From an uncultured beta proteobacterium (GTDB lineage Bacteria; Pseudomonadota; Gammaproteobacteria; Burkholderiales; Burkholderiaceae_C), in contig CAIJRK010000023.1 in NCBI GenBank assembly GCA_903823025.1, positions 62,001 through 126,000 on the forward strand: a stretch of DNA of 64,000 nt, read 5' to 3'. The position numbers and the translations under genes were made by a program. Shown piece by piece: positions 1 through 64,000 of the stretch. The notes beneath the pieces were generated by a model. That model saw nothing but the letters and a program-made list of their open reading frames with translations. It made no database searches and was not told the origin of the DNA. Positions within the stretch are counted from its first letter, which is position 1, and the number at the start of each line of letters is the position of its first letter.

Positions 1-942
1 GATGTCGCGGCCAAATGGCGTGCGACCCGCTGGTGGGGCGTCGATATTGGCGACCCCGAGATTGTGGTGTGGGGTTCTCCTATCGAGCTGGGCCAACAAG
101 ACCGCCTCAAGCATTGGCGCGACAAGTTGTTGCGCACTCAGCTGCTGCCTGCGTTCGAGATGTCCGAGTCCAAACTGGATCAATTCATTGCCACCATTCT
201 CACGGTCAAACCCCGCATGTTGTTTGGCTACCCTTCGGCGCTCACGCACATTGCCAGCCATGCGCAAAAACGCAAGGTGTGCTTGAGCGACTTGGGGATT
301 CAGGTGGTTTTTGTCACCTCCGAGCGTCTTTACGAGGAGCAACGTCGCACGTTAAGTCAGGTGTTCGGGTGTGGCGTTGCCAACGGCTATGGCGGGCGTG
401 ATGCCGGGTTTATTGCGCACGAATGTCCAGCGGGCGGGATGCACTTGACGGCAGATGACCTTGTGGTGGAAATCATCAACGAGGCCGGTCAGGTGCAAGC
501 GCCGGGTGTGGCGGGTGAGATTGTCGTGACCCATCTTTCGACCCCGGAGTTTCCCTTCATTCGCTACCGCACGGGCGATATCGGCGCGCTGGGTTCTACC
601 CCTTGTTCTTGCGGGCGCGGTCTGCCCTTGTTGCAATCTATTCAGGGGCGCAGCACCGACTTTGTTATCGCCGCTGACGGCACGGTGATGCACGGTCTGT
701 CGCTGATTTATATCTTGCGTGATTTACCGGGAATCCAAGCCTTCAAAGTGATACAAGAAAGCCGCGCGCTGACCCAGGTTCTACTGGTCACTGAGGCGGG
801 TTTTTTGCCCGATTCAGTCGCCCGGATTGTGCGTGGTTTCAAGCAGCGGCTAGGGGCTGATGTGTCGGTCGTCGTGAACTTGGTGGCGCACATTCCTGCT
901 GAAAAATCCGGCAAATTCAGGTACATCATCAGCCATGCGTGA
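1..942 (+). CDS. phenylacetate-CoA ligase-like AMP-forming enzyme (5' end outside window)
   Basis: The reading frame is open from the first base, so the gene is cut by the window edge; the first ATG at 64 is internal. The visible part is the C-terminal half of an adenylate-forming enzyme of the phenylacetate-CoA ligase family: a GYPSAL stretch, YGGRDAGFIAHEC, then FIRYRTGDIG, which is the late adenylation motif carrying the ATP-binding Asp, and a cysteine pair (CSCGRG) typical of this family. The protein ends with a small C-terminal lid domain. It overlaps the next gene by 8 bases, which indicates translational coupling in the exopolysaccharide operon. Members of this family are common in XrtA exopolysaccharide loci, where they are thought to activate an acyl group; the substrate is unknown. 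Confidence 0.85.
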   Translation, partial: DVAAKWRATRWWGVDIGDPEIVVWGSPIELGQQDRLKHWRDKLLRTQLLPAFEMSESKLDQFIATILTVKPRMLFGYPSALTHIASHAQKRKVCLSDLGIQVVFVTSERLYEEQRRTLSQVFGCGVANGYGGRDAGFIAHECPAGGMHLTADDLVVEIINEAGQVQAPGVAGEIVVTHLSTPEFPFIRYRTGDIGALGSTPCSCGRGLPLLQSIQGRSTDFVIAADGTVMHGLSLIYILRDLPGIQAFKVIQESRALTQVLLVTEAGFLPDSVARIVRGFKQRLGADVSVVVNLVAHIPAEKSGKFRYIISHA

Positions 943-2239
943 CCTCCTCATTATTAGCCTCACCCTGGTCGGTTCGTTGATGGCGTTACGCCGTCCCTGG
1001 ATTGGCATCATGCTGTGGACTTGGCTCAGCATCATGAATCCGCACCGCTACGCTTATGGCATGGCCGTTCATGCGCCGCTGGCGGCGATGGCCGCTATTA
1101 GTGTGCTGCTGGGTCTTCTAATGACGCAAGAACGTGCGTCCCCTTTTAAGGCCAGTCCGGTCGCCTGGCTGGCGCTATTTATGGTCTGGATCAGCCTGTC
1201 GTGGCTGGCCGGTCTGGACCCGGCGGGCGACTACGCACAGTGGAAAAAAGTCATGAAGATTGATGGCATGATTTTGGTGGCGCTCATGCTGTTGCACAGC
1301 AAAAAACATATCTTTGCGCTGATGTGGGTGTGCGCCGGGTCTCTCGCCTTGCTCGGCATCAAGGGCGGTATTTTTACCTTTGCCTCGGGAGGGAGTTACC
1401 ACGTCTGGGGGCCACCCGGCTCTTTTATTGAGGATAACAATGAGTTTGCGCTGGCCTTGGTGATGACGATTCCGCTGCTGCGGTTTTTGCAACTTCAGCT
1501 CCATCGCCAAGGCGCGCGCATGGCCCTGACAGTGGCCATGCTGTTGTGCGCTGCTGCTGCCCTGGGTTCTCAATCGCGAGGCGCCTTGCTGGCTATTTCA
1601 GCCATGCTGCTCTACCTGTGGTGGTACGGAAAAAACAAATTCAGCATTGGTTTTTTGATCCTCGTCGCCGCCGTCGTACTCCTCGCTTTTATGCCTGATA
1701 CGTGGATGAATCGCATGTCCAGCATTGGCGCCTATGAAGAAGATAGATCCGCGCTGGGGCGTTTTAGCGCTTGGTGGACGGCTTGGAATCTGGCTTGGCA
1801 CTACCCTTTTGGCGTCGGCTTTAATCCGGTTCGCCCTGAGTTGTTTGCCCTCTATTCGCCTTATCCCAGCTTTATTCACGCGGCCCATAGTATTTATTTT
1901 CAGGTGCTGGGTAATCATGGCTTTGTCGGACTCGCGTTATTTTTAGGTCTTTTTGTCACGACCTGGCGCTCGGCTAGCTGGCTTCGACGTCAAAAGTTTA
2001 GCGAGCCAGAGACGCAGTGGTGCAGTGAGTTAGGCAATCTATGCCAGGTCGCGCTGGTCGGCTATGGCGTCGGCGGTGCCTTTTTAAGCCTCTCCTATTT
2101 TGACTTGCCCTACATCATCATGGTGATGGTGGTGCTGACGCGCGTGTGGGTGCAACAGCAGGGCTGGAAAACCGAGCCTGTCTATGCGCCGGGCTGGCGC
2201 ACCCTGCCGGGTCTGGCGCGGCAGACGCCAGCGACTTAA
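935..2239 (+). CDS. putative O-glycosylation ligase, exosortase A system-associated (Wzy/WaaL-like)
   Basis: A polytopic inner-membrane protein of 434 residues with about ten hydrophobic segments. It contains the GSFIEDNNEFALAL stretch that I recognise from the XrtA-associated O-glycosylation ligase family, and a large periplasmic loop around residues 285-330 (HYPFGVGFN...HAAHSIYFQVLGNHGF) like that of O-antigen ligases. The role in the family is transfer or polymerisation of lipid-linked oligosaccharide at the periplasmic face; the exact acceptor is not known. The ATG lies 8 bases inside the preceding gene, and the deacetylase follows after 3 bases, so the three genes look co-transcribed. 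Confidence 0.88.
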   Translation: MRDLLIISLTLVGSLMALRRPWIGIMLWTWLSIMNPHRYAYGMAVHAPLAAMAAISVLLGLLMTQERASPFKASPVAWLALFMVWISLSWLAGLDPAGDYAQWKKVMKIDGMILVALMLLHSKKHIFALMWVCAGSLALLGIKGGIFTFASGGSYHVWGPPGSFIEDNNEFALALVMTIPLLRFLQLQLHRQGARMALTVAMLLCAAAALGSQSRGALLAISAMLLYLWWYGKNKFSIGFLILVAAVVLLAFMPDTWMNRMSSIGAYEEDRSALGRFSAWWTAWNLAWHYPFGVGFNPVRPELFALYSPYPSFIHAAHSIYFQVLGNHGFVGLALFLGLFVTTWRSASWLRRQKFSEPETQWCSELGNLCQVALVGYGVGGAFLSLSYFDLPYIIMVMVVLTRVWVQQQGWKTEPVYAPGWRTLPGLARQTPAT

Positions 2240-2242
2240 GCC

Positions 2243-3196
2243 ATGTTGAAACCTTTTTTTAAACGCTTGTCGCCTGCTGGCGCGCAGGCGCGCTTGTCGG
2301 TGTTGATCTTTCACCGTGTTCTGGCCGCGCCGGATACGTTGTTTCCGGACGAGATGGATGCCCGGCGTTTTGATGAACTTTGCGGCTGGCTCAAGCGCTG
2401 GCTCAATGTGTTGCCGCTGGACGAGGCGGTGCAACGGTTGCAGGCGGGCACCTTACCCGCGCGCGCCGCCTGTCTTACTTTTGACGATGGCTATGCCGAT
2501 AACCATGATGTAGCGCTGCCCATTTTGCAGCGCCACGGCCTACCCGCGACCTTCTTTATTGCCACCGGTTTTCTCGATGGCGGGCGCATGTGGAACGACA
2601 CGGTGATTGAGTCGGTGCGCCGGACACGTTTGCCGATGTTGTCGCTAGAAGTCTTGTTAGGGGCGGAGTTTTCGCGCGTGCCAGTCAGGAGTCTTGAGGA
2701 AAAGCGGGCGGCTATCGAGTCGCTCATTAGTCAGCTCAAATATCAACCGGTGAGTCTGCGCCTGGGACTGGCAGAGCAGCTTGCCATGCAGGCCGAGGTG
2801 CAACTGCCCACCGACCTGATGATGACCTCCGACCAGGTGCGCGCCCTGCGCCGGGCGGGGATGCAGATTGGCGCACACACCGTGTCGCACCCGATTCTCG
2901 CCACGCTGAATCAGGCGAATGCCTATGCTGAAATAACCATGAGCAAACAGGTGCTTGAAACCCTGTTGGGGGAACGCGTGAGCTTGTTTGCCTACCCTAA
3001 TGGCAAACCCGGTGTGGACTACAACGCCGAGACCGTCGCGCTGGCGCGGGCGCTGGGTTTTGATGCGGCGGTCAGCACGCAGTGGGGCGTGTCAAAGGCA
3101 GACTCCGATGTGTTTCAACTGCCCCGGTTCACGCCTTGGGATCGAACGCCGCTGCGATTTGCAATGCGCTTGGCGAACAACTTGTGGCGGGCTTGA
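2243..3196 (+). CDS. polysaccharide deacetylase family protein (NodB domain)
   Basis: 317 residues with a NodB/carbohydrate esterase 4 domain. The metal-binding motif TFDDG is at residues 79-83 (D81 and D82), and the second motif, His-Thr-Val-Ser-His, has H212 and H216; a C-terminal RFTPWDRTP stretch follows. No signal peptide is evident, unlike many secreted deacetylases, so it may act at the cytoplasmic face or be a lipid-linked-sugar deacetylase. It is the last polysaccharide gene before the inserted island, only 42 bases from the Rpn gene that points toward it. Confidence 0.9.
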   Translation: MLKPFFKRLSPAGAQARLSVLIFHRVLAAPDTLFPDEMDARRFDELCGWLKRWLNVLPLDEAVQRLQAGTLPARAACLTFDDGYADNHDVALPILQRHGLPATFFIATGFLDGGRMWNDTVIESVRRTRLPMLSLEVLLGAEFSRVPVRSLEEKRAAIESLISQLKYQPVSLRLGLAEQLAMQAEVQLPTDLMMTSDQVRALRRAGMQIGAHTVSHPILATLNQANAYAEITMSKQVLETLLGERVSLFAYPNGKPGVDYNAETVALARALGFDAAVSTQWGVSKADSDVFQLPRFTPWDRTPLRFAMRLANNLWRA

Positions 3197-3200
3197 GGGT

Positions 3201-3238
3201 TGCGACGCATCAACATAGCCCTGATCCACACGGGAAAC
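3201..3238 (-). repeat. short fragment of the Rpn nuclease gene (third copy)
   Basis: These 38 bases match 3637-3674 inside the adjacent Rpn gene with five mismatches counted by eye. The minus-strand translation reads FPVWIRAMLMRR against FAVWIRATLMRR in the gene. The fragment sits immediately before the stop codon of the intact copy, so part of an older Rpn copy was left next to it. Confidence 0.75.
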
Positions 3239-3586
3239 TTAGGTTGTGCTGCCAAAGACGTTGCCCAGTTGGCGGGCGTCGATGGCTTTGTCAAACCACG
3301 TTTCAATTTGTTCACGCGATGCCGAGGCTATTTGCGCCGTCATTTCTGGCGACAGCGCGCCAAAACGTCTGCTCAGTAATTTCTGCAAAGCCAAGGCTTC
3401 GCCCTGTTGTACGCCTTGCTGCAGACCTTGTTGCACGCCCTGTTGTATTCCTTGCTGCACGCCCTGTTGTATTCCTTGCTGCATCCCCTGCTGCAGACCT
3501 TGCGCCACACCCTCCGCCACGCCTTCCTGCATCCCTTTTGCCTTGTAAGCGGCAGCCCATTCGACCAGTCGTTCTGCCAGTGCCAT
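3239..3586 (-). CDS. predicted intragenic small Rpn protein (C-terminal, 115 aa)
   Basis: In-frame internal ATG at 3586, codon 239 of the Rpn gene, beginning MALAERLVEWAAAYKAKG and running through the QQG repeat to the shared stop. It is preceded by a perfect AAGGAG six bases upstream, better than the ribosome site of most genes here. E. coli rpn genes are known to encode a small C-terminal protein from an internal start that blocks the toxicity of the full-length nuclease. Here the same arrangement is inferred from the start and the ribosome site only; no internal promoter was demonstrated. Confidence 0.55.
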   Translation of the reverse strand: MALAERLVEWAAAYKAKGMQEGVAEGVAQGLQQGMQQGIQQGVQQGIQQGVQQGLQQGVQQGEALALQKLLSRRFGALSPEMTAQIASASREQIETWFDKAIDARQLGNVFGSTT

Positions 3587-4300
3587 ATTCAACTCCTTGA
3601 GGTTTTGTACATCGGGTAAAACAACAGTGTACTCACTGCGTCGCATCAGCGTGGCCCTGATCCACACGGCAAACATGCGTTTAAGTTCGGGCCTGTCAAT
3701 GAGCCAAATCTCCAGCAATCCGATCAATTCGCGGATGCTCTCTGGCGTGCTGGGGTGTTCAATCCGAAACACCGCCGCCACCAGATTTTGCAGGCTCGCC
3801 AGGTGCCCTTCGCTGTAGGCGCCTTCGTCAATCAGCAGGTATTGCATCTGTGGCCGAAATTGAGCTACCAGCCCCGGCACAGCAGGAATGAGGTCGGCTA
3901 TTTCAGTGGCCGCATTCCAACGCGGCGCGCCGTTGTAAAGCACGATGGGCAACACCGGCGGCAAGCGGCCATCTTTGAGAATTTCACCGCGTTTGATCAA
4001 GTCCTGGTACAAAAGTCCGGTGTAAACCATCATGCGCACGGCCATGAATTTGTCCACCTTGCTTTGGAACTCAAGCAGCAAATACAGGTAAACCCAGTCG
4101 CCGCCGACCTTGACACGCCAGACCACGTCATCCGAGCGATGGCGCAGGTCATCGGTGACGTAAGAGCCGGGGACTTTCTCCAAGGTGGCGTAGTCCAGGC
4201 TTTGCAGCCAGGGGTCGGGAATAAACCCATTGATCAGGTCGCGCACCATCTCGGGGGCGGAGAACAGATATTTGTAGCTGGCATCGTGGTTGAGTGACAT
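3239..4300 (-). CDS. Rpn family recombination-promoting nuclease/putative transposase
   Basis: 353 residues, using the ATG at 4300 (an upstream GTG at 4333 would add 11 residues that do not look conserved). The N-terminal half begins SLNHDASYKYLFSAPEMV, a typical Rpn/Transposase_31 opening, and carries a PD-(D/E)XK-type site with D57/D58 and E77-F-Q79. The C-terminal third is a chain of tetrapeptides QQG plus V, I, M or L, encoded by 12-base repeats. E. coli Rpn proteins are DNA endonucleases that promote RecA-independent recombination and have been tied to phage defence. The gene points opposite to the island operon and opposes the deacetylase. A decayed second copy lies at 13299-13731. An internal start with a strong Shine-Dalgarno is described separately. 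Confidence 0.88.
   Translation of the reverse strand: MSLNHDASYKYLFSAPEMVRDLINGFIPDPWLQSLDYATLEKVPGSYVTDDLRHRSDDVVWRVKVGGDWVYLYLLLEFQSKVDKFMAVRMMVYTGLLYQDLIKRGEILKDGRLPPVLPIVLYNGAPRWNAATEIADLIPAVPGLVAQFRPQMQYLLIDEGAYSEGHLASLQNLVAAVFRIEHPSTPESIRELIGLLEIWLIDRPELKRMFAVWIRATLMRRSEYTVVLPDVQNLKELNMALAERLVEWAAAYKAKGMQEGVAEGVAQGLQQGMQQGIQQGVQQGIQQGVQQGLQQGVQQGEALALQKLLSRRFGALSPEMTAQIASASREQIETWFDKAIDARQLGNVFGSTT
3404..3535 (-). repeat. 12-base tandem repeat encoding the QQG-x array
   Basis: Eleven imperfect 12-base units in phase with the reading frame. The plus-strand consensus is close to TTGCTGCACGCC alternating with CTGTTGTATTCC, giving the tetrapeptide QQG followed by V, I, M or L. Array length can be expected to vary by slippage. 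The repeat is missing from the decayed copy near 13300. Confidence 0.85.
3593..3598 (-). promoter_or_regulatory. internal Shine-Dalgarno within the Rpn gene
   Basis: AAGGAG on the minus strand, six bases before the in-frame ATG at 3586. It also encodes Lys-Glu of the full-length protein (KELNM), so it could be partly coincidental, but spacing and match are ideal. Confidence 0.6.
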
Positions 4301-4428
4301 GGCGGCATCGTACCCGGGCTGGCATAAATTCACTTATTGCGATTTATTTTGAGCGCCACTGGTGAAACGACACCACCTGTCAGCGACGCCAGTTAATCTT
4401 GCGTGGTTCTCTTCAAACGCCAGCCACC

Positions 4429-5346
4429 ATGCCCCATCTGACCGCCGCTCACCATGACACCCTCGTTTACCGACTCGCCCTTATTTTGGGCAAACTCAAC
4501 CAAGGCGAAAAGCTTGACCCGCAGACGCTCGCTGATGAATTCAACGTCAACCTGCGCACCATCCAGCGCGACCTCAACCAACGTTTTGCCTACTTGCCGT
4601 TGGAAAAAACCGATGGCCTGTATCACCTGCATCCCACGGTTTTAGGCAAACTCAGCACGCTTGACGTGGAGCGCTTTGCCAGTCTGGCGGGCGTGCGCGG
4701 CTTGTTCCCCTCGCTCTCGGACGACTTCTTGCGCGATATTTTTGATGCCGGCATTCAGACCGCGCTGCTCGTCAAAGGTCACCACTACGAAAATCTGGGC
4801 GGCAAAGAAGCCAGTTTTCGGCAACTGGAACAGGCCATCGTGACCCGACGCCACATTGCTTTTGAGTACCTCAAAAACGAAGGTAGCAAAACCTACGCGC
4901 AGATCGAACCCTACAAGCTGATGAACCACAAAGGCATTTGGTATCTGGCGGCCAAGGACGGCGGCCAACTCAAGACCTTCTCGTTTGCCAAGATTGACCG
5001 ACTGGCCCTCTCGGACACCACCTTTGCGCCAGACCTGAGCGTGGAAAAAACGCTGATTGAAGAAGACGGCATTTGGCTGGGCGGCGACAAGAAAGAAATC
5101 GTGCTCAAGATTGCCAGCGAAGTGGCCAGTTATTTCAAACGCCGCAAGCTCATTGCCAATCAGGTGATCGAGAAAGAGCTGGAAGACGGCGGGCTGATTG
5201 TGTCCGCCAAGGTCGGGCACCCGAACCAGGTCTTGCCAATTGTTCGCTACTGGATTCCGCATATTCGCATCATCAGCCCGGAGGGGTTGCAGGCGGAGAT
5301 GGAGCGGGGGATGCAAGGATATTTTTGTCAGCCTCCTCGTATTTAA
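4429..5346 (+). CDS. WYL domain-containing transcriptional regulator
   Basis: 305 residues from the ATG at 4429; a TTG at 4399 would add ten unlikely residues. An N-terminal winged helix-turn-helix (LADEFNVNLRTIQRDLNQRF, about 31-50) is followed by a WYL domain containing GIWYLAAKDGGQLKTFSFAKI and a WCX-like C-terminus. Regulators of this build (BrxR/CapW type) often stand first in phage-defence islands and repress the downstream effectors until infection; ligand sensing by the WYL domain is known for the family, the ligand here is not. It is the first gene of a plus-strand run reaching 13260 and starts 26 bases before the next gene. Confidence 0.9.
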   Translation: MPHLTAAHHDTLVYRLALILGKLNQGEKLDPQTLADEFNVNLRTIQRDLNQRFAYLPLEKTDGLYHLHPTVLGKLSTLDVERFASLAGVRGLFPSLSDDFLRDIFDAGIQTALLVKGHHYENLGGKEASFRQLEQAIVTRRHIAFEYLKNEGSKTYAQIEPYKLMNHKGIWYLAAKDGGQLKTFSFAKIDRLALSDTTFAPDLSVEKTLIEEDGIWLGGDKKEIVLKIASEVASYFKRRKLIANQVIEKELEDGGLIVSAKVGHPNQVLPIVRYWIPHIRIISPEGLQAEMERGMQGYFCQPPRI

Positions 5347-5372
5347 TGGTCATTTACCGGAAATAACTATCC

Positions 5373-6980
5373 ATGAGTCAAAAACAAAAAGACATTCAGT
5401 CTGAAATCGTCGATTTTGAAGTCATCACGCAGGAGGAATATCAGAACCAGCAGGCCGACCGCGTTGCCAAAGTTGTTTTTGACGGCGAGGAAAACGCCGA
5501 AAAAACGGGCAATCTGATCACGCAATTTGTGGCGTCTTATGAGCAGCACAAACATGAAATGCCACTTAACGAATGGTTGACTGCAGAATTCCGCAAACAC
5601 CCAACAATCTGGCAAGACGAGGCGGAAATCGAATCCACCTCCCGCGAAGTTATTGCCAGCGTTCAAGACGCCAACACGGCCAAGGAGTCGCTTTATGCCC
5701 ACCTTGACAAAGGCAAAAGCCGCGAAAGCTGGATCGCCAAGAAGATTGAAGACGGTGCCGCTGTCGCTGGTGTTACGCAAGTTGGGTTTTACGCAAAAAA
5801 CCTTGACCAAGCGTTAAGCGACGCCAACCTTAACGCGTTCAACGCGATTTTCAACAAGAAAGAAGATGTGTTCGGGGACTGGGAAGCCAGCGCGAACCCC
5901 CACATGCACGGCTTCATTGCCGAGGTGGATGTTGCCAACCAGTTCAACCTGAACGCCACCGCCAGCCAATCCGGCGTGAGTGCTGAAGTGCTGGGTGTCA
6001 CCAGCCTGAACTCTGCCGATCTTGTGATTCACGACGCCGCCGGGCAAGTGCTGCAACACGTCCAAGTTAAGTCGTATGCCGACGTTAATCAAGCGGTTAA
6101 CAACATTCGGTCGCACGGTTATCAGTCAGGAACGACGCTGTTGGTTCATGAAAACCAAGTGGAGCGGCTGCAGCGTGAATTCCCGAATCTGAACGTCACC
6201 AGCAAACTGGAGGCAGGCGGCGTCAGCAGCGACATGCCGAGCTATGAAAAGCTCAAGGAACTCCAGCGCGACGCTCAGACCCGTGAAGAGTCTCGTCAAT
6301 ATAAGTGGAATGACGTCAACCGGATCAACATTGCCAAAGGCATTGGCAAGCAAGCCTTATTGGGTGCGGGTATTGCCGCCGGGATGCAGGGCACCCGGAT
6401 TCTCAGTCGGCGTATCTGGAACAAGATGACGGGCAAAAAGAATCCGCCCGTCAGTGAAGACCTCAAAGAGTTTTTTGAAAGCTCCGTCAAAAGTGCCAAG
6501 CATGTGGGCGTGCAGGTCGCCGTTTCTGGTGCCGTCGTTGTTGCCGTTAAAAGCGGCTGGGTGGGCAAATTGTTGAAAGGCACACCTGCCGGAAAAATAG
6601 CTGAAGCGGTTTACGTTGGCATGGAAAACGCCAGGATTCTCTACAAATTCGCCAAGGGTGAAGTTAGCGGCGCAGAAGCAGTGGATGCCATGGGCAATGT
6701 GACTTGCAGCGCAGTTGGCGGCCTAATGGGTGCCAGTGCCGGGATGACGGAAGGCGCGGCACTGGGTTTGACCTTTGGGCCGGTCGGTGCGGTTATTGGC
6801 GGATTTGTCGGTGGCATTGTTGGCGGCATGGCGGGCAGCAAGATTGGAGACGCGGTCTATGCGGGCGGTAAGGCGCTTGTTAAAACGGCAGTCAGCGTTG
6901 TCAAAACTCTGTTCACTGGGGTAAAAGAAGCAGCGAAGGCTGTGGCTCGAATACTGAATCCGTTTAAATGGTTTGCATAA
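5373..6980 (+). CDS. unrecognised protein: PD-(D/E)XK-like motif plus C-terminal glycine-zipper membrane region
   Basis: 535 residues, family not recognised. Residues 1-130 are charged and probably helical. The middle has a pattern consistent with a restriction-endonuclease-like fold: E184 in GFIAEVDVANQFN, D216 in SADLVIHD and Q231-V-K233 in HVQVKSY. Residues about 446-498 are an extended Gly/Ala-rich hydrophobic zipper (GLMGASAGM, GPVGAVIGGFVGGIVGGMAG) like membrane-inserting or pore-forming segments, and another hydrophobic stretch lies near 385-400. A plausible reading is a toxic effector that combines a nuclease domain with a membrane-active tail; this is inference. It lies between the WYL regulator and a small protein, in the same orientation, with 14 bases to the next start. 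Confidence 0.7.
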   Translation: MSQKQKDIQSEIVDFEVITQEEYQNQQADRVAKVVFDGEENAEKTGNLITQFVASYEQHKHEMPLNEWLTAEFRKHPTIWQDEAEIESTSREVIASVQDANTAKESLYAHLDKGKSRESWIAKKIEDGAAVAGVTQVGFYAKNLDQALSDANLNAFNAIFNKKEDVFGDWEASANPHMHGFIAEVDVANQFNLNATASQSGVSAEVLGVTSLNSADLVIHDAAGQVLQHVQVKSYADVNQAVNNIRSHGYQSGTTLLVHENQVERLQREFPNLNVTSKLEAGGVSSDMPSYEKLKELQRDAQTREESRQYKWNDVNRINIAKGIGKQALLGAGIAAGMQGTRILSRRIWNKMTGKKNPPVSEDLKEFFESSVKSAKHVGVQVAVSGAVVVAVKSGWVGKLLKGTPAGKIAEAVYVGMENARILYKFAKGEVSGAEAVDAMGNVTCSAVGGLMGASAGMTEGAALGLTFGPVGAVIGGFVGGIVGGMAGSKIGDAVYAGGKALVKTAVSVVKTLFTGVKEAAKAVARILNPFKWFA

Positions 6981-6994
6981 ATTAAAAGGAAAAA

Positions 6995-7372
6995 ATGATG
7001 AGTGATAAATACTTTATAAGAGGCACGATTACGGTTCGCGTTGATGGATCTAAATCGTATATTCGCATTACCCCTTGTGTCGGCTTTTTGACACCAGATA
7101 AATCGGCTAAGGCAATTGCATTTCCGTTATCGCCAACGGAAAAAAACATAGCCAGGCTCATTAAATTATTGGATGAAAAGTTTTTTGTGTGCAAGTGTGA
7201 GTGCGAGTGCTGTGTCCGAAAAAACCATCTCCCCGCTCTGCTTGATATTGCGGGTCAACAAAAACCCGTTGAACTCCATCTAATCAAAGGAGAAGAAATA
7301 AAATCTACAGAACCTACAAAAGCAAAAGAGTTCAACTGGAAAATCGTTGGTTTCGTTTTTCCTGTTCTATAG
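6995..7372 (+). CDS. hypothetical 125-aa protein with cysteine cluster
   Basis: Starts at ATG 6995 with an AAAGGA ribosome site. The protein has a beta-rich start (KYFIRGTITVRVDGSKSYIRITP) and an unusual CKCECECC run at about residues 64-71, which could bind metal. The tail is hydrophobic (WKIVGFVFPVL). I do not recognise the family. It ends 2 bases before the SIR2-like gene, so the two are probably translated together. Confidence 0.65.
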   Translation: MMSDKYFIRGTITVRVDGSKSYIRITPCVGFLTPDKSAKAIAFPLSPTEKNIARLIKLLDEKFFVCKCECECCVRKNHLPALLDIAGQQKPVELHLIKGEEIKSTEPTKAKEFNWKIVGFVFPVL

Positions 7373-7374
7373 CC

Positions 7375-9021
7375 ATGAGAACTGGTTCTGAAACGCTCAT
7401 TTTCTGGGGGGCTGGCGCAACGGCAAACATAGGGTTACGCACATCGCCATTTCAGGCGAAAGCCATCAAATACTTGGTGGAAGAAAAACCAATGCTGACA
7501 GATCGTGTCAACAAGGTACCGAAATTTCCAAGCGTTTGGGCTTCCCCGTTTATCGACTTGCTGCACATATTGGGCGACGATAACGACGATATTTATCGCA
7601 TTACAAACACTGCACGGGAGGCTATGAGCCGTCATTGGCATGACTCATCGCCACAAGCGTTAGAAGCGAGAATTCATGAACTCCGGGCCTTGTTTGACTG
7701 GCCCGCACTGAAGGCCGTGGTGCGAGCCTGTCCGGGATTCAATCAAGAAGATCACCTCCAGCTTCAAGATGTCTTTAACTTGATTGACCTCCATGCGCAC
7801 AGCTTTCACGGGTTTCCCGGACTAGAAAAATTCTTGCCGCCAAGCCGTCTGATTGCAGCCCGACGAGCTTTGCAACTGGTACTCAACACGTTGTTTTATG
7901 TGGATTGGCAAACCGCACTCATCGAAAAAAAGAAAGATTTAGACAAGCATTTAGGTTTTTCGCGGTTGTTGACTGAACATCACCAGCAAGAAGGGTTGGC
8001 GCTGGCGACTACGCGACAGCATTTCGACTCTCGCAATTTCTATTTGGGCAGTGTTGCTTTTGCCAGCCTCAACTACGACCCGGTGGCGCTGTGGGCGCAG
8101 TTCATTGCAAATCGGGACGCCAACTTTCATCCGCCCTACATCGGGATGCCACGCGTACCACTCAAGATATTCCATGATTTTGGGATTTTCATGGCGGTCA
8201 GCACGATTGACCCCAAGAAGTCGGATGAGGACGAAAAAGAACGCGTTTGGTATCCGCTTAACGAGGCTTCAGCCCAACGACTGAATGACCGCGACTATGC
8301 CAGTCGGCGGGTGCGAATCAACAAGTTTTTATTCCCCCATGGTTGCTTATGCTGGCGCGAGTGCCCCAGTTGCGGCAAGCTCTCGGCCTACATGGGCAAA
8401 GAGTGGAATTTCTTCTCTCCAGCACTCATTCCCCCGCCCCCTTTGCGTGGCTTCGCGGACTTTGCCGCGATGCAGTTTCTGCACGAAACCGAAAAAGAAA
8501 GCGAAGCTTGGGCGCGGGGAGAAGTCGATGCCCGTGCCTGCGTTCACTGTGAAGAATTGACTTTTTCTCAGCACACGCAAGCTGTGATGCAAAGCAACTT
8601 CAAAGCGCCGCCTCCGTCATTTATTGATGAAGTGCAACGCGATTTGCGCGTTATCACTCAAGCGGCAAACCACATTATTTTGATGGGCTACTCGCTGCCA
8701 CCCGACGACGTGACCTATCGCGCCTTCTTTGCCGCCCGCCAGCAGCGCCATAAAAAAGGCGACGGCCTGTCAGTCCGCTGTTCTGTAGTCGTTGGGCAAA
8801 ACTGGGGTGACATGTGGCACGGCCCGGATGAAACCGACCGATTACTACCGGATATGGAGAAAGATGCTGCACCCCACACCACCTTGGTGGCGGCCCGAGA
8901 TTTGTTTGGACGTGACAACGTTCGCTTTTTTGGTGGTGGTATTCCGCAGGTATTTTGCGATGGCGATACAGCCTCTCCACAACGCTTTCAACAACTTATT
9001 AACTGGACCTCAACAAGATGA
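7375..9021 (+). CDS. SIR2-like (sirtuin-fold) NAD-binding protein, putative defence effector
   Basis: 548 residues. Sirtuin-fold motifs appear in order: GAGAT (12-16) for the NAD Rossmann loop, SLNYD (N233, the NAD-site Asn of SIR2-like proteins), PHGCL (H322, matching the catalytic His), a zinc-knuckle-like set of cysteines C330-x2-C333 and C389-x2-C392, and GYSLPPDD (438-445) near the end of the domain. SIR2-like proteins in defence islands (ThsA, DSR, SIR2-APAZ, SIR2-HerA) deplete NAD on phage infection; activity here is inferred from the conserved residues. The stop overlaps the start of the next small reading frame by ATGA at 9018-9021. Confidence 0.82.
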   Translation: MRTGSETLIFWGAGATANIGLRTSPFQAKAIKYLVEEKPMLTDRVNKVPKFPSVWASPFIDLLHILGDDNDDIYRITNTAREAMSRHWHDSSPQALEARIHELRALFDWPALKAVVRACPGFNQEDHLQLQDVFNLIDLHAHSFHGFPGLEKFLPPSRLIAARRALQLVLNTLFYVDWQTALIEKKKDLDKHLGFSRLLTEHHQQEGLALATTRQHFDSRNFYLGSVAFASLNYDPVALWAQFIANRDANFHPPYIGMPRVPLKIFHDFGIFMAVSTIDPKKSDEDEKERVWYPLNEASAQRLNDRDYASRRVRINKFLFPHGCLCWRECPSCGKLSAYMGKEWNFFSPALIPPPPLRGFADFAAMQFLHETEKESEAWARGEVDARACVHCEELTFSQHTQAVMQSNFKAPPPSFIDEVQRDLRVITQAANHIILMGYSLPPDDVTYRAFFAARQQRHKKGDGLSVRCSVVVGQNWGDMWHGPDETDRLLPDMEKDAAPHTTLVAARDLFGRDNVRFFGGGIPQVFCDGDTASPQRFQQLINWTSTR

Positions 9022-9146
9022 AAATGATCAAGTTCGACTTGCCGATGAACGGAAAAAAAATTGTTACTCTAGAAGAGCTAAGAGATAACGCCAGCATTGA
9101 ACTGCTTGCCCATTTTAAAAGCGGTTTATTAATAAAATGGCTTTAA
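9018..9146 (+). pseudogene. N-terminal fragment of tandem paralogue A (in-frame stop)
   Basis: A 42-codon frame starting in an ATGA overlap with the SIR2-like gene. It begins MKMIKFDLPMNGKK and matches the first 42 residues of paralogues B and C, ending at a TAA (9144-9146) exactly where they have Arg in KWLRSR. The same frame continues open after the stop (SRGLLDIVEKIK...) into the 9210 gene, so 9018-9959 looks like one ancestral gene with a single nonsense codon. Confidence 0.7.
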
Positions 9147-9209
9147 TCAAGAGGACTTCTTGATATTGTTGAAAAAATCAAGGCACTAAAAATAGTTGAA
9201 GACAAAACA

Positions 9210-9959
9210 ATGTTATGTAATATTTGTTTTATTTTTGACATCGGATGTGATTCTGATATTGCAGCAGCTCTATTAGAACAATCACAAGAAGGCATGTCAG
9301 AGCGAGTGTTAGACGATATTGTTGAAACTGTTTTTAAGATAACAATAAAAACACTTTTAACTAAAATTTATTATTCTATAAATGGTGGTTCTTATGTTTT
9401 CACAGAAATAGTTAAAAACTATAAAAAAGATACATTTAATTACGATGAAATTTTTGAATCGGGAGAGAATATTGCCAATGATTCAAACGGAAATGTAGTA
9501 GAAACCAACAATAGGCAAAGAATTATTGCCACTAATAAAAATTTGGCTGCTGTTATGCCAAAAGAGGTTGTTTTCATTCTTGAAGAGGTTGATGGAATAT
9601 CATCCAAATCATCGGCGTCTGCTGCAATGTTACTGCGATGTCTTTATAGAGTTTTCTACCTTGAAATGAATTTATGCCATACCGAAACGGGTAAAGCAGT
9701 CATGAAAAAATGTCAATTTCACGTTGTATCAGCAATCAATATCTTGGAAGAACTACAGTCTAAAGAAGATGGGATTCAAGTAAACTTCACAAACCCGAAG
9801 TTTGGCTCTGAAAAAACTCCGCCTTGGCAGGATATTAATAGTCAGAATTCGGCATATTTACCTATTAAATCGACAGTTGGAGAATTGCTTAGATTCGTTG
9901 CCTGGCCAATAGGTGGCATTCTTGGTGGCCTCATCGGCACGATGAAAAATCGCAATTGA
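9210..9959 (+). CDS. C-terminal part of tandem paralogue A, possibly re-initiated
   Basis: 249 residues from ATG 9210, in the same frame as the 9018 fragment. It lacks the conserved N-terminal LIKFDLP domain, which lies upstream of the nonsense codon. The middle (residues 20-190) is helical and AT-rich in codon use, with no recognised domain. The last 25 residues contain a short glycine zipper (WPIGGILGGLIGTM), echoing the membrane tail of the 5373 gene product. It could be expressed from the internal ATG 64 bases after the stop, or it may simply be a broken gene. Confidence 0.6.
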   Translation: MLCNICFIFDIGCDSDIAAALLEQSQEGMSERVLDDIVETVFKITIKTLLTKIYYSINGGSYVFTEIVKNYKKDTFNYDEIFESGENIANDSNGNVVETNNRQRIIATNKNLAAVMPKEVVFILEEVDGISSKSSASAAMLLRCLYRVFYLEMNLCHTETGKAVMKKCQFHVVSAINILEELQSKEDGIQVNFTNPKFGSEKTPPWQDINSQNSAYLPIKSTVGELLRFVAWPIGGILGGLIGTMKNRN

Positions 9960-9968
9960 TATAAAAAA

Positions 9969-10115
9969 ATGAAATTAATAAAATTTGATCTGCCTATTGA
10001 TGGCATCAAAGCCAAAAATATAGAAGAACTTCGAGATCATTTCACCATTGAAATCTTGGATCACTATCGCAGTGGTTTGTTAGCTAAATGGCTTCGCAGT
10101 CGAAATATGAATGAG
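9969..10115 (+). repeat. direct repeat, 5' end of paralogue B (partner 10877-11023)
   Basis: 147 bases aligned without gaps to 10877-11023, with about 14 mismatches counted by eye, mostly at third positions. Similarity falls sharply downstream. The repeat encodes the shared N-terminal domain. Confidence 0.8.
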
Positions 10116-10583
10116 AAATTGGTGGAAATTTCATCTCTTGAGAGTATGGATGAACACGCATTGCTCAAGCGTTTGTGTGAAATTTTCTATATTGAAGCTG
10201 ACGATATAGTTATTTCAGCCATGCTTGATAATAATCCTGAAAAAATAACTAAAAATATAAGTGTTTTTTCTGCAAAATATGATGAGATTGTCAATGAGAT
10301 TGTCAATGAGATTGATGCTGCTATTTATCATGTTTTGAGAAATACGTGTATAGCTGCACCGGGAAGTGGATATCTTAAATGGAATGAGAAATCAATAAAT
10401 AAAAGAGGTGATATTTTATTAAATTCTGACTCCGTAAGTGTTTGCTCTTCAGGTCGTGGAGATATTAATAAATTATTTTATGAGAATAGTATTCATCCTA
10501 AAGGTAAAATTGTAGGTTGGTTTCTTTTATCTCCGCATATCGAGGATTATGTAGAAAATATAGATGATTTTTTTATATCATAA
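9969..10583 (+). CDS. tandem paralogue B, N-terminal part (frameshifted gene)
   Basis: 204 residues starting MKLIKFDLPIDGIKAKNIEELRDH. The first 49 codons are about 90% identical in DNA to paralogue C at 10877, then the two drift apart; IVGWFLLSPHIEDY still matches IAGWFFLSKHVEDY in C. The frame ends at a TAA at 10581, while the missing C-terminus is found in another frame at 10586-10873, so this is one gene split by a frameshift. The family is unrecognised. It may be a helical adaptor: the N-terminal domain is shared by all three paralogues, while the rest varies. Confidence 0.65.
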   Translation: MKLIKFDLPIDGIKAKNIEELRDHFTIEILDHYRSGLLAKWLRSRNMNEKLVEISSLESMDEHALLKRLCEIFYIEADDIVISAMLDNNPEKITKNISVFSAKYDEIVNEIVNEIDAAIYHVLRNTCIAAPGSGYLKWNEKSINKRGDILLNSDSVSVCSSGRGDINKLFYENSIHPKGKIVGWFLLSPHIEDYVENIDDFFIS

Positions 10584-10585
10584 CA

Positions 10586-10873
10586 ATGCGATTTAATGAA
10601 TTAAATTATATTTTTAATAATATTGATATACCACTATTTAAGGCGGCCTTGATATGTCGAATATCAACGTTAGAAGAAATAATAAAAATACTTTTAGATG
10701 TGATCGGTGAAACTGCTACAGTTGTATTGAATTCACTTTGTTCTCTTTCTCCAGAGCAGCAGAAACTTATATTTTTAGACGATTACGTCCCATCTAAAAA
10801 AGATGCCTTGAATAGTAGTTCAAAAATTGTCAAGGATTCTTTTCTTGAAAAGAAAAACTGGGCATTAAAATAA
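10586..10873 (+). CDS. tandem paralogue B, C-terminal part (other frame)
   Basis: 95 residues matching the C-terminal third of paralogue C: STLEEIIKILLDVIGE against ERRLVLLNNLVDSISQ, and LSPEQQKLIFLDDY against LPLEQQCLIFFDDY. It lies in a different frame from 9969-10583, with a stop and 2 bases between. It most likely represents the displaced end of paralogue B rather than an independent gene, although a local ATG exists. Confidence 0.55.
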   Translation: MRFNELNYIFNNIDIPLFKAALICRISTLEEIIKILLDVIGETATVVLNSLCSLSPEQQKLIFLDDYVPSKKDALNSSSKIVKDSFLEKKNWALK

Positions 10874-10876
10874 AAA

Positions 10877-11023
10877 ATGAAACTCATAAAATTTGATCTA
10901 CCTATTGACGGAATTAAAGCCAAAAATATAGAAGAACTTCGGGATCATTTGACAATTGAAATCTTGAATCACTATCGCAATGGTTTGTTGGCTAAATGGT
11001 TGCGCAGTCGAAATATGAATGAG
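10877..11023 (+). repeat. direct repeat, 5' end of paralogue C (partner 9969-10115)
   Basis: Partner of the repeat at 9969-10115; see there for the comparison. Confidence 0.8.
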
Positions 11024-11746
11024 GAATTGGCGGCGCTTGCTTCTCTTGATGGTTTGGATGAGCACGTATTACTCAAGCGGTTATGCGAAATTTTAGGAGT
11101 CGAGGCTGATGATTTTGTTATTTCTGCTCTAATTGACAAACCACCCGAGAAGGCAAATGACAGCATAGCGGGCCTTGTTCGTCGGTATGACAAACTGACC
11201 AATACGCTTGATTTTGTTATTTACGATGCCTTGCGAACTAATTCATTAACAGCTACAGGAAACGGAAAACTTTCTTGGGAGCCGGGCAAGATTTTTGGTA
11301 AAGGTGACGAGCTCCTGACAACCAATAATTGGCTGACTATTTCTCCTGGTGTGGGTCAAGTTATTGGAAAAACTTCAAAAAGTCCTAATACTAACTTCAC
11401 GATGGGTAGCATTGCTGGCTGGTTTTTTCTTTCCAAACATGTAGAGGATTACAAGGAAGACTGGCCGGGATTCAGATCAATGCTGAAAGAGCGAGTTAAA
11501 TTGCTTGGATCCATGGTGGATCATGTTGATAACTCACTTCTTAATCAATCTATTGAGCGCCGTTTGGTGCTTTTGAATAATCTGGTCGATAGTATTTCTC
11601 AAGCCATACACACATCGACTCTACTCGAATCCCTTCGAGATTTACCGTTAGAGCAGCAGTGTTTGATATTTTTTGATGATTATTCAATAAAGAGAAATAA
11701 AAATTATGTCATTCATTCTGCAATTGACTCGTTAGCTTCTAACTAA
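10877..11746 (+). CDS. tandem paralogue C (intact), unrecognised family
   Basis: 289 residues and the only apparently complete member of the three. An N-terminal domain of about 100 residues (FDLPIDGIKAKNIEELRDH, LLAKWLRSRNMNEELAALASL, LLKRLCEILGVEADD) is shared with A and B. A middle region contains GWFFLSKHVEDY, and a helical C-terminus ends with LEQQCLIFFDDY. No catalytic motif or membrane segment is obvious. Its place between the SIR2-like effector and the AAA+ ATPase suggests a recognition or adaptor subunit; that is inference. The sequence is visibly more AT-rich than the flanking genes. Confidence 0.7.
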   Translation: MKLIKFDLPIDGIKAKNIEELRDHLTIEILNHYRNGLLAKWLRSRNMNEELAALASLDGLDEHVLLKRLCEILGVEADDFVISALIDKPPEKANDSIAGLVRRYDKLTNTLDFVIYDALRTNSLTATGNGKLSWEPGKIFGKGDELLTTNNWLTISPGVGQVIGKTSKSPNTNFTMGSIAGWFFLSKHVEDYKEDWPGFRSMLKERVKLLGSMVDHVDNSLLNQSIERRLVLLNNLVDSISQAIHTSTLLESLRDLPLEQQCLIFFDDYSIKRNKNYVIHSAIDSLASN

Positions 11747-11769
11747 AAATCGTAATTGAGATTAAATTT

Positions 11770-13260
11770 ATGACCCAACACCTGATAGAAAACGTCCGCG
11801 CTCACGTCGAATCTCATTACCCGGTGCTTTATCTCGTGACCCACGAAGAGACTGAGGCGGATGCCCTGATTGTTGAACTGGCCGATGGCCGCAAGATCAT
11901 GGAATGGAATATGGGGCGCGGCATGGTGCATTTCGATACCAAGCAGCCGTTGGCAGCTTGGTGCGATCTGGCTGCGGCGCTGGACAACTTTCTTGATCAG
12001 GAACTTGACAACCATTTCATCGTCATCCGCGACGCGCACCTTGGGTTACGCGAACAGCCGTTGGCCATTGCCCGCTTGAAATCGCTGATCCATAAAATCC
12101 TCGCGGATAAAGAAGGCGTTGCGACGATTTTTCTGGTTTCCGCCCAGTCTTTTGTACCGCCTGAACTTGAAAAATTCATCACCTTGTTCGATTTGCCGTT
12201 ACCTGATGAAGCGATGATTCAGTCGGTTATCAAGGAATATGCGGAAGGTTACGAACAGGTCATGGACGATGAAACGCGCTCCAAACTGGCGCTGGCCTTT
12301 CAGGGGTTGACGCGCTATGAAATCGGACAGTTGATCAATCGCGGCTTCCAGCGCGACGGCAATATCGGGCTGGAAGACCTCGATCTGGTGTTGACTGAAA
12401 AGGCGCAGATCATCAAAAAAAGCGGCATTCTTGAAATGCTCACAGTCAACGAGAAGCTTGAAGACATTGGCGGTCTCGAAAAGCTAAAACCCTGGTTGCG
12501 CCAAAAGGCCAAGATCATGAGCGACTGGCCTGCCGCACGCGCTTTCGGCGTTGAGCCACCCAAGGGCGTGATGATTGTCGGGATGCCCGGCTGCGGTAAA
12601 TCCCTGACCGCCAAGGCGACTGCCGCCTTGTTCAATTTGCCGCTGCTCAAACTCGACATGGGCTCACTCATGGGCAAGTACGTGGGCGAAAGCGAAGGCA
12701 ATATGCGCCGCGCACTCAAACTGGCCGAGGCGGTCAGTCCGTGCGTGTTGTGGGTGGACGAGTTGGAAAAAGCCTTTGTCGGCATCGGTAGCGGCGGGGC
12801 AGGCTCGGAAGTGGCGACTCGGTTATTTGGCTATTTCCTGACCTGGATGCAGGAAAAAACAAAACAGGTTTTTGTCATTGCAACCGCCAACGACATTTCG
12901 GCATTGCCGCCAGAACTGTTGCGCAAAGGGCGCTTTGATGAGATTTTTTATGTCGATTTCCCGACTGAATCCGAGCGTGCCGATATTTTCAAGGTGCATC
13001 TTGAAAGACGCAAACAATTGTCGGCCCGGACGCAGCTTGACCGTTTGGCCAAGGCCACCGTGGGCTACTCGGGCGCAGACATTGAGTCGATAGTCAAAGA
13101 AGCGATTGAGCAAGCGTTTGTGGATGGCGGTCTTGCGCTGGATAACGAGCGCTTATTGAAAGTCGTCGCCGCTACGCATCCTTTGCGTGAGGTTATGAAA
13201 AAGAAGGTGAAGGAATACGAAGATCGTTTTGCTGAAATGAAAATCAAGCCTGCGTCGTAA
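11770..13260 (+). CDS. AAA+ ATPase, Ycf46-like
   Basis: 496 residues. The N-terminal 220 residues begin with [17 protein letters not shown], like Ycf46-type proteins. An FtsH/Cdc48-like AAA domain follows, with Walker A GMPGCGKS (271-278), Walker [10 protein letters not shown] (D330, E331) and the region with the presumed arginine finger LLRKGRFDE (R388), then the small helical lid ([14 protein letters not shown]). The ATPase looks active. In defence operons such ATPases usually act as sensors or as remodellers that switch the effector on. It is the last gene of the island operon, 23 bases after paralogue C, and returns to the GC-richer codon use of the WYL and SIR2 genes. Confidence 0.88.
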
Positions 13261-13298
13261 CAAGCGTCTGATTTTTTAGCATCATCTTCACGACGGTT

Positions 13299-13731
13299 TT
13301 AGGTTGTGCCACCAAAGACGTCGCCCAGTTGGCGAGCGTCGATGGCCTTGTCAAACCACGCATCAGCGTGGCCCTGATCCACACGGCAAACATGCGTTTA
13401 AGTTCGGGCCTGTCAATGAGCCAAATCTCCAGCAATCCGATCAATTCGCGGATGCTCTCTGGCGTGCTGGGGTGTTCAATGCGAAACACCGCCGCCACCA
13501 GATTTTGCAGACGCGCCAGACCACGTCATCCGAGCGGTGGCGCAAATCATCGGTGACGTAAGAGCCGGGGACTTTCTCCAAGGTGGCGTAGTCCAGGCTT
13601 TGCAGCCAGGGGTCGGGAATGAACCCGTTGATCAGGTCGCGCACCATCTCGGGGGCGGAGAACAGGTATTTGTAGCTGGCGTCGTGGTTGAGTGATATGG
13701 CGGCATCGTAACCGGGCTGGTATCAAACTCA
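13299..13731 (-). pseudogene. decayed Rpn-family nuclease gene (second copy)
   Basis: Same orientation as the intact copy at 3239-4300 and closely similar to it in three blocks. The two internal deletions correspond to about 3301-3644 (the repeat, the internal start and nearby coding sequence) and about 3793-4109 (including catalytic E77). The start ATG is changed to ATA (gagtgatatgg against gagtgacatgg). The matching sequence runs past the start and stops near the end of the asparagine-synthase gene. It cannot encode a functional nuclease. Confidence 0.85.
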
Positions 13732-13737
13732 CTGGCC

Positions 13738-15447
13738 TTAGGTCAGTCGATAAACGGGGGCGTGGTGTTGCAACCACTGCTCCAGCATCATGAGTAGCCA
13801 GATCATCTCGCCGTAGTAGCCGGGGTGTTCTTGTAGATGCCGGGTGAGCAACGTGTCAACAAAATCAGCCCGGATGATGTGGCGCGCCACCAAACTATTG
13901 AGGGACGCGGTCGCCAGCGACTTGAGGGCTGGATGGCTTTTTGCCCACACGCCAAACGGCAGACCAAACCCCTGCTTCTTTTTGCGGATGATCTCGTCCG
14001 GCAAGAAGCTGCGCAGCGCCTCCTTGAAAAACCAGCGAAGTTGCAAACCCTTGAGTTTGTAGGAGGTGGGTAGTTTGAGCGAGAACGCCAGCAAGTCGTC
14101 GTCGAGCAGCGGAAACCCGACGTCGATACCGGCCAGACCGGTCGCCCCTCTGACCTTGGGCAGGTCACTCTCGGCCAGGGTGAAGCGCCAGTCAAAAGCC
14201 AGCTCCCGGTTCAGTGAACTGCCGTCTTGCGCACGGTGCCAAACAGCGCGCTGCAACTGCAAAGGGCTGGCCGTGTCGATGTAGGCCAGCAAGGCAGGCG
14301 TCAAGACTTCGCTCGGGCCGAGCCGCATGATCAGGTTATACATTTGCAGCCGGTCGGGCATGGGTACGCGGGCCTGTTCGACGTAACTGGCTGCTTTGCG
14401 GGTTAGCGCCCATGCAGAGGCGGCCCGACTGCCTAGCAGCGGCTCCAGCAGGTTTTTTTGTAGCACCTTGGGTAGGGTGTCGTAGAGACCAAAAACTTTG
14501 GTCTTGGCATAACGGGTGTTGCCGCCAAAAAGTTCATCGCCCCCATCACCGGCTAGTAGTTTGTTCACGCCCGCCTCATGCGCCATTTTTGCGCAGTAGT
14601 AGGCGGGTAGGGCAGAGGAGTTGCCAAAAGGCTGGTCAAAGTAGGCGGCTACTTTTGGGATGCTTTGCACCAAATCGTCAGGCGTGACGTAGTACGCATG
14701 ATGCTCGGTTTTGAAGTGTTGGGCGGCTAGCTGGGCAAAGTCCATCTCGTCATAGCCCGGCACATCAAAACCAATCGAGTAGGAGGCAACGGGTTGTCCG
14801 CTGGCCAGGGCGGCCATGCCGACGACCGTTGAGCTGTCGGTGCCGCCGCTTAAGAAGCAGGCGGGTTTGTTGCCATCGAGTTGCCTGGCAACCGCATTTC
14901 GCAGCAGGTGTTTGAACTCGTCTTGTAGAGCGGGAAAGTCAGGATTTGGGGTTTCAGCAAAGGCGGGCGTCCAGTAAGGCGCGACGGTAAGTTGGCCGTT
15001 CTCGAACAGGGCGTAGTGTCCTGGCGGCAAGCGGTAAATGTCTTTGTAAATGGTGCGCGGCGAAGGGATGACGTGAAAGTACAGGTAGTCAAAAATAGCC
15101 TGCGGATCAATCGCTGCAGGCGTGTCTGCCAAGGCATCGGCGCGGGCGGCAAAGCGCAGTTGACCCTCTACTACCCGATAACACAAGGTTTGAATGGCAA
15201 AGCGGTCAACGGCTAGAAAAGTGCGGCCATCCGGTAGATACAAGCCAACTGCAAAGTCACCCTTAACACGGCTGGCCGCGCCTACAGCATCGTGCATGAC
15301 GGCTTCTATCCAAGCGGCAAGGTTTCCTTTTTGTATTGCAGTGTTAGCCAGATGAGCCTCAATAAATTGAGGCTTACCAAGCACCCACGAGAGGCTGGTC
15401 GTAGCCTCGTGGGTCAGAATTTTTGAGTGAGGGGAAAGCCATGCCAT
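13738..15447 (-). CDS. asparagine synthase-related protein lacking the glutaminase cysteine
   Basis: 569 residues. The C-terminal ATP-pyrophosphatase domain is intact, with FLSGGTDSS (198-206), and resembles AsnB throughout (GDGGDELFGGNTRY, KKKQGFGLPFGVWAK). The N-terminal domain is class II amidotransferase-like (GDFAVGLYLPDG) but the protein starts MAWLSP instead of Met-Cys-Gly, so the Cys2 nucleophile needed to use glutamine is absent and the domain is shortened. It may use ammonia or catalyse another amide-type ligation. Asparagine-synthase homologues are regular members of XrtA loci and are thought to modify sugars or acyl groups. It is transcribed away from the ligase-like gene upstream on the same strand. 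Confidence 0.88.
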   Translation of the reverse strand: MAWLSPHSKILTHEATTSLSWVLGKPQFIEAHLANTAIQKGNLAAWIEAVMHDAVGAASRVKGDFAVGLYLPDGRTFLAVDRFAIQTLCYRVVEGQLRFAARADALADTPAAIDPQAIFDYLYFHVIPSPRTIYKDIYRLPPGHYALFENGQLTVAPYWTPAFAETPNPDFPALQDEFKHLLRNAVARQLDGNKPACFLSGGTDSSTVVGMAALASGQPVASYSIGFDVPGYDEMDFAQLAAQHFKTEHHAYYVTPDDLVQSIPKVAAYFDQPFGNSSALPAYYCAKMAHEAGVNKLLAGDGGDELFGGNTRYAKTKVFGLYDTLPKVLQKNLLEPLLGSRAASAWALTRKAASYVEQARVPMPDRLQMYNLIMRLGPSEVLTPALLAYIDTASPLQLQRAVWHRAQDGSSLNRELAFDWRFTLAESDLPKVRGATGLAGIDVGFPLLDDDLLAFSLKLPTSYKLKGLQLRWFFKEALRSFLPDEIIRKKKQGFGLPFGVWAKSHPALKSLATASLNSLVARHIIRADFVDTLLTRHLQEHPGYYGEMIWLLMMLEQWLQHHAPVYRLT

Positions 15448-15515
15448 TCTTTGAATTCTCTTTAAAATGGTGCATCCAACTATTGCGAAAAATCATAGGT
15501 CAAAACTATAGTTGA

Positions 15516-17984
15516 TCAATTGGGGAAAGACGCAGGAATGCGTGATGCAGGGCTTGGCAAGGTCAAGGCCACCAGCAAGAGTAGATAGAAAATCCAGCCT
15601 AGCCGGGGCACATCGAGCAAGCTGTCGAATAAACCGACGACGGTAAACCCCAGTAAACCAGCGGCCAGGGCGGGGGCTAGCGGATGACTGCGAGCCGCGC
15701 CCAAACTGGTGCGCCACACAGCGCCCACCAGTAGCAGGCTGAAAATTGAGATGCCTATCAAGCCTTGGTCAAACAAGATATTCATCAACAGGTTCTTGAT
15801 ATGCCAAGGCAGGTGGTAGCGGTCACTTGAAAAAAACCAGTGCGCCATGTTGTCAGAAAAATTTCCATTCGTCAGCAGCTGACGTCCATCTGCACGGGTC
15901 AAGGCGACGTGTGTTATGTCAACCAGACCGCCGCGTGAGGCCACGGCCATTGAGAAGGCTAGCAAGCGCGGTGCATACCAAGCACCGCGTGTAACGTCAT
16001 CGCCTTGTAGTTCTACACGCAAGTCCTGCCATACGTTAGGAATGCCCTTGAGGTTTGCTTGCCTGATGACGCAAGCTTGGTTGTAGAGCAGGTGTTTTTC
16101 ACACACTTCAAAGTGCAAACTCACGGCTTGATCAGTGCGCACGCGGGCGGTGACGATAGCGGCGCGGCCCGGTTCTACTGTGCGTTGTGTGACGCGCAGC
16201 ATTTCGCCCCAGCCATTAGCCAGCGAGCCGCCTGTGAGGGTGAGGTAGTGGTTGGCTCCATCGTGTTTGAGTCGGTAGTCGCCCGGATGTTCTTCGGGTT
16301 TGCCGGTGAGAAAGTAGTGGGCTGCAAAGCGTCCCAGCCCTTTGCCCAGCCACTCATCCGCCTGGCTATGCAGCATGTCGCGCCCCAGTTGCCAATGGGC
16401 GAGTCGGCTACCGTAGTCGTGTGCGCCGGTGGCAAACCGTTCCGTCATGTAGCTGCCGCCGCCAAAGACACCAACCAGCGCCGCCACCAGACCCATGACG
16501 CCTGCCGTGCTGGCTTGCCAGCGCACAGCTTCGGGCCAGAGTGGTTGACGCGACACGACCGCTGCCGCGCCGATTCCTAAAACGACTAACAACACGGGGG
16601 CGGCGTGTTGCCATCCGGGCGCATCGCCCCAATGCTTCGCCACCAGCGCCGTACTCACGACGGTGGCTAAAAAGCTGGCAAAGGCGAGCGGGCCTGCCAG
16701 TAAAAAACGGACAGTTTTGGCGCGTTCCAAGCCCAGAAAAACGGCACACAGAAAGGCGGCTAATCCCCAAGCCAGGTAGGCACCTTTGGCAATAAACGCG
16801 TCTAGCGCCACCGCCCATAAAACCAGCATCACGCCTAACCCCAGGCCCAGCAACCATTGGCGCAACCGCCAGTCGCGCAGCACGCGTACCAACGCCAGCA
16901 TGAGCGCTACCGTGCCCAATAAGGCGGCCATGCCCCGGTAGCCACTGGTCTTAAACACCCAAATGGCACCGACGGCAAATCCTGCCGTTAGCCACCCAGC
17001 GGCGAATAAATGAAAGCGGGTGGCTGGCCTCTGTTGTTTTTGCTGGCGCGCGTGCAAGCCCAGAAACACGGCAGTACCGACTGGAATAGCCAGATAAACA
17101 CCGCGTGAAAAAGTGGTTAAACAGGCGTAAGCCGCCAGCGCCAGCACGGCACTTGCCATGAGCCAGCGTCCTGGTTTTTTGGCAAGCAAAAATTCACGCA
17201 GCGCAAAAGGAACGGTCAAGGCCAGAAAACCATCCAGCGCTGCACCGCCGACATGCATTTCCCAAAACAGGGCGGTGGTGCGGTAGTCGGAAGAAAAATT
17301 CAAAAAATCCGTGAAGGCTATGCGCTCCCAGAGGGTCGCCAGTGAGGTCGCTGCCAAGCCCAGCATCAACCCTTGTGTCAGTAAGTTTTGAGTCTGCAGG
17401 GGCTGTGCCTGATGCGCTATCCGCCAAAGCGGTAGCAACAAACAAGCGCCCACCCAACTTTTGGCAATACGCAGGCTATTCATGGGTTCGTGATAGCCCT
17501 GAAACCAGCCAAAGACAAAGCCACCTGCATCCAAGAAACCACGCAACAGGGCGACGAGTATCGACACCCCAAACAAAGCGACCAGCAGCCAGGTGAGCGC
17601 GTGCGTAGCGTCGGGCTTACCGCACTGATCAGGTGGTGCGATCAGTGCCCATCGGGTGTAGCCCGCTGTCGCCACGGCGAGGATGAGCAAGTCGAGTTCT
17701 TCAAACGTCAACCAGCCGCTCCAGGGCGCAAATCCAATCAGCGGCAATAGCGCGGGTAGCAGCATCAACCAGCAGTTAGGGAGATGGTAAAAAAATAGAA
17801 TAAGAACAACAAAAAATCCAGCCATCAAAGGCTGGCCAAGCGGGTAATTGAAACCAAGCAAGAGACCGGCTGCCGCACAAACTAACGAAAAAAAACCGGC
17901 CAGCCAATGAAAACGTGTGCATTGCTTAAGAGGCTGTGGAATTGAAAAAATGGCTGGCATAGTCAAGAGATTCTCTGTCCTCAT
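15516..17984 (-). CDS. O-antigen ligase family protein with large periplasmic insert
   Basis: 822 residues from ATG 17984 (alternative ATG 17960; neither has a clear ribosome site). Around a dozen transmembrane helices and a late region (YHLPWHIKNLLMNILFDQGLIG) typical of O-antigen ligase/Wzy proteins. A soluble segment of about 200 residues lies between the last membrane blocks (about 545-745) and looks beta-rich (LTLTGGSLANGWGEMLRV, AIVTARVRTDQAVSLHFEV), reminiscent of a carbohydrate-binding sandwich. It is probably the polymerase or ligase of the exopolysaccharide, a second such protein besides 935-2239. It is divergent from the GtrB-like gene at 18140. Confidence 0.82.
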   Translation of the reverse strand: MRTENLLTMPAIFSIPQPLKQCTRFHWLAGFFSLVCAAAGLLLGFNYPLGQPLMAGFFVVLILFFYHLPNCWLMLLPALLPLIGFAPWSGWLTFEELDLLILAVATAGYTRWALIAPPDQCGKPDATHALTWLLVALFGVSILVALLRGFLDAGGFVFGWFQGYHEPMNSLRIAKSWVGACLLLPLWRIAHQAQPLQTQNLLTQGLMLGLAATSLATLWERIAFTDFLNFSSDYRTTALFWEMHVGGAALDGFLALTVPFALREFLLAKKPGRWLMASAVLALAAYACLTTFSRGVYLAIPVGTAVFLGLHARQQKQQRPATRFHLFAAGWLTAGFAVGAIWVFKTSGYRGMAALLGTVALMLALVRVLRDWRLRQWLLGLGLGVMLVLWAVALDAFIAKGAYLAWGLAAFLCAVFLGLERAKTVRFLLAGPLAFASFLATVVSTALVAKHWGDAPGWQHAAPVLLVVLGIGAAAVVSRQPLWPEAVRWQASTAGVMGLVAALVGVFGGGSYMTERFATGAHDYGSRLAHWQLGRDMLHSQADEWLGKGLGRFAAHYFLTGKPEEHPGDYRLKHDGANHYLTLTGGSLANGWGEMLRVTQRTVEPGRAAIVTARVRTDQAVSLHFEVCEKHLLYNQACVIRQANLKGIPNVWQDLRVELQGDDVTRGAWYAPRLLAFSMAVASRGGLVDITHVALTRADGRQLLTNGNFSDNMAHWFFSSDRYHLPWHIKNLLMNILFDQGLIGISIFSLLLVGAVWRTSLGAARSHPLAPALAAGLLGFTVVGLFDSLLDVPRLGWIFYLLLLVALTLPSPASRIPASFPN

Positions 17985-18139
17985 CAAAATTTTTATCTTT
18001 TACATTTTGACTTGAGCCGCAGGGTTCTTGCAATGGAACGAAGTCCTATCTTTAGCGCTGCTTGATATCAATCAACTAACAAAAAATATTTCTGTACAAA
18101 ATCAAAGCGTACGTGATGAAAAATTAGGAATAGCTGGCT

Positions 18140-19120
18140 ATGGATAACCATGACACTCATCGTGTTTCTCTCGTGATTCCCGTTTATCGGGGCGAGCACA
18201 CGCTGCGCACTTTGCTTGAAGAAATAGAGCCGCTGACTCATCTGCAGAAAACGGCAGAAGGTCATCTTTTCATCATCTGTGAAGTCCTGTTGGTGCATGA
18301 TTGTGGGCCAGACCGATCCGACCAAATCCTGGAAGCGTTGGGTGATCAATATCCGTTTGTGCAATTAGTGTGGCTATCGCGTAATTTTGGACAACATGCC
18401 GCCACCTTGGCTGGTATGGCCAGTGCGATGGGCGATTGGGTCGTGACCCTTGACGAAGATGGGCAGCAAGACCCGACGGATACAGGCAGCCTGCTGGACT
18501 GGGCATTGGCCTCATCGTTGCAACTGGTGTACGCGCAGCCGGTGAATCCACCACCGCACGGCTGGATGCGAAATTTTTTAAGCCGGATCGCCAAGATGAT
18601 TAGCACGCGCTTGTTGGGAAATAGCGCAATTGGGTGCTTCAATAGTTTCCGACTGGTCGATGGTGAAATCGCAAGAACACTGGCGGCTTTTTGTGGCAAT
18701 GGGGTTTATCTTGACGTTGGTTTGTTTTGGGTCAGCGGGCGCATTGGGCACTGTCCGGTTCGGCTGAGAAATGAGATGGGACGCCCTTCGGGTTATTCCT
18801 ACTTCAAACTGTTCGGACATTTCTGGAATCTGATTCTGACAACCGGCACGCGCCCGTTGCGATTGATCACCATCGTCGGATTTTTTTCGATGATTCTGGC
18901 TGTCACCATTGCGGCTTATGCCCTCTATGGCAAGCTTTACGGCCAAGTGCCGGTTCAAGGCTGGGCCTCTATATTGATTGTGGTGGCCTTCTTCTCGGGC
19001 AGCATTCTGACTGCGCTCGGAGTCATCGCGGAGTACCTCGCTGTCACTATGGGAATTGTCATGGGAAAGCCTTTGTATGTTGTTAGTAGCAAACCAACGC
19101 GTCCGGTGATTCGCTCATGA
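18140..19120 (+). CDS. glycosyltransferase family 2, GtrB/ArnC/dolichol-phosphate-mannose-synthase type
   Basis: 326 residues. An N-terminal GT-A domain (VSLVIPVYRGEHTL, then TLDEDGQQDP with the DxD-like acidic motif) is followed by two C-terminal membrane helices (about 236-256 and 270-295). This build loads a sugar onto undecaprenyl phosphate. The downstream GtrA and polytopic membrane protein suggest a Gtr-type three-part side-chain glycosylation pathway. It ends in an ATGA overlap with the epimerase gene. Confidence 0.88.
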   Translation: MDNHDTHRVSLVIPVYRGEHTLRTLLEEIEPLTHLQKTAEGHLFIICEVLLVHDCGPDRSDQILEALGDQYPFVQLVWLSRNFGQHAATLAGMASAMGDWVVTLDEDGQQDPTDTGSLLDWALASSLQLVYAQPVNPPPHGWMRNFLSRIAKMISTRLLGNSAIGCFNSFRLVDGEIARTLAAFCGNGVYLDVGLFWVSGRIGHCPVRLRNEMGRPSGYSYFKLFGHFWNLILTTGTRPLRLITIVGFFSMILAVTIAAYALYGKLYGQVPVQGWASILIVVAFFSGSILTALGVIAEYLAVTMGIVMGKPLYVVSSKPTRPVIRS

Positions 19121-20061
19121 AGATAGCCTGGGTTTTGGGAAGTGGGGGGCTGCTGGGTTCCGCCTTGTGTCGTGTGCTACGGCATCAAGAAACGATCTTG
19201 TTTTCGCCAAAAACACGATTTTTATGGCTTGGTGGCCCGGTGCTTTTTGGGCAGATGCGCGACGCTGTACAGGCCTTCTCGGCGCAAGTCAATGAGGCGG
19301 ATGAATGGGAAATTTATTGGGCTGCAGGGATTGGCACCATGAGCAGTTCGCAAGATAGTCTTGCCCCGGAAACGCAGGCATTGGCAGAGATGCTGGGGCT
19401 TCTCGCCTCAGATCCACGTCTGATGAAAGCGTATGGGTCGTTCGCATTCGCCAGCTCGGCGGGGGCTATTTATGCCGGCTCATCGGATGACATCATGACT
19501 GAGAAAACGTCGCCATTGCCGACAACTTTCTATGCCCATGAAAAACTGAAACAAGAAGAATTGATAAGCACATTTTCCGCTGCACATGACCGAACAAGCA
19601 CACGCATTGCAAGGCTGTCCACGATTTACGGCCCGGGCCAAGCCGCCGGAAAACCACAAGGCCTTCTAACCCACATGGCCCGTCGTATTTTGATAAATCA
19701 ACCCATTCAAATTTACGTCCCCTACGACACGATTCGAGATTACATCGCCGTAGATGATGCCGCCTCAGAAATTATTAGAACGGTGCGAATCAATGATAAA
19801 ACTCTCCGAGTTCTCACCAAAATAGTAGCCTCGGAACATCCCACCACCATCGCTGAAATTATCTCTGTATTTAAAAGAATTACGCGGCGCGCACCTCGGG
19901 TTGTCACGAGTGCCAGCCGCTTGTCGAAACTCTACGCACGACGTGTTCAATTTCGGTCTATCGTCTTGCCAGAATTTGGAAAACTACCTCAAAAGAGTCT
20001 TGCCGTCGGTATTGCGCAGTTGATGACGGCAGAGCGGGCGGCCTTTGTGTTGCGTAAATAA
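19117..20061 (+). CDS. NAD-dependent epimerase/dehydratase family protein
   Basis: 314 residues, extended short-chain dehydrogenase fold: N-terminal GSGGLLGSALC nucleotide-binding loop (a variant of GxxGxxG), SSAGAIYAG, the active-site YAHEK (Tyr-x3-Lys) and RLSTIYGPG. It probably interconverts or reduces a nucleotide-bound or lipid-linked sugar; the substrate cannot be read from the sequence. Translationally coupled to the GtrB-like gene. Confidence 0.85.
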   Translation: MKIAWVLGSGGLLGSALCRVLRHQETILFSPKTRFLWLGGPVLFGQMRDAVQAFSAQVNEADEWEIYWAAGIGTMSSSQDSLAPETQALAEMLGLLASDPRLMKAYGSFAFASSAGAIYAGSSDDIMTEKTSPLPTTFYAHEKLKQEELISTFSAAHDRTSTRIARLSTIYGPGQAAGKPQGLLTHMARRILINQPIQIYVPYDTIRDYIAVDDAASEIIRTVRINDKTLRVLTKIVASEHPTTIAEIISVFKRITRRAPRVVTSASRLSKLYARRVQFRSIVLPEFGKLPQKSLAVGIAQLMTAERAAFVLRK

Positions 20062-20062
20062 A

Positions 20063-20896
20063 ATGGGCGCGCCGCTTGTTTCTGTGTGTATCCCCACCTA
20101 TCGGGGTTCCGCATTTTTATCCGCTTCAATTGAATCGGTATTGCATCAAAGCTATTCAAATTTAGAGATATGGATACTGGATGACAATTCACCCGACGAC
20201 ACCCAGAATTTGGTCGCACGTTATCGTGATTCTCGTATTCATTACCGACGTCATTCCCACAATCTTGGGCCTGAAGGAAATTGGAATCAATGCCTTGAAC
20301 TAGCGCAAGGAAAGTATTTCAAACTACTGCCACACGATGATTTACTGGCCCCGGATTGCCTTACAAAACAGGTTGCCGTACTGGAAGAAGATCGGGCGGG
20401 TGAAATTTCTTTAGTGTTTGGATGGAGAGAAATTATTAATCCTACCGGTCAGGTGTTAATGACACGGGGGCTGCCCCAATCCGTCGCAGGCCGAATGGAT
20501 GGGCGGGAATTGATCAAGCGCTGCATCCGTGCTGGCACCAATTTGATTGGTGAACCGGGAAACGCATTGTTTCGGCGTGATCTGATCAAGCGCGTCGGTC
20601 CCTATGACGCAAGCCATCCCTATCTTGTGGATCTTGATTATTGGTTCAGAATTTTGCTTCATGGTGATGCCCATTACCTCTCAACACAAACGTCCTCATT
20701 TCGGATTAGCCCCGGTTCCTGGAGCGTTGCCATAGGCGTAAAACAGTACCAGGACTTCAAGGGTTTTACCGATAAATTTCATACCGATACAAGATTCAAA
20801 ATTTCACGAACCGACCGTTTGATCGGCCTTGCCAGGGCGCGGTTGAACACGGTTGCGCGGGTCTTTGTTTATCGCTATCTTTTTTCTGGAAAATAA
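20063..20896 (+). CDS. glycosyltransferase family 2
   Basis: 277 residues from the ATG at 20063, right after the epimerase stop. GT-A fold opening VSVCIPTYRGSAFLSASIESVL, ILDDNSPDDTQ, and an acidic LLPHDDLLAPD motif for metal and nucleotide-sugar binding. Soluble, cytoplasmic. It adds one sugar in repeat-unit assembly; donor unknown. The methyltransferase starts 2 bases after it. Confidence 0.88.
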   Translation: MGAPLVSVCIPTYRGSAFLSASIESVLHQSYSNLEIWILDDNSPDDTQNLVARYRDSRIHYRRHSHNLGPEGNWNQCLELAQGKYFKLLPHDDLLAPDCLTKQVAVLEEDRAGEISLVFGWREIINPTGQVLMTRGLPQSVAGRMDGRELIKRCIRAGTNLIGEPGNALFRRDLIKRVGPYDASHPYLVDLDYWFRILLHGDAHYLSTQTSSFRISPGSWSVAIGVKQYQDFKGFTDKFHTDTRFKISRTDRLIGLARARLNTVARVFVYRYLFSGK

Positions 20897-20898
20897 CA

Positions 20899-21606
20899 AT
20901 GACTATCCATATAAAGTATGAAACCCTGGCGAAGCTGCCAGTCGGTCACCCTGTTGATCGGTTGTCTTATATTGCCGATCTGTGCCGAGATAAAACCGTA
21001 CTGGATGTGGGTTGCTACGATGAAACTGCACTTGCTAAACGCGACACTAAATACTGGCTACATGGACGAATTCGCGCTCAGGCACTTCGGGTTGTCGGTG
21101 TCGATAGTTCGAGTCAAATTCCAGAAAATGGAATCCGAACAGGGGGTAATTCGATTATTCACCAAGGCGACGGCGTTGATATAGCGCAAGAAATTTTACA
21201 AGGAGAAAATTTTGAGATTATTGTGGCAGGCGAATTCATTGAGCATATCGAAAACCCTTTGCTTTTTTTTAGGAATATGAAACACACCTTTCCGGGGCGT
21301 GAACTGGTTATTTCTACACCCAATGGTGTCTGCTTTGCCAATACGCTACTTGGAAGTATCGGGCGTGAGGTTCAGCACCCGGATCACTTGCACAACTTTA
21401 CTTTCAAAATTCTCAATACGATGTGTCTGCGTGCAGGCTTTCGAGATTGGGAGATTATTCCCTATCGGTTTTATGCCACTGAGATGATTTTGCAATCCCG
21501 AGGAGTGCGCCGTGGCTTTGTCGTATTCGTCGAACGATGTATCCGGGTTGTTGAGCGATTCCTTCCGCTATTGAGCTTCGGCTATATTGTGCGCGCAAAG
21601 CTTTAA
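20899..21606 (+). CDS. class I SAM-dependent methyltransferase
   Basis: 235 residues. The SAM-binding motif I is TVLDVGCYDETALAKRD, and motif post-I is VVGVDSSSQIP. Then IIVAGEFIEHIENP and ELVISTPNGVC follow the usual methyltransferase order. In this context it most likely O-methylates a sugar, often a chain terminator or a decoration. It sits between a glycosyltransferase and the gtrA-like gene. Confidence 0.82.
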   Translation: MTIHIKYETLAKLPVGHPVDRLSYIADLCRDKTVLDVGCYDETALAKRDTKYWLHGRIRAQALRVVGVDSSSQIPENGIRTGGNSIIHQGDGVDIAQEILQGENFEIIVAGEFIEHIENPLLFFRNMKHTFPGRELVISTPNGVCFANTLLGSIGREVQHPDHLHNFTFKILNTMCLRAGFRDWEIIPYRFYATEMILQSRGVRRGFVVFVERCIRVVERFLPLLSFGYIVRAKL

Positions 21607-21627
21607 GCGTTGTTCTGGAAATAACCC

Positions 21628-22062
21628 TTGATTCACATGATTTTCTTTCACGCTCTTTCATTCAGCTCAAAAACAAATCATGTCATTCGCTTTGTCTTGG
21701 TCGGTGTGCTCAATACTACTTTCAGTTACCTGATTTATGCAGCGTTGTTATTTTTTGGACTCGGTTATCAGCTAGCTAATTTATTCACTTTAGTGGTGGG
21801 TATTTTATTTAGCTTCAAGACCCAAGGCCATCTCGTATTCAATAATTCGGATAACCGTCTGTTGGGTCGTTTTATAGTGAGCTGGGTATTGATCTATTGT
21901 TGTGTCATTATTTTTATAGGTCGCATCATAGGTTTAGGTTTTGATGCCTATGCAGCAGGCGCGCTGGCTTTGCCTTTTAGTATGACACTGTCGTATCTGG
22001 CACAGAAATATTTTGTATTTAGACAAATAAACCGAAATAAATCTGAGGCAGATCATGTCTAA
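21628..22062 (+). CDS. GtrA family membrane protein
   Basis: 144 residues if started at TTG 21628, which has a GGAA seven bases upstream; an ATG at 21637 gives 141 residues. Four transmembrane helices in the GtrA pattern (FVLVGVLNTTFSYLIYAALLFFGLGY, FKTQGHLVFN, LSYLAQKYFVF). GtrA proteins are proposed to flip undecaprenyl-phosphate-linked sugars made by GtrB. It overlaps the following gene by 8 bases. Confidence 0.88.
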   Translation: MIHMIFFHALSFSSKTNHVIRFVLVGVLNTTFSYLIYAALLFFGLGYQLANLFTLVVGILFSFKTQGHLVFNNSDNRLLGRFIVSWVLIYCCVIIFIGRIIGLGFDAYAAGALALPFSMTLSYLAQKYFVFRQINRNKSEADHV

Positions 22063-24112
22063 TTTTACCGATCTAAGCCGGGATATCCGACATCAACGCA
22101 GTCTCCAATGGCTTGCCATCGCCATGATGGTGGCATTCTTGTCGCTTTGGCTTATTCGGGTAACCGGTCATTTGTCATGGATCGCTTGGGTTTCATTTGT
22201 TTTGTTTGTCTCTGTCTGTTTGACCTATGGTCATGCTTTTCTCGTTGTGACGCAGGACGTGATTAACAATAAGGCGGGCGTGTCTTTTCAGTTCCTATGC
22301 GGATTTTTTATATTCAATACGTTGCTCTTCATCTTGTCCCTGGTTTCGCCGTTTGGCATGTTTCTCAATCTTTTTATATTGTTGCTGGGGGCCGTGACTT
22401 GGGTCATCGGCGGTCGCAAGCGTCTGTCACACGTCGATGATTCTTATGCTGAATTACCAAGCCTGTTGTGTATTTTTGTGAGTGGAGTGGCGGCCACATT
22501 GTGGTGCTCAGACTCACAAGCGCCTCTTCTTATTCAGGGGAAAACTGCGATTTATCAAACCTGGCAAGACACATTTATTCATGTCCGGGAGATAAGCGCT
22601 TTTGCACAAGCACATGGCATTGGCACACTTTATGACATCAAACTGTCCGGGGTTCCTGCGCAGATTTATCACTTTGCAAGTTATCTCTCACCAGCGGCTT
22701 TGGCTGCATTGACCGGCACACCCGCGATAGATATTTATTCAAGTTTTCAATTGCCCTTTGGTATTTTTCTGACCGGGCTCGCGGCATTTTCTTTGATTGC
22801 CCCAATTTGGGGGGGCTGGCCTGCACTTGCTGCCACCGCTGCCGTCCTGCTGCTGCCTGACGCCTACCAGCAAGGTTTTGCCAATCGGTATCTCAGTTAC
22901 AACTTTCTGGCGCAGGTCAATCTCGGGATGCTCTACGGGATAGCTTGCATCGCAATCGCCTGGATTTTTATTCTTGAAGGCAGTCGACGAGGAAAAGTAG
23001 TGGCGCTACTCATCGGCTATGTTTTTTTGGCAATCTGTCTTTTTTACAAAGCCCATATTTTCGTAGCAAATGCTTTTTTACTATTGATTTATCCCTGTCT
23101 ATTTTTCCCCACCATAAAGCCAATTTGGCGTTTTTTAACAGGCCTCGGGTTCATCGGTATTTTTGTTTCAGTAGTAGATTTCTCACAAACGATGGCGCGT
23201 GTTCCCGTGATACGACTTGATGGGAGTGGCATCGGGTGGTATGTAGTTCAGTTATTAGGGGATTTTGACAACGGGGTATTAAAGAATTTTTTTACCCAGA
23301 TATTCAAGCATGAACAACATTCAAAGCCGGTGGAAGGTTTGTATGTTGCGGCCATGCTTTTGCTCTCGACATTGGGCCTATGGCTCGTGGCAACTCCTGT
23401 GGTCATCGCCGCTGGACGGACTAAAACGACAGTCGAGATTCTTTTATTTCCACTTTTGATAATGCTCAATTACCTCGTTATGTCGATTGGTTTGGCACTG
23501 GATACACGCGGCGTAGGTACGCCCGACGAGTTGTTGAATCGCCCTTTGGTCTGGACTTATTTTGCCGTGGTTGCATGGGTTGCTGGCGGTCTTTATTTTT
23601 TTTTGATGGGAAATCGCTTGCCACAAAGTCCGATAGCGCGAACCAGCTTGCTCGTCTTGCTGTGTCTTGCGTTGACCGGGCCGTGGATATTTTCTAAAAA
23701 TCTCCAAACTTTTCCGGCCCGGCAAGGAAAGGAAAGCTATGAAGCGTTTAATTCTGTTCCGCTTTGCCTCGTGCGGGCCGCCCAATACATAAGAGACAAC
23801 AGCCGCGCCGACGCCATCATGCAGGATTCGGAGAATGACGCCCGGTTTATCGTCACGGCACTGTCGCAACGGCAGCTCTTTGCTGGACAGAGTTCTTTTG
23901 GCGGCTATTCAAAAGAGCACCAGAAACGTCTTGACGATTTGCTTGCTTTTAAAGGTCTTCGCCAGGCTGAAGACCTGCAGTCTTTTGCTGCATTTCACAC
24001 TATTTCGTGGTACTTGCTTCACCCGGACACGGCGGTTTCCTGGCCGACGCCTATTCTGTCTAAACCGATGTTTGATTGTGATGGTTTTCGTGTTTACCAT
24101 TTTGAAAAATAA
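22055..24112 (+). CDS. polytopic membrane protein, possible GT-C/GtrC-like glycosyltransferase
   Basis: 685 residues with 13 or more hydrophobic helices and a soluble C-terminal tail (about 570-685). I do not recognise a family. An early extracytoplasmic loop has the order WQDTFIHVREISAF, with acidic and His residues, as in GT-C enzymes. Position directly after GtrA, overlapping by 8 bases, and in the same unit as a GtrB-like enzyme makes a GtrC-type transferase the best guess. It is not a proven assignment. Confidence 0.7.
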   Translation: MSNFTDLSRDIRHQRSLQWLAIAMMVAFLSLWLIRVTGHLSWIAWVSFVLFVSVCLTYGHAFLVVTQDVINNKAGVSFQFLCGFFIFNTLLFILSLVSPFGMFLNLFILLLGAVTWVIGGRKRLSHVDDSYAELPSLLCIFVSGVAATLWCSDSQAPLLIQGKTAIYQTWQDTFIHVREISAFAQAHGIGTLYDIKLSGVPAQIYHFASYLSPAALAALTGTPAIDIYSSFQLPFGIFLTGLAAFSLIAPIWGGWPALAATAAVLLLPDAYQQGFANRYLSYNFLAQVNLGMLYGIACIAIAWIFILEGSRRGKVVALLIGYVFLAICLFYKAHIFVANAFLLLIYPCLFFPTIKPIWRFLTGLGFIGIFVSVVDFSQTMARVPVIRLDGSGIGWYVVQLLGDFDNGVLKNFFTQIFKHEQHSKPVEGLYVAAMLLLSTLGLWLVATPVVIAAGRTKTTVEILLFPLLIMLNYLVMSIGLALDTRGVGTPDELLNRPLVWTYFAVVAWVAGGLYFFLMGNRLPQSPIARTSLLVLLCLALTGPWIFSKNLQTFPARQGKESYEAFNSVPLCLVRAAQYIRDNSRADAIMQDSENDARFIVTALSQRQLFAGQSSFGGYSKEHQKRLDDLLAFKGLRQAEDLQSFAAFHTISWYLLHPDTAVSWPTPILSKPMFDCDGFRVYHFEK

Positions 24113-24130
24113 GAAAATTTTGCTGCCTTT

Positions 24131-25579
24131 ATGTCTATCCGAAAAGCTCTTGTTTTTTCATTTATAGATCGTTATGCCAGTCTGGTTCTCGCCGTCGTCT
24201 CCTCCATGATTTTGGCGCGACTTCTGACGCCTGCCGATATTGGTATTTTTTCTGTGACCATGGTGATGCTGTCGTTCATTGCGACTTTTCGGGATTTTGG
24301 GGCGGGATCCTACTTGGTGCAGGAAAAAGAACTGACCGCTGACCGCATTCGCGCAACATTCTCAGTGCAACTGGGCTTGGGACTTCTTCTGGCGCTTGGC
24401 GTATCGTTGGCCAGCGGCCCCGTAGCAGTTTTTTACAGAGAGCCGCGTATGCGTGACATCATGTTGGTGGTGGCCTTGAACTATGCGGTCAATCCCTTTG
24501 GCTCGCTGACCCAGGCGTGGCTGGCTCGTGAAATGCGTTTTGATTTACTCGCAGTCATCCGCTTCCTGTCGTCGGCGACGGGTGCCATTCTTTCGGTCAT
24601 CCTGGCTTGGAAAAACTATGGCCCCATGAGTCTCGCATTAGGAAGCCTGGCCAGTACCGTAGTCGCGGTGGGGGTCTCGGCGTTTTACCGGCCACGTTCT
24701 TTTCCGTGGCTACCGGGTTGGCGTGAGGTTCGGCGTGTTGTCTCGTTTGGGACTCAAACGACGTCGGTCGCCATGGTCAATACGATGACCAGCGGCGCGC
24801 CTGAGTTGCTCTTGGGAAAACTACAAACGCTGACGGCGGTCGGGCTTTATTCCCGTGCTAACGGATTGGTTGCCATGTTCAGCCGCATGGTGACCGATGC
24901 CGTTTTCTCGGTGTCGCTCTCTTTGTTTGCGAAGGAGTTTCGAGAGCAGGGGAATATTGAGAATTCTTTTTTGAAGGCCACCGCGTACATCACAGCAATT
25001 GGCTGGACTTTTTGTTTGGGGCTTATTTTTTTGGCACAACCCGTGATCCGAATTCTCTACGGCGCTCAGTGGGATGATGCCGTCGACCTCACTCGTTTAA
25101 TTGCGGGTGGCATGGCCTTTTCCATTCCAGCCAGTCTGGGTTCGACCGCGTTGATGGCTTCGGGGGCCATGTCGATGGTGGTTCGTGCAACGGCCATGAG
25201 TGCCGTACCCAATTTGGCACTGATGGCGTTAGGTGCCGTGTTGGGTCTGGTGCCGTTAGGGTGGGCTGTGGTGGTGGGGGGCGTAATTCACGCTTGTATC
25301 TATATCTCTATTGTTAGAAAAAAAGTACGTTTTATGTGGTTAGCCTTGGGTGGCGTACTGCTAAAAAGTGCGCTTGTTGCTTTGTTATCGGCTTTTGCCC
25401 CCGCCCTTGTTTTCATCCTGTTTGGGGCCTATCCAAAAGATAGTTTTCTACCCCTCATCATCGGAGTTCCCGGCAGCGCGATTGGATTCTTGGTCGGCGT
25501 GATCCTGTTTCGTCATCCCTTGCTTGAAGAGATGGAGCGGGTTGGCACGAAGCTGGTTGGTTGGGTGCGCAGGAGATAA
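24131..25579 (+). CDS. lipopolysaccharide/oligosaccharide flippase (Wzx-like, MOP superfamily)
   Basis: 482 residues, about 12-14 transmembrane helices. It opens IRKALVFSFIDRYASLVLAVVSSMILARLLTPADIG, a standard polysaccharide-transporter (PST/Wzx, WzxC-like) start, with FRDFGAGSYLVQE a little later. It is expected to flip the undecaprenyl-linked repeat unit across the inner membrane. Last gene of the plus-strand group; it converges with the GT2 gene ending at 25599. Confidence 0.9.
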   Translation: MSIRKALVFSFIDRYASLVLAVVSSMILARLLTPADIGIFSVTMVMLSFIATFRDFGAGSYLVQEKELTADRIRATFSVQLGLGLLLALGVSLASGPVAVFYREPRMRDIMLVVALNYAVNPFGSLTQAWLAREMRFDLLAVIRFLSSATGAILSVILAWKNYGPMSLALGSLASTVVAVGVSAFYRPRSFPWLPGWREVRRVVSFGTQTTSVAMVNTMTSGAPELLLGKLQTLTAVGLYSRANGLVAMFSRMVTDAVFSVSLSLFAKEFREQGNIENSFLKATAYITAIGWTFCLGLIFLAQPVIRILYGAQWDDAVDLTRLIAGGMAFSIPASLGSTALMASGAMSMVVRATAMSAVPNLALMALGAVLGLVPLGWAVVVGGVIHACIYISIVRKKVRFMWLALGGVLLKSALVALLSAFAPALVFILFGAYPKDSFLPLIIGVPGSAIGFLVGVILFRHPLLEEMERVGTKLVGWVRRR

Positions 25580-25598
25580 TGTTTGACTTCTCGTGTCA

Positions 25599-26480
25599 TC
25601 AGTCTTTTTTAAGTCGCCAGCTCATATTTTTTTGCCAAATTTTTTCTAATGGCTTCACGAGTTGGTAGTAGTCGGGATGAAAGCGCGCAATATAAGAAAA
25701 GTGCTTGTCGATATTAATTGAAAAGAGGGTGCCCAGTACCTGTCGATCAAGCGGTATTTTGGCTTCCATGAATAACCATCGGGTCATCTGACAGAGGGGA
25801 AATAGCCGTTGCAAGGTATTGTGTGCGTCAGTTCGTGCCATTTCGGTGTATTTCTCGGTCGGCGTCTTGTCGCGGTACATGAGAATTTCCGGGATTTCTG
25901 CATGTTGACCAAATCGAAGCGTTGCCGCCGAAAAAGCCCAGTCATACGCGTGAAATGAGTGGGTGGGGAACGAGTTCTGGCCGGGTTGAGTGCGAAACAC
26001 CCCATACATTCGACTGTTGTCGTCCGGCTGTGAAAAATAGCGATGCAGATTTTGAGGCGGGGTGCCCAAGAGCGGATAAGTTCCTGATGAAAGACCGATG
26101 GCTTTTCCGTTTTCTTCAAACTGAACTTTTGACACTGCCAGCACCAATGAGGTATGTGCATCCAGTTCACGCAGGCAGGCCTCCAAATACTCGGGTTGCC
26201 ACCGATCATCACCTGCGCCCCACATAAAAAATTCGGTGCGTGCTTGCCGTAGCAAGTAGCCAAAATTCTGGTATCTCAAATTTTGAGGTTGTCGAATGTA
26301 GTCAATACGTTCATCGGATTTGACTAACGCCCGACATATTTCCTGCGTTTCATCTTTTGAGTTGTCATCTGAAATGAGAAGTCTAAAATCACCGAAACTC
26401 TGCGCCAGAAGCGACTCGATAGTCGTGCGCAATGTGCTGGCATTGTTGTAGGCGGGGACGCCAATCGTCAGGCGTGGCAT
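25599..26480 (-). CDS. glycosyltransferase family 2
   Basis: 293 residues. GT-A opening LTIGVPAYNNASTLRTTIESLL, LLISDDNSKDET, and a WGAGDDRWQPEYLE acidic motif. Cytoplasmic. Last gene of the minus-strand operon that begins with the acyl carrier protein; a single base separates its start from the preceding gene's stop. Confidence 0.88.
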   Translation of the reverse strand: MPRLTIGVPAYNNASTLRTTIESLLAQSFGDFRLLISDDNSKDETQEICRALVKSDERIDYIRQPQNLRYQNFGYLLRQARTEFFMWGAGDDRWQPEYLEACLRELDAHTSLVLAVSKVQFEENGKAIGLSSGTYPLLGTPPQNLHRYFSQPDDNSRMYGVFRTQPGQNSFPTHSFHAYDWAFSAATLRFGQHAEIPEILMYRDKTPTEKYTEMARTDAHNTLQRLFPLCQMTRWLFMEAKIPLDRQVLGTLFSINIDKHFSYIARFHPDYYQLVKPLEKIWQKNMSWRLKKD

Positions 26481-26481
26481 G

Positions 26482-27555
26482 TTAGTCCGCTTTAGTTATC
26501 GGTATTTTTAAATTAATTCCTAGTGAAGAAATAACCGCTTCAGATATATCTTGCCAGCGCCAATTTTCTGAAACTTGCTTGTTGGTTTTAGCGCTCGCAT
26601 CGAGATCAATCAAGGCGACTGCATTCATGGCCTCGGTCAGGGCTACCGCGTTACCCGCCTCATACACCAGGTTTTCTCCAGCTTTTAAAACCCAGTCAAT
26701 GCAGCCAATTTTCGGCCCTACCACGACTTTTCCAAAGGTCATGCCTAGCACTGCAACACCTGAATTAAGGCCTCGACTATGGCTCAACACCAGACAATCA
26801 GCGGCATTGAAATAAAGCTGAATAGATTCCGAAGAAATTTGTTTAAGCTTTAAAAGCAGGTTCCGCGAGGTATGCTTTTTCCAGGCCATGAGAATGCGGT
26901 CGTAAAGCTGGCCGCGTCCCGTCAGCGCATCGTATTGCCCGGCGACAACCAGTATTTTTTGAGGCACTGCAACCTTTTTGAAGGCGGTGAAAAGCGTATC
27001 AAGCCCCTTGTAGCCGCGCACGGCACCAAAATGCAGATACACAAAGGCATTCGGTGCGAGGCCCAATTTTTGGCGCGCCTCGTCTCTTGTCACTTGGTTG
27101 GGATAAGCCAGGTAGTGGCCGTGCGGCACGATGATGGTTCGCTTTCCTGGTGCCACGCGATACCGCTCCTGCAGAAGTTTGGGTGAGGCGGGGCAGTGAT
27201 GAACAATCACATCTGCTTGATCAATCACTGTTTGATAGACCGCCTCATCTTGCACACTATCTCTATGATCGTGTGGATTGATGTTGTGTACCGTCCAGGC
27301 AATTTGGGTGCCGCGCCGTTTTAGTTCAGTCATAGCAGCGATAAATTGTTGGATGCGCGTTTCTATTTTTCCTTCGCCGCGCCACCGGTACAGTTCTTCG
27401 GGCCATTGAAGATGAAGGAGGTCAGGCGTGACATTAGCTTCAAGCAAGTTCTCTGATCCATAAATTACATGACATCCGATGGCCTGATAACCGCGCCCGA
27501 GTTCACGCACGTAGATGTTGGCATTGGTTTGGTGTGGAATCAGTACGGTAGTCAC
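26482..27555 (-). CDS. glycosyltransferase, GT-B fold (GT4-like)
   Basis: 357 residues. No DxD motif; two Rossmann-like halves, the N-terminal with IAWTVHNINPHDHRD and the C-terminal with VYLHFGAVRGYKGLDTLFTAF, followed by an acidic Glu-rich segment near LSHSRGLNSGVAVLGMTFGK, where GT4 enzymes bind donor. It overlaps the next upstream gene by 4 bases (27552-27555). Confidence 0.85.
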   Translation of the reverse strand: MTTVLIPHQTNANIYVRELGRGYQAIGCHVIYGSENLLEANVTPDLLHLQWPEELYRWRGEGKIETRIQQFIAAMTELKRRGTQIAWTVHNINPHDHRDSVQDEAVYQTVIDQADVIVHHCPASPKLLQERYRVAPGKRTIIVPHGHYLAYPNQVTRDEARQKLGLAPNAFVYLHFGAVRGYKGLDTLFTAFKKVAVPQKILVVAGQYDALTGRGQLYDRILMAWKKHTSRNLLLKLKQISSESIQLYFNAADCLVLSHSRGLNSGVAVLGMTFGKVVVGPKIGCIDWVLKAGENLVYEAGNAVALTEAMNAVALIDLDASAKTNKQVSENWRWQDISEAVISSLGINLKIPITKAD

Positions 27556-28850
27556 TTTAATCCTTGGGGTGTGATGGCCTGTTTTTCAGCCGTATCCAGT
27601 ACGGCTGCCAATTGCTGCGTGAGGCTGCTACGCGTGTAGCGGGACACTGCTTGCGGGATACGAGGCGAGAAAATAGTCGCACTTTTTCCTGCGCATAAAA
27701 GCGCCAGTAAATGGGCTAGTGCGTGTGTGTCGCCGGGTACTACACACCGCGCACCGCCGACACTTTCCAGTGTGAGTGCCACTTCACTATCGGGCAGGGC
27801 AGATGCCAAAATAGAGCAACCACTGCCTAGATATTCAAACAGTTTTCCCGGCAAACTGGTTTTTTCATAGAGACCTTTTGACACTGGTAAATACAGCACG
27901 CTGGCTTGTGCCATGAGGCTGATGGCCTGCGCATGGGGCACAGTTCCCAGTTCTTTAACCAAGGTCTCGATGCCGTAATTTTTAGCCCGACCTGGTGGAA
28001 ATCCGGCAACGATAATTCTGAGGCGTTCAAGCCCTGGGGACGCTTTGTCTTGCAAGTGTTTGGCGGCAACGTACAAATCTTCAGGGCCGTAGCCGGGACG
28101 CCAGACGCCGGTGTAAACCACTTGCACCAAGTCTTGTTGGCTGCTTTCCCGGTCGCCAGCTTGCACAAAATCATCTGGATCAAATCCGTTAGTAATGCAC
28201 ACCCAATGAGAAGTATGGCCTGTGCTGCTCGATAACTCCCGCACAAAAGAGGGCGTGACACTGATCACTGCCGCTGCCTGACTGATCGCTTTTTTTTCCA
28301 GCCAGGGATTGAGCCAGCGTTGTAGCCAAGTGGGTTTGTCCCATTGCGCTCCGGCGGGCTTCCAGAAGTCACGGTAGTCAAGCACATAGGGCCGACCGGT
28401 TCTGCGGCTGACTTCAGCGGCAATCAAAAATGAAGTCCACGGCCAGCCCGTGGCGTAGATCACGTCAAATCCTTCTTGACGGTAGATTTCTTCAGCCCGG
28501 CGCACGGCTAGGGGCCACCAGAGTGCGCATTCATCCGGCACTTGCCAAAGCCGTTTTAAGCGCCACCCCAAGCGTTCAGTTAAACGTTTTCGATCAAAGA
28601 AAAATGAGAAGGCTCCGGCTAATTTATCAGCGGCCCAGTCACTTCCAAGTGGCACGCGCTCAATCCGTGTGCCCGGCCTGATTTCATCCAGCAGTGTGGC
28701 GTCGCAATGCTTGGGCTCCGGGTTCTCGACAGTCAATACGATAGGCGACCAACCCCTGTCGGGTAAGTGGTTGGCAAACTCCAGGCTACGGCGCGTACCG
28801 GAATTAAAGATAGGCGGGTACAGGTACGCGATAAACAATACTTTTTTCAT
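27552..28850 (-). CDS. glycosyltransferase family 4
   Basis: 432 residues. GT-B enzyme: LFIAYLYPPIFNSGTRRSLEFA at the start, CITNGFDPDDF in the linker, VVYTGVWRPGYGPEDL and SLPGKLFEYLGSGC in the donor domain, which carries the conserved Glu. It resembles capsular glycosyltransferases of the WcaI type. Part of the minus-strand operon. Confidence 0.88.
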   Translation of the reverse strand: MKKVLFIAYLYPPIFNSGTRRSLEFANHLPDRGWSPIVLTVENPEPKHCDATLLDEIRPGTRIERVPLGSDWAADKLAGAFSFFFDRKRLTERLGWRLKRLWQVPDECALWWPLAVRRAEEIYRQEGFDVIYATGWPWTSFLIAAEVSRRTGRPYVLDYRDFWKPAGAQWDKPTWLQRWLNPWLEKKAISQAAAVISVTPSFVRELSSSTGHTSHWVCITNGFDPDDFVQAGDRESSQQDLVQVVYTGVWRPGYGPEDLYVAAKHLQDKASPGLERLRIIVAGFPPGRAKNYGIETLVKELGTVPHAQAISLMAQASVLYLPVSKGLYEKTSLPGKLFEYLGSGCSILASALPDSEVALTLESVGGARCVVPGDTHALAHLLALLCAGKSATIFSPRIPQAVSRYTRSSLTQQLAAVLDTAEKQAITPQGLK

Positions 28851-28861
28851 GCGAGTGCAAC

Positions 28862-29983
28862 TTATGAAGTCAAGGCCGATTTTCGGTACACCGCGAGGTG
28901 CTTTTCAAAACTCTCGCGCCAGGAGAATTGTTGCGCCCATAAAGAAGCGGCGTTGATCTGATCTTCATGATCCTCCCTGTGTTCGCCAAAGTTCACCGCT
29001 TGGGTTATCGCTGCCAGCCAGGCCGCCATGTCATCCGGCGGGACGACCAGAGCGAGCGGGCCAATCAACTCTTTCAAGCTCCCGAGTGCGCTGAAGATGA
29101 CGGGCACACCAGCGGCTTGCGCCTCAACAGCGGGAAATCCAAAGCCCTCGTACAAAGTCGGATAAAGAACCGCTTGCGCTCCTCGGTATAGGGATCGCAA
29201 CGCTGCATCGGATAAGAAATTTGCAAAATACACGCGCCCTTGCAAGGCGTCTGGCAGTTCGCTGGCGGCCACCCGTCTGGCCTCTGATCCGAAACCGCAG
29301 GCCACCAGTTTTAGGGATTGATGCTCGGTTCTGGCCAGTACTTCCAACGCCCAGCCGAATCGTTTTCGCTCCATCGGGCCACCGAGATAAACAAGGTAGG
29401 CGGCGTCGTCAATCTCTCTTTGTAAATCAGATGGTATTTTGATGGGTTCCGGGCTGAAGTAGGCGCTGTCGATGCCGTGTGTAATCACGCTCAGTTTGTT
29501 TTCCAGCCACGGCCAGCGTGCCAAAATATCGGTTTTAGACGATTCGCTAATCGTGATGATGGCCGCGCATTGCTTCATGGCGGCAGGTAATAGCTGCTCG
29601 TAGTAGGCCGTTGTCACAGGTGTGTCGTCGTGCTCTTGCCACGATAACGTGTCGTGAATCGTGACCACTGTCGGCTTTGGTTGCCATAGCGGCAAACTGC
29701 CCTCGGTGCAGTGCAGCACGTCAACAGATCGCTTGATAGCGCGCAACGGTAGGCCCAGTTGTTCCCACAAATAGAAGCGATCCCCTTTAAAAGAAAAGCT
29801 ATCTTTGACAAGCTGTTTTCCTGCGGGTGCCACGATGCCATAACGTGGGTCATCGCCAAATAAAGTCCATTCAATCCAATGCTCGGGCTTGGACTGCTGG
29901 ATCAGTTCAAAAACATATTTCCCCATGCCCCGGATGTGCTCTGTATTCAGGCAGCGTGCCACCAAACCTATTTTTAAAGTCAT
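28862..29983 (-). CDS. glycosyltransferase family 4
   Basis: 373 residues from the ATG at 29983; an open extension of 44 codons upstream runs into the neighbouring gene and is not used. Typical GT4 order: RCLNTEHIRGMGKYVFEL, HDTLSWQEH, ITISESSKTDI, VYLGGPMERKRFGWALEVL, and LYPTLYEGFGFPAVEAQAAGVPV with the E-x7-E donor-site motif. It follows the GT2 gene, with 2 bases between them. Confidence 0.9.
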   Translation of the reverse strand: MTLKIGLVARCLNTEHIRGMGKYVFELIQQSKPEHWIEWTLFGDDPRYGIVAPAGKQLVKDSFSFKGDRFYLWEQLGLPLRAIKRSVDVLHCTEGSLPLWQPKPTVVTIHDTLSWQEHDDTPVTTAYYEQLLPAAMKQCAAIITISESSKTDILARWPWLENKLSVITHGIDSAYFSPEPIKIPSDLQREIDDAAYLVYLGGPMERKRFGWALEVLARTEHQSLKLVACGFGSEARRVAASELPDALQGRVYFANFLSDAALRSLYRGAQAVLYPTLYEGFGFPAVEAQAAGVPVIFSALGSLKELIGPLALVVPPDDMAAWLAAITQAVNFGEHREDHEDQINAASLWAQQFSWRESFEKHLAVYRKSALTS

Positions 29984-29985
29984 GG

Positions 29986-30966
29986 CTATTCCTTTTGGTT
30001 TTGGCTGCGCTTGGGTCGTTTGTTCACGAGAAATTGCCACAGTGTTCTGATCAACACCTTCCATCCGGTGCGTTGTCGCCAATAGGTTTTGATCGACATG
30101 GTGGCCCCTTGCCACGCCTGCACTGTTTGACCGGCTGCCAAACTTGCGCCGGAAAAATCTGACCAGGTTCGTGCAAGTGCACGATAGACTTGGGCTTTGT
30201 TGGCGCTGCTGCCATCGGGCGATGCCAGTGCCCAGCGATCAAGCGCGCGTTTAATCACCAGTCCTTCATGGTTTTTGGTCGGTGTTGATTTTGTGATACT
30301 GGCTGAATGACTGCGGTACAAGGCGAGCGGCTGTGGCACACGGTGTATGGGGGTGACTCTTGATATGCGCAACCAGAGTTCGTAGTCTTCCCCGATACGC
30401 AAGTTGGTATCAAAGTTTCCCACCTCCTCAAACACGGAGTGATGTGCCAACACGGTGGACGTCCACACGACGCAGTCGAGCAACAGTGCCGGGTAAATCC
30501 AGCCACTGGCACCATCCCAGTTTTGTTTGTTGCGTGCCTTTTTTCGCAAATCATTCAGGTAAGTCTCGGACGGCAAGGGATCCTCGCTTGGCCAGACTTG
30601 CCAGGCCGTGTAATTCATGCGTACACCCGGGTTGGCTTGTAGTTGTTGCCATTGGTGATCCAGTTTTCCGTCCAGCCAAAGATCATCCGCATCCAAAAAA
30701 GCGATCCATTCACCTTGCGCCTGCGCTATGCCCGTGTTGCGCGCCGCAGCAACGCCCTGGTTGGGTTGGCGCACAAGATGCACTTGGGGAAAAGTGTCTT
30801 GCACCAACGCCGCCGAGTGGTCTGTCGAGCCATCATCGACCACGATGATTTCAATGCCAGGCCAGTGCTGTGCCAACACCGAGCCAATGGCGGTCAGCAC
30901 ATACCGTTCCGCATCGAAGCAGGGGATGACGACCGAGAGCGTCGGATAGACGGGAAAATATGGCAT
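29986..30966 (-). CDS. glycosyltransferase family 2
   Basis: 326 residues from the ATG at 30966, immediately after the stop of the GNAT gene; the longer open frame upstream overlaps that gene and is rejected. GT-A motifs: LSVVIPCFDAERYV, VVDDGSTDHS, and FLDADDLW with the metal-binding DxD. A helical C-terminal tail (about 250-326) is present. Cytoplasmic glycosyltransferase in the repeat-unit operon. Confidence 0.9.
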   Translation of the reverse strand: MPYFPVYPTLSVVIPCFDAERYVLTAIGSVLAQHWPGIEIIVVDDGSTDHSAALVQDTFPQVHLVRQPNQGVAAARNTGIAQAQGEWIAFLDADDLWLDGKLDHQWQQLQANPGVRMNYTAWQVWPSEDPLPSETYLNDLRKKARNKQNWDGASGWIYPALLLDCVVWTSTVLAHHSVFEEVGNFDTNLRIGEDYELWLRISRVTPIHRVPQPLALYRSHSASITKSTPTKNHEGLVIKRALDRWALASPDGSSANKAQVYRALARTWSDFSGASLAAGQTVQAWQGATMSIKTYWRQRTGWKVLIRTLWQFLVNKRPKRSQNQKE

Positions 30967-30968
30967 GA

Positions 30969-32045
30969 CTACAGGATCGGCAGTACCGCTGCTACTGGAA
31001 TCGTCTGTTTGGCTTTGCGGCGACGCCACGCGGCCAACTTTTTTAGGAACGGCCAGCGATACAGTGTCAAGTGATAGAGTGTTCGCTTTTTTGTCGTCCA
31101 TTTTGTATGCCATTCCATCAGGCGACCGAAGTATTCCAGACGTTTGATGCGACCTTCTCGATAAATTTCTTGCAATTCGTTTTCGCGTAAAAGAAAGGCT
31201 GGTGAGTAGGACTTAATAGATTCGTCATAGGTAGTTTTCAGAACAATCAAAGTGCCGTGACGAACCAGACAAAGGTTCATCGCCACCACGCGATCGTCAA
31301 AAAAATACTGGTAAATGAGCGCTTCACCACGAAGACTAGCGTTCTCTAGCAGTTCACGGTAGTAGTGGCCTTGAGCGTTATCGGGATGAATAGCGGTTCC
31401 TTTTTGTGCTTTCCAGCCGGTGCTTTCGATTAGTCCGTAACGTGCGACGGCAGGCGCCATGTCAGCGAATTCTTGCAATACCTGCATGGTTAACTTGATG
31501 CCTTCTGTCTGCAACTTGGCACGCTGTTTTTGCATGTTTTGACGAAGATTTTTACCGCGTATTTTCCAGTAGGCATCAAAGCTGCCTTCAATATTAATCC
31601 AGCCGGTTTCTATGTAGTCATCGTTTTGGTTATCAGCAGTATCGGTACTTCTCGGGGCGATGTGCGGGTCAATTTGGGTAATGGAGAGGACGAGACAGAA
31701 CCCCAATGGGCCGCGAAGCAGGCTGTGCACTATATTTGGTAAGTGCAAATCAGCCCTGGCAACCCAGGCACCGAGCGGCAGTTGGGCTGGCTGAAAAGTT
31801 TGCCATCGAAACAGACCCTGCGGTAACAGAAGAAACATCGCCACTACAGTTGAATTCTGGGTAGCTATGAGCAATCTTTCATGCCCACGACCCAGTATTT
31901 TCAATGTACAAATGAGTGCATCACTCGTTAGAAAGGGGAGTCCACCATGGTCTTCGTTTAACCGATCCCAGTCCCGTACCAGTTGTTCATTTTTTTGTAA
32001 TGACAAAGCGGGCAGGTTCTTCCAGTGGAAATGAGTGTTAGACAT
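30969..32045 (-). CDS. GNAT family N-acetyltransferase (BioF2/CelD-like, FemAB-related)
   Basis: 358 residues from the ATG at 32045. The central part, IRGKNLRQNMQKQRAKL followed by YYRELLENASLRGEALIYQYF and VVAMNLCLVRHGTLIVLKTTYD, is the double-GNAT pattern of the BioF2-like acetyltransferase domain found in CelD/BcsL and in XrtA-associated FemAB-like proteins. It is likely to acylate an amino sugar or lipid-linked precursor. The GT2 gene follows 2 bases later. Confidence 0.82.
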   Translation of the reverse strand: MSNTHFHWKNLPALSLQKNEQLVRDWDRLNEDHGGLPFLTSDALICTLKILGRGHERLLIATQNSTVVAMFLLLPQGLFRWQTFQPAQLPLGAWVARADLHLPNIVHSLLRGPLGFCLVLSITQIDPHIAPRSTDTADNQNDDYIETGWINIEGSFDAYWKIRGKNLRQNMQKQRAKLQTEGIKLTMQVLQEFADMAPAVARYGLIESTGWKAQKGTAIHPDNAQGHYYRELLENASLRGEALIYQYFFDDRVVAMNLCLVRHGTLIVLKTTYDESIKSYSPAFLLRENELQEIYREGRIKRLEYFGRLMEWHTKWTTKKRTLYHLTLYRWPFLKKLAAWRRRKAKQTIPVAAVLPIL

Positions 32046-32068
32046 AGGTAGTTTTTTCAAGGTTTTTT

Positions 32069-33295
32069 TCAGGGTGTCGTCAAGGGTGGTAATAAGTTCA
32101 GGAGGGCATGGGTGATGCGTTGAATATCGGTTTGACTGAGGTCTTGGTGGCAAAGCAACTGGAGGACATGTTGACTCCAAAGCGGGCCAACATCGCCGTC
32201 TAACTGCGGTGTTCCAGGCCAAATTTTGTCCCACCGAAAGACGGGGATTTTTAGGGCTCTCAGGGCGTGGTAAATACGCTCGGCATCATCGACCCATAGA
32301 GGGAAAACATAGGGGGCCAAGTGTGAGATAGGGATATCGGCTAGGGGAAATAATGGTTTTGCCCCCGGGCTATTTTCAAAGTACAGGGCATAGAGTAAAA
32401 AATTTTTCTGGCGTTGGCGGATGATCCGATTACGTGGCAAGATGGTTTTCAGGAGCAGTGCGGCCCGCAGGGGCGCTTGTGCGATGCGGCCCATATTGCT
32501 GGAGTGCATCATGCTGGGGGCGACGGATTCCGGTAAATTTTCTACGGGTGCAGGTGAACGTAGAAACGAATTCTTGAGTTTGAAGAGAAGGCTCAGTGCG
32601 CGGTTGAGTCCGGTCAGGCGTTGGTAGTAGGTAGCCATTTCAACCACATCTATCCAGGCTTTGAATTGAGCTTTGAGGCTCGGGGTACAGAGTTCAAGGG
32701 GTCGGATCGGACGATGCGCCGAGGCCAGAATCCCACCCTCCGGGACAGGAAAAAATTTTGAAATACTGGCGGTAGAAAAATCGCCCCATGCGCCAATTGG
32801 TCGCTCCCCGGCAGTTCCAAAATAGCAGTGGGCACAGTCTTCTATCAGGGCAATGGCGTGGTCGTCACACCACTTTCTGACTTCTGCCAAAGATTTTGGC
32901 AAACCGAAATAATGGGCAACCAGCATCGCTTTGCATCGGTTGGCCGTGGCCGCATCAATGGTGTCGAGGTTGGGCAGTCCGTCAGGGCGTAGTCCGAAAT
33001 AGGCTACGCTCAGATGGGCTAGCAGCACTGGTGCTACCATGGTCGGGCAATGGTAGCTTGGCACTAGTACGCTACTTCCTGGCGGCAGTTGAAGTTGTAA
33101 CAAGGCTTGATAGATGGCCGCACGCCCACTGGTAGTGAAGGCGATATACGGCAGATTTTCAATACTGGGGAGAGGCTGCGCCGTCACCATTTTAAAACTT
33201 GACCAGCCCAAAATCGGGCCGCAAGGTAGCGGTAAACTTGCTGAGGCCTGAGTATCAAAAGTTGAAGTTGACATGGACTCGTCCTGCTCATTCAT
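32069..33295 (-). CDS. DegT/DnrJ/EryC1-type PLP-dependent aminotransferase-like protein
   Basis: 408 residues from the ATG at 33295 (overlaps the upstream gene by 8 bases; an ATG at 33274 is possible). Fold-type I features: TTSGRAAIYQAL for PLP phosphate, SYHCPTMVAPVL, Asp153 in IEDCAH that contacts the PLP nitrogen, and K180 in SISKFF as the Schiff-base lysine. The family makes amino sugars from keto sugars; the specific sugar is unknown. It sits between a TPR protein and a GNAT, which fits amination followed by acylation. Confidence 0.87.
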   Translation of the reverse strand: MNEQDESMSTSTFDTQASASLPLPCGPILGWSSFKMVTAQPLPSIENLPYIAFTTSGRAAIYQALLQLQLPPGSSVLVPSYHCPTMVAPVLLAHLSVAYFGLRPDGLPNLDTIDAATANRCKAMLVAHYFGLPKSLAEVRKWCDDHAIALIEDCAHCYFGTAGERPIGAWGDFSTASISKFFPVPEGGILASAHRPIRPLELCTPSLKAQFKAWIDVVEMATYYQRLTGLNRALSLLFKLKNSFLRSPAPVENLPESVAPSMMHSSNMGRIAQAPLRAALLLKTILPRNRIIRQRQKNFLLYALYFENSPGAKPLFPLADIPISHLAPYVFPLWVDDAERIYHALRALKIPVFRWDKIWPGTPQLDGDVGPLWSQHVLQLLCHQDLSQTDIQRITHALLNLLPPLTTP

Positions 33296-33992
33296 TGTTC
33301 ACTGGGACGATGGATAATTTTTTTGTCTTGGGTTCCCGCCATTTGCCCACACGAATTAATTGATCGCGTAAATCTCCGTGCGTCCATCCGAGTGCCAGGG
33401 CTTTGTGAGCATTGAGAAGCGCCTTGTCATAATTTTTAAAATCAAAGTAATGCAGGCCGACGTTGTAGTAGGTTAGCCCGTTGTCTTTGGCATAAGACGT
33501 TGCTAGTTCCAACTGGGTGTTGGCATCCGGGATTCGGCCAATTTTGTAGAGATAGTTGGCGTAAATCATGCGCACTACGGTGTCGTCAGGGCGGAATACA
33601 GTAGCTCTTTTGAACCAGCATTCAACCGTATATTTTGAGCCGTTAGGCTGCGAAGTTTTCTCTTTTTCACCGAGCCGCATCATGGCGATGAGCGCGCGAT
33701 GGTTGTTCGGAATCGCTCTGAGTGTGTAATCAATGTCACCACCTGGTCGCAAAGTGGTGGAGCCACGGATCAAGGCCTCAACGATTGGGGTGAAATGTGC
33801 ATCCACCACGAGCGCCAGATTCTTCGGATTGGTGCGGTAGTCAATCGGGCCATAGTGGTTCTCCAAAGAACCACAATCCGAGCTTACATTTTGTGAGAAA
33901 GCACTCGCGCTACACAGTGCAATCAGCAAGCCTGCGAGGCTTGGTAAAAAACTGGTACTTTTTATTAAATTTAATGCGCCAGGATATCTCAT
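33288..33992 (-). CDS. secreted TPR-like protein, exopolysaccharide locus
   Basis: 234 residues with a signal peptide (SFLPSLAGLLIALCSASAFSQ), so exported. The mature part contains about two TPR-like helical repeats in the C-terminal half (YTVECWFKRATVFRPDD, YYNVGLHYFDFKNYDKALLNAHKAL). Possibly a periplasmic assembly partner. Overlaps hydrolase 1 by 4 bases upstream and the DegT gene by 8 bases downstream. Confidence 0.75.
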   Translation of the reverse strand: MRYPGALNLIKSTSFLPSLAGLLIALCSASAFSQNVSSDCGSLENHYGPIDYRTNPKNLALVVDAHFTPIVEALIRGSTTLRPGGDIDYTLRAIPNNHRALIAMMRLGEKEKTSQPNGSKYTVECWFKRATVFRPDDTVVRMIYANYLYKIGRIPDANTQLELATSYAKDNGLTYYNVGLHYFDFKNYDKALLNAHKALALGWTHGDLRDQLIRVGKWREPKTKKLSIVPVNNE

Positions 33993-34855
33993 GGGGTCAC
34001 CTCATCAAGCCAGTCCAAGGTTAGTTTCACCACCAGTTTGTTGGAAGCCTCGCTTGAAAATGTGTGATTAGCTCCGGGCAATTCGTGGCGAACCAGACGG
34101 TGATGCGTTAATGCGTTTTTCCAGACGGGGTTTTTAGCCACAAATTCCAGGAACTCTTTGGCGGTGTAGTCATGCTCGCTTAGCAGCAACAAAATACGAC
34201 CGCTAAAAGCGTTCCAAGCCGCCGCCATCCGTTGCTGAAAGGGTTGTTGCGATGCAGCGGGTCTTGTGAGCGATGATTGAACGATACCGGTGGTAGCCAC
34301 ATGAATATTGCGCACCAGTTCCGAGGCCGCTTTGAGTGCTACACCGCCGTGTAGCAGCTTGTTCCAAAAATCTTTTTGCATCAACCGTTGTCGGTAGTAG
34401 TGCTTGACATGAGTGCGCGCAAGACTACTCTCGGATCGTACCCATGGATTGAGCAGACATAACCCACTCACTTTAGTATCTCGTGACTCAAAGTAATAAA
34501 GAAGGGCGGCAGAGGCTCCATCGCACAGACCCCACAAAACAACATTTGTTACAGTAGGTTCTAATTTTTTTAAGTTCTCAATAGCTGCTGAAATGTCAGC
34601 GTTGACCGACTCAAAATCTCGTGGAATACCTTCGCTGTCACCCATGCCCCGATGGTCAAAGCGCAGCACGGCGTAGCCCGCCGCAGCCAGTGCACGGGAC
34701 AACAAAACAAACTGCCGGTGGCTGCCCGCCCGGTACTGAGGCCCGCCTACGATCAGGACAATACCGATGTCTGCCGGATTTTCGGGGCGGGTCAGGATAC
34801 CCAGAAGTGTGTCACCAACACATGAAAAAACAAGAACTTCTTCGGTGTACTTCAT
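33989..34855 (-). CDS. hydrolase 1, exosortase A system-associated (alpha/beta hydrolase)
   Basis: 288 residues. It matches the XrtA-associated hydrolase 1 family: VGGPQYRAGSHRQFVLLSRAL near residues 36-56, LRFDHRGMGDSEG, and a nucleophile elbow GLCDG with C111 in place of the usual Ser. Late His in LPGANHTF. Overlaps hydrolase 2 by 4 bases. The family is thought to process an acyl or ester group in the polysaccharide pathway; the substrate is unknown. Confidence 0.88.
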   Translation of the reverse strand: MKYTEEVLVFSCVGDTLLGILTRPENPADIGIVLIVGGPQYRAGSHRQFVLLSRALAAAGYAVLRFDHRGMGDSEGIPRDFESVNADISAAIENLKKLEPTVTNVVLWGLCDGASAALLYYFESRDTKVSGLCLLNPWVRSESSLARTHVKHYYRQRLMQKDFWNKLLHGGVALKAASELVRNIHVATTGIVQSSLTRPAASQQPFQQRMAAAWNAFSGRILLLLSEHDYTAKEFLEFVAKNPVWKNALTHHRLVRHELPGANHTFSSEASNKLVVKLTLDWLDEVTP

Positions 34856-35685
34856 ATAGACATAGCCGCTATGACTTCCGTTGTTGCTTTGATCAGATCA
34901 GGAATTTCTTCGATGTCATGGCTTTGCCAAAACGCGGGACCATGGACGAGTTGACCCTGTGTATCAAAACCTGCGGCTTGCCATTGGGCGATGGATTGAA
35001 GGGCGCCAGGACTCAAACTGGTCTCGGCGCGGGCGCTGATCTCGAACCACACGACGCAGCCTGATGCGCCGGATGGTTGGGGCGGTGTCAGCGTTGCCAG
35101 TTCCAGTCCTTGCGCGAGTCCGCCAGACAGGTTGTAACCTGCTATCTCAACAGACTGGCCCTGTGCCAGCTGTTGTCGCATGGCCTGCATAACGCCCTTG
35201 CCCTGACCATCGAGCAGGTCGCCTGCGAGTTTGAGACGCAAGAACTGCTGGAGTAGGAGCTTGCCGGAGCTGGCGGGTTGCCAAAAGATAAGGTGACAGT
35301 TGTCATTGAGTTGTCGTGTCGCTTCTACTGCTAATAAGCAACCGCCGCGCAAACCCCATAACCATAAAGGTGCCAGGCTTTTTTTTCGTAGCCAATGGTG
35401 GGCTTGCACGACATCATCAATCCAGTGCTGCCAAGTGGCATCACCGAAGTCGCCGGCACTGTCACCACACCCGAGCAAGTCGATTTGCAAGACAGAAAAT
35501 CCCGCCTCAGCGAGTGCGCGGGCCTGTAGGGAAACCATGCGACGAGTTTTGTTCATCTCATCGGCTAACGGGTGAATGTAGAGAACCAAACCGCGAACAA
35601 CAGTCTGCTGTGATGGATAAAAAATATACAAACGCTGACTTTTTTCAGCCGTTCCTGACTGAATAAAAAAAGCTTCAAACTGCAT
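34852..35685 (-). CDS. hydrolase 2, exosortase A system-associated (alpha/beta-hydrolase fold)
   Basis: 277 residues. Alpha/beta hydrolase fold with LVLYIHPLADEMNKTRRM and LQIDLLGCGDSAGDF. The nucleophile elbow reads GLRGG, with R113 where Ser or Cys is expected, so ordinary serine-hydrolase chemistry is unlikely; as I recall this is a feature of the hydrolase 2 family rather than a local mutation. Pairs with hydrolase 1 and is 12 bases from the acyl carrier protein gene. Confidence 0.87.
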   Translation of the reverse strand: MQFEAFFIQSGTAEKSQRLYIFYPSQQTVVRGLVLYIHPLADEMNKTRRMVSLQARALAEAGFSVLQIDLLGCGDSAGDFGDATWQHWIDDVVQAHHWLRKKSLAPLWLWGLRGGCLLAVEATRQLNDNCHLIFWQPASSGKLLLQQFLRLKLAGDLLDGQGKGVMQAMRQQLAQGQSVEIAGYNLSGGLAQGLELATLTPPQPSGASGCVVWFEISARAETSLSPGALQSIAQWQAAGFDTQGQLVHGPAFWQSHDIEEIPDLIKATTEVIAAMSI

Positions 35686-35697
35686 AACTCTTACTTT

Positions 35698-35949
35698 TCA
35701 AGCCGCTAGTTTGCCACTGACAAAATCAGACAGCGTACCGACTGTAGAAAAAGTAGCGCCATCAATTTCATCATCGTCAACGACCAGACCGAATTGATCT
35801 TCCAGCGTTGTGAGGAGCGAGACGACAGCCATCGAGTCCAGTTCAGGTAACGCACCCAAGAGAGGTGTGTCGCGTGTAAAACCTTGCGTGCGTCCGTTCA
35901 GGCTTAGACATTCATCAAGCACATCAATAATCGTTTGTGTGATATTCAA
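35698..35949 (-). CDS. acyl carrier protein, exosortase A system-associated
   Basis: 83 residues with the phosphopantetheine attachment site at S39 in LPELDSMAVVSLL. First gene of the minus-strand operon, divergent from the acyl ligase at 36076. Together with the ligase, PLP decarboxylase and two hydrolases it forms the conserved XrtA acyl cassette; the natural acyl group is not established. Confidence 0.92.
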   Translation of the reverse strand: MNITQTIIDVLDECLSLNGRTQGFTRDTPLLGALPELDSMAVVSLLTTLEDQFGLVVDDDEIDGATFSTVGTLSDFVSGKLAA

Positions 35950-36036
35950 TTTGTTTTTCCTGTTAGGCGAATTGCCTTGCTGGAATTATTTTAGAGTCCA
36001 AGTGTTGGTAAGCGCTGAGTGTAGGACGACCTTCAT

Positions 36037-36050
36037 TTGCGGTTTCGCAA
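36037..36050. promoter_or_regulatory. inverted repeat in the divergent acp/ligase spacer
   Basis: TTGCG-GTTT-CGCAA, a perfect five-base inverted repeat, lies in the 126-base region between the divergent acyl carrier protein and acyl ligase genes, 25 bases before the ligase ATG. It could be an operator. No clear sigma-54 promoter was found beside it. Confidence 0.3.
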
Positions 36051-36075
36051 GTGTCACTGTTTTAATTAAATAGCT

Positions 36076-37692
36076 ATGACTGAATCAATACTCTTGCCAG
36101 AACTCATCACCCTGACGGCCTTGAAAACGCCGCAAGCTATTGCCTTAACAACGCCGACAATGAAGCTCAATTACACAGACCTGAGTTGTCTTGTACGTCA
36201 GTTCGCTTCGGGCTTGCGCCACTTGGGTTTGGCGCGCAGTGAACGGGTCGCTATTTATCTTGAGAAGCGGGTTGAAACGGTGGTGGCCAGTTTTGGCACC
36301 CCTGCAGCAGGTGGCGTTTTTGTGCCTGTCAATCCCTTGCTGAAGCCAGCGCAGGTGGCTTTTATTTTGCAGGACTGTCAGGTTCGCGTGTTGCTCACTT
36401 CGCCTGAACGGCTGGCCTTGTTAAAAGATGTTTTAGGCGCTTGCCACGACTTGCGTCATGTAGTGCTGACCGATGACTTTTCGACGACGGTGGCTCCCGA
36501 TGTGCCTACACCGCAGGCGTTTGGCATGACACTTTGGCGTGACTTTTTGGAAAGTCCTACAAAAATTGGACACCGCGTGATCGACACCGACATGGCCGCC
36601 ATTCTCTACACCTCGGGCAGTACAGGTAAGCCTAAAGGCGTGGTGTTGTCGCACCGGAATATGGTGGCGGGCGCTAAAAGCGTGGCCTCCTACCTCGAAA
36701 ATGAGGCGCAAGATACGTTACTCGCCGCTTTGCCGTTGTCGTTTGATGCGGGCTTCAGCCAGCTCACTACCGCCTTTCATACCGGGGCGCGTGTCGTGCT
36801 GTTGAACTACCTGATGCCGCGTGATGTGCTTAACGCCATGGCACGAGAAAAAGTAACTGGCCTGACGGCAGTACCGCCTTTGTATATTCAATTAGCTGCG
36901 CTTGACTGGCCTCCTGCCATTCAAGAGAACTTGCGCTACTTTGCCAACACCGGAGGGCGTTTGCCGCGTGAAACGCTAACCGTTTTGCGCCAGCGCGTAC
37001 CGCAAGCCAAGCCTTTTTTGATGTACGGTCTAACGGAAGCTTTTAGATCGACTTATCTACCACCCGAGGAGGTTGACAGGCGGCCTGACTCGATTGGCAA
37101 AGCGATTCCTAATGCTGAAATTCTGGTTTTGCGCGACGATGGTTCCAGTTGCAGTCCGGAAGAGCCAGGCGAGTTGGTGCACCGGGGCGCGCTGGTGGGC
37201 ATGGGCTATTGGAATGATGCGGCCAAGACGGCAGAGCGCTACAAAGTATTGGCTGGCGATGCGCCGGGTCGGCAACCCGGTTTGCCCTTGCCGGAGTACG
37301 CCGTCTTCTCGGGTGACACGGTGCGCCAGGATGCTGACGGATTTTTTTATTTCATAGGACGACGCGATGAAATGATGAAGACCTCCGGCTACCGGGTTAG
37401 TCCAACCGAAGTAGAAGAGATTTTGTATGCCACGCAATTAGTTGGCGAGTGCGTGGCTTTTGGTGTGGCGCATCCAACCCTGGGCCATGCGATTCATGTG
37501 ATGGCGACCCCGGTGGCCGCAGGTTCGCCGCTTGACCTGACGACCCTGTTGTCTGCGTGCCGATTACGGATGCCCGCCTACATGGTGCCCGCCGGCATTG
37601 AAGCCGTAGCGGCGCCCCTGCCGCGTAACCCCAACGGCAAGATTGACCGTCAAAAGCTGGCCTCGGACTGGGTGACTCGCCATGCTGCTTGA
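36076..37692 (+). CDS. acyl-CoA ligase (AMP-forming), exosortase A system-associated
   Basis: 538 residues, full-length ANL superfamily enzyme. ATP-binding loop ILYTSGSTGKPKG (about 174-186), YGLTEAF, SGDTVRQDADGFFYFIGRRDEMMKTSGYRVSPTEVEE hinge region and the late catalytic Lys in NPNGKIDRQKL. It probably activates an acyl or amino acid and loads the neighbouring acyl carrier protein. It overlaps the PLP decarboxylase by 11 bases. Confidence 0.9.
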   Translation: MTESILLPELITLTALKTPQAIALTTPTMKLNYTDLSCLVRQFASGLRHLGLARSERVAIYLEKRVETVVASFGTPAAGGVFVPVNPLLKPAQVAFILQDCQVRVLLTSPERLALLKDVLGACHDLRHVVLTDDFSTTVAPDVPTPQAFGMTLWRDFLESPTKIGHRVIDTDMAAILYTSGSTGKPKGVVLSHRNMVAGAKSVASYLENEAQDTLLAALPLSFDAGFSQLTTAFHTGARVVLLNYLMPRDVLNAMAREKVTGLTAVPPLYIQLAALDWPPAIQENLRYFANTGGRLPRETLTVLRQRVPQAKPFLMYGLTEAFRSTYLPPEEVDRRPDSIGKAIPNAEILVLRDDGSSCSPEEPGELVHRGALVGMGYWNDAAKTAERYKVLAGDAPGRQPGLPLPEYAVFSGDTVRQDADGFFYFIGRRDEMMKTSGYRVSPTEVEEILYATQLVGECVAFGVAHPTLGHAIHVMATPVAAGSPLDLTTLLSACRLRMPAYMVPAGIEAVAAPLPRNPNGKIDRQKLASDWVTRHAA

Positions 37693-38983
37693 ACCGATGC
37701 CCTGGACTGCGCCCACGCCTACACCGCAATCTTGCCTTGACACGATCCTTGAACGCCGCTTGTCCGTCCATACCCCAATGCCTCAGTTTGCCGTGTGCGA
37801 TGACGAATTAGTCATTGGCGGCGAACGCTTGTCTCGACTGGCTGCACGCGTTGGACAGACCCCTTTTTATGCCTATGACCGCACCCTGTTGCGGATGCGG
37901 GTGGCCGCCCTGCGTGGCGTGTTGCCAGCGGGCATCAAACTGCACTACGCCATGAAAGCCAACCCAATGCCCGCCTTGGTCGGGTTGATGGCCGGGCTGG
38001 TGGATGGCATCGATGTGGCCTCTGCCGGTGAGTTAAAAGTTGCACTCGATGCCGACGCGCATCCGCAAGAAATCAGTTTCGCCGGTCCCGGCAAGCGCGA
38101 TGTCGAGTTACGCCAGGCGGTTGCAGCAGGCGTGTTGATCAACATCGAGTCGTTCCGTGAGGTGGTGGCACTAGAGGCGATCTCTCGCGAACTGGATCTG
38201 ACAGCGCGTGTTGCGGTGCGTGTCAACCCGGACTTTGAACTTAAAGGTGCGGGCATGAAAATGGGCGGTGGTCCTAAGCAATTTGGCGTGGATGTCGAGC
38301 AAATGCCCGAGTTGCTAACTCAAATTGGCCGTGCCGGTCTGGCTTTTGAAGGTTTTCATTTATTTGCTGGTTCGCAAAATTTACGGGTTGATGCGATTTG
38401 TGAGGCACAACAAAAATCGTATGAACTGGCCTTGCGACTGGCTCCGCTTGCCCCGGCTCCCGTGCAGTTTTTAAACTTGGGCGGTGGCTTTGGTATTCCT
38501 TACTTTGCGGGTGAGTCGCGACTTGATCTCTCGCCGATTGGCGAGAACCTGGCACAACTGGCACAGCGCGCAGAAACCGAGCTGCCAGACGCTGTCTTTG
38601 TGATTGAACTGGGCCGCTATCTGGTGGGTGAGGCTGGGGTTTATGTGGCGCGCGTGGTGGATAGAAAAATATCTCGCGGACAGGTTTATCTGGTCGTTGA
38701 TGGCGGGCTGCATCACCACTTGTCGGCCTCGGGTAACTTTGGTCAGGTGCTGCGAAAGAACTATCCGGTGGCGATTGGCAACAAGATGAACGCCCTGGAA
38801 ACCGAGACGGTTTCGGTTGTCGGGCCTTTGTGTACGCCGCTTGATTTGCTGGCTGACCGCATGGTCCTACCCATAGCAAAGATAGGAGATTTTGTTGTTA
38901 TTTTTCAATCCGGGGCTTATGGAGCAAGCGCCAGTCCACAAGGATTTTTGGGGCATCCTGCGTGCCTGGAAGTGCTGGTGTAG
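37682..38983 (+). CDS. pyridoxal-dependent decarboxylase, exosortase A system-associated
   Basis: 433 residues. Alanine-racemase-fold (type III) PLP enzyme related to diaminopimelate/ornithine decarboxylases: K92 in HYAMKAN binds PLP; RVNPDFELKGAGMKMGG, FHLFAGSQ, LNLGGGFGIPY and ELGRYLVGEAGVY line the active site; GPLCTPLD near the end is the catalytic Cys region. The start overlaps the ligase stop (an ATG at 37697 is possible). Likely decarboxylates an amino acid for attachment by the ligase and carrier protein; substrate unproven. Confidence 0.9.
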   Translation: MLLEPMPWTAPTPTPQSCLDTILERRLSVHTPMPQFAVCDDELVIGGERLSRLAARVGQTPFYAYDRTLLRMRVAALRGVLPAGIKLHYAMKANPMPALVGLMAGLVDGIDVASAGELKVALDADAHPQEISFAGPGKRDVELRQAVAAGVLINIESFREVVALEAISRELDLTARVAVRVNPDFELKGAGMKMGGGPKQFGVDVEQMPELLTQIGRAGLAFEGFHLFAGSQNLRVDAICEAQQKSYELALRLAPLAPAPVQFLNLGGGFGIPYFAGESRLDLSPIGENLAQLAQRAETELPDAVFVIELGRYLVGEAGVYVARVVDRKISRGQVYLVVDGGLHHHLSASGNFGQVLRKNYPVAIGNKMNALETETVSVVGPLCTPLDLLADRMVLPIAKIGDFVVIFQSGAYGASASPQGFLGHPACLEVLV

Positions 38984-39141
38984 AAGTTATATGTTGGCAA
39001 GCTGTGTCGTCGCTATACCGAACGTCAGTTCTTGAGGTTAAACGATCAGGTCGTCGTCCATCAATTTCTTGAGAAAAATCAAGGGTGTAAATACGATGAA
39101 GTTCAGACTCAAGGTTAACAAGAAAATGAGGGAGCCTCATC

Positions 39142-40524
39142 GTGATAAAGATATTTAATCATTACTTTCACAAGCGCACACTTCTCAAAATATTTTTTGA
39201 TATTGGGTTAATTTTTTTGACAGTAGTCGTGTCGGTTGTTCTTCAGGTGCCAGACCCGGCATCCGTGTCTTCAGCGGTTTTAGCTTCATCGCTGACCTTG
39301 GCGATAGGGGTCTTGATCATCAATACGAGTCTTGGCTTTTATCAGCGGGTTCATAGCCGGACTTTGAATCAGACACGCGTGCGTGCGGTCTTGTCGCTAG
39401 GTCTTTCTTTGTCATTAGCGTATGGAATTTTCAGAGGCTTGTCGCTGAAGCTTGAAGATCAGTCAGCTTTTGTGTTCTCACTGGTGCTGGCCGTTATTTT
39501 GATGGTATTCCATCGAATTTACGTCACCCACACGACGCCCAAGTCACTGTTGCGTCAGCGTGTGCTGGTCTATGGCTCAGGCGAACGCGCCCGACTGGTG
39601 GGTAAAACGTTAAAGAAGTCAGATCCTAATATTGATTTAGTCGGTTACTATGCCAGTCCTAATGAAGCTTCTACAGGCTTGTCCACTTGGGATTTTTTAT
39701 CCTCAAAGCGCACACTGGCCGACATCGTCATGCAAGAGGATGTTGATGAAATCGTAGTGGCTTTGTCGGAGCGACGCGGCGGCAGTATGCCTTTGCGGGA
39801 GTTACTCGATTGCAAACTACATGGCATTCGAGTCGTCGATATTGCGACACATTTTGAAAAAACATTAGGCCAAATCAGTCGCGAGTCGGTGTCGGCGGGA
39901 TGGCTTATTTTTGGTGACGGCTTTGAACAAGGATGGTTGCGCACTGTGGTCAAGCGTCTGTTTGATATGGTGTTTGCCTGCGTGCTGATTTTTTTATCCT
40001 TGCCCGTGATGCTTTTGACGGCGCTATGTATTCGGCTTGAAAGTGCCGGTCCTGTTTTTTATCGGCAGGAGCGGGTCGGCTTGAATGGGCGACTGTTCAA
40101 TGTCGTGAAGTTTCGCAGTATGCGTGTGGATGCTGAAAAAGATGGGCAACCCCAATGGGCGAAGGCTGTTGACGACCGGGTCACGCGCGTCGGTCAGCTA
40201 ATCAGAAAGCTGCGCATTGATGAATTGCCCCAACTCTTTTGTGTGTTGGGGGGCGCGATGAGTTTGGTCGGGCCACGTCCGGAGCGCCCCTATTTTGTCG
40301 ATAAGTTGACGCAAGAACTGGCTTTTTATGCCGTACGTCAAAGTGTCAAGCCCGGCTTGACCGGCTGGGCACAAGTGCGCTATCACTATGGTGCATCGGT
40401 GGAAGATGCGGCAGAAAAACTGCAATACGATCTCTACTACGTTAAAAATCACACTTTGTTTCTTGATTTATTAGTGTTGTTTGAAACCGTGGGCGTGGTC
40501 GTGATGGGCAAAGGCGCATATTAA
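39142..40524 (+). CDS. TIGR03013-type sugar transferase of XrtA/PEP-CTERM systems (polyprenyl-P glycosyl-1-phosphate transferase)
   Basis: 460 residues, GTG start preceded by GAGGGAG. Four or five N-terminal membrane helices, a Rossmann-like middle (VLVYGSGERARLVG), then the bacterial sugar transferase domain: KRLFDMVFACVLIFLSLPVML, FYRQERVGLNGRLFNVVKFRSM, LRIDELPQLFCVLGG, MSLVGPRPERPYFV. It starts repeat-unit synthesis by transferring a sugar phosphate to undecaprenyl phosphate. prsK starts on the next base. Confidence 0.92.
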   Translation: MIKIFNHYFHKRTLLKIFFDIGLIFLTVVVSVVLQVPDPASVSSAVLASSLTLAIGVLIINTSLGFYQRVHSRTLNQTRVRAVLSLGLSLSLAYGIFRGLSLKLEDQSAFVFSLVLAVILMVFHRIYVTHTTPKSLLRQRVLVYGSGERARLVGKTLKKSDPNIDLVGYYASPNEASTGLSTWDFLSSKRTLADIVMQEDVDEIVVALSERRGGSMPLRELLDCKLHGIRVVDIATHFEKTLGQISRESVSAGWLIFGDGFEQGWLRTVVKRLFDMVFACVLIFLSLPVMLLTALCIRLESAGPVFYRQERVGLNGRLFNVVKFRSMRVDAEKDGQPQWAKAVDDRVTRVGQLIRKLRIDELPQLFCVLGGAMSLVGPRPERPYFVDKLTQELAFYAVRQSVKPGLTGWAQVRYHYGASVEDAAEKLQYDLYYVKNHTLFLDLLVLFETVGVVVMGKGAY

Positions 40525-42627
40525 GTGAGTGTCGATTTGATGGCCTGGAGTTATGGCTTGGTGGGCTTGTCCTACTCGGCTTTTTCTCTGCACGTATTAC
40601 CGCTTGGTTTTTCACGGTCAGCCCGCGAGTTATCTAAAGTAGCTATTTTTCTGGCCGTCACTTTAAGCGCTTTATGGGGCTGGTTTGGCTTGGTCTTTCG
40701 CTTGACAGGACAACCCTCATTCTATTTAGTCAGCACGCTGTTTGATGTGTTGCGTTATGGTAGCTGGTCTGCTTTTTTGTTGATCTTGCTGCGTTCAAAC
40801 CGGATGACGACGGCTTCGGCGGGACTCCCCTGGATGGGGGCTATGGTTGGCGTCGTGATGGCGTTAGGACTGCTGGGCCTGACCTTGGGCGCCTTGCGAA
40901 TAGGTAACTTGGGCGACCCGGCGCGCTGGCTGCTATTGAGTTCGATGGTGGCCCCGGTCGTCGCGATGGTTTTGCTGGAGCAGGTTTTCAGAAATGTGGC
41001 GGAAGATGCGCGGTGGTCAATCAAGCCTTTATGCCTGGGTTTGGCAGGTAGCTTCTTGTTTGATTTGTACCTGTTCTCAGAAGCGGTGCTGTTTAATCGT
41101 CTGGATGGTGATGCCTTGAGCATTCGCGGGGCAGTTCACACGCTGGTGGTTCCGCTATTGCTACTCTCGATGACCCGACGGCGTGACTGGGCGGCACAAA
41201 TTCACTTTTCACCCAAGGCCGCTTTTCAAACAGCGACTTTGTTGATTGCCGGTCTCTACCTGATTTTTATTGCCAGTGTGGGCTATTACGTGCGCTACTT
41301 TGGCAGCGAGTGGGGGCGTGCTTTGCAGCTGGGCCTGGTTTTTATTGCCTTGATTTTTTTGGTTGTTTTAGGATTTTCCGGATCGGTTCGTGCCCGATTG
41401 CGGGTTTTTTTAGGCAAGCACTTCTTTCGTTACCGCTTTGATTACCGCGAAGAGTGGTTAAAGTTTACGCATACTTTGTCAGCCAAAAATTCGCCTCAAG
41501 AGATGGGGCCGCAAGTGATTCGTGCCTTGGCCGATATGCTGGAAAGTCCTGCCGGTGGGCTTTGGATGAAAGCCAAAGACGAGGCCGTCTTTAGTCAAAC
41601 GGCACGCTGGAATCAGCCTCAAACGCTGGCCAAGGAAGCGGCCAACTCACCCTTGTGCGAGTTTATGAGAAGCCGGGGCTGGGTGATTAATCTGGAAGAA
41701 TATCGCGCCTACCCTGGACGCTATGGCGCGCTCAAATTACCGCTTTGGCTGCAAACGCTAGCGCAAGCCTGGTTGGTCGTGCCGCTGATGGTTGGCCAGG
41801 ATTTGATTGGTTTTTGTGTCCTAGCAAGTGCCCGAACGCGCATGGATGTGAACTGGGAGGTCAACGATCTGGTCAAAACAGCGGGCCAGCAAGCCGCTAG
41901 TTTTCTAGCCCAGATGCAGGCCACGGAAGCCTTGCTTGAAGTGCGCAAGTTTGATGCCTTCAACCGCATGTCCGCTTTCGTCGTACACGATTTAAAAAAC
42001 ATCGTGACGCAACTCTCACTCATGATGAAAAATGCCAAGCGTCTGAGTCACAACCCGGAATTTCAACAAGATATGTTGCTGACGGTTGAAAATTCTTTGG
42101 ACAGAATGCGCCAGCTCATGCTGCAGTTGCGCGAGGGCGCGGCCCCGCCGGGTGGTGCTTTTGGAGTGAATTTAGGCCATATCGTGCAGCGCCTTGAAGC
42201 GGTCGCAACCGGGCGTGGCCGAACGCTGGAAGTGCAGTTAGGTGAGCCACTGCTGGCTCGCGGACACGAGGAGCGGTTGGAGCGAATCATTGGCCATGTG
42301 GTTCAAAACGCTTTTGATGCCACTGACCTGGACGGTCGGGTGTGGCTCAACCTGGCGCGCACGCAGGGTCAGGCGCAAGTGCTGGTGGGCGACACGGGGC
42401 AGGGTATGTCACCCGACTTTATTCGCGACCGTTTGTTCAAACCTTTCCAGACGACCAAAGCCGCTGGCATGGGCATTGGCGCTTACGAAAGCTTTCAGTA
42501 TGTGCAAGAGCTGGGCGGCCACATTGAGGTGGAGAGTCAACCCGGACACGGCACCACCGTCAAGATGTTGTTGCCCTTATTTGAAACCCAGAAGGCCTCG
42601 GACCTTCACACCATGGAGGCCTCATGA
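40525..42627 (+). CDS. prsK: XrtA/PEP-CTERM system histidine kinase PrsK
   Basis: 700 residues, GTG start at the base after the previous stop. N-terminal membrane sensor with about nine helices (1-290), a GAF-like domain (about 300-460), then the kinase: phosphoacceptor His in SAFVVHDLKNI, and an ATPase domain with VVQNAFDA (N box), VGDTGQGM and GIGAYESFQY (G boxes). It pairs with PrsR, which it overlaps by 4 bases, to control PEP-CTERM/exopolysaccharide genes. Confidence 0.92.
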   Translation: MSVDLMAWSYGLVGLSYSAFSLHVLPLGFSRSARELSKVAIFLAVTLSALWGWFGLVFRLTGQPSFYLVSTLFDVLRYGSWSAFLLILLRSNRMTTASAGLPWMGAMVGVVMALGLLGLTLGALRIGNLGDPARWLLLSSMVAPVVAMVLLEQVFRNVAEDARWSIKPLCLGLAGSFLFDLYLFSEAVLFNRLDGDALSIRGAVHTLVVPLLLLSMTRRRDWAAQIHFSPKAAFQTATLLIAGLYLIFIASVGYYVRYFGSEWGRALQLGLVFIALIFLVVLGFSGSVRARLRVFLGKHFFRYRFDYREEWLKFTHTLSAKNSPQEMGPQVIRALADMLESPAGGLWMKAKDEAVFSQTARWNQPQTLAKEAANSPLCEFMRSRGWVINLEEYRAYPGRYGALKLPLWLQTLAQAWLVVPLMVGQDLIGFCVLASARTRMDVNWEVNDLVKTAGQQAASFLAQMQATEALLEVRKFDAFNRMSAFVVHDLKNIVTQLSLMMKNAKRLSHNPEFQQDMLLTVENSLDRMRQLMLQLREGAAPPGGAFGVNLGHIVQRLEAVATGRGRTLEVQLGEPLLARGHEERLERIIGHVVQNAFDATDLDGRVWLNLARTQGQAQVLVGDTGQGMSPDFIRDRLFKPFQTTKAAGMGIGAYESFQYVQELGGHIEVESQPGHGTTVKMLLPLFETQKASDLHTMEAS

Positions 42628-43985
42628 GCCTTGAAAAACCACGTTTGTTATTGATTGTTGAGGATGACCTTGCCCTGCAAAAACAGATTAAATGGTCGCT
42701 TGACCGATTTGAATCAGTCACCGCGCATGATCGGGAAAGCGCTTTGTTGCAGTGGCGAAAAAGCGTGCCTGCCGTGGTCACGATGGACTTGGGACTGCCC
42801 CCCGATGCCGACTCGGTGTCCGAGGGTTTTCGGTTACTGGCGCAGTTGCTGGCGCTGGATCCCTACATCAAGGTCATTGTCCTGACCGGGCAAAACGACC
42901 AAGCCAATGCCTTGCGGGCCGTCGCCATGGGTGCGTATGATTTTTTTGCAAAACCGTTTGAACCTGAGTTGCTGAATCTGACGGTAGAACGCGCCTTCAG
43001 GTTGTTTGAGCTGCAAGCTGAAAACAGGCGCTTGCAGTCACTGGATCAACCCGATGTGCTCTCGGCTTTGATGACACGCGACCCCGAGATGATGCGTATT
43101 TGCCGCACGATTGAAAAAGTCGCTAGTAGCCAAGCCACCATCATGCTGTTGGGCGAAAGTGGCACGGGCAAAGAAGTGCTGGCTCGCGGGCTGCATCAAG
43201 CCTCCGCCCGACGTGGCGAGAAGTTTGTCGCGATTAACTGTGCGGCTATTCCTGAAAATCTACTGGAGAGTGAGTTATTCGGCTATGAAAAAGGCGCCTT
43301 CACCGGCGCTGCAAAAATGACGCTGGGCAAGATAGAAACCGCGAACGGCGGCACCTTGATGCTGGACGAAATTGGCGACTTACCATTTCAGTTACAAGCC
43401 AAATTACTGCGCTTCTTGCAAGAAAGAAAAATTGAACGGGTCGGTGGTCGTCAGGAAATCGCTGTCGATGTGCGCATTGTGTGCGCCACCCACCAAGACT
43501 TGAATAGTCTCAGTAAAGCTGGTCGGTTCAGAGAGGATTTGTACTATCGGCTGGCTGAAATTGTGATTAATATTCCGCCCCTGCGTGCACGCGTAGGAGA
43601 TGCAGCGCTACTGGCTCACGCGTTTGTACGACGCTTCTCTCAGGAGCAAAAACGAACAACTTTGAGTCTCAATGAGGAGGCCATCCGGTCGATTGAAAAC
43701 CATTCATGGCCCGGCAATATTCGTGAACTTGAGAACTGCATCCGGCGGGCCAGCATCATGACCGATGGTCCACAAATCACCAGTGAAGATCTGGGCTTTA
43801 AAACGCCGATAAGCGATGAGATAGATCAGTCGCTGGATTTGCGCCTGATTCGTGATGCCGCTGAAAAGCGGGCTGTTATTGCAGCGTTGGGGCGTGTCAA
43901 CGGCAACATGGTCAAGACGGCTGACTTGTTGGGGGTGAGTCGCCCGACGCTGTACGACTTGATGCATCGGCTAGGTTTGAAGTAG
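42624..43985 (+). CDS. prsR: PEP-CTERM-box response regulator transcription factor PrsR (sigma-54 activator)
   Basis: 453 residues. Receiver domain with the phosphorylation site D55 and K110 in AKPF; AAA+ domain with Walker A GESGTGKE (177-184) and the sigma-54 contact loop GAFTGA (224-229); Fis-type helix-turn-helix at the end (MVKTADLLGVSRPTLYDL). NtrC-like, so its targets should have -24/-12 promoters; I did not find a convincing one in this window. Confidence 0.93.
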   Translation: MSLEKPRLLLIVEDDLALQKQIKWSLDRFESVTAHDRESALLQWRKSVPAVVTMDLGLPPDADSVSEGFRLLAQLLALDPYIKVIVLTGQNDQANALRAVAMGAYDFFAKPFEPELLNLTVERAFRLFELQAENRRLQSLDQPDVLSALMTRDPEMMRICRTIEKVASSQATIMLLGESGTGKEVLARGLHQASARRGEKFVAINCAAIPENLLESELFGYEKGAFTGAAKMTLGKIETANGGTLMLDEIGDLPFQLQAKLLRFLQERKIERVGGRQEIAVDVRIVCATHQDLNSLSKAGRFREDLYYRLAEIVINIPPLRARVGDAALLAHAFVRRFSQEQKRTTLSLNEEAIRSIENHSWPGNIRELENCIRRASIMTDGPQITSEDLGFKTPISDEIDQSLDLRLIRDAAEKRAVIAALGRVNGNMVKTADLLGVSRPTLYDLMHRLGLK

Positions 43986-44029
43986 GTTTTTTAACTTCTA
44001 ATTTTTAATTTTTATTTCAAGAGACTTTT

Positions 44030-46810
44030 ATGAAAATCCAAAAAAAAACCGCACATGTGATGATGTCCGCTTTGCTGATGTCACTGCTTTTAGTCGCCTG
44101 CACAGATCAGCCGGATGCACAGAGTTTGCTCAAATCGGCTAAAGACTATTTGGCTAAAAACGACAGCAAGGCGGCGGTGATTCAGATAAAAAATGCTTTG
44201 CAAAGCAACCCGGATTTGCCCGAAGCGCGCTACTTGCTAGGCACAGCACTGTTACAAAATGGCGACCCGGCAGGCGCTGAAACCGAATTGCGCAAAGCCC
44301 TTGACCTGAAGTATGAACAAGACAGCGTGGTGCCCCAATTGGCGAAAGCTTTGCTGGCGCAAGGACAAGCTAAAAAACTGACCGATGAACTGGCCTCGAT
44401 TGAGTTAAGCCAGGGCGGTGCCAAGGCCAGTTTGCAGATGGCCCTGACCTCGGCCTACGCCATGCAGGGAAAAACCGATCTTTCGCAATCGGCCTTGAAT
44501 GCTGCACTTCTGGCGCAACCCGGTTTGGCCGAGGCTTTGTTGGTGCAGGCCCGACAAAAAGCGACACAGCGTGACTTTGAGGGCGCCTTGGTGCTGACCG
44601 ATGAGGTACTCGCCAAAGCGCCCACCTACCCTGACGCCTGGAAGCTCAAAGGCGATCTTTTCCTCTATGCCAAAAATCAACCGACCGAGGCTTTGGCGGC
44701 CTACCGACAAGCGGTTAACTTGCAGGCTGACTTCTTGCCGGCTCATGCCGCTATCCTGACGATTCTGATGCAGCAAGGGCAATTGGCCGAGGCCGATCAG
44801 CAGCTGCTTCAGATCAACAAATTTGCTGCCAATCATCCGCAAACCAAATTTTTAGCCGCTCAGTTGGCATTTCAAAAGAAAGATTTCAAGCGCGCGCATG
44901 AGTTGAGTCAGCAAGTGCTGGCCGCTACGCCCAATAGCCTGATGGGCTTGCAGTTGGCCGGTGTTGTGGCCTTGCAACTCAACGATTTGTCCCAGGCACA
45001 AGAGCATTTGGGTCGGGCCGTGCAGGCCGCCCCGCAGTTGCGTTTGGCGCGTCGTGCGCTGGTGCTGGCCTACCTGCGTTCGGGTCAAACCGCCAAGGCG
45101 CTGGAGACTTTGCAGCCGGGTCTGAATCAGGAAAACGTCGATCCTGAATTGCTCTCGATTGCGGGTGAGGTTTACTTGCAAACAGGCGATCTCAAACAGG
45201 CGCAAACCTACCTGAGCCAGGCGGCCCAACTCGTCCCCAAGGATGCCAAAAAACAAACGGCCCTGGCGTTGACGCATTTCATGAGTGGTGCGACAGACAC
45301 CGCCTTTGAAGAGCTGCACACTATTGCCAGCTCGGATACCGGCACGACGGCTGATCTGGCCCTGATTAGCACCTATTTGAAGCGGGCATCTTTTGACCAA
45401 GCCCTGAAAGCGATTGACGCGCTGGAAAAAAAGCAGCCTGACAAACCTTTGGCGGCTCAATTGCGCGGTAGAACCCTGATCTTTAAAAACGATTTGGCTG
45501 GCGCGCGCAAGAGCTTTGAAAAAGCCTTGGCTCTTGATAGCGACTACTTTTCTGCAACGGCTAGTTTGGCGGGTTTGGACCTGCTGGAGAAGAAGCCGCT
45601 GGATGCCAAAAAACGTTTGGAAGCGGTCTTGGTCAAAAATCCTAACCACAGTCAAGCGCTGCTGGCTTTGGCTGAATATGCCGCCCAATCGGGTGAACCC
45701 AAGGAGGAGGTCGCCCGCTTGATCGGTCGGGCGGTGGCGGCGAATCCAACCAACGCCCGGCTGCATTTGTTATTGATTGACTTCTACTTGCGCCAGCAAG
45801 AGGTTAAGGCCGCTTTTTCAGCGGCTCAAAATGCGGTGTCGGTTTTGCCCGATAGTCCTGAGTTGCTGGATGCGCTCGGTCGCACGCAACAGGCGTCAGG
45901 CGATGCCAATCAGGCGATTGCCAGCTTTCATAAACTCGCTGCCATGCAGCCCCGCTCGGCGCTGCCCCAGATGCGCCTGGCACAGGTTTATTTGAATGAC
46001 AAGAACAAAGAGGCGGGCGTTGCCAGCCTTCGCAAAGGGCTTGAACTGCAACCTGATTTACTGGAGGCACAGCGGGCCTTGATCGTGATAGACCTGGCGG
46101 ACAAGCGGGTTAGCCCGGCGCTGGCGATGGCGCGCACCGTGCAAAAACAGCGTCCTGGCGAGTCGGTGGGTTATGCGCTGGAAGGTGATATTGAGGCTTC
46201 GCAAAAAAACTGGACGGGTGCTGCTGGCGCTTACCGCAGTGGCTTAAAGTTGCAGCCTGCGTCTGAGTTGGCCATGAAGTTACATTCAGTTTTAGGCGTT
46301 TCAGGTCAAACCGCCGAGGCTGAAAAATGGGCAGCCAACTGGCAAAAAGATCATCCTCAGGATGCCTCATTTTTGTTTTATCTGGGTGACTTGGCGCTCA
46401 CCCGCAAGGACTATCAAGCCGCTGAAAAATGCTATGCCGCCGTCGTCAAACTGCAGGTTAATAACGCACTGGCTTATAACAATTTGGCTTGGGTGAGTGC
46501 CAGGTTAAACAAGCCGGACGCCCGCCTCTATGCTGAAAAAGCTATCGCATTGGTGCCTGATCAACCGGCTTTCATGGACACGCTTGCCATGCTGCTCTCC
46601 GAGCAAGGCGATTACGCCAAAGCGATTGCGCTTCAAAACAAGGCGCTCACGCTGCAGCCTGCCAATAATTTATTCAAACTCAATCGGGCCAAAATTTATA
46701 TCAAGGGCAATCAAAAAGAGTTGGCTCTCAAAGAATTAGAGGGTTTGCGTCAGCTGGGTGACAAGTTCTCAGGGCAGGCCGAGGTAGCGGTTTTACTGAA
46801 AAATTTATAG
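44030..46810 (+). CDS. prsT: XrtA/PEP-CTERM system TPR-repeat protein PrsT
   Basis: 926 residues. Lipoprotein signal with the lipobox LVAC (C24), followed by about 20 or more TPR units running to the end (for example NPDLPEARYLLGTALLQNGD). Expected to be an outer-membrane or periplasmic scaffold for export of the polymer. 44 bases after prsR, same unit. Confidence 0.92.
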   Translation: MKIQKKTAHVMMSALLMSLLLVACTDQPDAQSLLKSAKDYLAKNDSKAAVIQIKNALQSNPDLPEARYLLGTALLQNGDPAGAETELRKALDLKYEQDSVVPQLAKALLAQGQAKKLTDELASIELSQGGAKASLQMALTSAYAMQGKTDLSQSALNAALLAQPGLAEALLVQARQKATQRDFEGALVLTDEVLAKAPTYPDAWKLKGDLFLYAKNQPTEALAAYRQAVNLQADFLPAHAAILTILMQQGQLAEADQQLLQINKFAANHPQTKFLAAQLAFQKKDFKRAHELSQQVLAATPNSLMGLQLAGVVALQLNDLSQAQEHLGRAVQAAPQLRLARRALVLAYLRSGQTAKALETLQPGLNQENVDPELLSIAGEVYLQTGDLKQAQTYLSQAAQLVPKDAKKQTALALTHFMSGATDTAFEELHTIASSDTGTTADLALISTYLKRASFDQALKAIDALEKKQPDKPLAAQLRGRTLIFKNDLAGARKSFEKALALDSDYFSATASLAGLDLLEKKPLDAKKRLEAVLVKNPNHSQALLALAEYAAQSGEPKEEVARLIGRAVAANPTNARLHLLLIDFYLRQQEVKAAFSAAQNAVSVLPDSPELLDALGRTQQASGDANQAIASFHKLAAMQPRSALPQMRLAQVYLNDKNKEAGVASLRKGLELQPDLLEAQRALIVIDLADKRVSPALAMARTVQKQRPGESVGYALEGDIEASQKNWTGAAGAYRSGLKLQPASELAMKLHSVLGVSGQTAEAEKWAANWQKDHPQDASFLFYLGDLALTRKDYQAAEKCYAAVVKLQVNNALAYNNLAWVSARLNKPDARLYAEKAIALVPDQPAFMDTLAMLLSEQGDYAKAIALQNKALTLQPANNLFKLNRAKIYIKGNQKELALKELEGLRQLGDKFSGQAEVAVLLKNL

Positions 46811-46923
46811 AAGCTGGATGTCTGACTAGTGATAGATTTCTTGATATTTGTCACCTTCATGAATGTCGGGGTCTCCTTAAAATTCAAACGAGGGTGGTGT
46901 TTGCAGTAATGGGGGAAATTTAT

Positions 46924-47550
46924 ATGTGGACTGAAAATCGTGAGTTGGCAGCAACGAAAGAATTGAATGAGGGGGCGGCGCTTTCTGCGTTAGCTATAGC
47001 ACGCAGACGCGCGGTTCTCAAGGGGATCGGCAAAGGTTCTGCCGTTATGGTGGCGGCAGTTCCTATTCATACGCTCGCGGCTAATACGATTTTGGGGGGT
47101 GGCAAACTGGCGACTGTGTCGGGGTCTCAGTCGGTTATATCGTCTCAACAGACCGGCCCGCAGACGATCAGTTCAGGCTATGCGCCCAGTTACTATGAAA
47201 CTGTTGCCAACTGGCCCAACTACACCGTGAGTAGTAGCACTAAAAAGTCTGAAGATTCTGCAACTGCTAATAGTGCTGTGAACGGTATTGCCGTTAATCC
47301 GGATGAAAAGTTTAAAGACATTTTTGGGCACGGTTCGAGAACCAAGCTGTTGGATATTCTCAAAAATTCGCCAGCCTCTGATGAGGCGGCTTGGGTCACG
47401 GCGCTGCTCAATGCAATCAAAAATCCGGCGGGCTTCAACTACCCTTATTCAGCCCCGCAGGTGCTGGCGTTCTACAACGACACCAACCCTCTGAAAGTGG
47501 CGCAAGCGCTGGCCTTCTTCAAGGGCTATATGCAAACTGTCGTGCACTAG
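46924..47550 (+). CDS. Tat-signal secreted protein, putative substrate of the HPr-rel-A cassette
   Basis: 208 residues from ATG 46924, chosen because GGGGGAA lies 7 bases upstream; a GTG at 46894 is less likely. Residues 27-33 read RRRAVLK, a twin-arginine motif, followed by a hydrophobic run (VMVAAVPIHTLA) and a probable cleavage point near residue 52. The next 65 residues are Ser/Thr-rich and low complexity (SGSQSVISSQQTG, SSSTKKSEDSAT). The C-terminal 80 residues look folded. Family unrecognised. The PqqD-like gene starts 2 bases after its stop. Confidence 0.7.
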   Translation: MWTENRELAATKELNEGAALSALAIARRRAVLKGIGKGSAVMVAAVPIHTLAANTILGGGKLATVSGSQSVISSQQTGPQTISSGYAPSYYETVANWPNYTVSSSTKKSEDSATANSAVNGIAVNPDEKFKDIFGHGSRTKLLDILKNSPASDEAAWVTALLNAIKNPAGFNYPYSAPQVLAFYNDTNPLKVAQALAFFKGYMQTVVH

Positions 47551-47552
47551 GC

Positions 47553-47885
47553 GTGGGACTGCCATTGATAGAGGTGTCTGCACCTGCGTATCGGCTCAAT
47601 CCTCGGGTGCAGTTGCATTGGCGCCAGTTTGGCAATGACTGGATTTTGTTTGAAGCCTTGTCGGGTCAGACGCATCAAATGAGCCGTGTCACAGCGGCGG
47701 TACTGATGTGTTATGAGACCGGCCATGCGTTGACCGAGAACGACTTGCAAGTGATGTTGCGGCTTGATTTTGAAATCGTCATGACCGCCTCTCAGACGGC
47801 CTTGCCTGGGGCAATAACCGATCAATTGCAGCTGCTGGGTTTGCTTATTCCTACGCGGGTGTTGACCTCCTATGCAGCTGTCTGA
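47553..47885 (+). CDS. HPr-rel-A system PqqD family protein (peptide chaperone-like)
   Basis: 110 residues from a GTG at 47553. The fold resembles PqqD/RiPP-recognition-element proteins (LHWRQFGNDWILFEALSGQTHQMSRVTAAVL and a C-terminal helical half). In known systems PqqD-like domains hold a peptide substrate for a modifying enzyme. It overlaps the kinase by 14 bases, implying coupled expression. Confidence 0.8.
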   Translation: MGLPLIEVSAPAYRLNPRVQLHWRQFGNDWILFEALSGQTHQMSRVTAAVLMCYETGHALTENDLQVMLRLDFEIVMTASQTALPGAITDQLQLLGLLIPTRVLTSYAAV

Positions 47886-48795
47886 CTTGACGCCGTCGGC
47901 GTTGGCCCGGCGTTTGTGTGGTGCGGGTCTGGCCTTGCATACCGGGCCGTTTGTATTTCGTATCTTTTCGCCGGTGCCCGCCGTGGCAGCGGGGCTGGGC
48001 CTGCTTTATGGGGCGCATGTGCTGGCCGACGAGGCCGCTTTTATCGACTTTGAGCTGTGCATTGACTGGGCGCCCGGTCTGCGCCGCTGGGTCAGGCCGC
48101 AGGTGCGTTTTGTGTTTGATGGCGAGTCGCCGTTTGAGCCGTTGCCTGCCGACCACGCTTACCCGCTGCTGGAGTGGGCGATGAACTGGTGCATTTCGTC
48201 GCACGCGCACCAAGGCTTGTTGCTCCATGCGGCCGCCGTTGAGCGACGCGGCTGGGCGCTGATTTTGCCTGCGCCGCCGGGTTCGGGCAAAAGCACCTTG
48301 TGCGCCGGGTTGATTAGCCGGGACTGGCGTTTGTTGTCCGACGAGGTGGCGATGATCTCGCTGGCAGATGGTCAAGTCACGGCACTGGCCCGACCCGTCA
48401 GTCTTAAAAATGAGTCGATTGAGGTGATGCGCCGCTTTGCCCCGCAGGCGGTGTTTAACCGGGTGGCGCATGGCACGGTCAAGGGCAGCGTCACCCATAT
48501 GCAGGCACCGCTGGCGCATGTGCGCCGCGTGCAAGAACGGGTGTTGCCGCGTTGGGTGGTGTTTCCACGCTACGTGGCCGGGGCGGCGCCCACGCTGCAA
48601 GCCCGGCCCAAGGCTGACAGTTTGCTGGCACTCGGGCACAACGCTTTTAACGCCATGGTGCTGGGTCAGGCCGGCTTTGAGGCGCTGGGTGATTTGGTGT
48701 CAACGTGCGACTGTTACGACTTTCACTACAGCGTGCTTGAGGAGGCGGTCACTGCATTTGAAGCGCTGTCCACGCAGGCCGGTTCTTATGCCTGA
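47872..48795 (+). CDS. HprK-related kinase A
   Basis: 307 residues. P-loop LPAPPGSGKST (132-142) preceded by LLLHAAAVERRGW, and LLSDEVAMISL with D157, the pattern of HPr kinase/PEP carboxykinase-like P-loops. Members of the HprK-related kinase A family occur beside PqqD-like and nucleotidyltransferase genes. A homologue (PadeK in the paeninodin lasso-peptide cluster) phosphorylates a Ser on a precursor peptide, so phosphorylation of a protein or peptide is a reasonable inference. Overlaps the next gene by 8 bases. Confidence 0.85.
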   Translation: MQLSDLTPSALARRLCGAGLALHTGPFVFRIFSPVPAVAAGLGLLYGAHVLADEAAFIDFELCIDWAPGLRRWVRPQVRFVFDGESPFEPLPADHAYPLLEWAMNWCISSHAHQGLLLHAAAVERRGWALILPAPPGSGKSTLCAGLISRDWRLLSDEVAMISLADGQVTALARPVSLKNESIEVMRRFAPQAVFNRVAHGTVKGSVTHMQAPLAHVRRVQERVLPRWVVFPRYVAGAAPTLQARPKADSLLALGHNAFNAMVLGQAGFEALGDLVSTCDCYDFHYSVLEEAVTAFEALSTQAGSYA

Positions 48796-49894
48796 TATGG
48801 CGTTGGCGCCCGCGTTCAAGGGTGACTTGTTAACGCCGTTGTGGCGGCAGCCGCAGCATTTGCCGGTGATGTCGCCTGCGCATTGGACTTTCTTGCTGGG
48901 CCAGGCGCGAAAGACCCGCTTGATCTCGCGTCTGGCCCAGCATTGCCTTGACTTACAGGCGGTCGAGGCCGTGCCCGAAGGCGCTTGGCGTCAACTCAGC
49001 GGCGCGCTGCGCTGGGTTGCGCGCCAACACCAAGAGGTGCAGTGGGAGGTCGATTGTCTGGCCCGCGCTTTGCAAGAGGTGACGGGGCCGATTGTGTTGC
49101 TCAAAGGGGCCGCTTACGTCATGGCGGGCCTGCCCGCCGGACGTGCTCGCCTGTTCTCCGACATCGACATCTTGGTGCCACGCGAGAACCTGGCCGCTGC
49201 CGAGGGGGCTTTGTTTGCCGTCGGCTGGATCAGCGAAGAGCGCAACGCCTACAACGACCGTTATTACCGGCAGTGGATGCATGAAATTCCACCGATGAAG
49301 CATGTGCAGCGCCAAACCGTCATTGATCTGCACCACACCCTCACGCCGCCGACCTCACGCTTCAAAGTTGAGGGCGCCCGCTTGTTTGATGACCTCGTGG
49401 CGGTGGATGCCGCGCGTCAACTGTATGTGTTGGCACCACCCGACATGGTGCTGCACAGCGCCGTGCATTTGTTTCAGGAAGGCGAATTCAGCCACGGCTT
49501 GCGCGACCTGTTGGACTTGCAGGATTTGCTGACACATTTTTCACAACAAACCGATTTTTGGCCCCGTTTGCTAGACCGTGCTCAGGCGCTGGGACTGCAA
49601 GTTCCGTTGTTTCATGCGCTGTTTCACCTGCAACGTTTGTTCGGGTTTATGCCGCCTGCGCAATGGCTGGCGCGTGTGGCACAACTCAGACCGCCCGCGC
49701 TTGCCCGTTGGGCGATGGCCCGACTGCTCACGCTGGCGCTACGCCCCGATCACCCCAGTTGCAACACCCGCTGGACGGGTCTCGCGCGCTGGCTGCTTTA
49801 CGTTCGTGCGCACGCCTTGCGAATGCCGCTTTATCGGGTTGTGCCGCACTTGTTGCGCAAGGCTTGGATACGCAGCTGGCCTCAAAAAGAGTGA
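48788..49894 (+). CDS. nucleotidyltransferase family protein (NTP_transf_5-like)
   Basis: 368 residues from ATG 48788. Nucleotidyltransferase motif RLFSDIDILVP with the catalytic D-x-D (DID), preceded by IVLLKGAAYV. Similar enzymes (PadeN) accompany HprK-like kinases in lasso-peptide clusters. The function here is presumed nucleotidylation or phosphate-group extension of the modified product; not established. 28 bases before the protease. Confidence 0.82.
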   Translation: MPDMALAPAFKGDLLTPLWRQPQHLPVMSPAHWTFLLGQARKTRLISRLAQHCLDLQAVEAVPEGAWRQLSGALRWVARQHQEVQWEVDCLARALQEVTGPIVLLKGAAYVMAGLPAGRARLFSDIDILVPRENLAAAEGALFAVGWISEERNAYNDRYYRQWMHEIPPMKHVQRQTVIDLHHTLTPPTSRFKVEGARLFDDLVAVDAARQLYVLAPPDMVLHSAVHLFQEGEFSHGLRDLLDLQDLLTHFSQQTDFWPRLLDRAQALGLQVPLFHALFHLQRLFGFMPPAQWLARVAQLRPPALARWAMARLLTLALRPDHPSCNTRWTGLARWLLYVRAHALRMPLYRVVPHLLRKAWIRSWPQKE

Positions 49895-49922
49895 TCTGGC
49901 TTAACTTTTTGAAAGTTTAAAC

Positions 49923-50723
49923 ATGAAAATCAGTCTTGTTTTTTTGATGGCGGTCAGCCTCTTTTACGTCGGCCCGTTGCACGCTGACCTGCCTGACGCC
50001 ATTGCCAAAGTCAAACCCGCCGTGGTGATTGTGGGCACTTTTAAAAGCACCAGCAGCCCCCGCTTTGCCTTGCGCGGCACCGGCTTTGTGGTGAGCCATG
50101 CGGCGGCTGAAAGCGCCCCTTCAGGCATGAGCAATCTGGTCGTGACCAACGCCCATGTATTGCCATCAGCCGCTGAAGCCGACTTGGATGCCAACCTGGT
50201 CATTCAGCTCAGGGTCGCCCCTAATGAATGGCAGATGCGAGCAGCCACCGTGCTTGAGGTGGACAAAATTCACGACTTGGCATTGTTACGTTTTGACGGG
50301 CCTGCCATGGCCGCGCTGCATGTGCGTGACTCAAACGCCGTGCAAGAAGGGCAAGCGGTGGCCTTCATGGGCTTCCCGATTGGCGGCGCCCTGGGCTTCT
50401 CGCCGGTGACACATCGAGGCATGATTTCGTCAATCACCGCCGCCGCGTTGCCCACACCTTCAGCGCAACAGCTCAATGAAAAAACCATCCGCAGTTTGCG
50501 CGGGGGCAACAGCTTCAACATCTTTCAGCTAGACGGCACGGCTTACCCCGGCAACAGCGGCGGCCCCTTGTTTGACCCCGACACCGCTGACGTGCTGGGT
50601 GTGGTCAACATGGTGTTTATTAAAGGCACCAAAGAATCGGCGTTGAGTAGCCCCTCCGGCATCAGCTATGCCATTCCTTCGGGGTTTATTCTGCAATTGC
50701 TACAGCGCAGTCTGGTTCACTAA
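49923..50723 (+). CDS. secreted trypsin-like serine protease (S1C/DegP-like, no PDZ)
   Basis: 266 residues with a signal peptide (ISLVFLMAVSLFYVGPLHA). Catalytic triad visible: H78 in VTNAHVL, D118 in KIHDLALLRF and S212 in PGNSGGPL. Only the protease domain is present, without a C-terminal PDZ domain. It may process the secreted product of the preceding cassette, as it is in the same direction 28 bases downstream. It converges with the nucleotide-sugar operon. Confidence 0.88.
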   Translation: MKISLVFLMAVSLFYVGPLHADLPDAIAKVKPAVVIVGTFKSTSSPRFALRGTGFVVSHAAAESAPSGMSNLVVTNAHVLPSAAEADLDANLVIQLRVAPNEWQMRAATVLEVDKIHDLALLRFDGPAMAALHVRDSNAVQEGQAVAFMGFPIGGALGFSPVTHRGMISSITAAALPTPSAQQLNEKTIRSLRGGNSFNIFQLDGTAYPGNSGGPLFDPDTADVLGVVNMVFIKGTKESALSSPSGISYAIPSGFILQLLQRSLVH

Positions 50724-50747
50724 ACCTGAATTCAGCGCCTTGCGTGT

Positions 50748-52241
50748 TTAGCGCCCGTACACATCTTCAAAGCGGACGATGTCGTCTTCACCCAGATAAG
50801 AGCCGGACTGCACCTCGATCATCTCCAGCGCTACGCGGCCCGGGTTTTCCAGGCGGTGCGTGGTGCCCAAGGGGATGAAGGTGGATTGATTTTCTGAGAG
50901 CAAAAACGACTTTTCGCCGCTGGTGACTTTGGCGGTGCCACTCACCACAATCCAGTGTTCGGCGCGGTGGTGGTGCATTTGCAAAGACAGCGTGCCCCCC
51001 GGTTTAACCACAATGCGCTTGACCTGAAAGCGCTCGCCCGCATCGACACTGTCATACCAGCCCCAGGGGCGAAACACTTTGCGGTGCGCCGAGCCTTCAG
51101 CCCGGCCTTGCTTTTTAAGGATGTCCACAATTTTTTTGACATCTTGCGTCTTGTCTTTGTGAGCAACCAAAATGGCATCCGCCGTTTCAACGACCACCAA
51201 ATCAGTCACACCAACGCAGGCCACCAAGCGACCACCCGATAGAGCCAGTGTGTTTTGACAATCTTGCAACAACACGTCGCCCAGGGCGACATTGCCCGCA
51301 CCGTCTTTGGGCAACACTTGCCACAGCGCATCCCAGGCGCCCACATCTGACCAGCCCGCTGACAGGGGAATTACCACGCCGGGCGGCAGCGCGCTGGCGT
51401 TTGCCGGGTCGGCGGCGCCATCTGCCGCGTGGGTGGCGTGTGCGGCGATGCGCTCCATCACAGCGTAATCAATCGAGTCGGGCGGACATTGCGCGAAGGC
51501 TTCTTTGTTCATGCGAATAAACTCGCCGTCGGTCGAACCCTGGTCCCAGGCCGCTTGGCAGGCGGCCAGAATATCAGGTCGGCAAACCGCCATGGCGGCC
51601 AGCCAAACCGAGGCACGCATCATGAACAAGCCGCTGTTCCACAGGTAGGTGCCCGCTTCCAAGTAGGTTTGCGCCGTAGCTTGGTCGGGCTTTTCGACAA
51701 ACCGGGCAATCAGCCGGGCGTTTGTCTCTTGCACACCGTCTTGCGCTACAAAAATGGCGCCAGACTGGATGTAGCCATAACCTGTTTCAGGCGTCTCAGG
51801 CGTGATCCCAAAAGTGACCAGCGCGCCCTCGGCGGCCAGCACCGCGCCTTGGCTCACCACCTGTTGAAACGCCACCAAATTGGTGATGACGTGGTCTGCG
51901 GGCATCACCAGCAACACCGGGTCGGCCCCCTTTTTAAGCGCGGTCAAGGCCGCCAGCGTCAAGGCGGGTGCCGTGTTGCGGCCCACCGGCTCCAGCACGA
52001 TGACGCCAGGCTTGCCCAGCAGACGCAATTGCTCGGCGATGACGAAGCGGTATTCCTCGTTACAGACCACCATCGGGGGGGCCAGCTCGGCCCCTGCAAT
52101 GCCTTCCACCCGGCGAACGGTGGCTTGCAGCAGCGAATCTTCGCCAATTAGAGGCAGCAATTGCTTGGGGTATTTTTCGCGGGAAAGCGGCCACAGGCGC
52201 GTGCCGGAGCCGCCCGACAAAACAACGGGTTGGATCAACAT
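50748..52241 (-). CDS. manC: mannose-1-phosphate guanylyltransferase/mannose-6-phosphate isomerase
   Basis: 497 residues, bifunctional ManC/CpsB type. N-terminal pyrophosphorylase with VVLSGGSGTRLWPLSREKYPKQ and MPADHVI; C-terminal cupin isomerase with FRPWGWYDSVD, KPGGTLSLQMHHHRAEHWIVVSG. Makes GDP-mannose from mannose-6-phosphate. Last gene of the minus-strand nucleotide-sugar block. Confidence 0.93.
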   Translation of the reverse strand: MLIQPVVLSGGSGTRLWPLSREKYPKQLLPLIGEDSLLQATVRRVEGIAGAELAPPMVVCNEEYRFVIAEQLRLLGKPGVIVLEPVGRNTAPALTLAALTALKKGADPVLLVMPADHVITNLVAFQQVVSQGAVLAAEGALVTFGITPETPETGYGYIQSGAIFVAQDGVQETNARLIARFVEKPDQATAQTYLEAGTYLWNSGLFMMRASVWLAAMAVCRPDILAACQAAWDQGSTDGEFIRMNKEAFAQCPPDSIDYAVMERIAAHATHAADGAADPANASALPPGVVIPLSAGWSDVGAWDALWQVLPKDGAGNVALGDVLLQDCQNTLALSGGRLVACVGVTDLVVVETADAILVAHKDKTQDVKKIVDILKKQGRAEGSAHRKVFRPWGWYDSVDAGERFQVKRIVVKPGGTLSLQMHHHRAEHWIVVSGTAKVTSGEKSFLLSENQSTFIPLGTTHRLENPGRVALEMIEVQSGSYLGEDDIVRFEDVYGR

Positions 52242-52292
52242 GGTGAGAAAGATTTAAAAGAAAAAGTGGATGAATTGAGCGGCGGGCGATTC

Positions 52293-53396
52293 TCAGGCCC
52301 GGGCGTCGCCCCAGCGCAATTGGGCGGTGTCGTCGCCCCGGTACAAAGTCTCGCCGTGGCGGTCCACGCAGTAATCGGGCGAGACAATCATCTCGATGAA
52401 GCGCATATCGGCGGCGATGCGGGTGTACTCAAACAAAATGCTACGCACCAGCTTGGCACCCGTGCGGATGTGGCTACCGTGCCCAATCCAGGCCGGTCCC
52501 GTGATGGTGGCACCGGGTTCGATGCGCACGCTGGAACCGATGTAAACCGGGCCTTCAATCGTGACCTGATCCCACGGAATCGACGTGTTCAGCCCAACCC
52601 AGATGCCGGGTTTGATTTCGCGTCCGGGCATTTTCATCTCAGCTACTTCACCGCGCAGCACACGCTGCAACACCGACCAGTAGTCGCTCACACGGCCAAT
52701 ATCAATCCATTTGAAAGGCAGGTTTTGGGCGTAAAAAGGCAGGTTTTGGGCGACCAATTGCGGAAACAATTCCGACCCAATGTCGTACACCTTGCCGGGC
52801 GGGATCAAGTCCAGCACGGCGGGCTCAAAAATATAAATGCCGGTACTGGCTAAGGTGGATTTAGCCTCGGCGGGCGTGGGTTTTTCCTGAAAAGATTGAA
52901 TGCGGCCATCCGGTTCGGCCACGACGATGCCGTAGTTTTGCACCTCGGAACGGGGCACATCCAGCACCAGCAAACTGGCGATGGCGCCTTTGGCTTTGTG
53001 CTCTGCCAGCGCCGCTGTGATGTCCAGATCAATCAGGGCGTCGCCGCATAGCACCAGCGTGGTGTCATCAAAAAAACCACCAAAGTCCTGAATGCGCCGC
53101 ATCCCCCCGGCAGACCCCATCGGGCGCGGCAAGATGTCGCCATGCTCGCGAACGCCTTCGTAGGCGTAACCAATTTGCACACCCCAACGGCTGCCATCAC
53201 CAAAGTATTCTTCGATTTTGTGATGGTGGTAGGCCACGTTAATCATGATCTCGGTGATGCCGTGACGCGCCAGATGTTCAATCAGATATTCCATCACCGG
53301 CTTGCCCAAAATAGGCACCATCGGCTTGGGTAAATCTTTGGTCAAAGGGCGCACGCGGGTGCCTTGTCCAGCCGCCAAAATCATACCTTTAGCCAT
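52293..53396 (-). CDS. NDP-sugar synthase (nucleotidyltransferase with left-handed beta-helix)
   Basis: 367 residues. N-terminal AAGQGTRVRPLTKDLPKPMVP is the nucleotide-binding/catalytic stretch; LCGDALIDLD has the metal Asp; the C-terminal part has hexapeptide repeats (IEGPVYIGSSVRIEPGATITGP). Substrate could be GDP-mannose or ADP/UDP-glucose; its position beside manC favours a hexose-1-phosphate. A short duplicated peptide, AQNLPF, is encoded by a direct repeat at 52714-52752. Confidence 0.88.
   Translation of the reverse strand: MAKGMILAAGQGTRVRPLTKDLPKPMVPILGKPVMEYLIEHLARHGITEIMINVAYHHHKIEEYFGDGSRWGVQIGYAYEGVREHGDILPRPMGSAGGMRRIQDFGGFFDDTTLVLCGDALIDLDITAALAEHKAKGAIASLLVLDVPRSEVQNYGIVVAEPDGRIQSFQEKPTPAEAKSTLASTGIYIFEPAVLDLIPPGKVYDIGSELFPQLVAQNLPFYAQNLPFKWIDIGRVSDYWSVLQRVLRGEVAEMKMPGREIKPGIWVGLNTSIPWDQVTIEGPVYIGSSVRIEPGATITGPAWIGHGSHIRTGAKLVRSILFEYTRIAADMRFIEMIVSPDYCVDRHGETLYRGDDTAQLRWGDARA
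52714..52752. repeat. 18-base direct repeat inside the NDP-sugar synthase gene
   Basis: AAAGGCAGGTTTTGGGCG occurs at 52714-52731 and 52735-52752, spaced 21 bases apart so that the frame is kept. It encodes a doubled AQNLPF peptide just before the substrate-site KWIDIGR motif. Protein length looks normal, so this may be a local conversion rather than an insertion. Confidence 0.7.
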
Positions 53397-53455
53397 GGAT
53401 GAGCCGATCTTTCTTGTGCATTGTTTCTTTTCCTTTGAAAGGGTTTTGTAAAAAT

Positions 53456-54475
53456 TCAGGCGGTTGTGTAGCCGTTAGGGTTGCCGCTTTGCCAGCGCCA
53501 GGCATCTAGGCACATGGTTGCCAGCCCGCGTTCAGCCCGCCAGCCCAGCAACGCCAAGGCCTGAGCCGGGTCAGCGTAGCACGCGGCAATATCACCGGCG
53601 CGGCGCGGGGCCACCTGGAAGGGAACGGGCTGGCCGCTGGCGCTCTCGAAGGCGCGCACCATATCGAGCACGCTGTAACCCACGCCCGTGCCCAGATTAA
53701 TAGCCAGACATTCGACTTGTTTTTGCAGTCGCTCCAGTGCTTTGAGATGCCCCAGTGCCAAGTCCACCACATGAATGTAGTCGCGCACGCCGGTGCCGTC
53801 GGGCGTGTCGTAATCGTCGCCCCACACGTTCAAAAATGCGCGTCGCCCGACTGCGACTTGCGCCACAAACGGCAGCAGGTTGTTGGGCGTGCCCTGCGGG
53901 TCTTCACCGATCAGGCCGCTGTTATGCGCGCCCACCGGGTTGAAGTAACGCAGGATGTTGATGCGCCAAGTGGGGTCGCTGCGGTAGAGGTCGCGCAGCA
54001 TCTCTTCAATCACCAGCTTGGTCTGGCCATAGGGGTTGGTGGTTGACAGCGGATGGTCTTCGGTCAAGGGCAAGCGTTGCGGGTCGCCATAGACCGTGGC
54101 GGATGAGCTGAACACCAGCGTTTTAACGTCGCATTCCGTCATGGCTTCAAGCAAGCGCACGGTGCCCACCACGTTGTTGTCGTAATAGGCCAGCGGGTTT
54201 TGCACCGATTCACCCACCGCCTTGAGGCCCGCGAAATGGATAACGGCGTGGGCGTTGCTTTGTTGTAAAGCGGCCACCAACGCGGCGCGGTCGCGAATGT
54301 CGCCTTGAATTAGCGTGGGCTTTTTGCCAGTGATGCGCTGCACCCGCGCCAAGGCTTCGGGCTGGCTGTTACAAAAGTTGTCAAACACGGTGACGTCAAA
54401 CCCCGCGTTCAGCAATTCAACGCAGGTGTGCGAGCCGATATACCCGGCACCGCCGGTCACAAAAATCATCGTCAT
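53456..54475 (-). CDS. galE: UDP-glucose 4-epimerase
   Basis: 339 residues. NAD-binding [18 protein letters not shown], active-site SSSATVYGD and Y-x3-K in [29 protein letters not shown]; full length for GalE. Converts UDP-glucose and UDP-galactose. Seven bases after rfbC on the minus strand. Confidence 0.94.
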
Positions 54476-54482
54476 GATGTGA

Positions 54483-55028
54483 TTAGATTGGGCAAGCGTC
54501 CAGGAACGAGGCGCCTGCTACGTCTTTGGCTGAGAGTTGAAAGGGCTGGTTCAGCACCGGCCATTGAATTGCCAATGTCGGGTCGTTCCAGGCGATGCAG
54601 CGCTCGTGTTCCGGCGCGTAGTAGTCGGTGGTTTTGTATAAAAACTCGGCGCTGTCCGACAACACGACAAAGCCATGCGCCAAGCCCGGCGGCACCCACA
54701 GCTGGCGCTTGTTGTCACCCGACAAAATCTCGCCCACCCATTGACCAAACGTGGGCGAATCGCGGCGAATATCGACTGCCACGTCAAACACCTCGCCCGC
54801 CACGACGCGCACCAATTTTCCTTGCGGTTGGTTTAGCTGATAGTGCAGGCCACGCAGCACGCCTTGGGATGATTTGGAGTGGTTGTCTTGCACAAACTGC
54901 AAGTCCAGGCCGGTCGCCTTTTGAAAAGCACGTTGGTTAAAGCTCTCGTAGAAAAAGCCGCGCGCGTCGCCAAACACGCGAGGCTCAATTAGCAGTACAT
55001 CGGCAATGGTGCAGGGGGTGACTTGCAT
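54483..55028 (-). CDS. rfbC: dTDP-4-dehydrorhamnose 3,5-epimerase
   Basis: 181 residues from ATG 55028. Cupin-fold Rml[35 protein letters not shown] with the catalytic His, and [15 protein letters not shown]. Third step of dTDP-L-rhamnose synthesis. Start and preceding stop share one base with rfbA. Confidence 0.94.
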
Positions 55029-55951
55029 CAATAAACCTTTTCTTTGAGCAAGCCCAACAGGTATTGGCCGTAGCCGGACTTGGCCAGCGGTGCGGCCAGC
55101 TTGAGCAGTTGCGCATCGTCAATCCAGCCGTGACGCCACACAATTTCTTCAGGCGCGGCGACTTTGAGACCCTGGCGTTTTTCAATCGTGTAAATAAACT
55201 GACTGGCCTCCAACATGGACTCATGCGTGCCCGTGTCCAGCCACGCGTAGCCCCGGCCCATGGTTTGCACGTCCAACGAATCCTGCGCCAGATACAAGCG
55301 ATTCAGGTCGGTGATTTCCAACTCGCCACGGGCTGAAGGCTTGACTTGTTTAGCCAACTCCACCACTTGCGTGTCGTAGAAATACAGGCCGGTGACGGCG
55401 TAACGTGACTTGGGGTTTTGCGGCTTTTCTTCCAGGCTGACGGCGTGGCCCTTGTCGTCAAACTCCACCACACCGTAGCGTTCAGGGTCTTGTACGGCAT
55501 AGGCAAACACGGTGGCACCGTGCGTTTGCCGATTCGCGCTGTCGAGTAGGCCGGCAAGATCGTTACCGTAAAAAATGTTGTCGCCCAGCACCAGCGCGCT
55601 GGGGGCACCGTTCAAAAACTTCTCGCCAATCAAAAAAGCCTGCGCCAGTCCGTCAGGCGACGCTTGCACGGCGTAAGTGATTTGAATCCCCCACTGGCTG
55701 CCATTGCCCAGCAGTTGTTCAAAACGCGGCGTGTCTTGCGGTGTCGAAATCACCAGCACCTCGCGAATGCCCGCCAGCAGCAGCACGCTGAGCGGGTAAT
55801 AAATCATTGGCTTGTCGTAAATCGGGAGCAGTTGTTTGCTCACCACTTGCGTGGCCGGGTACAGGCGCGTGCCCGAGCCGCCCGCCAAAATGATGCCTTT
55901 GCGCGCCATCGGGTTGCCGGTGGCTATCGTTGTTGGTGATGGGGTGGTCAT
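55028..55951 (-). CDS. rfbA: glucose-1-phosphate thymidylyltransferase
   Basis: 307 residues if ATG 55951 is used; an ATG at 55909 ([11 protein letters not shown]) is the more usual family start. Contains [38 protein letters not shown] and the C-terminal YLL motif of RmlA. First step of dTDP-rhamnose synthesis. Confidence 0.94.
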
Positions 55952-55954
55952 GAT

Positions 55955-56863
55955 TTAGGGTTTGGCTGTTATTTCGGTCAACATACGTGTGACGCCTTGT
56001 TGCCACGGTGGCAGTGTCAAGCCAAAGGCGGCTTGCAAACGGGTGGTGTCCAAGCGCGAATTGAGGGGGCGCGGTGCGGGTGTCGGATAACTGGCGGTGG
56101 GCGTGGGCATGACTTGTTCTGGCCCGGCTTTGAGCGTCCAACCTAACGCTTGCGCCTGTTCTATGACATAGCGGGCGTAACCGTGCCAACTGGTTTCGCC
56201 GCCCGCGACGCAGTGGTACAACCCGGCTAATTCGGGCTGGCTCATCGCGGCGCGAAGGGCGTGGGCCGTCACATCGGCCAAGAGTTCAGCCGATGTCGGC
56301 GCACCGATTTGGTCGTTAATCACGGTCAGCGTCTCGCGTTCACCGGCGAGGCGCAGCATGGTTTTAGCAAAGTTGCCGCCTCGCGCGGCGTAAACCCAGC
56401 TGGTTCTGAAAATCAAATGTTTGTCGCAAGTGGCAACCGCTTGCTCGCCCTCTAATTTGGTCTGGCCATACACGCTTAACGGGCCTGTCACATCCGTTTC
56501 GCGCCAAGGCTGGGTGCCGCTGCCGTCAAATACGTAGTCGGTGGAGTAATGCACCAGCCAGGCCCCGAGTTTTTCCGCTTCAGTGGCCAGCACGCCGGGG
56601 GCCAACGCATTGAGGGTGCGGGCTAACTCAGGTTCGCTTTCGGCTTTGTCCACGGCGGTGTGTGCAGCGGCATTGACGATGACGTCAGGCTTGACGCGGC
56701 GCACGGTGTCCACCAGACCGGCGAGATGAGAGAGATCGCCGCACAGTTGGCCGGGGTTGGCCGTGGTGTGACGGCCCAGCGCCACGACTTCACCCAAGAC
56801 GCTTAAAGCGCGTTGCAACTCCCAGCCGACCTGGCCGTCACAGCCCAATAACAAGAGCTTCAT
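55955..56863 (-). CDS. rfbD: dTDP-4-dehydrorhamnose reductase
   Basis: 302 residues. [17 protein letters not shown] nucleotide-binding start, [21 protein letters not shown] and the catalytic Y-x3-K in [10 protein letters not shown]. Last step to dTDP-L-rhamnose. Overlaps rfbB by 4 bases. Confidence 0.94.
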
Positions 56864-57933
56864 GCGACTTCTTCAGTGCCGTATTGTTGCGTGACCCAAT
56901 CGCGGTAGCCGCCGTTTTGCACGTTGGCGACCCACGCGGGATTATCCAAATACCATTGCACGGTTTTGCGGATGCCGGTCTCGAACGTTTCGGCGGGCTT
57001 CCAGCCGAGTTCTTGTTCAATTTTTCGGGCATCAATGGCGTAGCGGCGGTCATGGCCGAGGCGGTCGGTTACGTAGGTAATTTGATCTTGGTAGGGCTTG
57101 CCATCGGCGCGAGGCTTGAGTTCATCGAGCAAGGCGCAGACGGTATGCACGATGTCAAGGTTGGGCTTTTCGTTCCAGCCGCCGACGTTGTAGGTTTCAC
57201 CCAAACGGCCCGCTTCCAGCACGCGGCGTATGGCGCTGCAATGGTCGGTGACATAGAGCCAATCCCGAATTTGCTGGCCGTCACCATAAACCGGCAGCGG
57301 TTTGCCTGCCTGGGCGTTCACGATCATCAGCGGGATCAGCTTTTCAGGAAAGTGAAACGGCCCATAGTTATTGGAGCAGTTGGTGGTGAGCACCGGCAGG
57401 CCGTAGGTGTGGTGATAAGCCCGCACCAAATGGTCGCTGGCCGCTTTGGAGGCCGAGTACGGACTGTTGGGTTCGTAGCGATTCGTTTCCGTAAAAGCCG
57501 GGTCTGTTTTGGACAGAGAGCCATAGACTTCGTCGGTGGAAACGTGCAACAACCGGAAAGCAGCTTGGGCTGTCGCATCCAGACTGCTCCAATAAGTGCG
57601 CACCGATTCAAGCAGATTAAAGGTGCCCACAATGTTGGTCTGAATAAATTCACCCGGCCCGCTGATGGAACGATCCACATGCGACTCAGCGGCAAAGTTG
57701 ATGACGGCCCTTGGTCGGTAGCGTGTTAATAAACCTGTGACCAGCGTCGAGTTGCCAAAGTCGCCATGCACAAACATATGGCGCTCATCACCATCTAGCG
57801 TGGCCAGATTTTGCAGGTTGCCGGCATAGGTGAGTTTGTCGAGATTGATGACTGGCTCATCACAAGTGTTGAGCCAATCGAGTACGAAGTTACTGCCAAT
57901 AAAGCCGGCGCCGCCGGTGACGAGAATGGTCAT
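56860..57933 (-). CDS. rfbB: dTDP-glucose 4,6-dehydratase
   Basis: 357 residues. [39 protein letters not shown] and Y-x3-K in [12 protein letters not shown]; full length. First gene of the rfbB-rfbD-rfbA-rfbC-galE operon on the minus strand. Confidence 0.95.
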
Positions 57934-58016
57934 GTGGTTTGCATCCCTGAATACGTAAAACTGGCTTTGATTATCGCCACTGTATTTCAGTCAAACCCAT
58001 CAGCGGCGCCGTCTTT

Positions 58017-59312
58017 TTACATCAGTTGTAATTTTTTGGCCGCTTCTGTCAATTCGGCGCGAAAGTTAGGGTGGGCAATCGAAATCATTTCCTGGGCGCG
58101 CTGTTTGGCCGATTTACCGCGCAACTGTGCCACGCCAAATTCGCTCACCACGTAATTGATATCGTTCTTGCTGGTGCTGACGTGGGTGCCAGGTGTCAGC
58201 GTCGGCACGATGCGTGTGATGCTGTCATCTTTGGCGGTTGAAGGCAGCACAATAAAAGACTTGCCCCCGCGTGAACGATTCGCCGCCCGCACAAAATCAG
58301 CCTGACCACCCGTGCCGGAATAAGGCAAGTGGCCCAGACTCTCGGACCCGCACTGACCCAGCAAGTCAATTTGCAGGGTGGCGTTGATGGTCATCAGGTT
58401 GTCATTTTTGGACGCGAGATAGGGGTCGTTGGTGAAGTCAACCGGGTGTATTTCAAGCGCAGGGTTGCGGTTCATGAACTGATACAGCTTTTTTGAACCG
58501 AGTGCAAACGTGGCGACCATTTTGCCGGGCAGGTAGGTCTTTTTACGATTGGTGATGGCGCCGCTTTCAAGCAGTGTCAAAATGCCGTCGCCAATCATTT
58601 CGGTATGAATACCCAAGTCGTGCTTGTGGGTCAACTGCATCACCACGGCATCCGGAATGCCGCCATAGCCGATTTGCAGCGTCGAGCCGTCGTCAATCAT
58701 GTCCGCCACATATTTGCCAATGGCTTCTTGCACGGGGCCAATTTTTGGCAGGCCGACTTCCGTCACAGGCTCGTCGCTCTCGATCAGCGTGGTTACTTGT
58801 GAAATGTGGATGTGGCAATTGCCGTTGGCAAATGGCACGTTCGGGTTCACCTCAAGCACCACAGCGCGTGCTTTGGCAATGGCTGCCATTGTGTAATCAG
58901 CGCCCAGACTGAGCGAAAAATAACCATGCTGATCCATCGGGGACGCCATCGAGAACACGACATCCGCTGGAATTTGACCGCGTTCGATCAGGCTAGGCAT
59001 TTCTGAAAAGTAGCTGGGAATGAAATCAATCCAGCCTTGTTGCCCGCCAGCGCGCGTGGCAGCGCCGAAGAAAAAAGCAACGTGGCGCACATGGTCAACC
59101 GTTTCCGGGTCAATGTAGCCATATTTGCGCACAGCCAAGATTTGCGCCACTTTGACGCCCTGAAAGCGACGCCGCTGTTCTGAAAGCGCCGTCAGCAAAG
59201 TAGGGGGTTCGCCAACGCCGGTCGGAACAATGATGAAGTCACCGTTTTTGATTTGATCAATTGCATCTTCAACGGTGCCGTGTTTTTTTTGGTACAGATC
59301 CTGGACTGACAT
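58017..59312 (-). CDS. acetyl-CoA hydrolase/CoA-transferase family protein
   Basis: 431 residues. Class I CoA-transferase (Cat1/4-hydroxybutyrate CoA-transferase type) with the presumed catalytic Glu in GQCGSES and the GGQADFVR motif. Interconverts CoA esters and carboxylates; exact substrates (acetate, propionate, butyrate, hydroxybutyrate) are not readable. Stands alone between the sugar operon and the GT20 fusion. Confidence 0.88.
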   Translation of the reverse strand: MSVQDLYQKKHGTVEDAIDQIKNGDFIIVPTGVGEPPTLLTALSEQRRRFQGVKVAQILAVRKYGYIDPETVDHVRHVAFFFGAATRAGGQQGWIDFIPSYFSEMPSLIERGQIPADVVFSMASPMDQHGYFSLSLGADYTMAAIAKARAVVLEVNPNVPFANGNCHIHISQVTTLIESDEPVTEVGLPKIGPVQEAIGKYVADMIDDGSTLQIGYGGIPDAVVMQLTHKHDLGIHTEMIGDGILTLLESGAITNRKKTYLPGKMVATFALGSKKLYQFMNRNPALEIHPVDFTNDPYLASKNDNLMTINATLQIDLLGQCGSESLGHLPYSGTGGQADFVRAANRSRGGKSFIVLPSTAKDDSITRIVPTLTPGTHVSTSKNDINYVVSEFGVAQLRGKSAKQRAQEMISIAHPNFRAELTEAAKKLQLM

Positions 59313-59438
59313 GGTGCGCTACGTTCTCAGTTGTTATATAAATTTAAAAGCAATAAATGGTACTCGAACCATGATGATGGTTTTGGCTTCATATCATGAA
59401 ATTAAAAATGTAAGCACCACGTCATTATTTAAGAGAAT

Positions 59439-61721
59439 TTATTTTTGTGTTTCAAATTCCCGGAACTTTAAAAAATCATCGCCCCATGCGTTGACGTCAT
59501 ATTCCTTGACGCGTTGTGCCAAAGCCAGCATCCTGAATTCACTTTCTTGTTCATCCAGTGTCAAGGCGGTCACCAAGCCTTGAATCAAGCTGGTTTCATC
59601 GTAGGGATTGGTGAGTACCGCGCCTTTAAGCTCAACCGCAGCCCCTGCAAATTCGGAGAGAACCAGAACACCTGAAGTTTTAGAGGCTGATTTGGCAGAA
59701 ACATATTCTTTGCAAACCAGATTCAGTCCATCACGGAGTGGCGTAATCCAGGCAATATCGGAGGCTACATAAAAAGCAATTAATTCTTCAAAAGGTAAAG
59801 CACGATAAAAATATCGAACCGGAGTCCAGTCCACATGAGAAAATCGCCCATTAATACGACCAACGACCTGATCCAGTTTTTCACGGGTCGCCTTGTATAT
59901 TTCCATACCGGGTGTGGCGGGTGTCACGATATTAAGCATGATTACTTTTTCATGCCATTCAGGATGCTGTGCCAGAAATTCTTCATAAGCCAGCATTTTT
60001 TCAATTGGCCCTTTGACATAATCCAATCGCTCGACCGATAAAATAACTTTACGACCTTTGGCTTCACGTAAAAGTGTATCAATTAATGTTCTGGTTTCTG
60101 GTGCGCGGCTTATATTTTCAATGCGGGTGTTGTCAATACCAACGGGGTGGGCACCCACGCCCATAATGCCGTAAGGCGTTTGAATCTTTCGGGTCATCTC
60201 CTCAACGCCCAAGGCACAGCCATAGGTGAGATAAGTTGGTGCACAAAATTCTTTTTCCAGAATTTGTGTCGGTACATTTGAGCGAACGACATCAATGAAG
60301 TTCTCAACATAACGCGGAATATGAAACCCCACATAATCGCACTTCAACAAACTGGCAACAATTTGCCCTTTCCACGGGAGAATATTAAAAATATCAGCGC
60401 AAGGAAATGCCGTATGGTGAAAAAATGAAATTTTGAGATCGGGGCGCAAATCGCGCAGATAAGCAGGCGTCATCCACAAGTTGTAATCATGAATCCAGAT
60501 CGTGGCGCCATGCGCGGCTACAGCCGCTGTTCTTTCTGCAAAAAGCTGGTTGATTTCACAAAAGTGAAGCCAATGTTCCTCTTTGAACGACGCACGCTCA
60601 GGAAAAGAAAAAATGATCGGCCAGAACGATTCTTTCGAGAATTGCTTGTAAAAAAGGTTGACGTCATGCGCGGTTAAAGCGACACGCGAGGTGATCAGGT
60701 TAGGGTATTTCTTTTGATCAACAGCGACATTGACTTCAAAATTAGCTGGGTTTCGGCTGTCTTGTTGTGACCAGGCCACCCAAGCCCCTTTTTTTCCTTC
60801 TGCAAAAAACCCGAGTAATGTTGGCAAAATTCCATTGGGACTTTTCGGTTGCTGACGCGCATAAGTTTTGCCCTGTTTAACTTCATCAAAAGGCTGGCGA
60901 TGGTAAACAATGACAAGATCAGCGGTGCCATAAGCGGCTTCATTCGTTTCTTCAAGCTCCCCCAAATTCTTATTAAATTTGTAGTGATTAATCGCTTCCA
61001 AAATACCGGATGGGCCTGTTTCCTGGGCCATATAAATTTTAAGCGCTTTGCGTTTTGAATTTTGTAAGTTAATCGCTTCTTTAAGCGCTAATTCACCGTT
61101 ATTAACCACCACACCACGATAACCGGCCTGCATCAACGAGAGATCATTAAGCGTGTCGCCTGCGACCAAAACCTTATTTTCAGGCAATCCCTCCAGCTTG
61201 AGAAGCTGCATCAGACTGTTACCTTTTGAAACGCCCATAGGCAGAAAATCAAGGTATTTATCAGCCGAGGTCAAAATTGTTAACCCTAAGGCATTTCCGA
61301 TATTTTTGACTTCAGATAGAACCGTTTCATTTTCATAAAAGAACGAACAACGGCGTTCTTGAGGAACTTCCTGAATTTGCAAGCCAGTAATATCGGTAAT
61401 GCTATTGAGAATAACTTCGCGCCCCGGCCACTTGGCTGCTATTTCGTTCTGAAGCGGCATGACAGGAATGAAAACCTCACCTTGTCTTTTCAAAACGGTT
61501 GAACCGACGTCAGCAATAATATAATCAGGAACAGGTAATGACGGATCATCCAGCAATGAAATAATACTTTCATAACCGCGACCCGTAACAAAAATAAGAA
61601 TAATATTATTTCTATTATCCTTAATTGTTTTATATAAATCAGAGGTTATTGTATTTAAGTCGGGAGATAAAAACGTACCATCCAAATCGGTTGCCAAAAT
61701 AAGTTCAATTTTTGAATTCAT
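59439..61721 (-). CDS. HAD phosphatase-GT20 fusion, likely glucosylglycerol-phosphate synthase/phosphatase (GgpPS-type)
   Basis: 760 residues, ATG at 61721 with AAGGG six bases upstream. N-terminal HAD phosphatase (1-about 250): DLDGT nucleophile pair D12/D14 and GDTLNDLSLM. C-terminal GT20 domain (about 260-760): FHHTAFPCADIFNILPWKG, LTYGCALGVEEM, ILSVERLDYVKGP, PLRDGLNLVCKEY. Phosphatase before GT20 is the order reported for Stenotrophomonas-type GgpPS, and the FNILPWKGQIVASLL and CDYVGFHIPRYVENF stretches resemble cyanobacterial GgpS more than OtsA. Would make glucosylglycerol from ADP-glucose and glycerol-3-phosphate under osmotic stress; trehalose-phosphate synthesis is the alternative. 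Confidence 0.8.
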   Translation of the reverse strand: MNSKIELILATDLDGTFLSPDLNTITSDLYKTIKDNRNNIILIFVTGRGYESIISLLDDPSLPVPDYIIADVGSTVLKRQGEVFIPVMPLQNEIAAKWPGREVILNSITDITGLQIQEVPQERRCSFFYENETVLSEVKNIGNALGLTILTSADKYLDFLPMGVSKGNSLMQLLKLEGLPENKVLVAGDTLNDLSLMQAGYRGVVVNNGELALKEAINLQNSKRKALKIYMAQETGPSGILEAINHYKFNKNLGELEETNEAAYGTADLVIVYHRQPFDEVKQGKTYARQQPKSPNGILPTLLGFFAEGKKGAWVAWSQQDSRNPANFEVNVAVDQKKYPNLITSRVALTAHDVNLFYKQFSKESFWPIIFSFPERASFKEEHWLHFCEINQLFAERTAAVAAHGATIWIHDYNLWMTPAYLRDLRPDLKISFFHHTAFPCADIFNILPWKGQIVASLLKCDYVGFHIPRYVENFIDVVRSNVPTQILEKEFCAPTYLTYGCALGVEEMTRKIQTPYGIMGVGAHPVGIDNTRIENISRAPETRTLIDTLLREAKGRKVILSVERLDYVKGPIEKMLAYEEFLAQHPEWHEKVIMLNIVTPATPGMEIYKATREKLDQVVGRINGRFSHVDWTPVRYFYRALPFEELIAFYVASDIAWITPLRDGLNLVCKEYVSAKSASKTSGVLVLSEFAGAAVELKGAVLTNPYDETSLIQGLVTALTLDEQESEFRMLALAQRVKEYDVNAWGDDFLKFREFETQK

Positions 61722-62019
61722 GAATTACCCTTTTCTATTTTTGTTGATCAATAAGCCCAAACTGAAGCCAGTGTATGCTTTGCACGAGAACACGTACCAA
61801 TTTAAGGAAATAGATTTAAAAATTAATGGAATATTCATTTCCAAATAAATTTAAATGGGGTGCAAAAAGATGGCGATGGGTGTTGATAACGACTGCCTTA
61901 ACGCCTTGAAGGGGCATGGCAATGTTTGACACCGAAACCCTGTTCACCGGGCATTTGAGATGCCAAGTTCTGTCAGAACAGGGGGCCGCTAGCGCAATGC
62001 GGCGCTTGATTTGGCTGGA
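61722..62019. other. intergenic region between the GT20 fusion and rlmJ
   Basis: 298 bases without a gene. It must hold the promoter of the minus-strand GT20 gene. Two short perfect inverted repeats are present, GGCAT-TTGAG-ATGCC at 61950-61964 and TTCTG-T-CAGAA at 61968-61978; neither has a T-run, so they are not clear terminators. Confidence 0.5.
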
Positions 62020-62961
62020 TCAGCCGCCGGATTCGACGCTGAAAGATGCGTTTTGATCTTGACCGAGAACTTCCGCTAGTTGCGGCAGGGCGAGCTGCAG
62101 TGAGGCCTTAAGCGTGTGGGGTGGATTGATGATGAACATACCGCTGGCAGGCAGGCCGGGGCGAACGACTTCGCCAGCATCGTCCGATGTCAATTTGCTT
62201 GACTTCACGGTGAGCGTGGCATTCAGCCATTTTTTGCCTGATTTGGTGGCCAGAGTCTTGAGTTTGCGCGGCACGTCATGCGCTTCAGGACGGGGGATGA
62301 TCGGATACCAAACGGCGTAAGTGCCCGTGGCGAAACGGGTGAGCGAATCAGCAACCATGGCGACCACGCGGGCGTAGTCGTTTTTGATTTCATAGCTGGG
62401 GTCACTCAGCACCAAGGCCCGGCGAGCAGGGGGTGGCAAGAATTTTTTGATACCCTCAAAGCCATCTTCACGCAGAACGGCAACCTGGCGCCCTGCCTCC
62501 AATTGCGCGATATTGGCCGACAGCGTTTTAGCGTCTGTGGGATGAATTTCAAAAACTTTGAGCTTGTCACGCTCTCCCAACAAGCGCTGGATGAGAAAGG
62601 GCGAGCCGGGATACACCTTGTGGCTGCCTTTGCTGTTGAAGCTCGCTACCAAGTCCAGGTAGTCCTGAATGACGGGTGCCAAGCCGCTTTCTGCCATTGA
62701 TTTGGCGACAGCGGATGATTTTTTCCCGAGCGCAGGGGGGGCACTTAAATGCGCGAGTAACTTTAAAAAACCATGGCCGGCTTCGCCACTGGTTTCGGCA
62801 TATTCACCGTCGAGCCGATACAAACCGGCGCCTGCGTGGGTGTCAAAAACGGTCAAAGCCGTGTCTTTTTGCAGTAAATGCCGCAGGATGGCAATTAATA
62901 CAGTGTGTTTGAGAACGTCGGCATGGTTGCCGGCATGGAAGGCGTGGCGATAACTAAACAT
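62020..62961 (-). CDS. rlmJ: 23S rRNA (adenine(2030)-N(6))-methyltransferase RlmJ
   Basis: 313 residues from ATG 62961. Begins FSYRHAFHAGNHADVLKHTVL, the RlmJ signature; DTHAGAGLY binds SAM; the catalytic motif reads DPSYE where E. coli has DPPYE; INPPHTL follows near the end. Methylates A2030 of 23S rRNA. Divergent from rplM. Confidence 0.92.
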   Translation of the reverse strand: MFSYRHAFHAGNHADVLKHTVLIAILRHLLQKDTALTVFDTHAGAGLYRLDGEYAETSGEAGHGFLKLLAHLSAPPALGKKSSAVAKSMAESGLAPVIQDYLDLVASFNSKGSHKVYPGSPFLIQRLLGERDKLKVFEIHPTDAKTLSANIAQLEAGRQVAVLREDGFEGIKKFLPPPARRALVLSDPSYEIKNDYARVVAMVADSLTRFATGTYAVWYPIIPRPEAHDVPRKLKTLATKSGKKWLNATLTVKSSKLTSDDAGEVVRPGLPASGMFIINPPHTLKASLQLALPQLAEVLGQDQNASFSVESGG

Positions 62962-62970
62962 GCACAAATT

Positions 62971-63000
62971 TTAACCGGCTTGCGACTAATTTCGTATAAT
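62971..63000 (+). promoter_or_regulatory. sigma-70 promoter of rplM-rpsI
   Basis: TTAACC (62971-62976), an 18-base spacer and a perfect TATAAT (62995-63000). The transcript would start near 63007, giving a leader of about 140 bases before rplM. Confidence 0.65.
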
Positions 63001-63006
63001 CTTGGG

Positions 63007-63146
63007 CTTCGCAGCGCTTTTGTGGCTCCGCGGCGAAGCTAGCCCCCACCTAAGAGATTCCCATCAGAGGAACGCCGACCGTGGAAAAGAGCCGCAAGGA
63101 AGCTAACCCCTTAGGTTAGGCAAACCCTCTTTTAACGAGAAATCTC
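63007..63146 (+). promoter_or_regulatory. rplM leader with hairpin
   Basis: Untranslated leader of about 140 bases. It contains a perfect six-base hairpin CTAACC-CCTTA-GGTTAG at 63103-63119, ending 27 bases before the rplM ATG, and GC-rich upstream segments that could pair with it. Ribosomal-protein leaders often serve autoregulation; no known leader family was recognised. Confidence 0.4.
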
Positions 63147-63593
63147 ATGACTAAAACTTTCAGCGCTAAAGCCGCTGACGTGGTGCACGAGTGGTTTGTG
63201 GTTGACGCGACCGATAAGGTCCTCGGACGAGTAGCCAGCGAAGTTGCTCTCCGTTTGCGCGGCAAACACAAGGCCATTTACACGCCTCACGTCGATACCG
63301 GTGACTTCATCGTCATCATTAACGCCTCTCACCTGCGTGTCACTGGCGCTAAGTCAACTGACAAGGTGTATTACAGCCACTCCGGCTATCCAGGTGGTAT
63401 TTCTTCCATCAACTTCCGTGACATGCAGTCCCGATTCCCTGGTCGCGCTTTGGAAAAAGCCGTCAAGGGTATGCTGCCCAAGGGTCCTTTGGGCTATGCC
63501 ATGATCAAGAAGCTCAAGGTGTATGGCGGTGCTGAGCATCCCCATACCGCCCAGCAGCCTAAAGTGTTGGATATTGCAGGAGTCGCCAAATGA
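63147..63593 (+). CDS. rplM: 50S ribosomal protein L13
   Basis: 148 residues. [57 protein letters not shown] and [17 protein letters not shown] are the L13 signature stretches. Normal length with a six-residue N-terminal extension. Overlaps rpsI by 4 bases. Confidence 0.98.
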
Positions 63594-63982
63594 TCGGTGA
63601 ATGGAACAATGGTACCGGCCGTCGCAAATCCAGCGTCGCCCGTGTTTTCCTGAAAAAAGGCTCTGGCCAAATCATCGTGAACGGCAAAGATATTGAAAAA
63701 TTCTTTGGTCGTGGCACGTCCATCATGATTTGCAAGCAACCCCTGTTTTTGACCAACCACGTTGAAACGTTTGACATCATGGTCAACGTCGCTGGCGGTG
63801 GTGAGTCAGGTCAGGCTGGCGCTGTGCGCCACGGTATCACCCGTGCTCTGATTGACTACGATGCAACGCTCAAGTCTGAGTTGAGCAAAGCTGGTTTCGT
63901 CACGCGTGATGCGCGTGAAGTTGAGCGTAAGAAGGTCGGCTTCCACGGTGCCCGTCGCCGTAAGCAGTTCAGCAAGCGCTAA
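63590..63982 (+). CDS. rpsI: 30S ribosomal protein S9
   Basis: 130 residues. [42 protein letters not shown] and the basic end [17 protein letters not shown] define S9. Co-transcribed with rplM; the tail of the protein reaches the decoding centre. Confidence 0.98.
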
Positions 63983-64000
63983 ACCGCCAAGTTACTTCGT

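What the first reader, a model, noticed from the sequence alone, without database searches (positions are those of the whole stretch)
4429..13260. Candidate undescribed defence operon: WYL regulator, nuclease/zipper protein, SIR2, three paralogues, Ycf46-like ATPase
All genes run on one strand with gaps of 2-60 bases, begin with a WYL regulator of the kind that heads defence islands, and include a SIR2-like protein with intact motifs and an AAA+ ATPase. The set interrupts an exopolysaccharide locus. I do not recognise this combination as a named system: the 5373 gene, the 125-aa gene and the paralogues have no family I can name. Co-operation of the parts is inference.
Basis: partly seen in the sequence, partly recalled or inferred. 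Interest (0 to 1): 0.82.

Follow-up and report, generated by a model that had tools for sequence, protein, structure and literature searches.

The report
Membrane-zipper and unfoldase defence operon
A bacterial gene set that looks like a mobile anti-virus defence unit: a protein-unfolding motor, a membrane-zipper nuclease-like protein and swappable adaptor proteins, with a second (SIR2) gene pair slotted inside it.

Summary
The operon is real (4429-13260, one strand) but composite. Its core is WYL regulator, glycine-zipper/nuclease-like protein ("NUZ"), N-domain proteins and a Ycf46/CDC48-like AAA ATPase. These four recur in 5 of 5 full-length NUZ loci found in 399 sampled genomes of the order; one is a second copy in this genome. 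Zipper + N-domain + AAA versions lie on Exiguobacterium (beside McrBC) and Microcystis plasmids. NUZ + AAA without N-domain lies in Klebsiella/E. coli loci with CARF nuclease, vWA/PP2C/kinase and DUF2357 genes, once near BREX. Those loci fit the "SpoVK + glycine zipper" extension of Type III-A CoCoNuTs (Bell 2024), so the pair is partly known; I found no description of the stand-alone WYL/N-domain form. The 125-aa + SIR2 genes are a separate two-gene module inserted in the middle. Of three N-domain paralogues, the first has an in-frame stop (the 9210 ORF is its tail) and the second is split. A same-genus genome lacks the 10.5-kb island; Rpn-gene repeats flank it. Best reading: a stand-alone defence cassette in which the ATPase, through N-domain adaptors, licenses a membrane/nucleic-acid effector. 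Neighbourhood supports defence; the mechanism is inference.

The parts
3239..4333 (-). Intact Rpn-type (Transposase_31/YhgA-like, DUF4351) nuclease gene, left border of the island
   Evidence: Pfam 107 bits; repeated in degraded form at 13299-13723
4429..5346 (+). WYL/WCX transcription regulator (an upstream TTG at 4399 is also possible)
   Evidence: WYL genes also in the other 4 full-length NUZ loci
5373..6980 (+). NUZ: 535 aa, PD-(D/E)XK-like segment (E184, D216, Q231-x-K233) and C-terminal glycine zipper
   Evidence: 7-row alignment; 9 GxxxGxxxG starts at 449-484; nuclease reading from motif spacing and from PMC11090510 for the related protein
6995..7372 (+). p125: 125-aa protein of unknown family, partner of SIR2
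   Evidence: no Pfam, PADLOC, NCBIfam or PHROG match; 44% identical homologue directly before SIR2 in L006
7375..9021 (+). SIR2-like protein, 548 aa
   Evidence: GAGAT, N233-x-D235, H322, C330/C333/C389/C392 and GYSL invariant in 3 sequences; no library or PDB match
9018..9959 (+). para0: N-domain paralogue with an in-frame TAA (9144-9146); ATG overlaps the SIR2 stop; ORF 9210-9959 is its tail
9969..10873 (+). para1: N-domain paralogue read as two ORFs in different frames (9969-10583 and 10586-10873)
   Evidence: alignment with para2; N-domain E 6e-37
10877..11746 (+). para2: unbroken N-domain paralogue, 289 aa, C-terminal part of unknown family
11770..13260 (+). Ycf46/SpoVK/CDC48-like AAA+ ATPase, 496 aa, active-type AAA at about 257-450
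   Evidence: Pfam AAA 103.8 bits, AAA lid 36.1 bits; best PDB relatives CDC48/p97; alignment
13299..13723 (-). Degraded second copy of the Rpn gene, right border of the island
   Evidence: three blocks at 92, 99 and 95% identity to 3239-4325

Best explanation
The island is a horizontally acquired defence locus built from two units. [quoted passage not shown] Proposed working: the WYL protein keeps expression low; N-domain proteins are adaptors whose variable C-terminal parts (pentapeptide repeats, GTPases, unknown folds) sense the invader or dock on a target; the AAA ring remodels the complex and releases NUZ; NUZ puts its glycine zipper into membrane and binds or cuts nucleic acid, ending the infection or killing the cell. 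Unit 2 (p125 + SIR2) is a separate, probably NAD-consuming module inserted between NUZ and the N-domain genes. Shown: recurring gene set, domain content, modularity, insertion, defence neighbours of related cassettes. Inferred: repression by WYL, adaptor role, membrane insertion, nuclease activity, NAD loss, anti-phage action.
For: WYL, NUZ, N-domain and AAA together in 5 of 5 full-length NUZ loci of 399 order genomes. All 9 N-domain matches in 300 order genomes lie in those loci. Zipper + N-domain + AAA on Exiguobacterium and Microcystis plasmids, the first directly after McrB/McrC-type genes. NUZ next to AAA in 15 of 15 plasmid records with NUZ, in the two read followed by CARF nuclease, PP2C and kinase genes; PADLOC hits there. 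E. coli ZF34: brxC, pglX, pglZ, brxL upstream. JukA homologue inside the G660 gene run. Island absent from same-genus G214. p125 + SIR2 alone in L006.
Against: No functional data. The AAA family is broad: 663 plasmid and 56 phage records match, one beside contractile-injection genes. The N-domain has no profile similarity to NUZ or AAA, so no homotypic coupling, and it is absent from the Klebsiella-type loci held. One N-domain copy (G1059) is fused to an enzyme without NUZ or AAA on its contig. The paper calls the nuclease fold of the related protein inactivated. Hydropathy peaks of NUZ are borderline (1.47, 1.68) and the Exiguobacterium zipper protein has none over 1.3. JukA is said to be in over 20% of Gram-negatives, so its place in one operon may be chance. 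No palindrome found upstream of the WYL gene here. Two of three N-domain genes here are broken.
Confidence: 0.6

Rival explanations
1. One integrated system: the AAA/N-domain complex senses phage and switches on SIR2, which depletes NAD.
For: All genes on one strand; the SIR2 stop overlaps the para0 start; SIR2 motifs intact.
Against: SIR2 is in 1 of the 5 full-length NUZ loci; its two relatives lack the other core genes in the DNA held.
Confidence: 0.12
2. The cassette is not immune but serves protein quality control, stress response or a contractile-injection-like machine; the defence neighbours reflect shared mobility.
For: CDC48/p97-like ATPase; a family member beside contractile-injection genes in Treponema; weak phage-tail hits of the NUZ zipper region.
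Against: WYL in 5 of 5 loci, patchy distribution, and neighbours such as CARF nuclease, BREX, McrBC, JukA in independent genomes; tail hits cover only the zipper part.
Confidence: 0.18
3. The window copy is a decaying, no longer working island; only the C58 copy of this genome works.
For: In-frame stop in para0, split para1, degraded Rpn copy; a second copy with unbroken core ORFs in the same genome.
Against: WYL, NUZ, p125, SIR2, para2 and AAA are uninterrupted ORFs.
Confidence: 0.1

Closest known systems
[quoted passage not shown] 2024, PMC11090510)
   Same: A zipper protein with PD-(D/E)XK-like fold next to a CDC48-like AAA whose C-terminal domain alone has the ATP motifs; Klebsiella/E. coli relatives of NUZ and AAA lie in a gene set that fits the description
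   Different: No McrBC, vWA, PP2C, kinase or CARF gene in the window operon; instead WYL and N-domain proteins, and a nested SIR2 pair; the AAA lacks the C-terminal extension seen in the plasmid protein
Effector-associated domains (EADs) of Kaur et al. 2020 (PMC7159879)
   Same: Small non-enzymatic-looking domain, several paralogues side by side, fused to varied partners including pentapeptide repeats and GTPases
   Different: No copy on the core proteins; no Pfam match
Juk (jumbo phage killer)
   Same: A JukA homologue lies in the G660 operon; Juk pairs a sensor with a membrane pore effector (PMC13282480, passages)
   Different: No JukA in the window operon
SIR2 NADase defence proteins (DSR, ThsA, Avs5 and others; names recalled)
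   Same: SIR2-type motifs with the N-x-D and H residues
   Different: No PADLOC, Pfam or PDB sequence match; Cys pairs and a 125-aa partner
IetAS
   Same: AAA similarity (PADLOC IetA 97 bits)
   Different: 89 bits against a cut-off of 510 for the NCBIfam model; no subtilase-type partner seen

Membership tests
Type III-A CoCoNuT (extended) | Glycine-zipper PD-(D/E)XK-like protein beside CDC48-like AAA | tested here: met
   description in PMC11090510 section 10
Type III-A CoCoNuT (extended) | McrB/McrC-type (CnuB/CnuC) genes and TerY-P triad in the operon | tested here: not met
   none among the 9 operon ORF products and the left Rpn product scanned
EAD | Match to a catalogued EAD family | tested here: not met
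   no Pfam EAD hit for window or related N-domain proteins; that Pfam holds EAD models is recalled
[quoted passage not shown]
   hhalign probability 0.1 with NUZ and 0.4 (percent) with AAA
EAD | Paralogous copies in adjacent genes with varied fused domains | tested here: met
SIR2 NADase effectors | Sirtuin-type catalytic and zinc-binding residues | tested here: met
   invariant in 3 sequences; assignment of roles recalled
SIR2 NADase effectors | SIR2 fold | not testable with these tools
   structure jobs were interrupted and the tool switched off
SIR2 NADase effectors | NAD hydrolysis on infection | not testable with these tools
   needs an experiment
Juk | JukA in the locus | tested here: not met
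   no JukA hit in the window operon; present in G660
IetAS | IetA over its curated cut-off | tested here: not met
   89.2 against 510 bits
PD-(D/E)XK nuclease (NUZ) | Conserved E, D and (D/E/Q)xK residues | tested here: met
   E184, D216, Q231, K233 invariant in 7 rows, two of them nearly identical
PD-(D/E)XK nuclease (NUZ) | Recognisable profile or fold similarity | tested here: inconclusive
   no Pfam or PDB sequence match; paper reports the fold, called inactivated, for the related protein

The most novel reading that the evidence does not exclude
A cross-phylum family of three-part immune systems distinct from CoCoNuTs: a CDC48-like unfoldase, a glycine-zipper membrane effector with an optional nuclease-like insert, and a new adaptor domain that plugs in interchangeable sensors and is duplicated and diversified at each locus. 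The CoCoNuT version would be a later capture of this cassette.
Probability: 0.45. Interest if true: 0.78.

Novelty: new variant of a known kind. Interest (0 to 1): 0.62.

Why it matters
If right, bacteria use a p97/CDC48-type unfoldase with swappable adaptors to arm a membrane effector, a logic close to eukaryotic immune and quality-control machinery. It would also explain the zipper + ATPase insert in CoCoNuT operons as a portable cassette. Compact stand-alone copies with unbroken genes (G455, and contig C58 of this genome) make the idea directly testable.

Tried and rejected
Rejected: SIR2 + Ycf46-like ATPase as a conserved pair. Rejected: N-domain as an EAD with a homotypic partner on NUZ or AAA. 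Set aside: the weak NUZ matches in 15 of the 19 matching genomes and the phage-tail hits, which lie in the C-terminal part that holds the glycine zipper. Rejected: IetA membership. Led nowhere: viral-contig scans for NUZ, the NUZ alignment, para2 and SIR2 (no relative); plasmid scans for SIR2 and para2 (none); PDB sequence searches for NUZ and SIR2 (nothing convincing); palindrome upstream of the WYL gene (none in the window stretch); papers on this stand-alone form (none seen in the listings or in the passages read). Control: 0 of 63 viral loci with a related AAA carry an N-domain ORF at E 0.05 (ORFs of 60 aa or more with a start and a stop inside the locus).
Full report
What is there. Window 4429-13260 holds, on the + strand, a WYL/WCX regulator, a 535-aa protein (NUZ), a 125-aa protein, a 548-aa SIR2-like protein, several ORFs of an N-domain family and a 496-aa AAA+ ATPase. 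Among the operon products Pfam finds only WYL/WCX and AAA with its lid above cut-off. PADLOC finds WYL, IetA-like similarity of the AAA domain, and a weak PD-Lambda-5_A hit (18 bits) of ORF 9210. NCBIfam finds nothing over a cut-off. GC of the N-domain genes and p125 (0.29-0.40) differs from that of WYL, NUZ, SIR2 and AAA (0.52-0.55), which points to a patchwork.

Corrections to the reading. An N-domain profile finds three copies in the window, at 9018, 9969 and 10877. The first starts at ATG 9018, overlapping the SIR2 stop, and has TAA at 9144-9146; ORF 9210-9959 is its tail. ORFs 9969-10583 and 10586-10873 line up with one gene of the 10877-11746 type. So one of three paralogues is unbroken. 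The second and third copies share 83% DNA identity over 268 bases.

The core recurs. Of 399 genomes sampled from the order, 19 had a NUZ match at E 0.001; 4 of them (5 loci) had a full-length match, and the other 15 match only the C-terminal part with the zipper. The five loci are this window, contig C58 of the same genome, G455, G522 and G660. In 5 of 5 there is an AAA homologue (47-68% identity to the window's), at least one N-domain gene and a WYL gene. Layouts differ: C58 has NUZ-N-domain-AAA with a divergent WYL about 0.6 kb away; G455 has WYL-NUZ-N-domain-small ORF-AAA; G522 has N-domain-N-domain-AAA-NUZ-REase-N-domain with WYL about 4.3 kb beyond NUZ; G660 has WYL-JukA-N-domain-NUZ-REase-N-domain-AAA. 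A sample of 398 genomes of the phylum gave only this genome at E 1e-20, so the core is rare.

The N-domain. It is about 90 residues, mostly begins with IKFxL and carries a KWL motif. It is fused to pentapeptide repeats in C58, G455, G522 (two genes) and G660, to Sel1 repeats plus GTPase in G522, to a CobW-type GTPase in Microcystis, and to unknown parts in the window, G660 and Exiguobacterium. In 300 order genomes 9 of 9 matches lay in the NUZ/AAA loci. In 299 phylum genomes only this genome matched. Among 61 genomes around G522 three matched; one of them, G1059, has the domain on a dihydrolipoamide-acetyltransferase-like protein (name recalled from its sequence), 335 bases from a contig end, without NUZ or AAA on 10.9 kb. 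That is the one exception seen; a chimaeric contig cannot be excluded. Neither NUZ nor AAA shows profile similarity to the N-domain. The domain was not found in the Klebsiella-type loci held, nor in 63 viral loci with a related AAA.

NUZ anatomy. The seven-row alignment (two rows nearly identical) keeps E184, D216, Q231 and K233, a spacing that fits PD-(D/E)XK enzymes with a Q variant (the family rule is recalled). Nine GxxxGxxxG starts lie at residues 449-484, and two hydropathy peaks are borderline for a membrane helix. The full NUZ profile hits an Exiguobacterium protein at positions 98-129 and 402-516 (E 2.7e-13) and a Microcystis protein at 92-164 and 354-518 (E 3.7e-16); the middle part has no match in either. 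The N-terminal part alone supports only the Microcystis match (E 1.7e-4). Both genes lie directly before an N-domain ORF and an AAA gene. So the nuclease-like segment looks like an optional part of a zipper protein. The Exiguobacterium protein has no hydropathy peak over 1.3.

Defence company. AAA lies next to NUZ in 15 of 15 plasmid records that hold NUZ. The two whose neighbourhood I read have a vWA gene before, and CARF nuclease, PP2C and kinase genes after. In the first of them PADLOC scores the CARF protein at 868 bits and gives MkoA-like (257 bits), weak MkoB-like, kinase and TerY-like hits, and a DUF2357 gene is annotated. In E. coli the pair is in 3 of 5426 genomes. In ZF34 it lies about 4 kb after a brxC-pglX-pglZ-brxL run, with two insertion sequences between, is followed by Card1-like, second vWA, PP2C and kinase genes, and a partial MobH relaxase gene closes the stretch. 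On the Exiguobacterium plasmid McrB- and McrC-type genes directly precede zipper-N-domain-AAA. In G660 a JukA homologue (E 1.5e-69) sits between WYL and an N-domain gene. Against specificity: AAA of this family is broad, with 663 plasmid records at E 1e-40 (41 over 80% of the length) and 56 phage records at E 1e-30, and one member lies by contractile-injection genes.

Literature. [quoted passage not shown] The Klebsiella/E. coli loci fit that description; I did not compare accessions. PMC7159879 (passages and section 30) defines EADs. PMC13282480 (passages) describes JukA as a sensor with diverse effectors. PMC9122588 (abstract and outline) reports a WYL repressor of CBASS. Term searches inside PMC12839542, PMC10853773 and PMC13092281 showed no mention of this set. 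Library searches showed no description of the stand-alone form; many subscription papers and all preprints are not held.

The nested pair. SIR2 has no match in the other 298 family genomes, two relatives in the GTDB contig collection, and none in plasmids or viral contigs. In the Comamonadaceae MAG a 125-aa homologue stands directly upstream of SIR2, without NUZ, N-domain or AAA in the 21.7 kb held; the Sideroxydans contig starts inside SIR2 and shows none of the other genes in 4.1 kb. So p125 + SIR2 behaves as a portable two-gene module. Its sirtuin-type residues are invariant in three sequences, but its fold could not be tested.

Insertion. In same-genus G214 the matches to the deacetylase (to 89197) and to the asparagine-synthase gene (from 89248) end 50 bases apart. 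Here about 10.5 kb lies between the two genes. The island is bounded by an intact Rpn-type nuclease gene on the left and a degraded copy on the right (three blocks at 92, 99 and 95% identity, same orientation). The only other match at E 1e-10 in this genome is a partial one on C47. This looks like acquisition with, or between, Rpn copies; the mechanism is not shown.

Working model and odds. WYL holds expression low; N-domain proteins sense or tether; the CDC48-like ring remodels the complex; NUZ acts on membrane and nucleic acid; SIR2 adds a second effector. The parts list, modularity, insertion and the defence neighbours of related cassettes are shown. The rest is inference. I put the model as a whole at 0.6.

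Noticed in passing
G000 contig C58 (L035:7447-13395): A second copy of the core (NUZ, N-domain/pentapeptide, AAA; divergent WYL) in the same genome, with unbroken ORFs and without SIR2.
   Followed up: partly
L038:12850-13575 (-): A JukA homologue (PADLOC E 1.5e-69) lies inside the G660 version of the operon.
   Followed up: partly
L142:335-2269 (+): N-domain fused to what looks like a pyruvate-dehydrogenase E2 enzyme, near a contig end; real fusion or assembly chimaera.
   Followed up: no
L037:14278-14925 (+) and L038:6442-7092 (-): A similar 216-aa protein closes both gene runs; one gives a weak RiboL-PSP-HEPN hit (E 0.007), the other none.
   Followed up: partly
L116 (G522:C84:64793-65002): Another N-domain copy with an in-frame TAA, in G522: broken paralogues are not unique to the window.
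   Followed up: no
window 13243-13257 and A2: The AAA proteins share a conserved K-x-K-x-A-S-like tail at residue 493-496 (K493, A495, S496 invariant in 6 rows); many plasmid and phage matches also reach residue 496.
   Followed up: no
L138:1-1593 (+): A 4.5-kb contig deposited as an unverified faecal bacteriophage encodes a NUZ homologue (E about 1e-117), without N-domain or AAA on the contig.
   Followed up: partly
window 9210-9959: The tail of para0 gives a weak PADLOC PD-Lambda-5_A hit (18 bits, E 2.6e-4).
   Followed up: no
window 3239-4333 and 13299-13723: Direct Rpn-gene repeat flanks the island, with two internal deletions in the right copy.
   Followed up: partly
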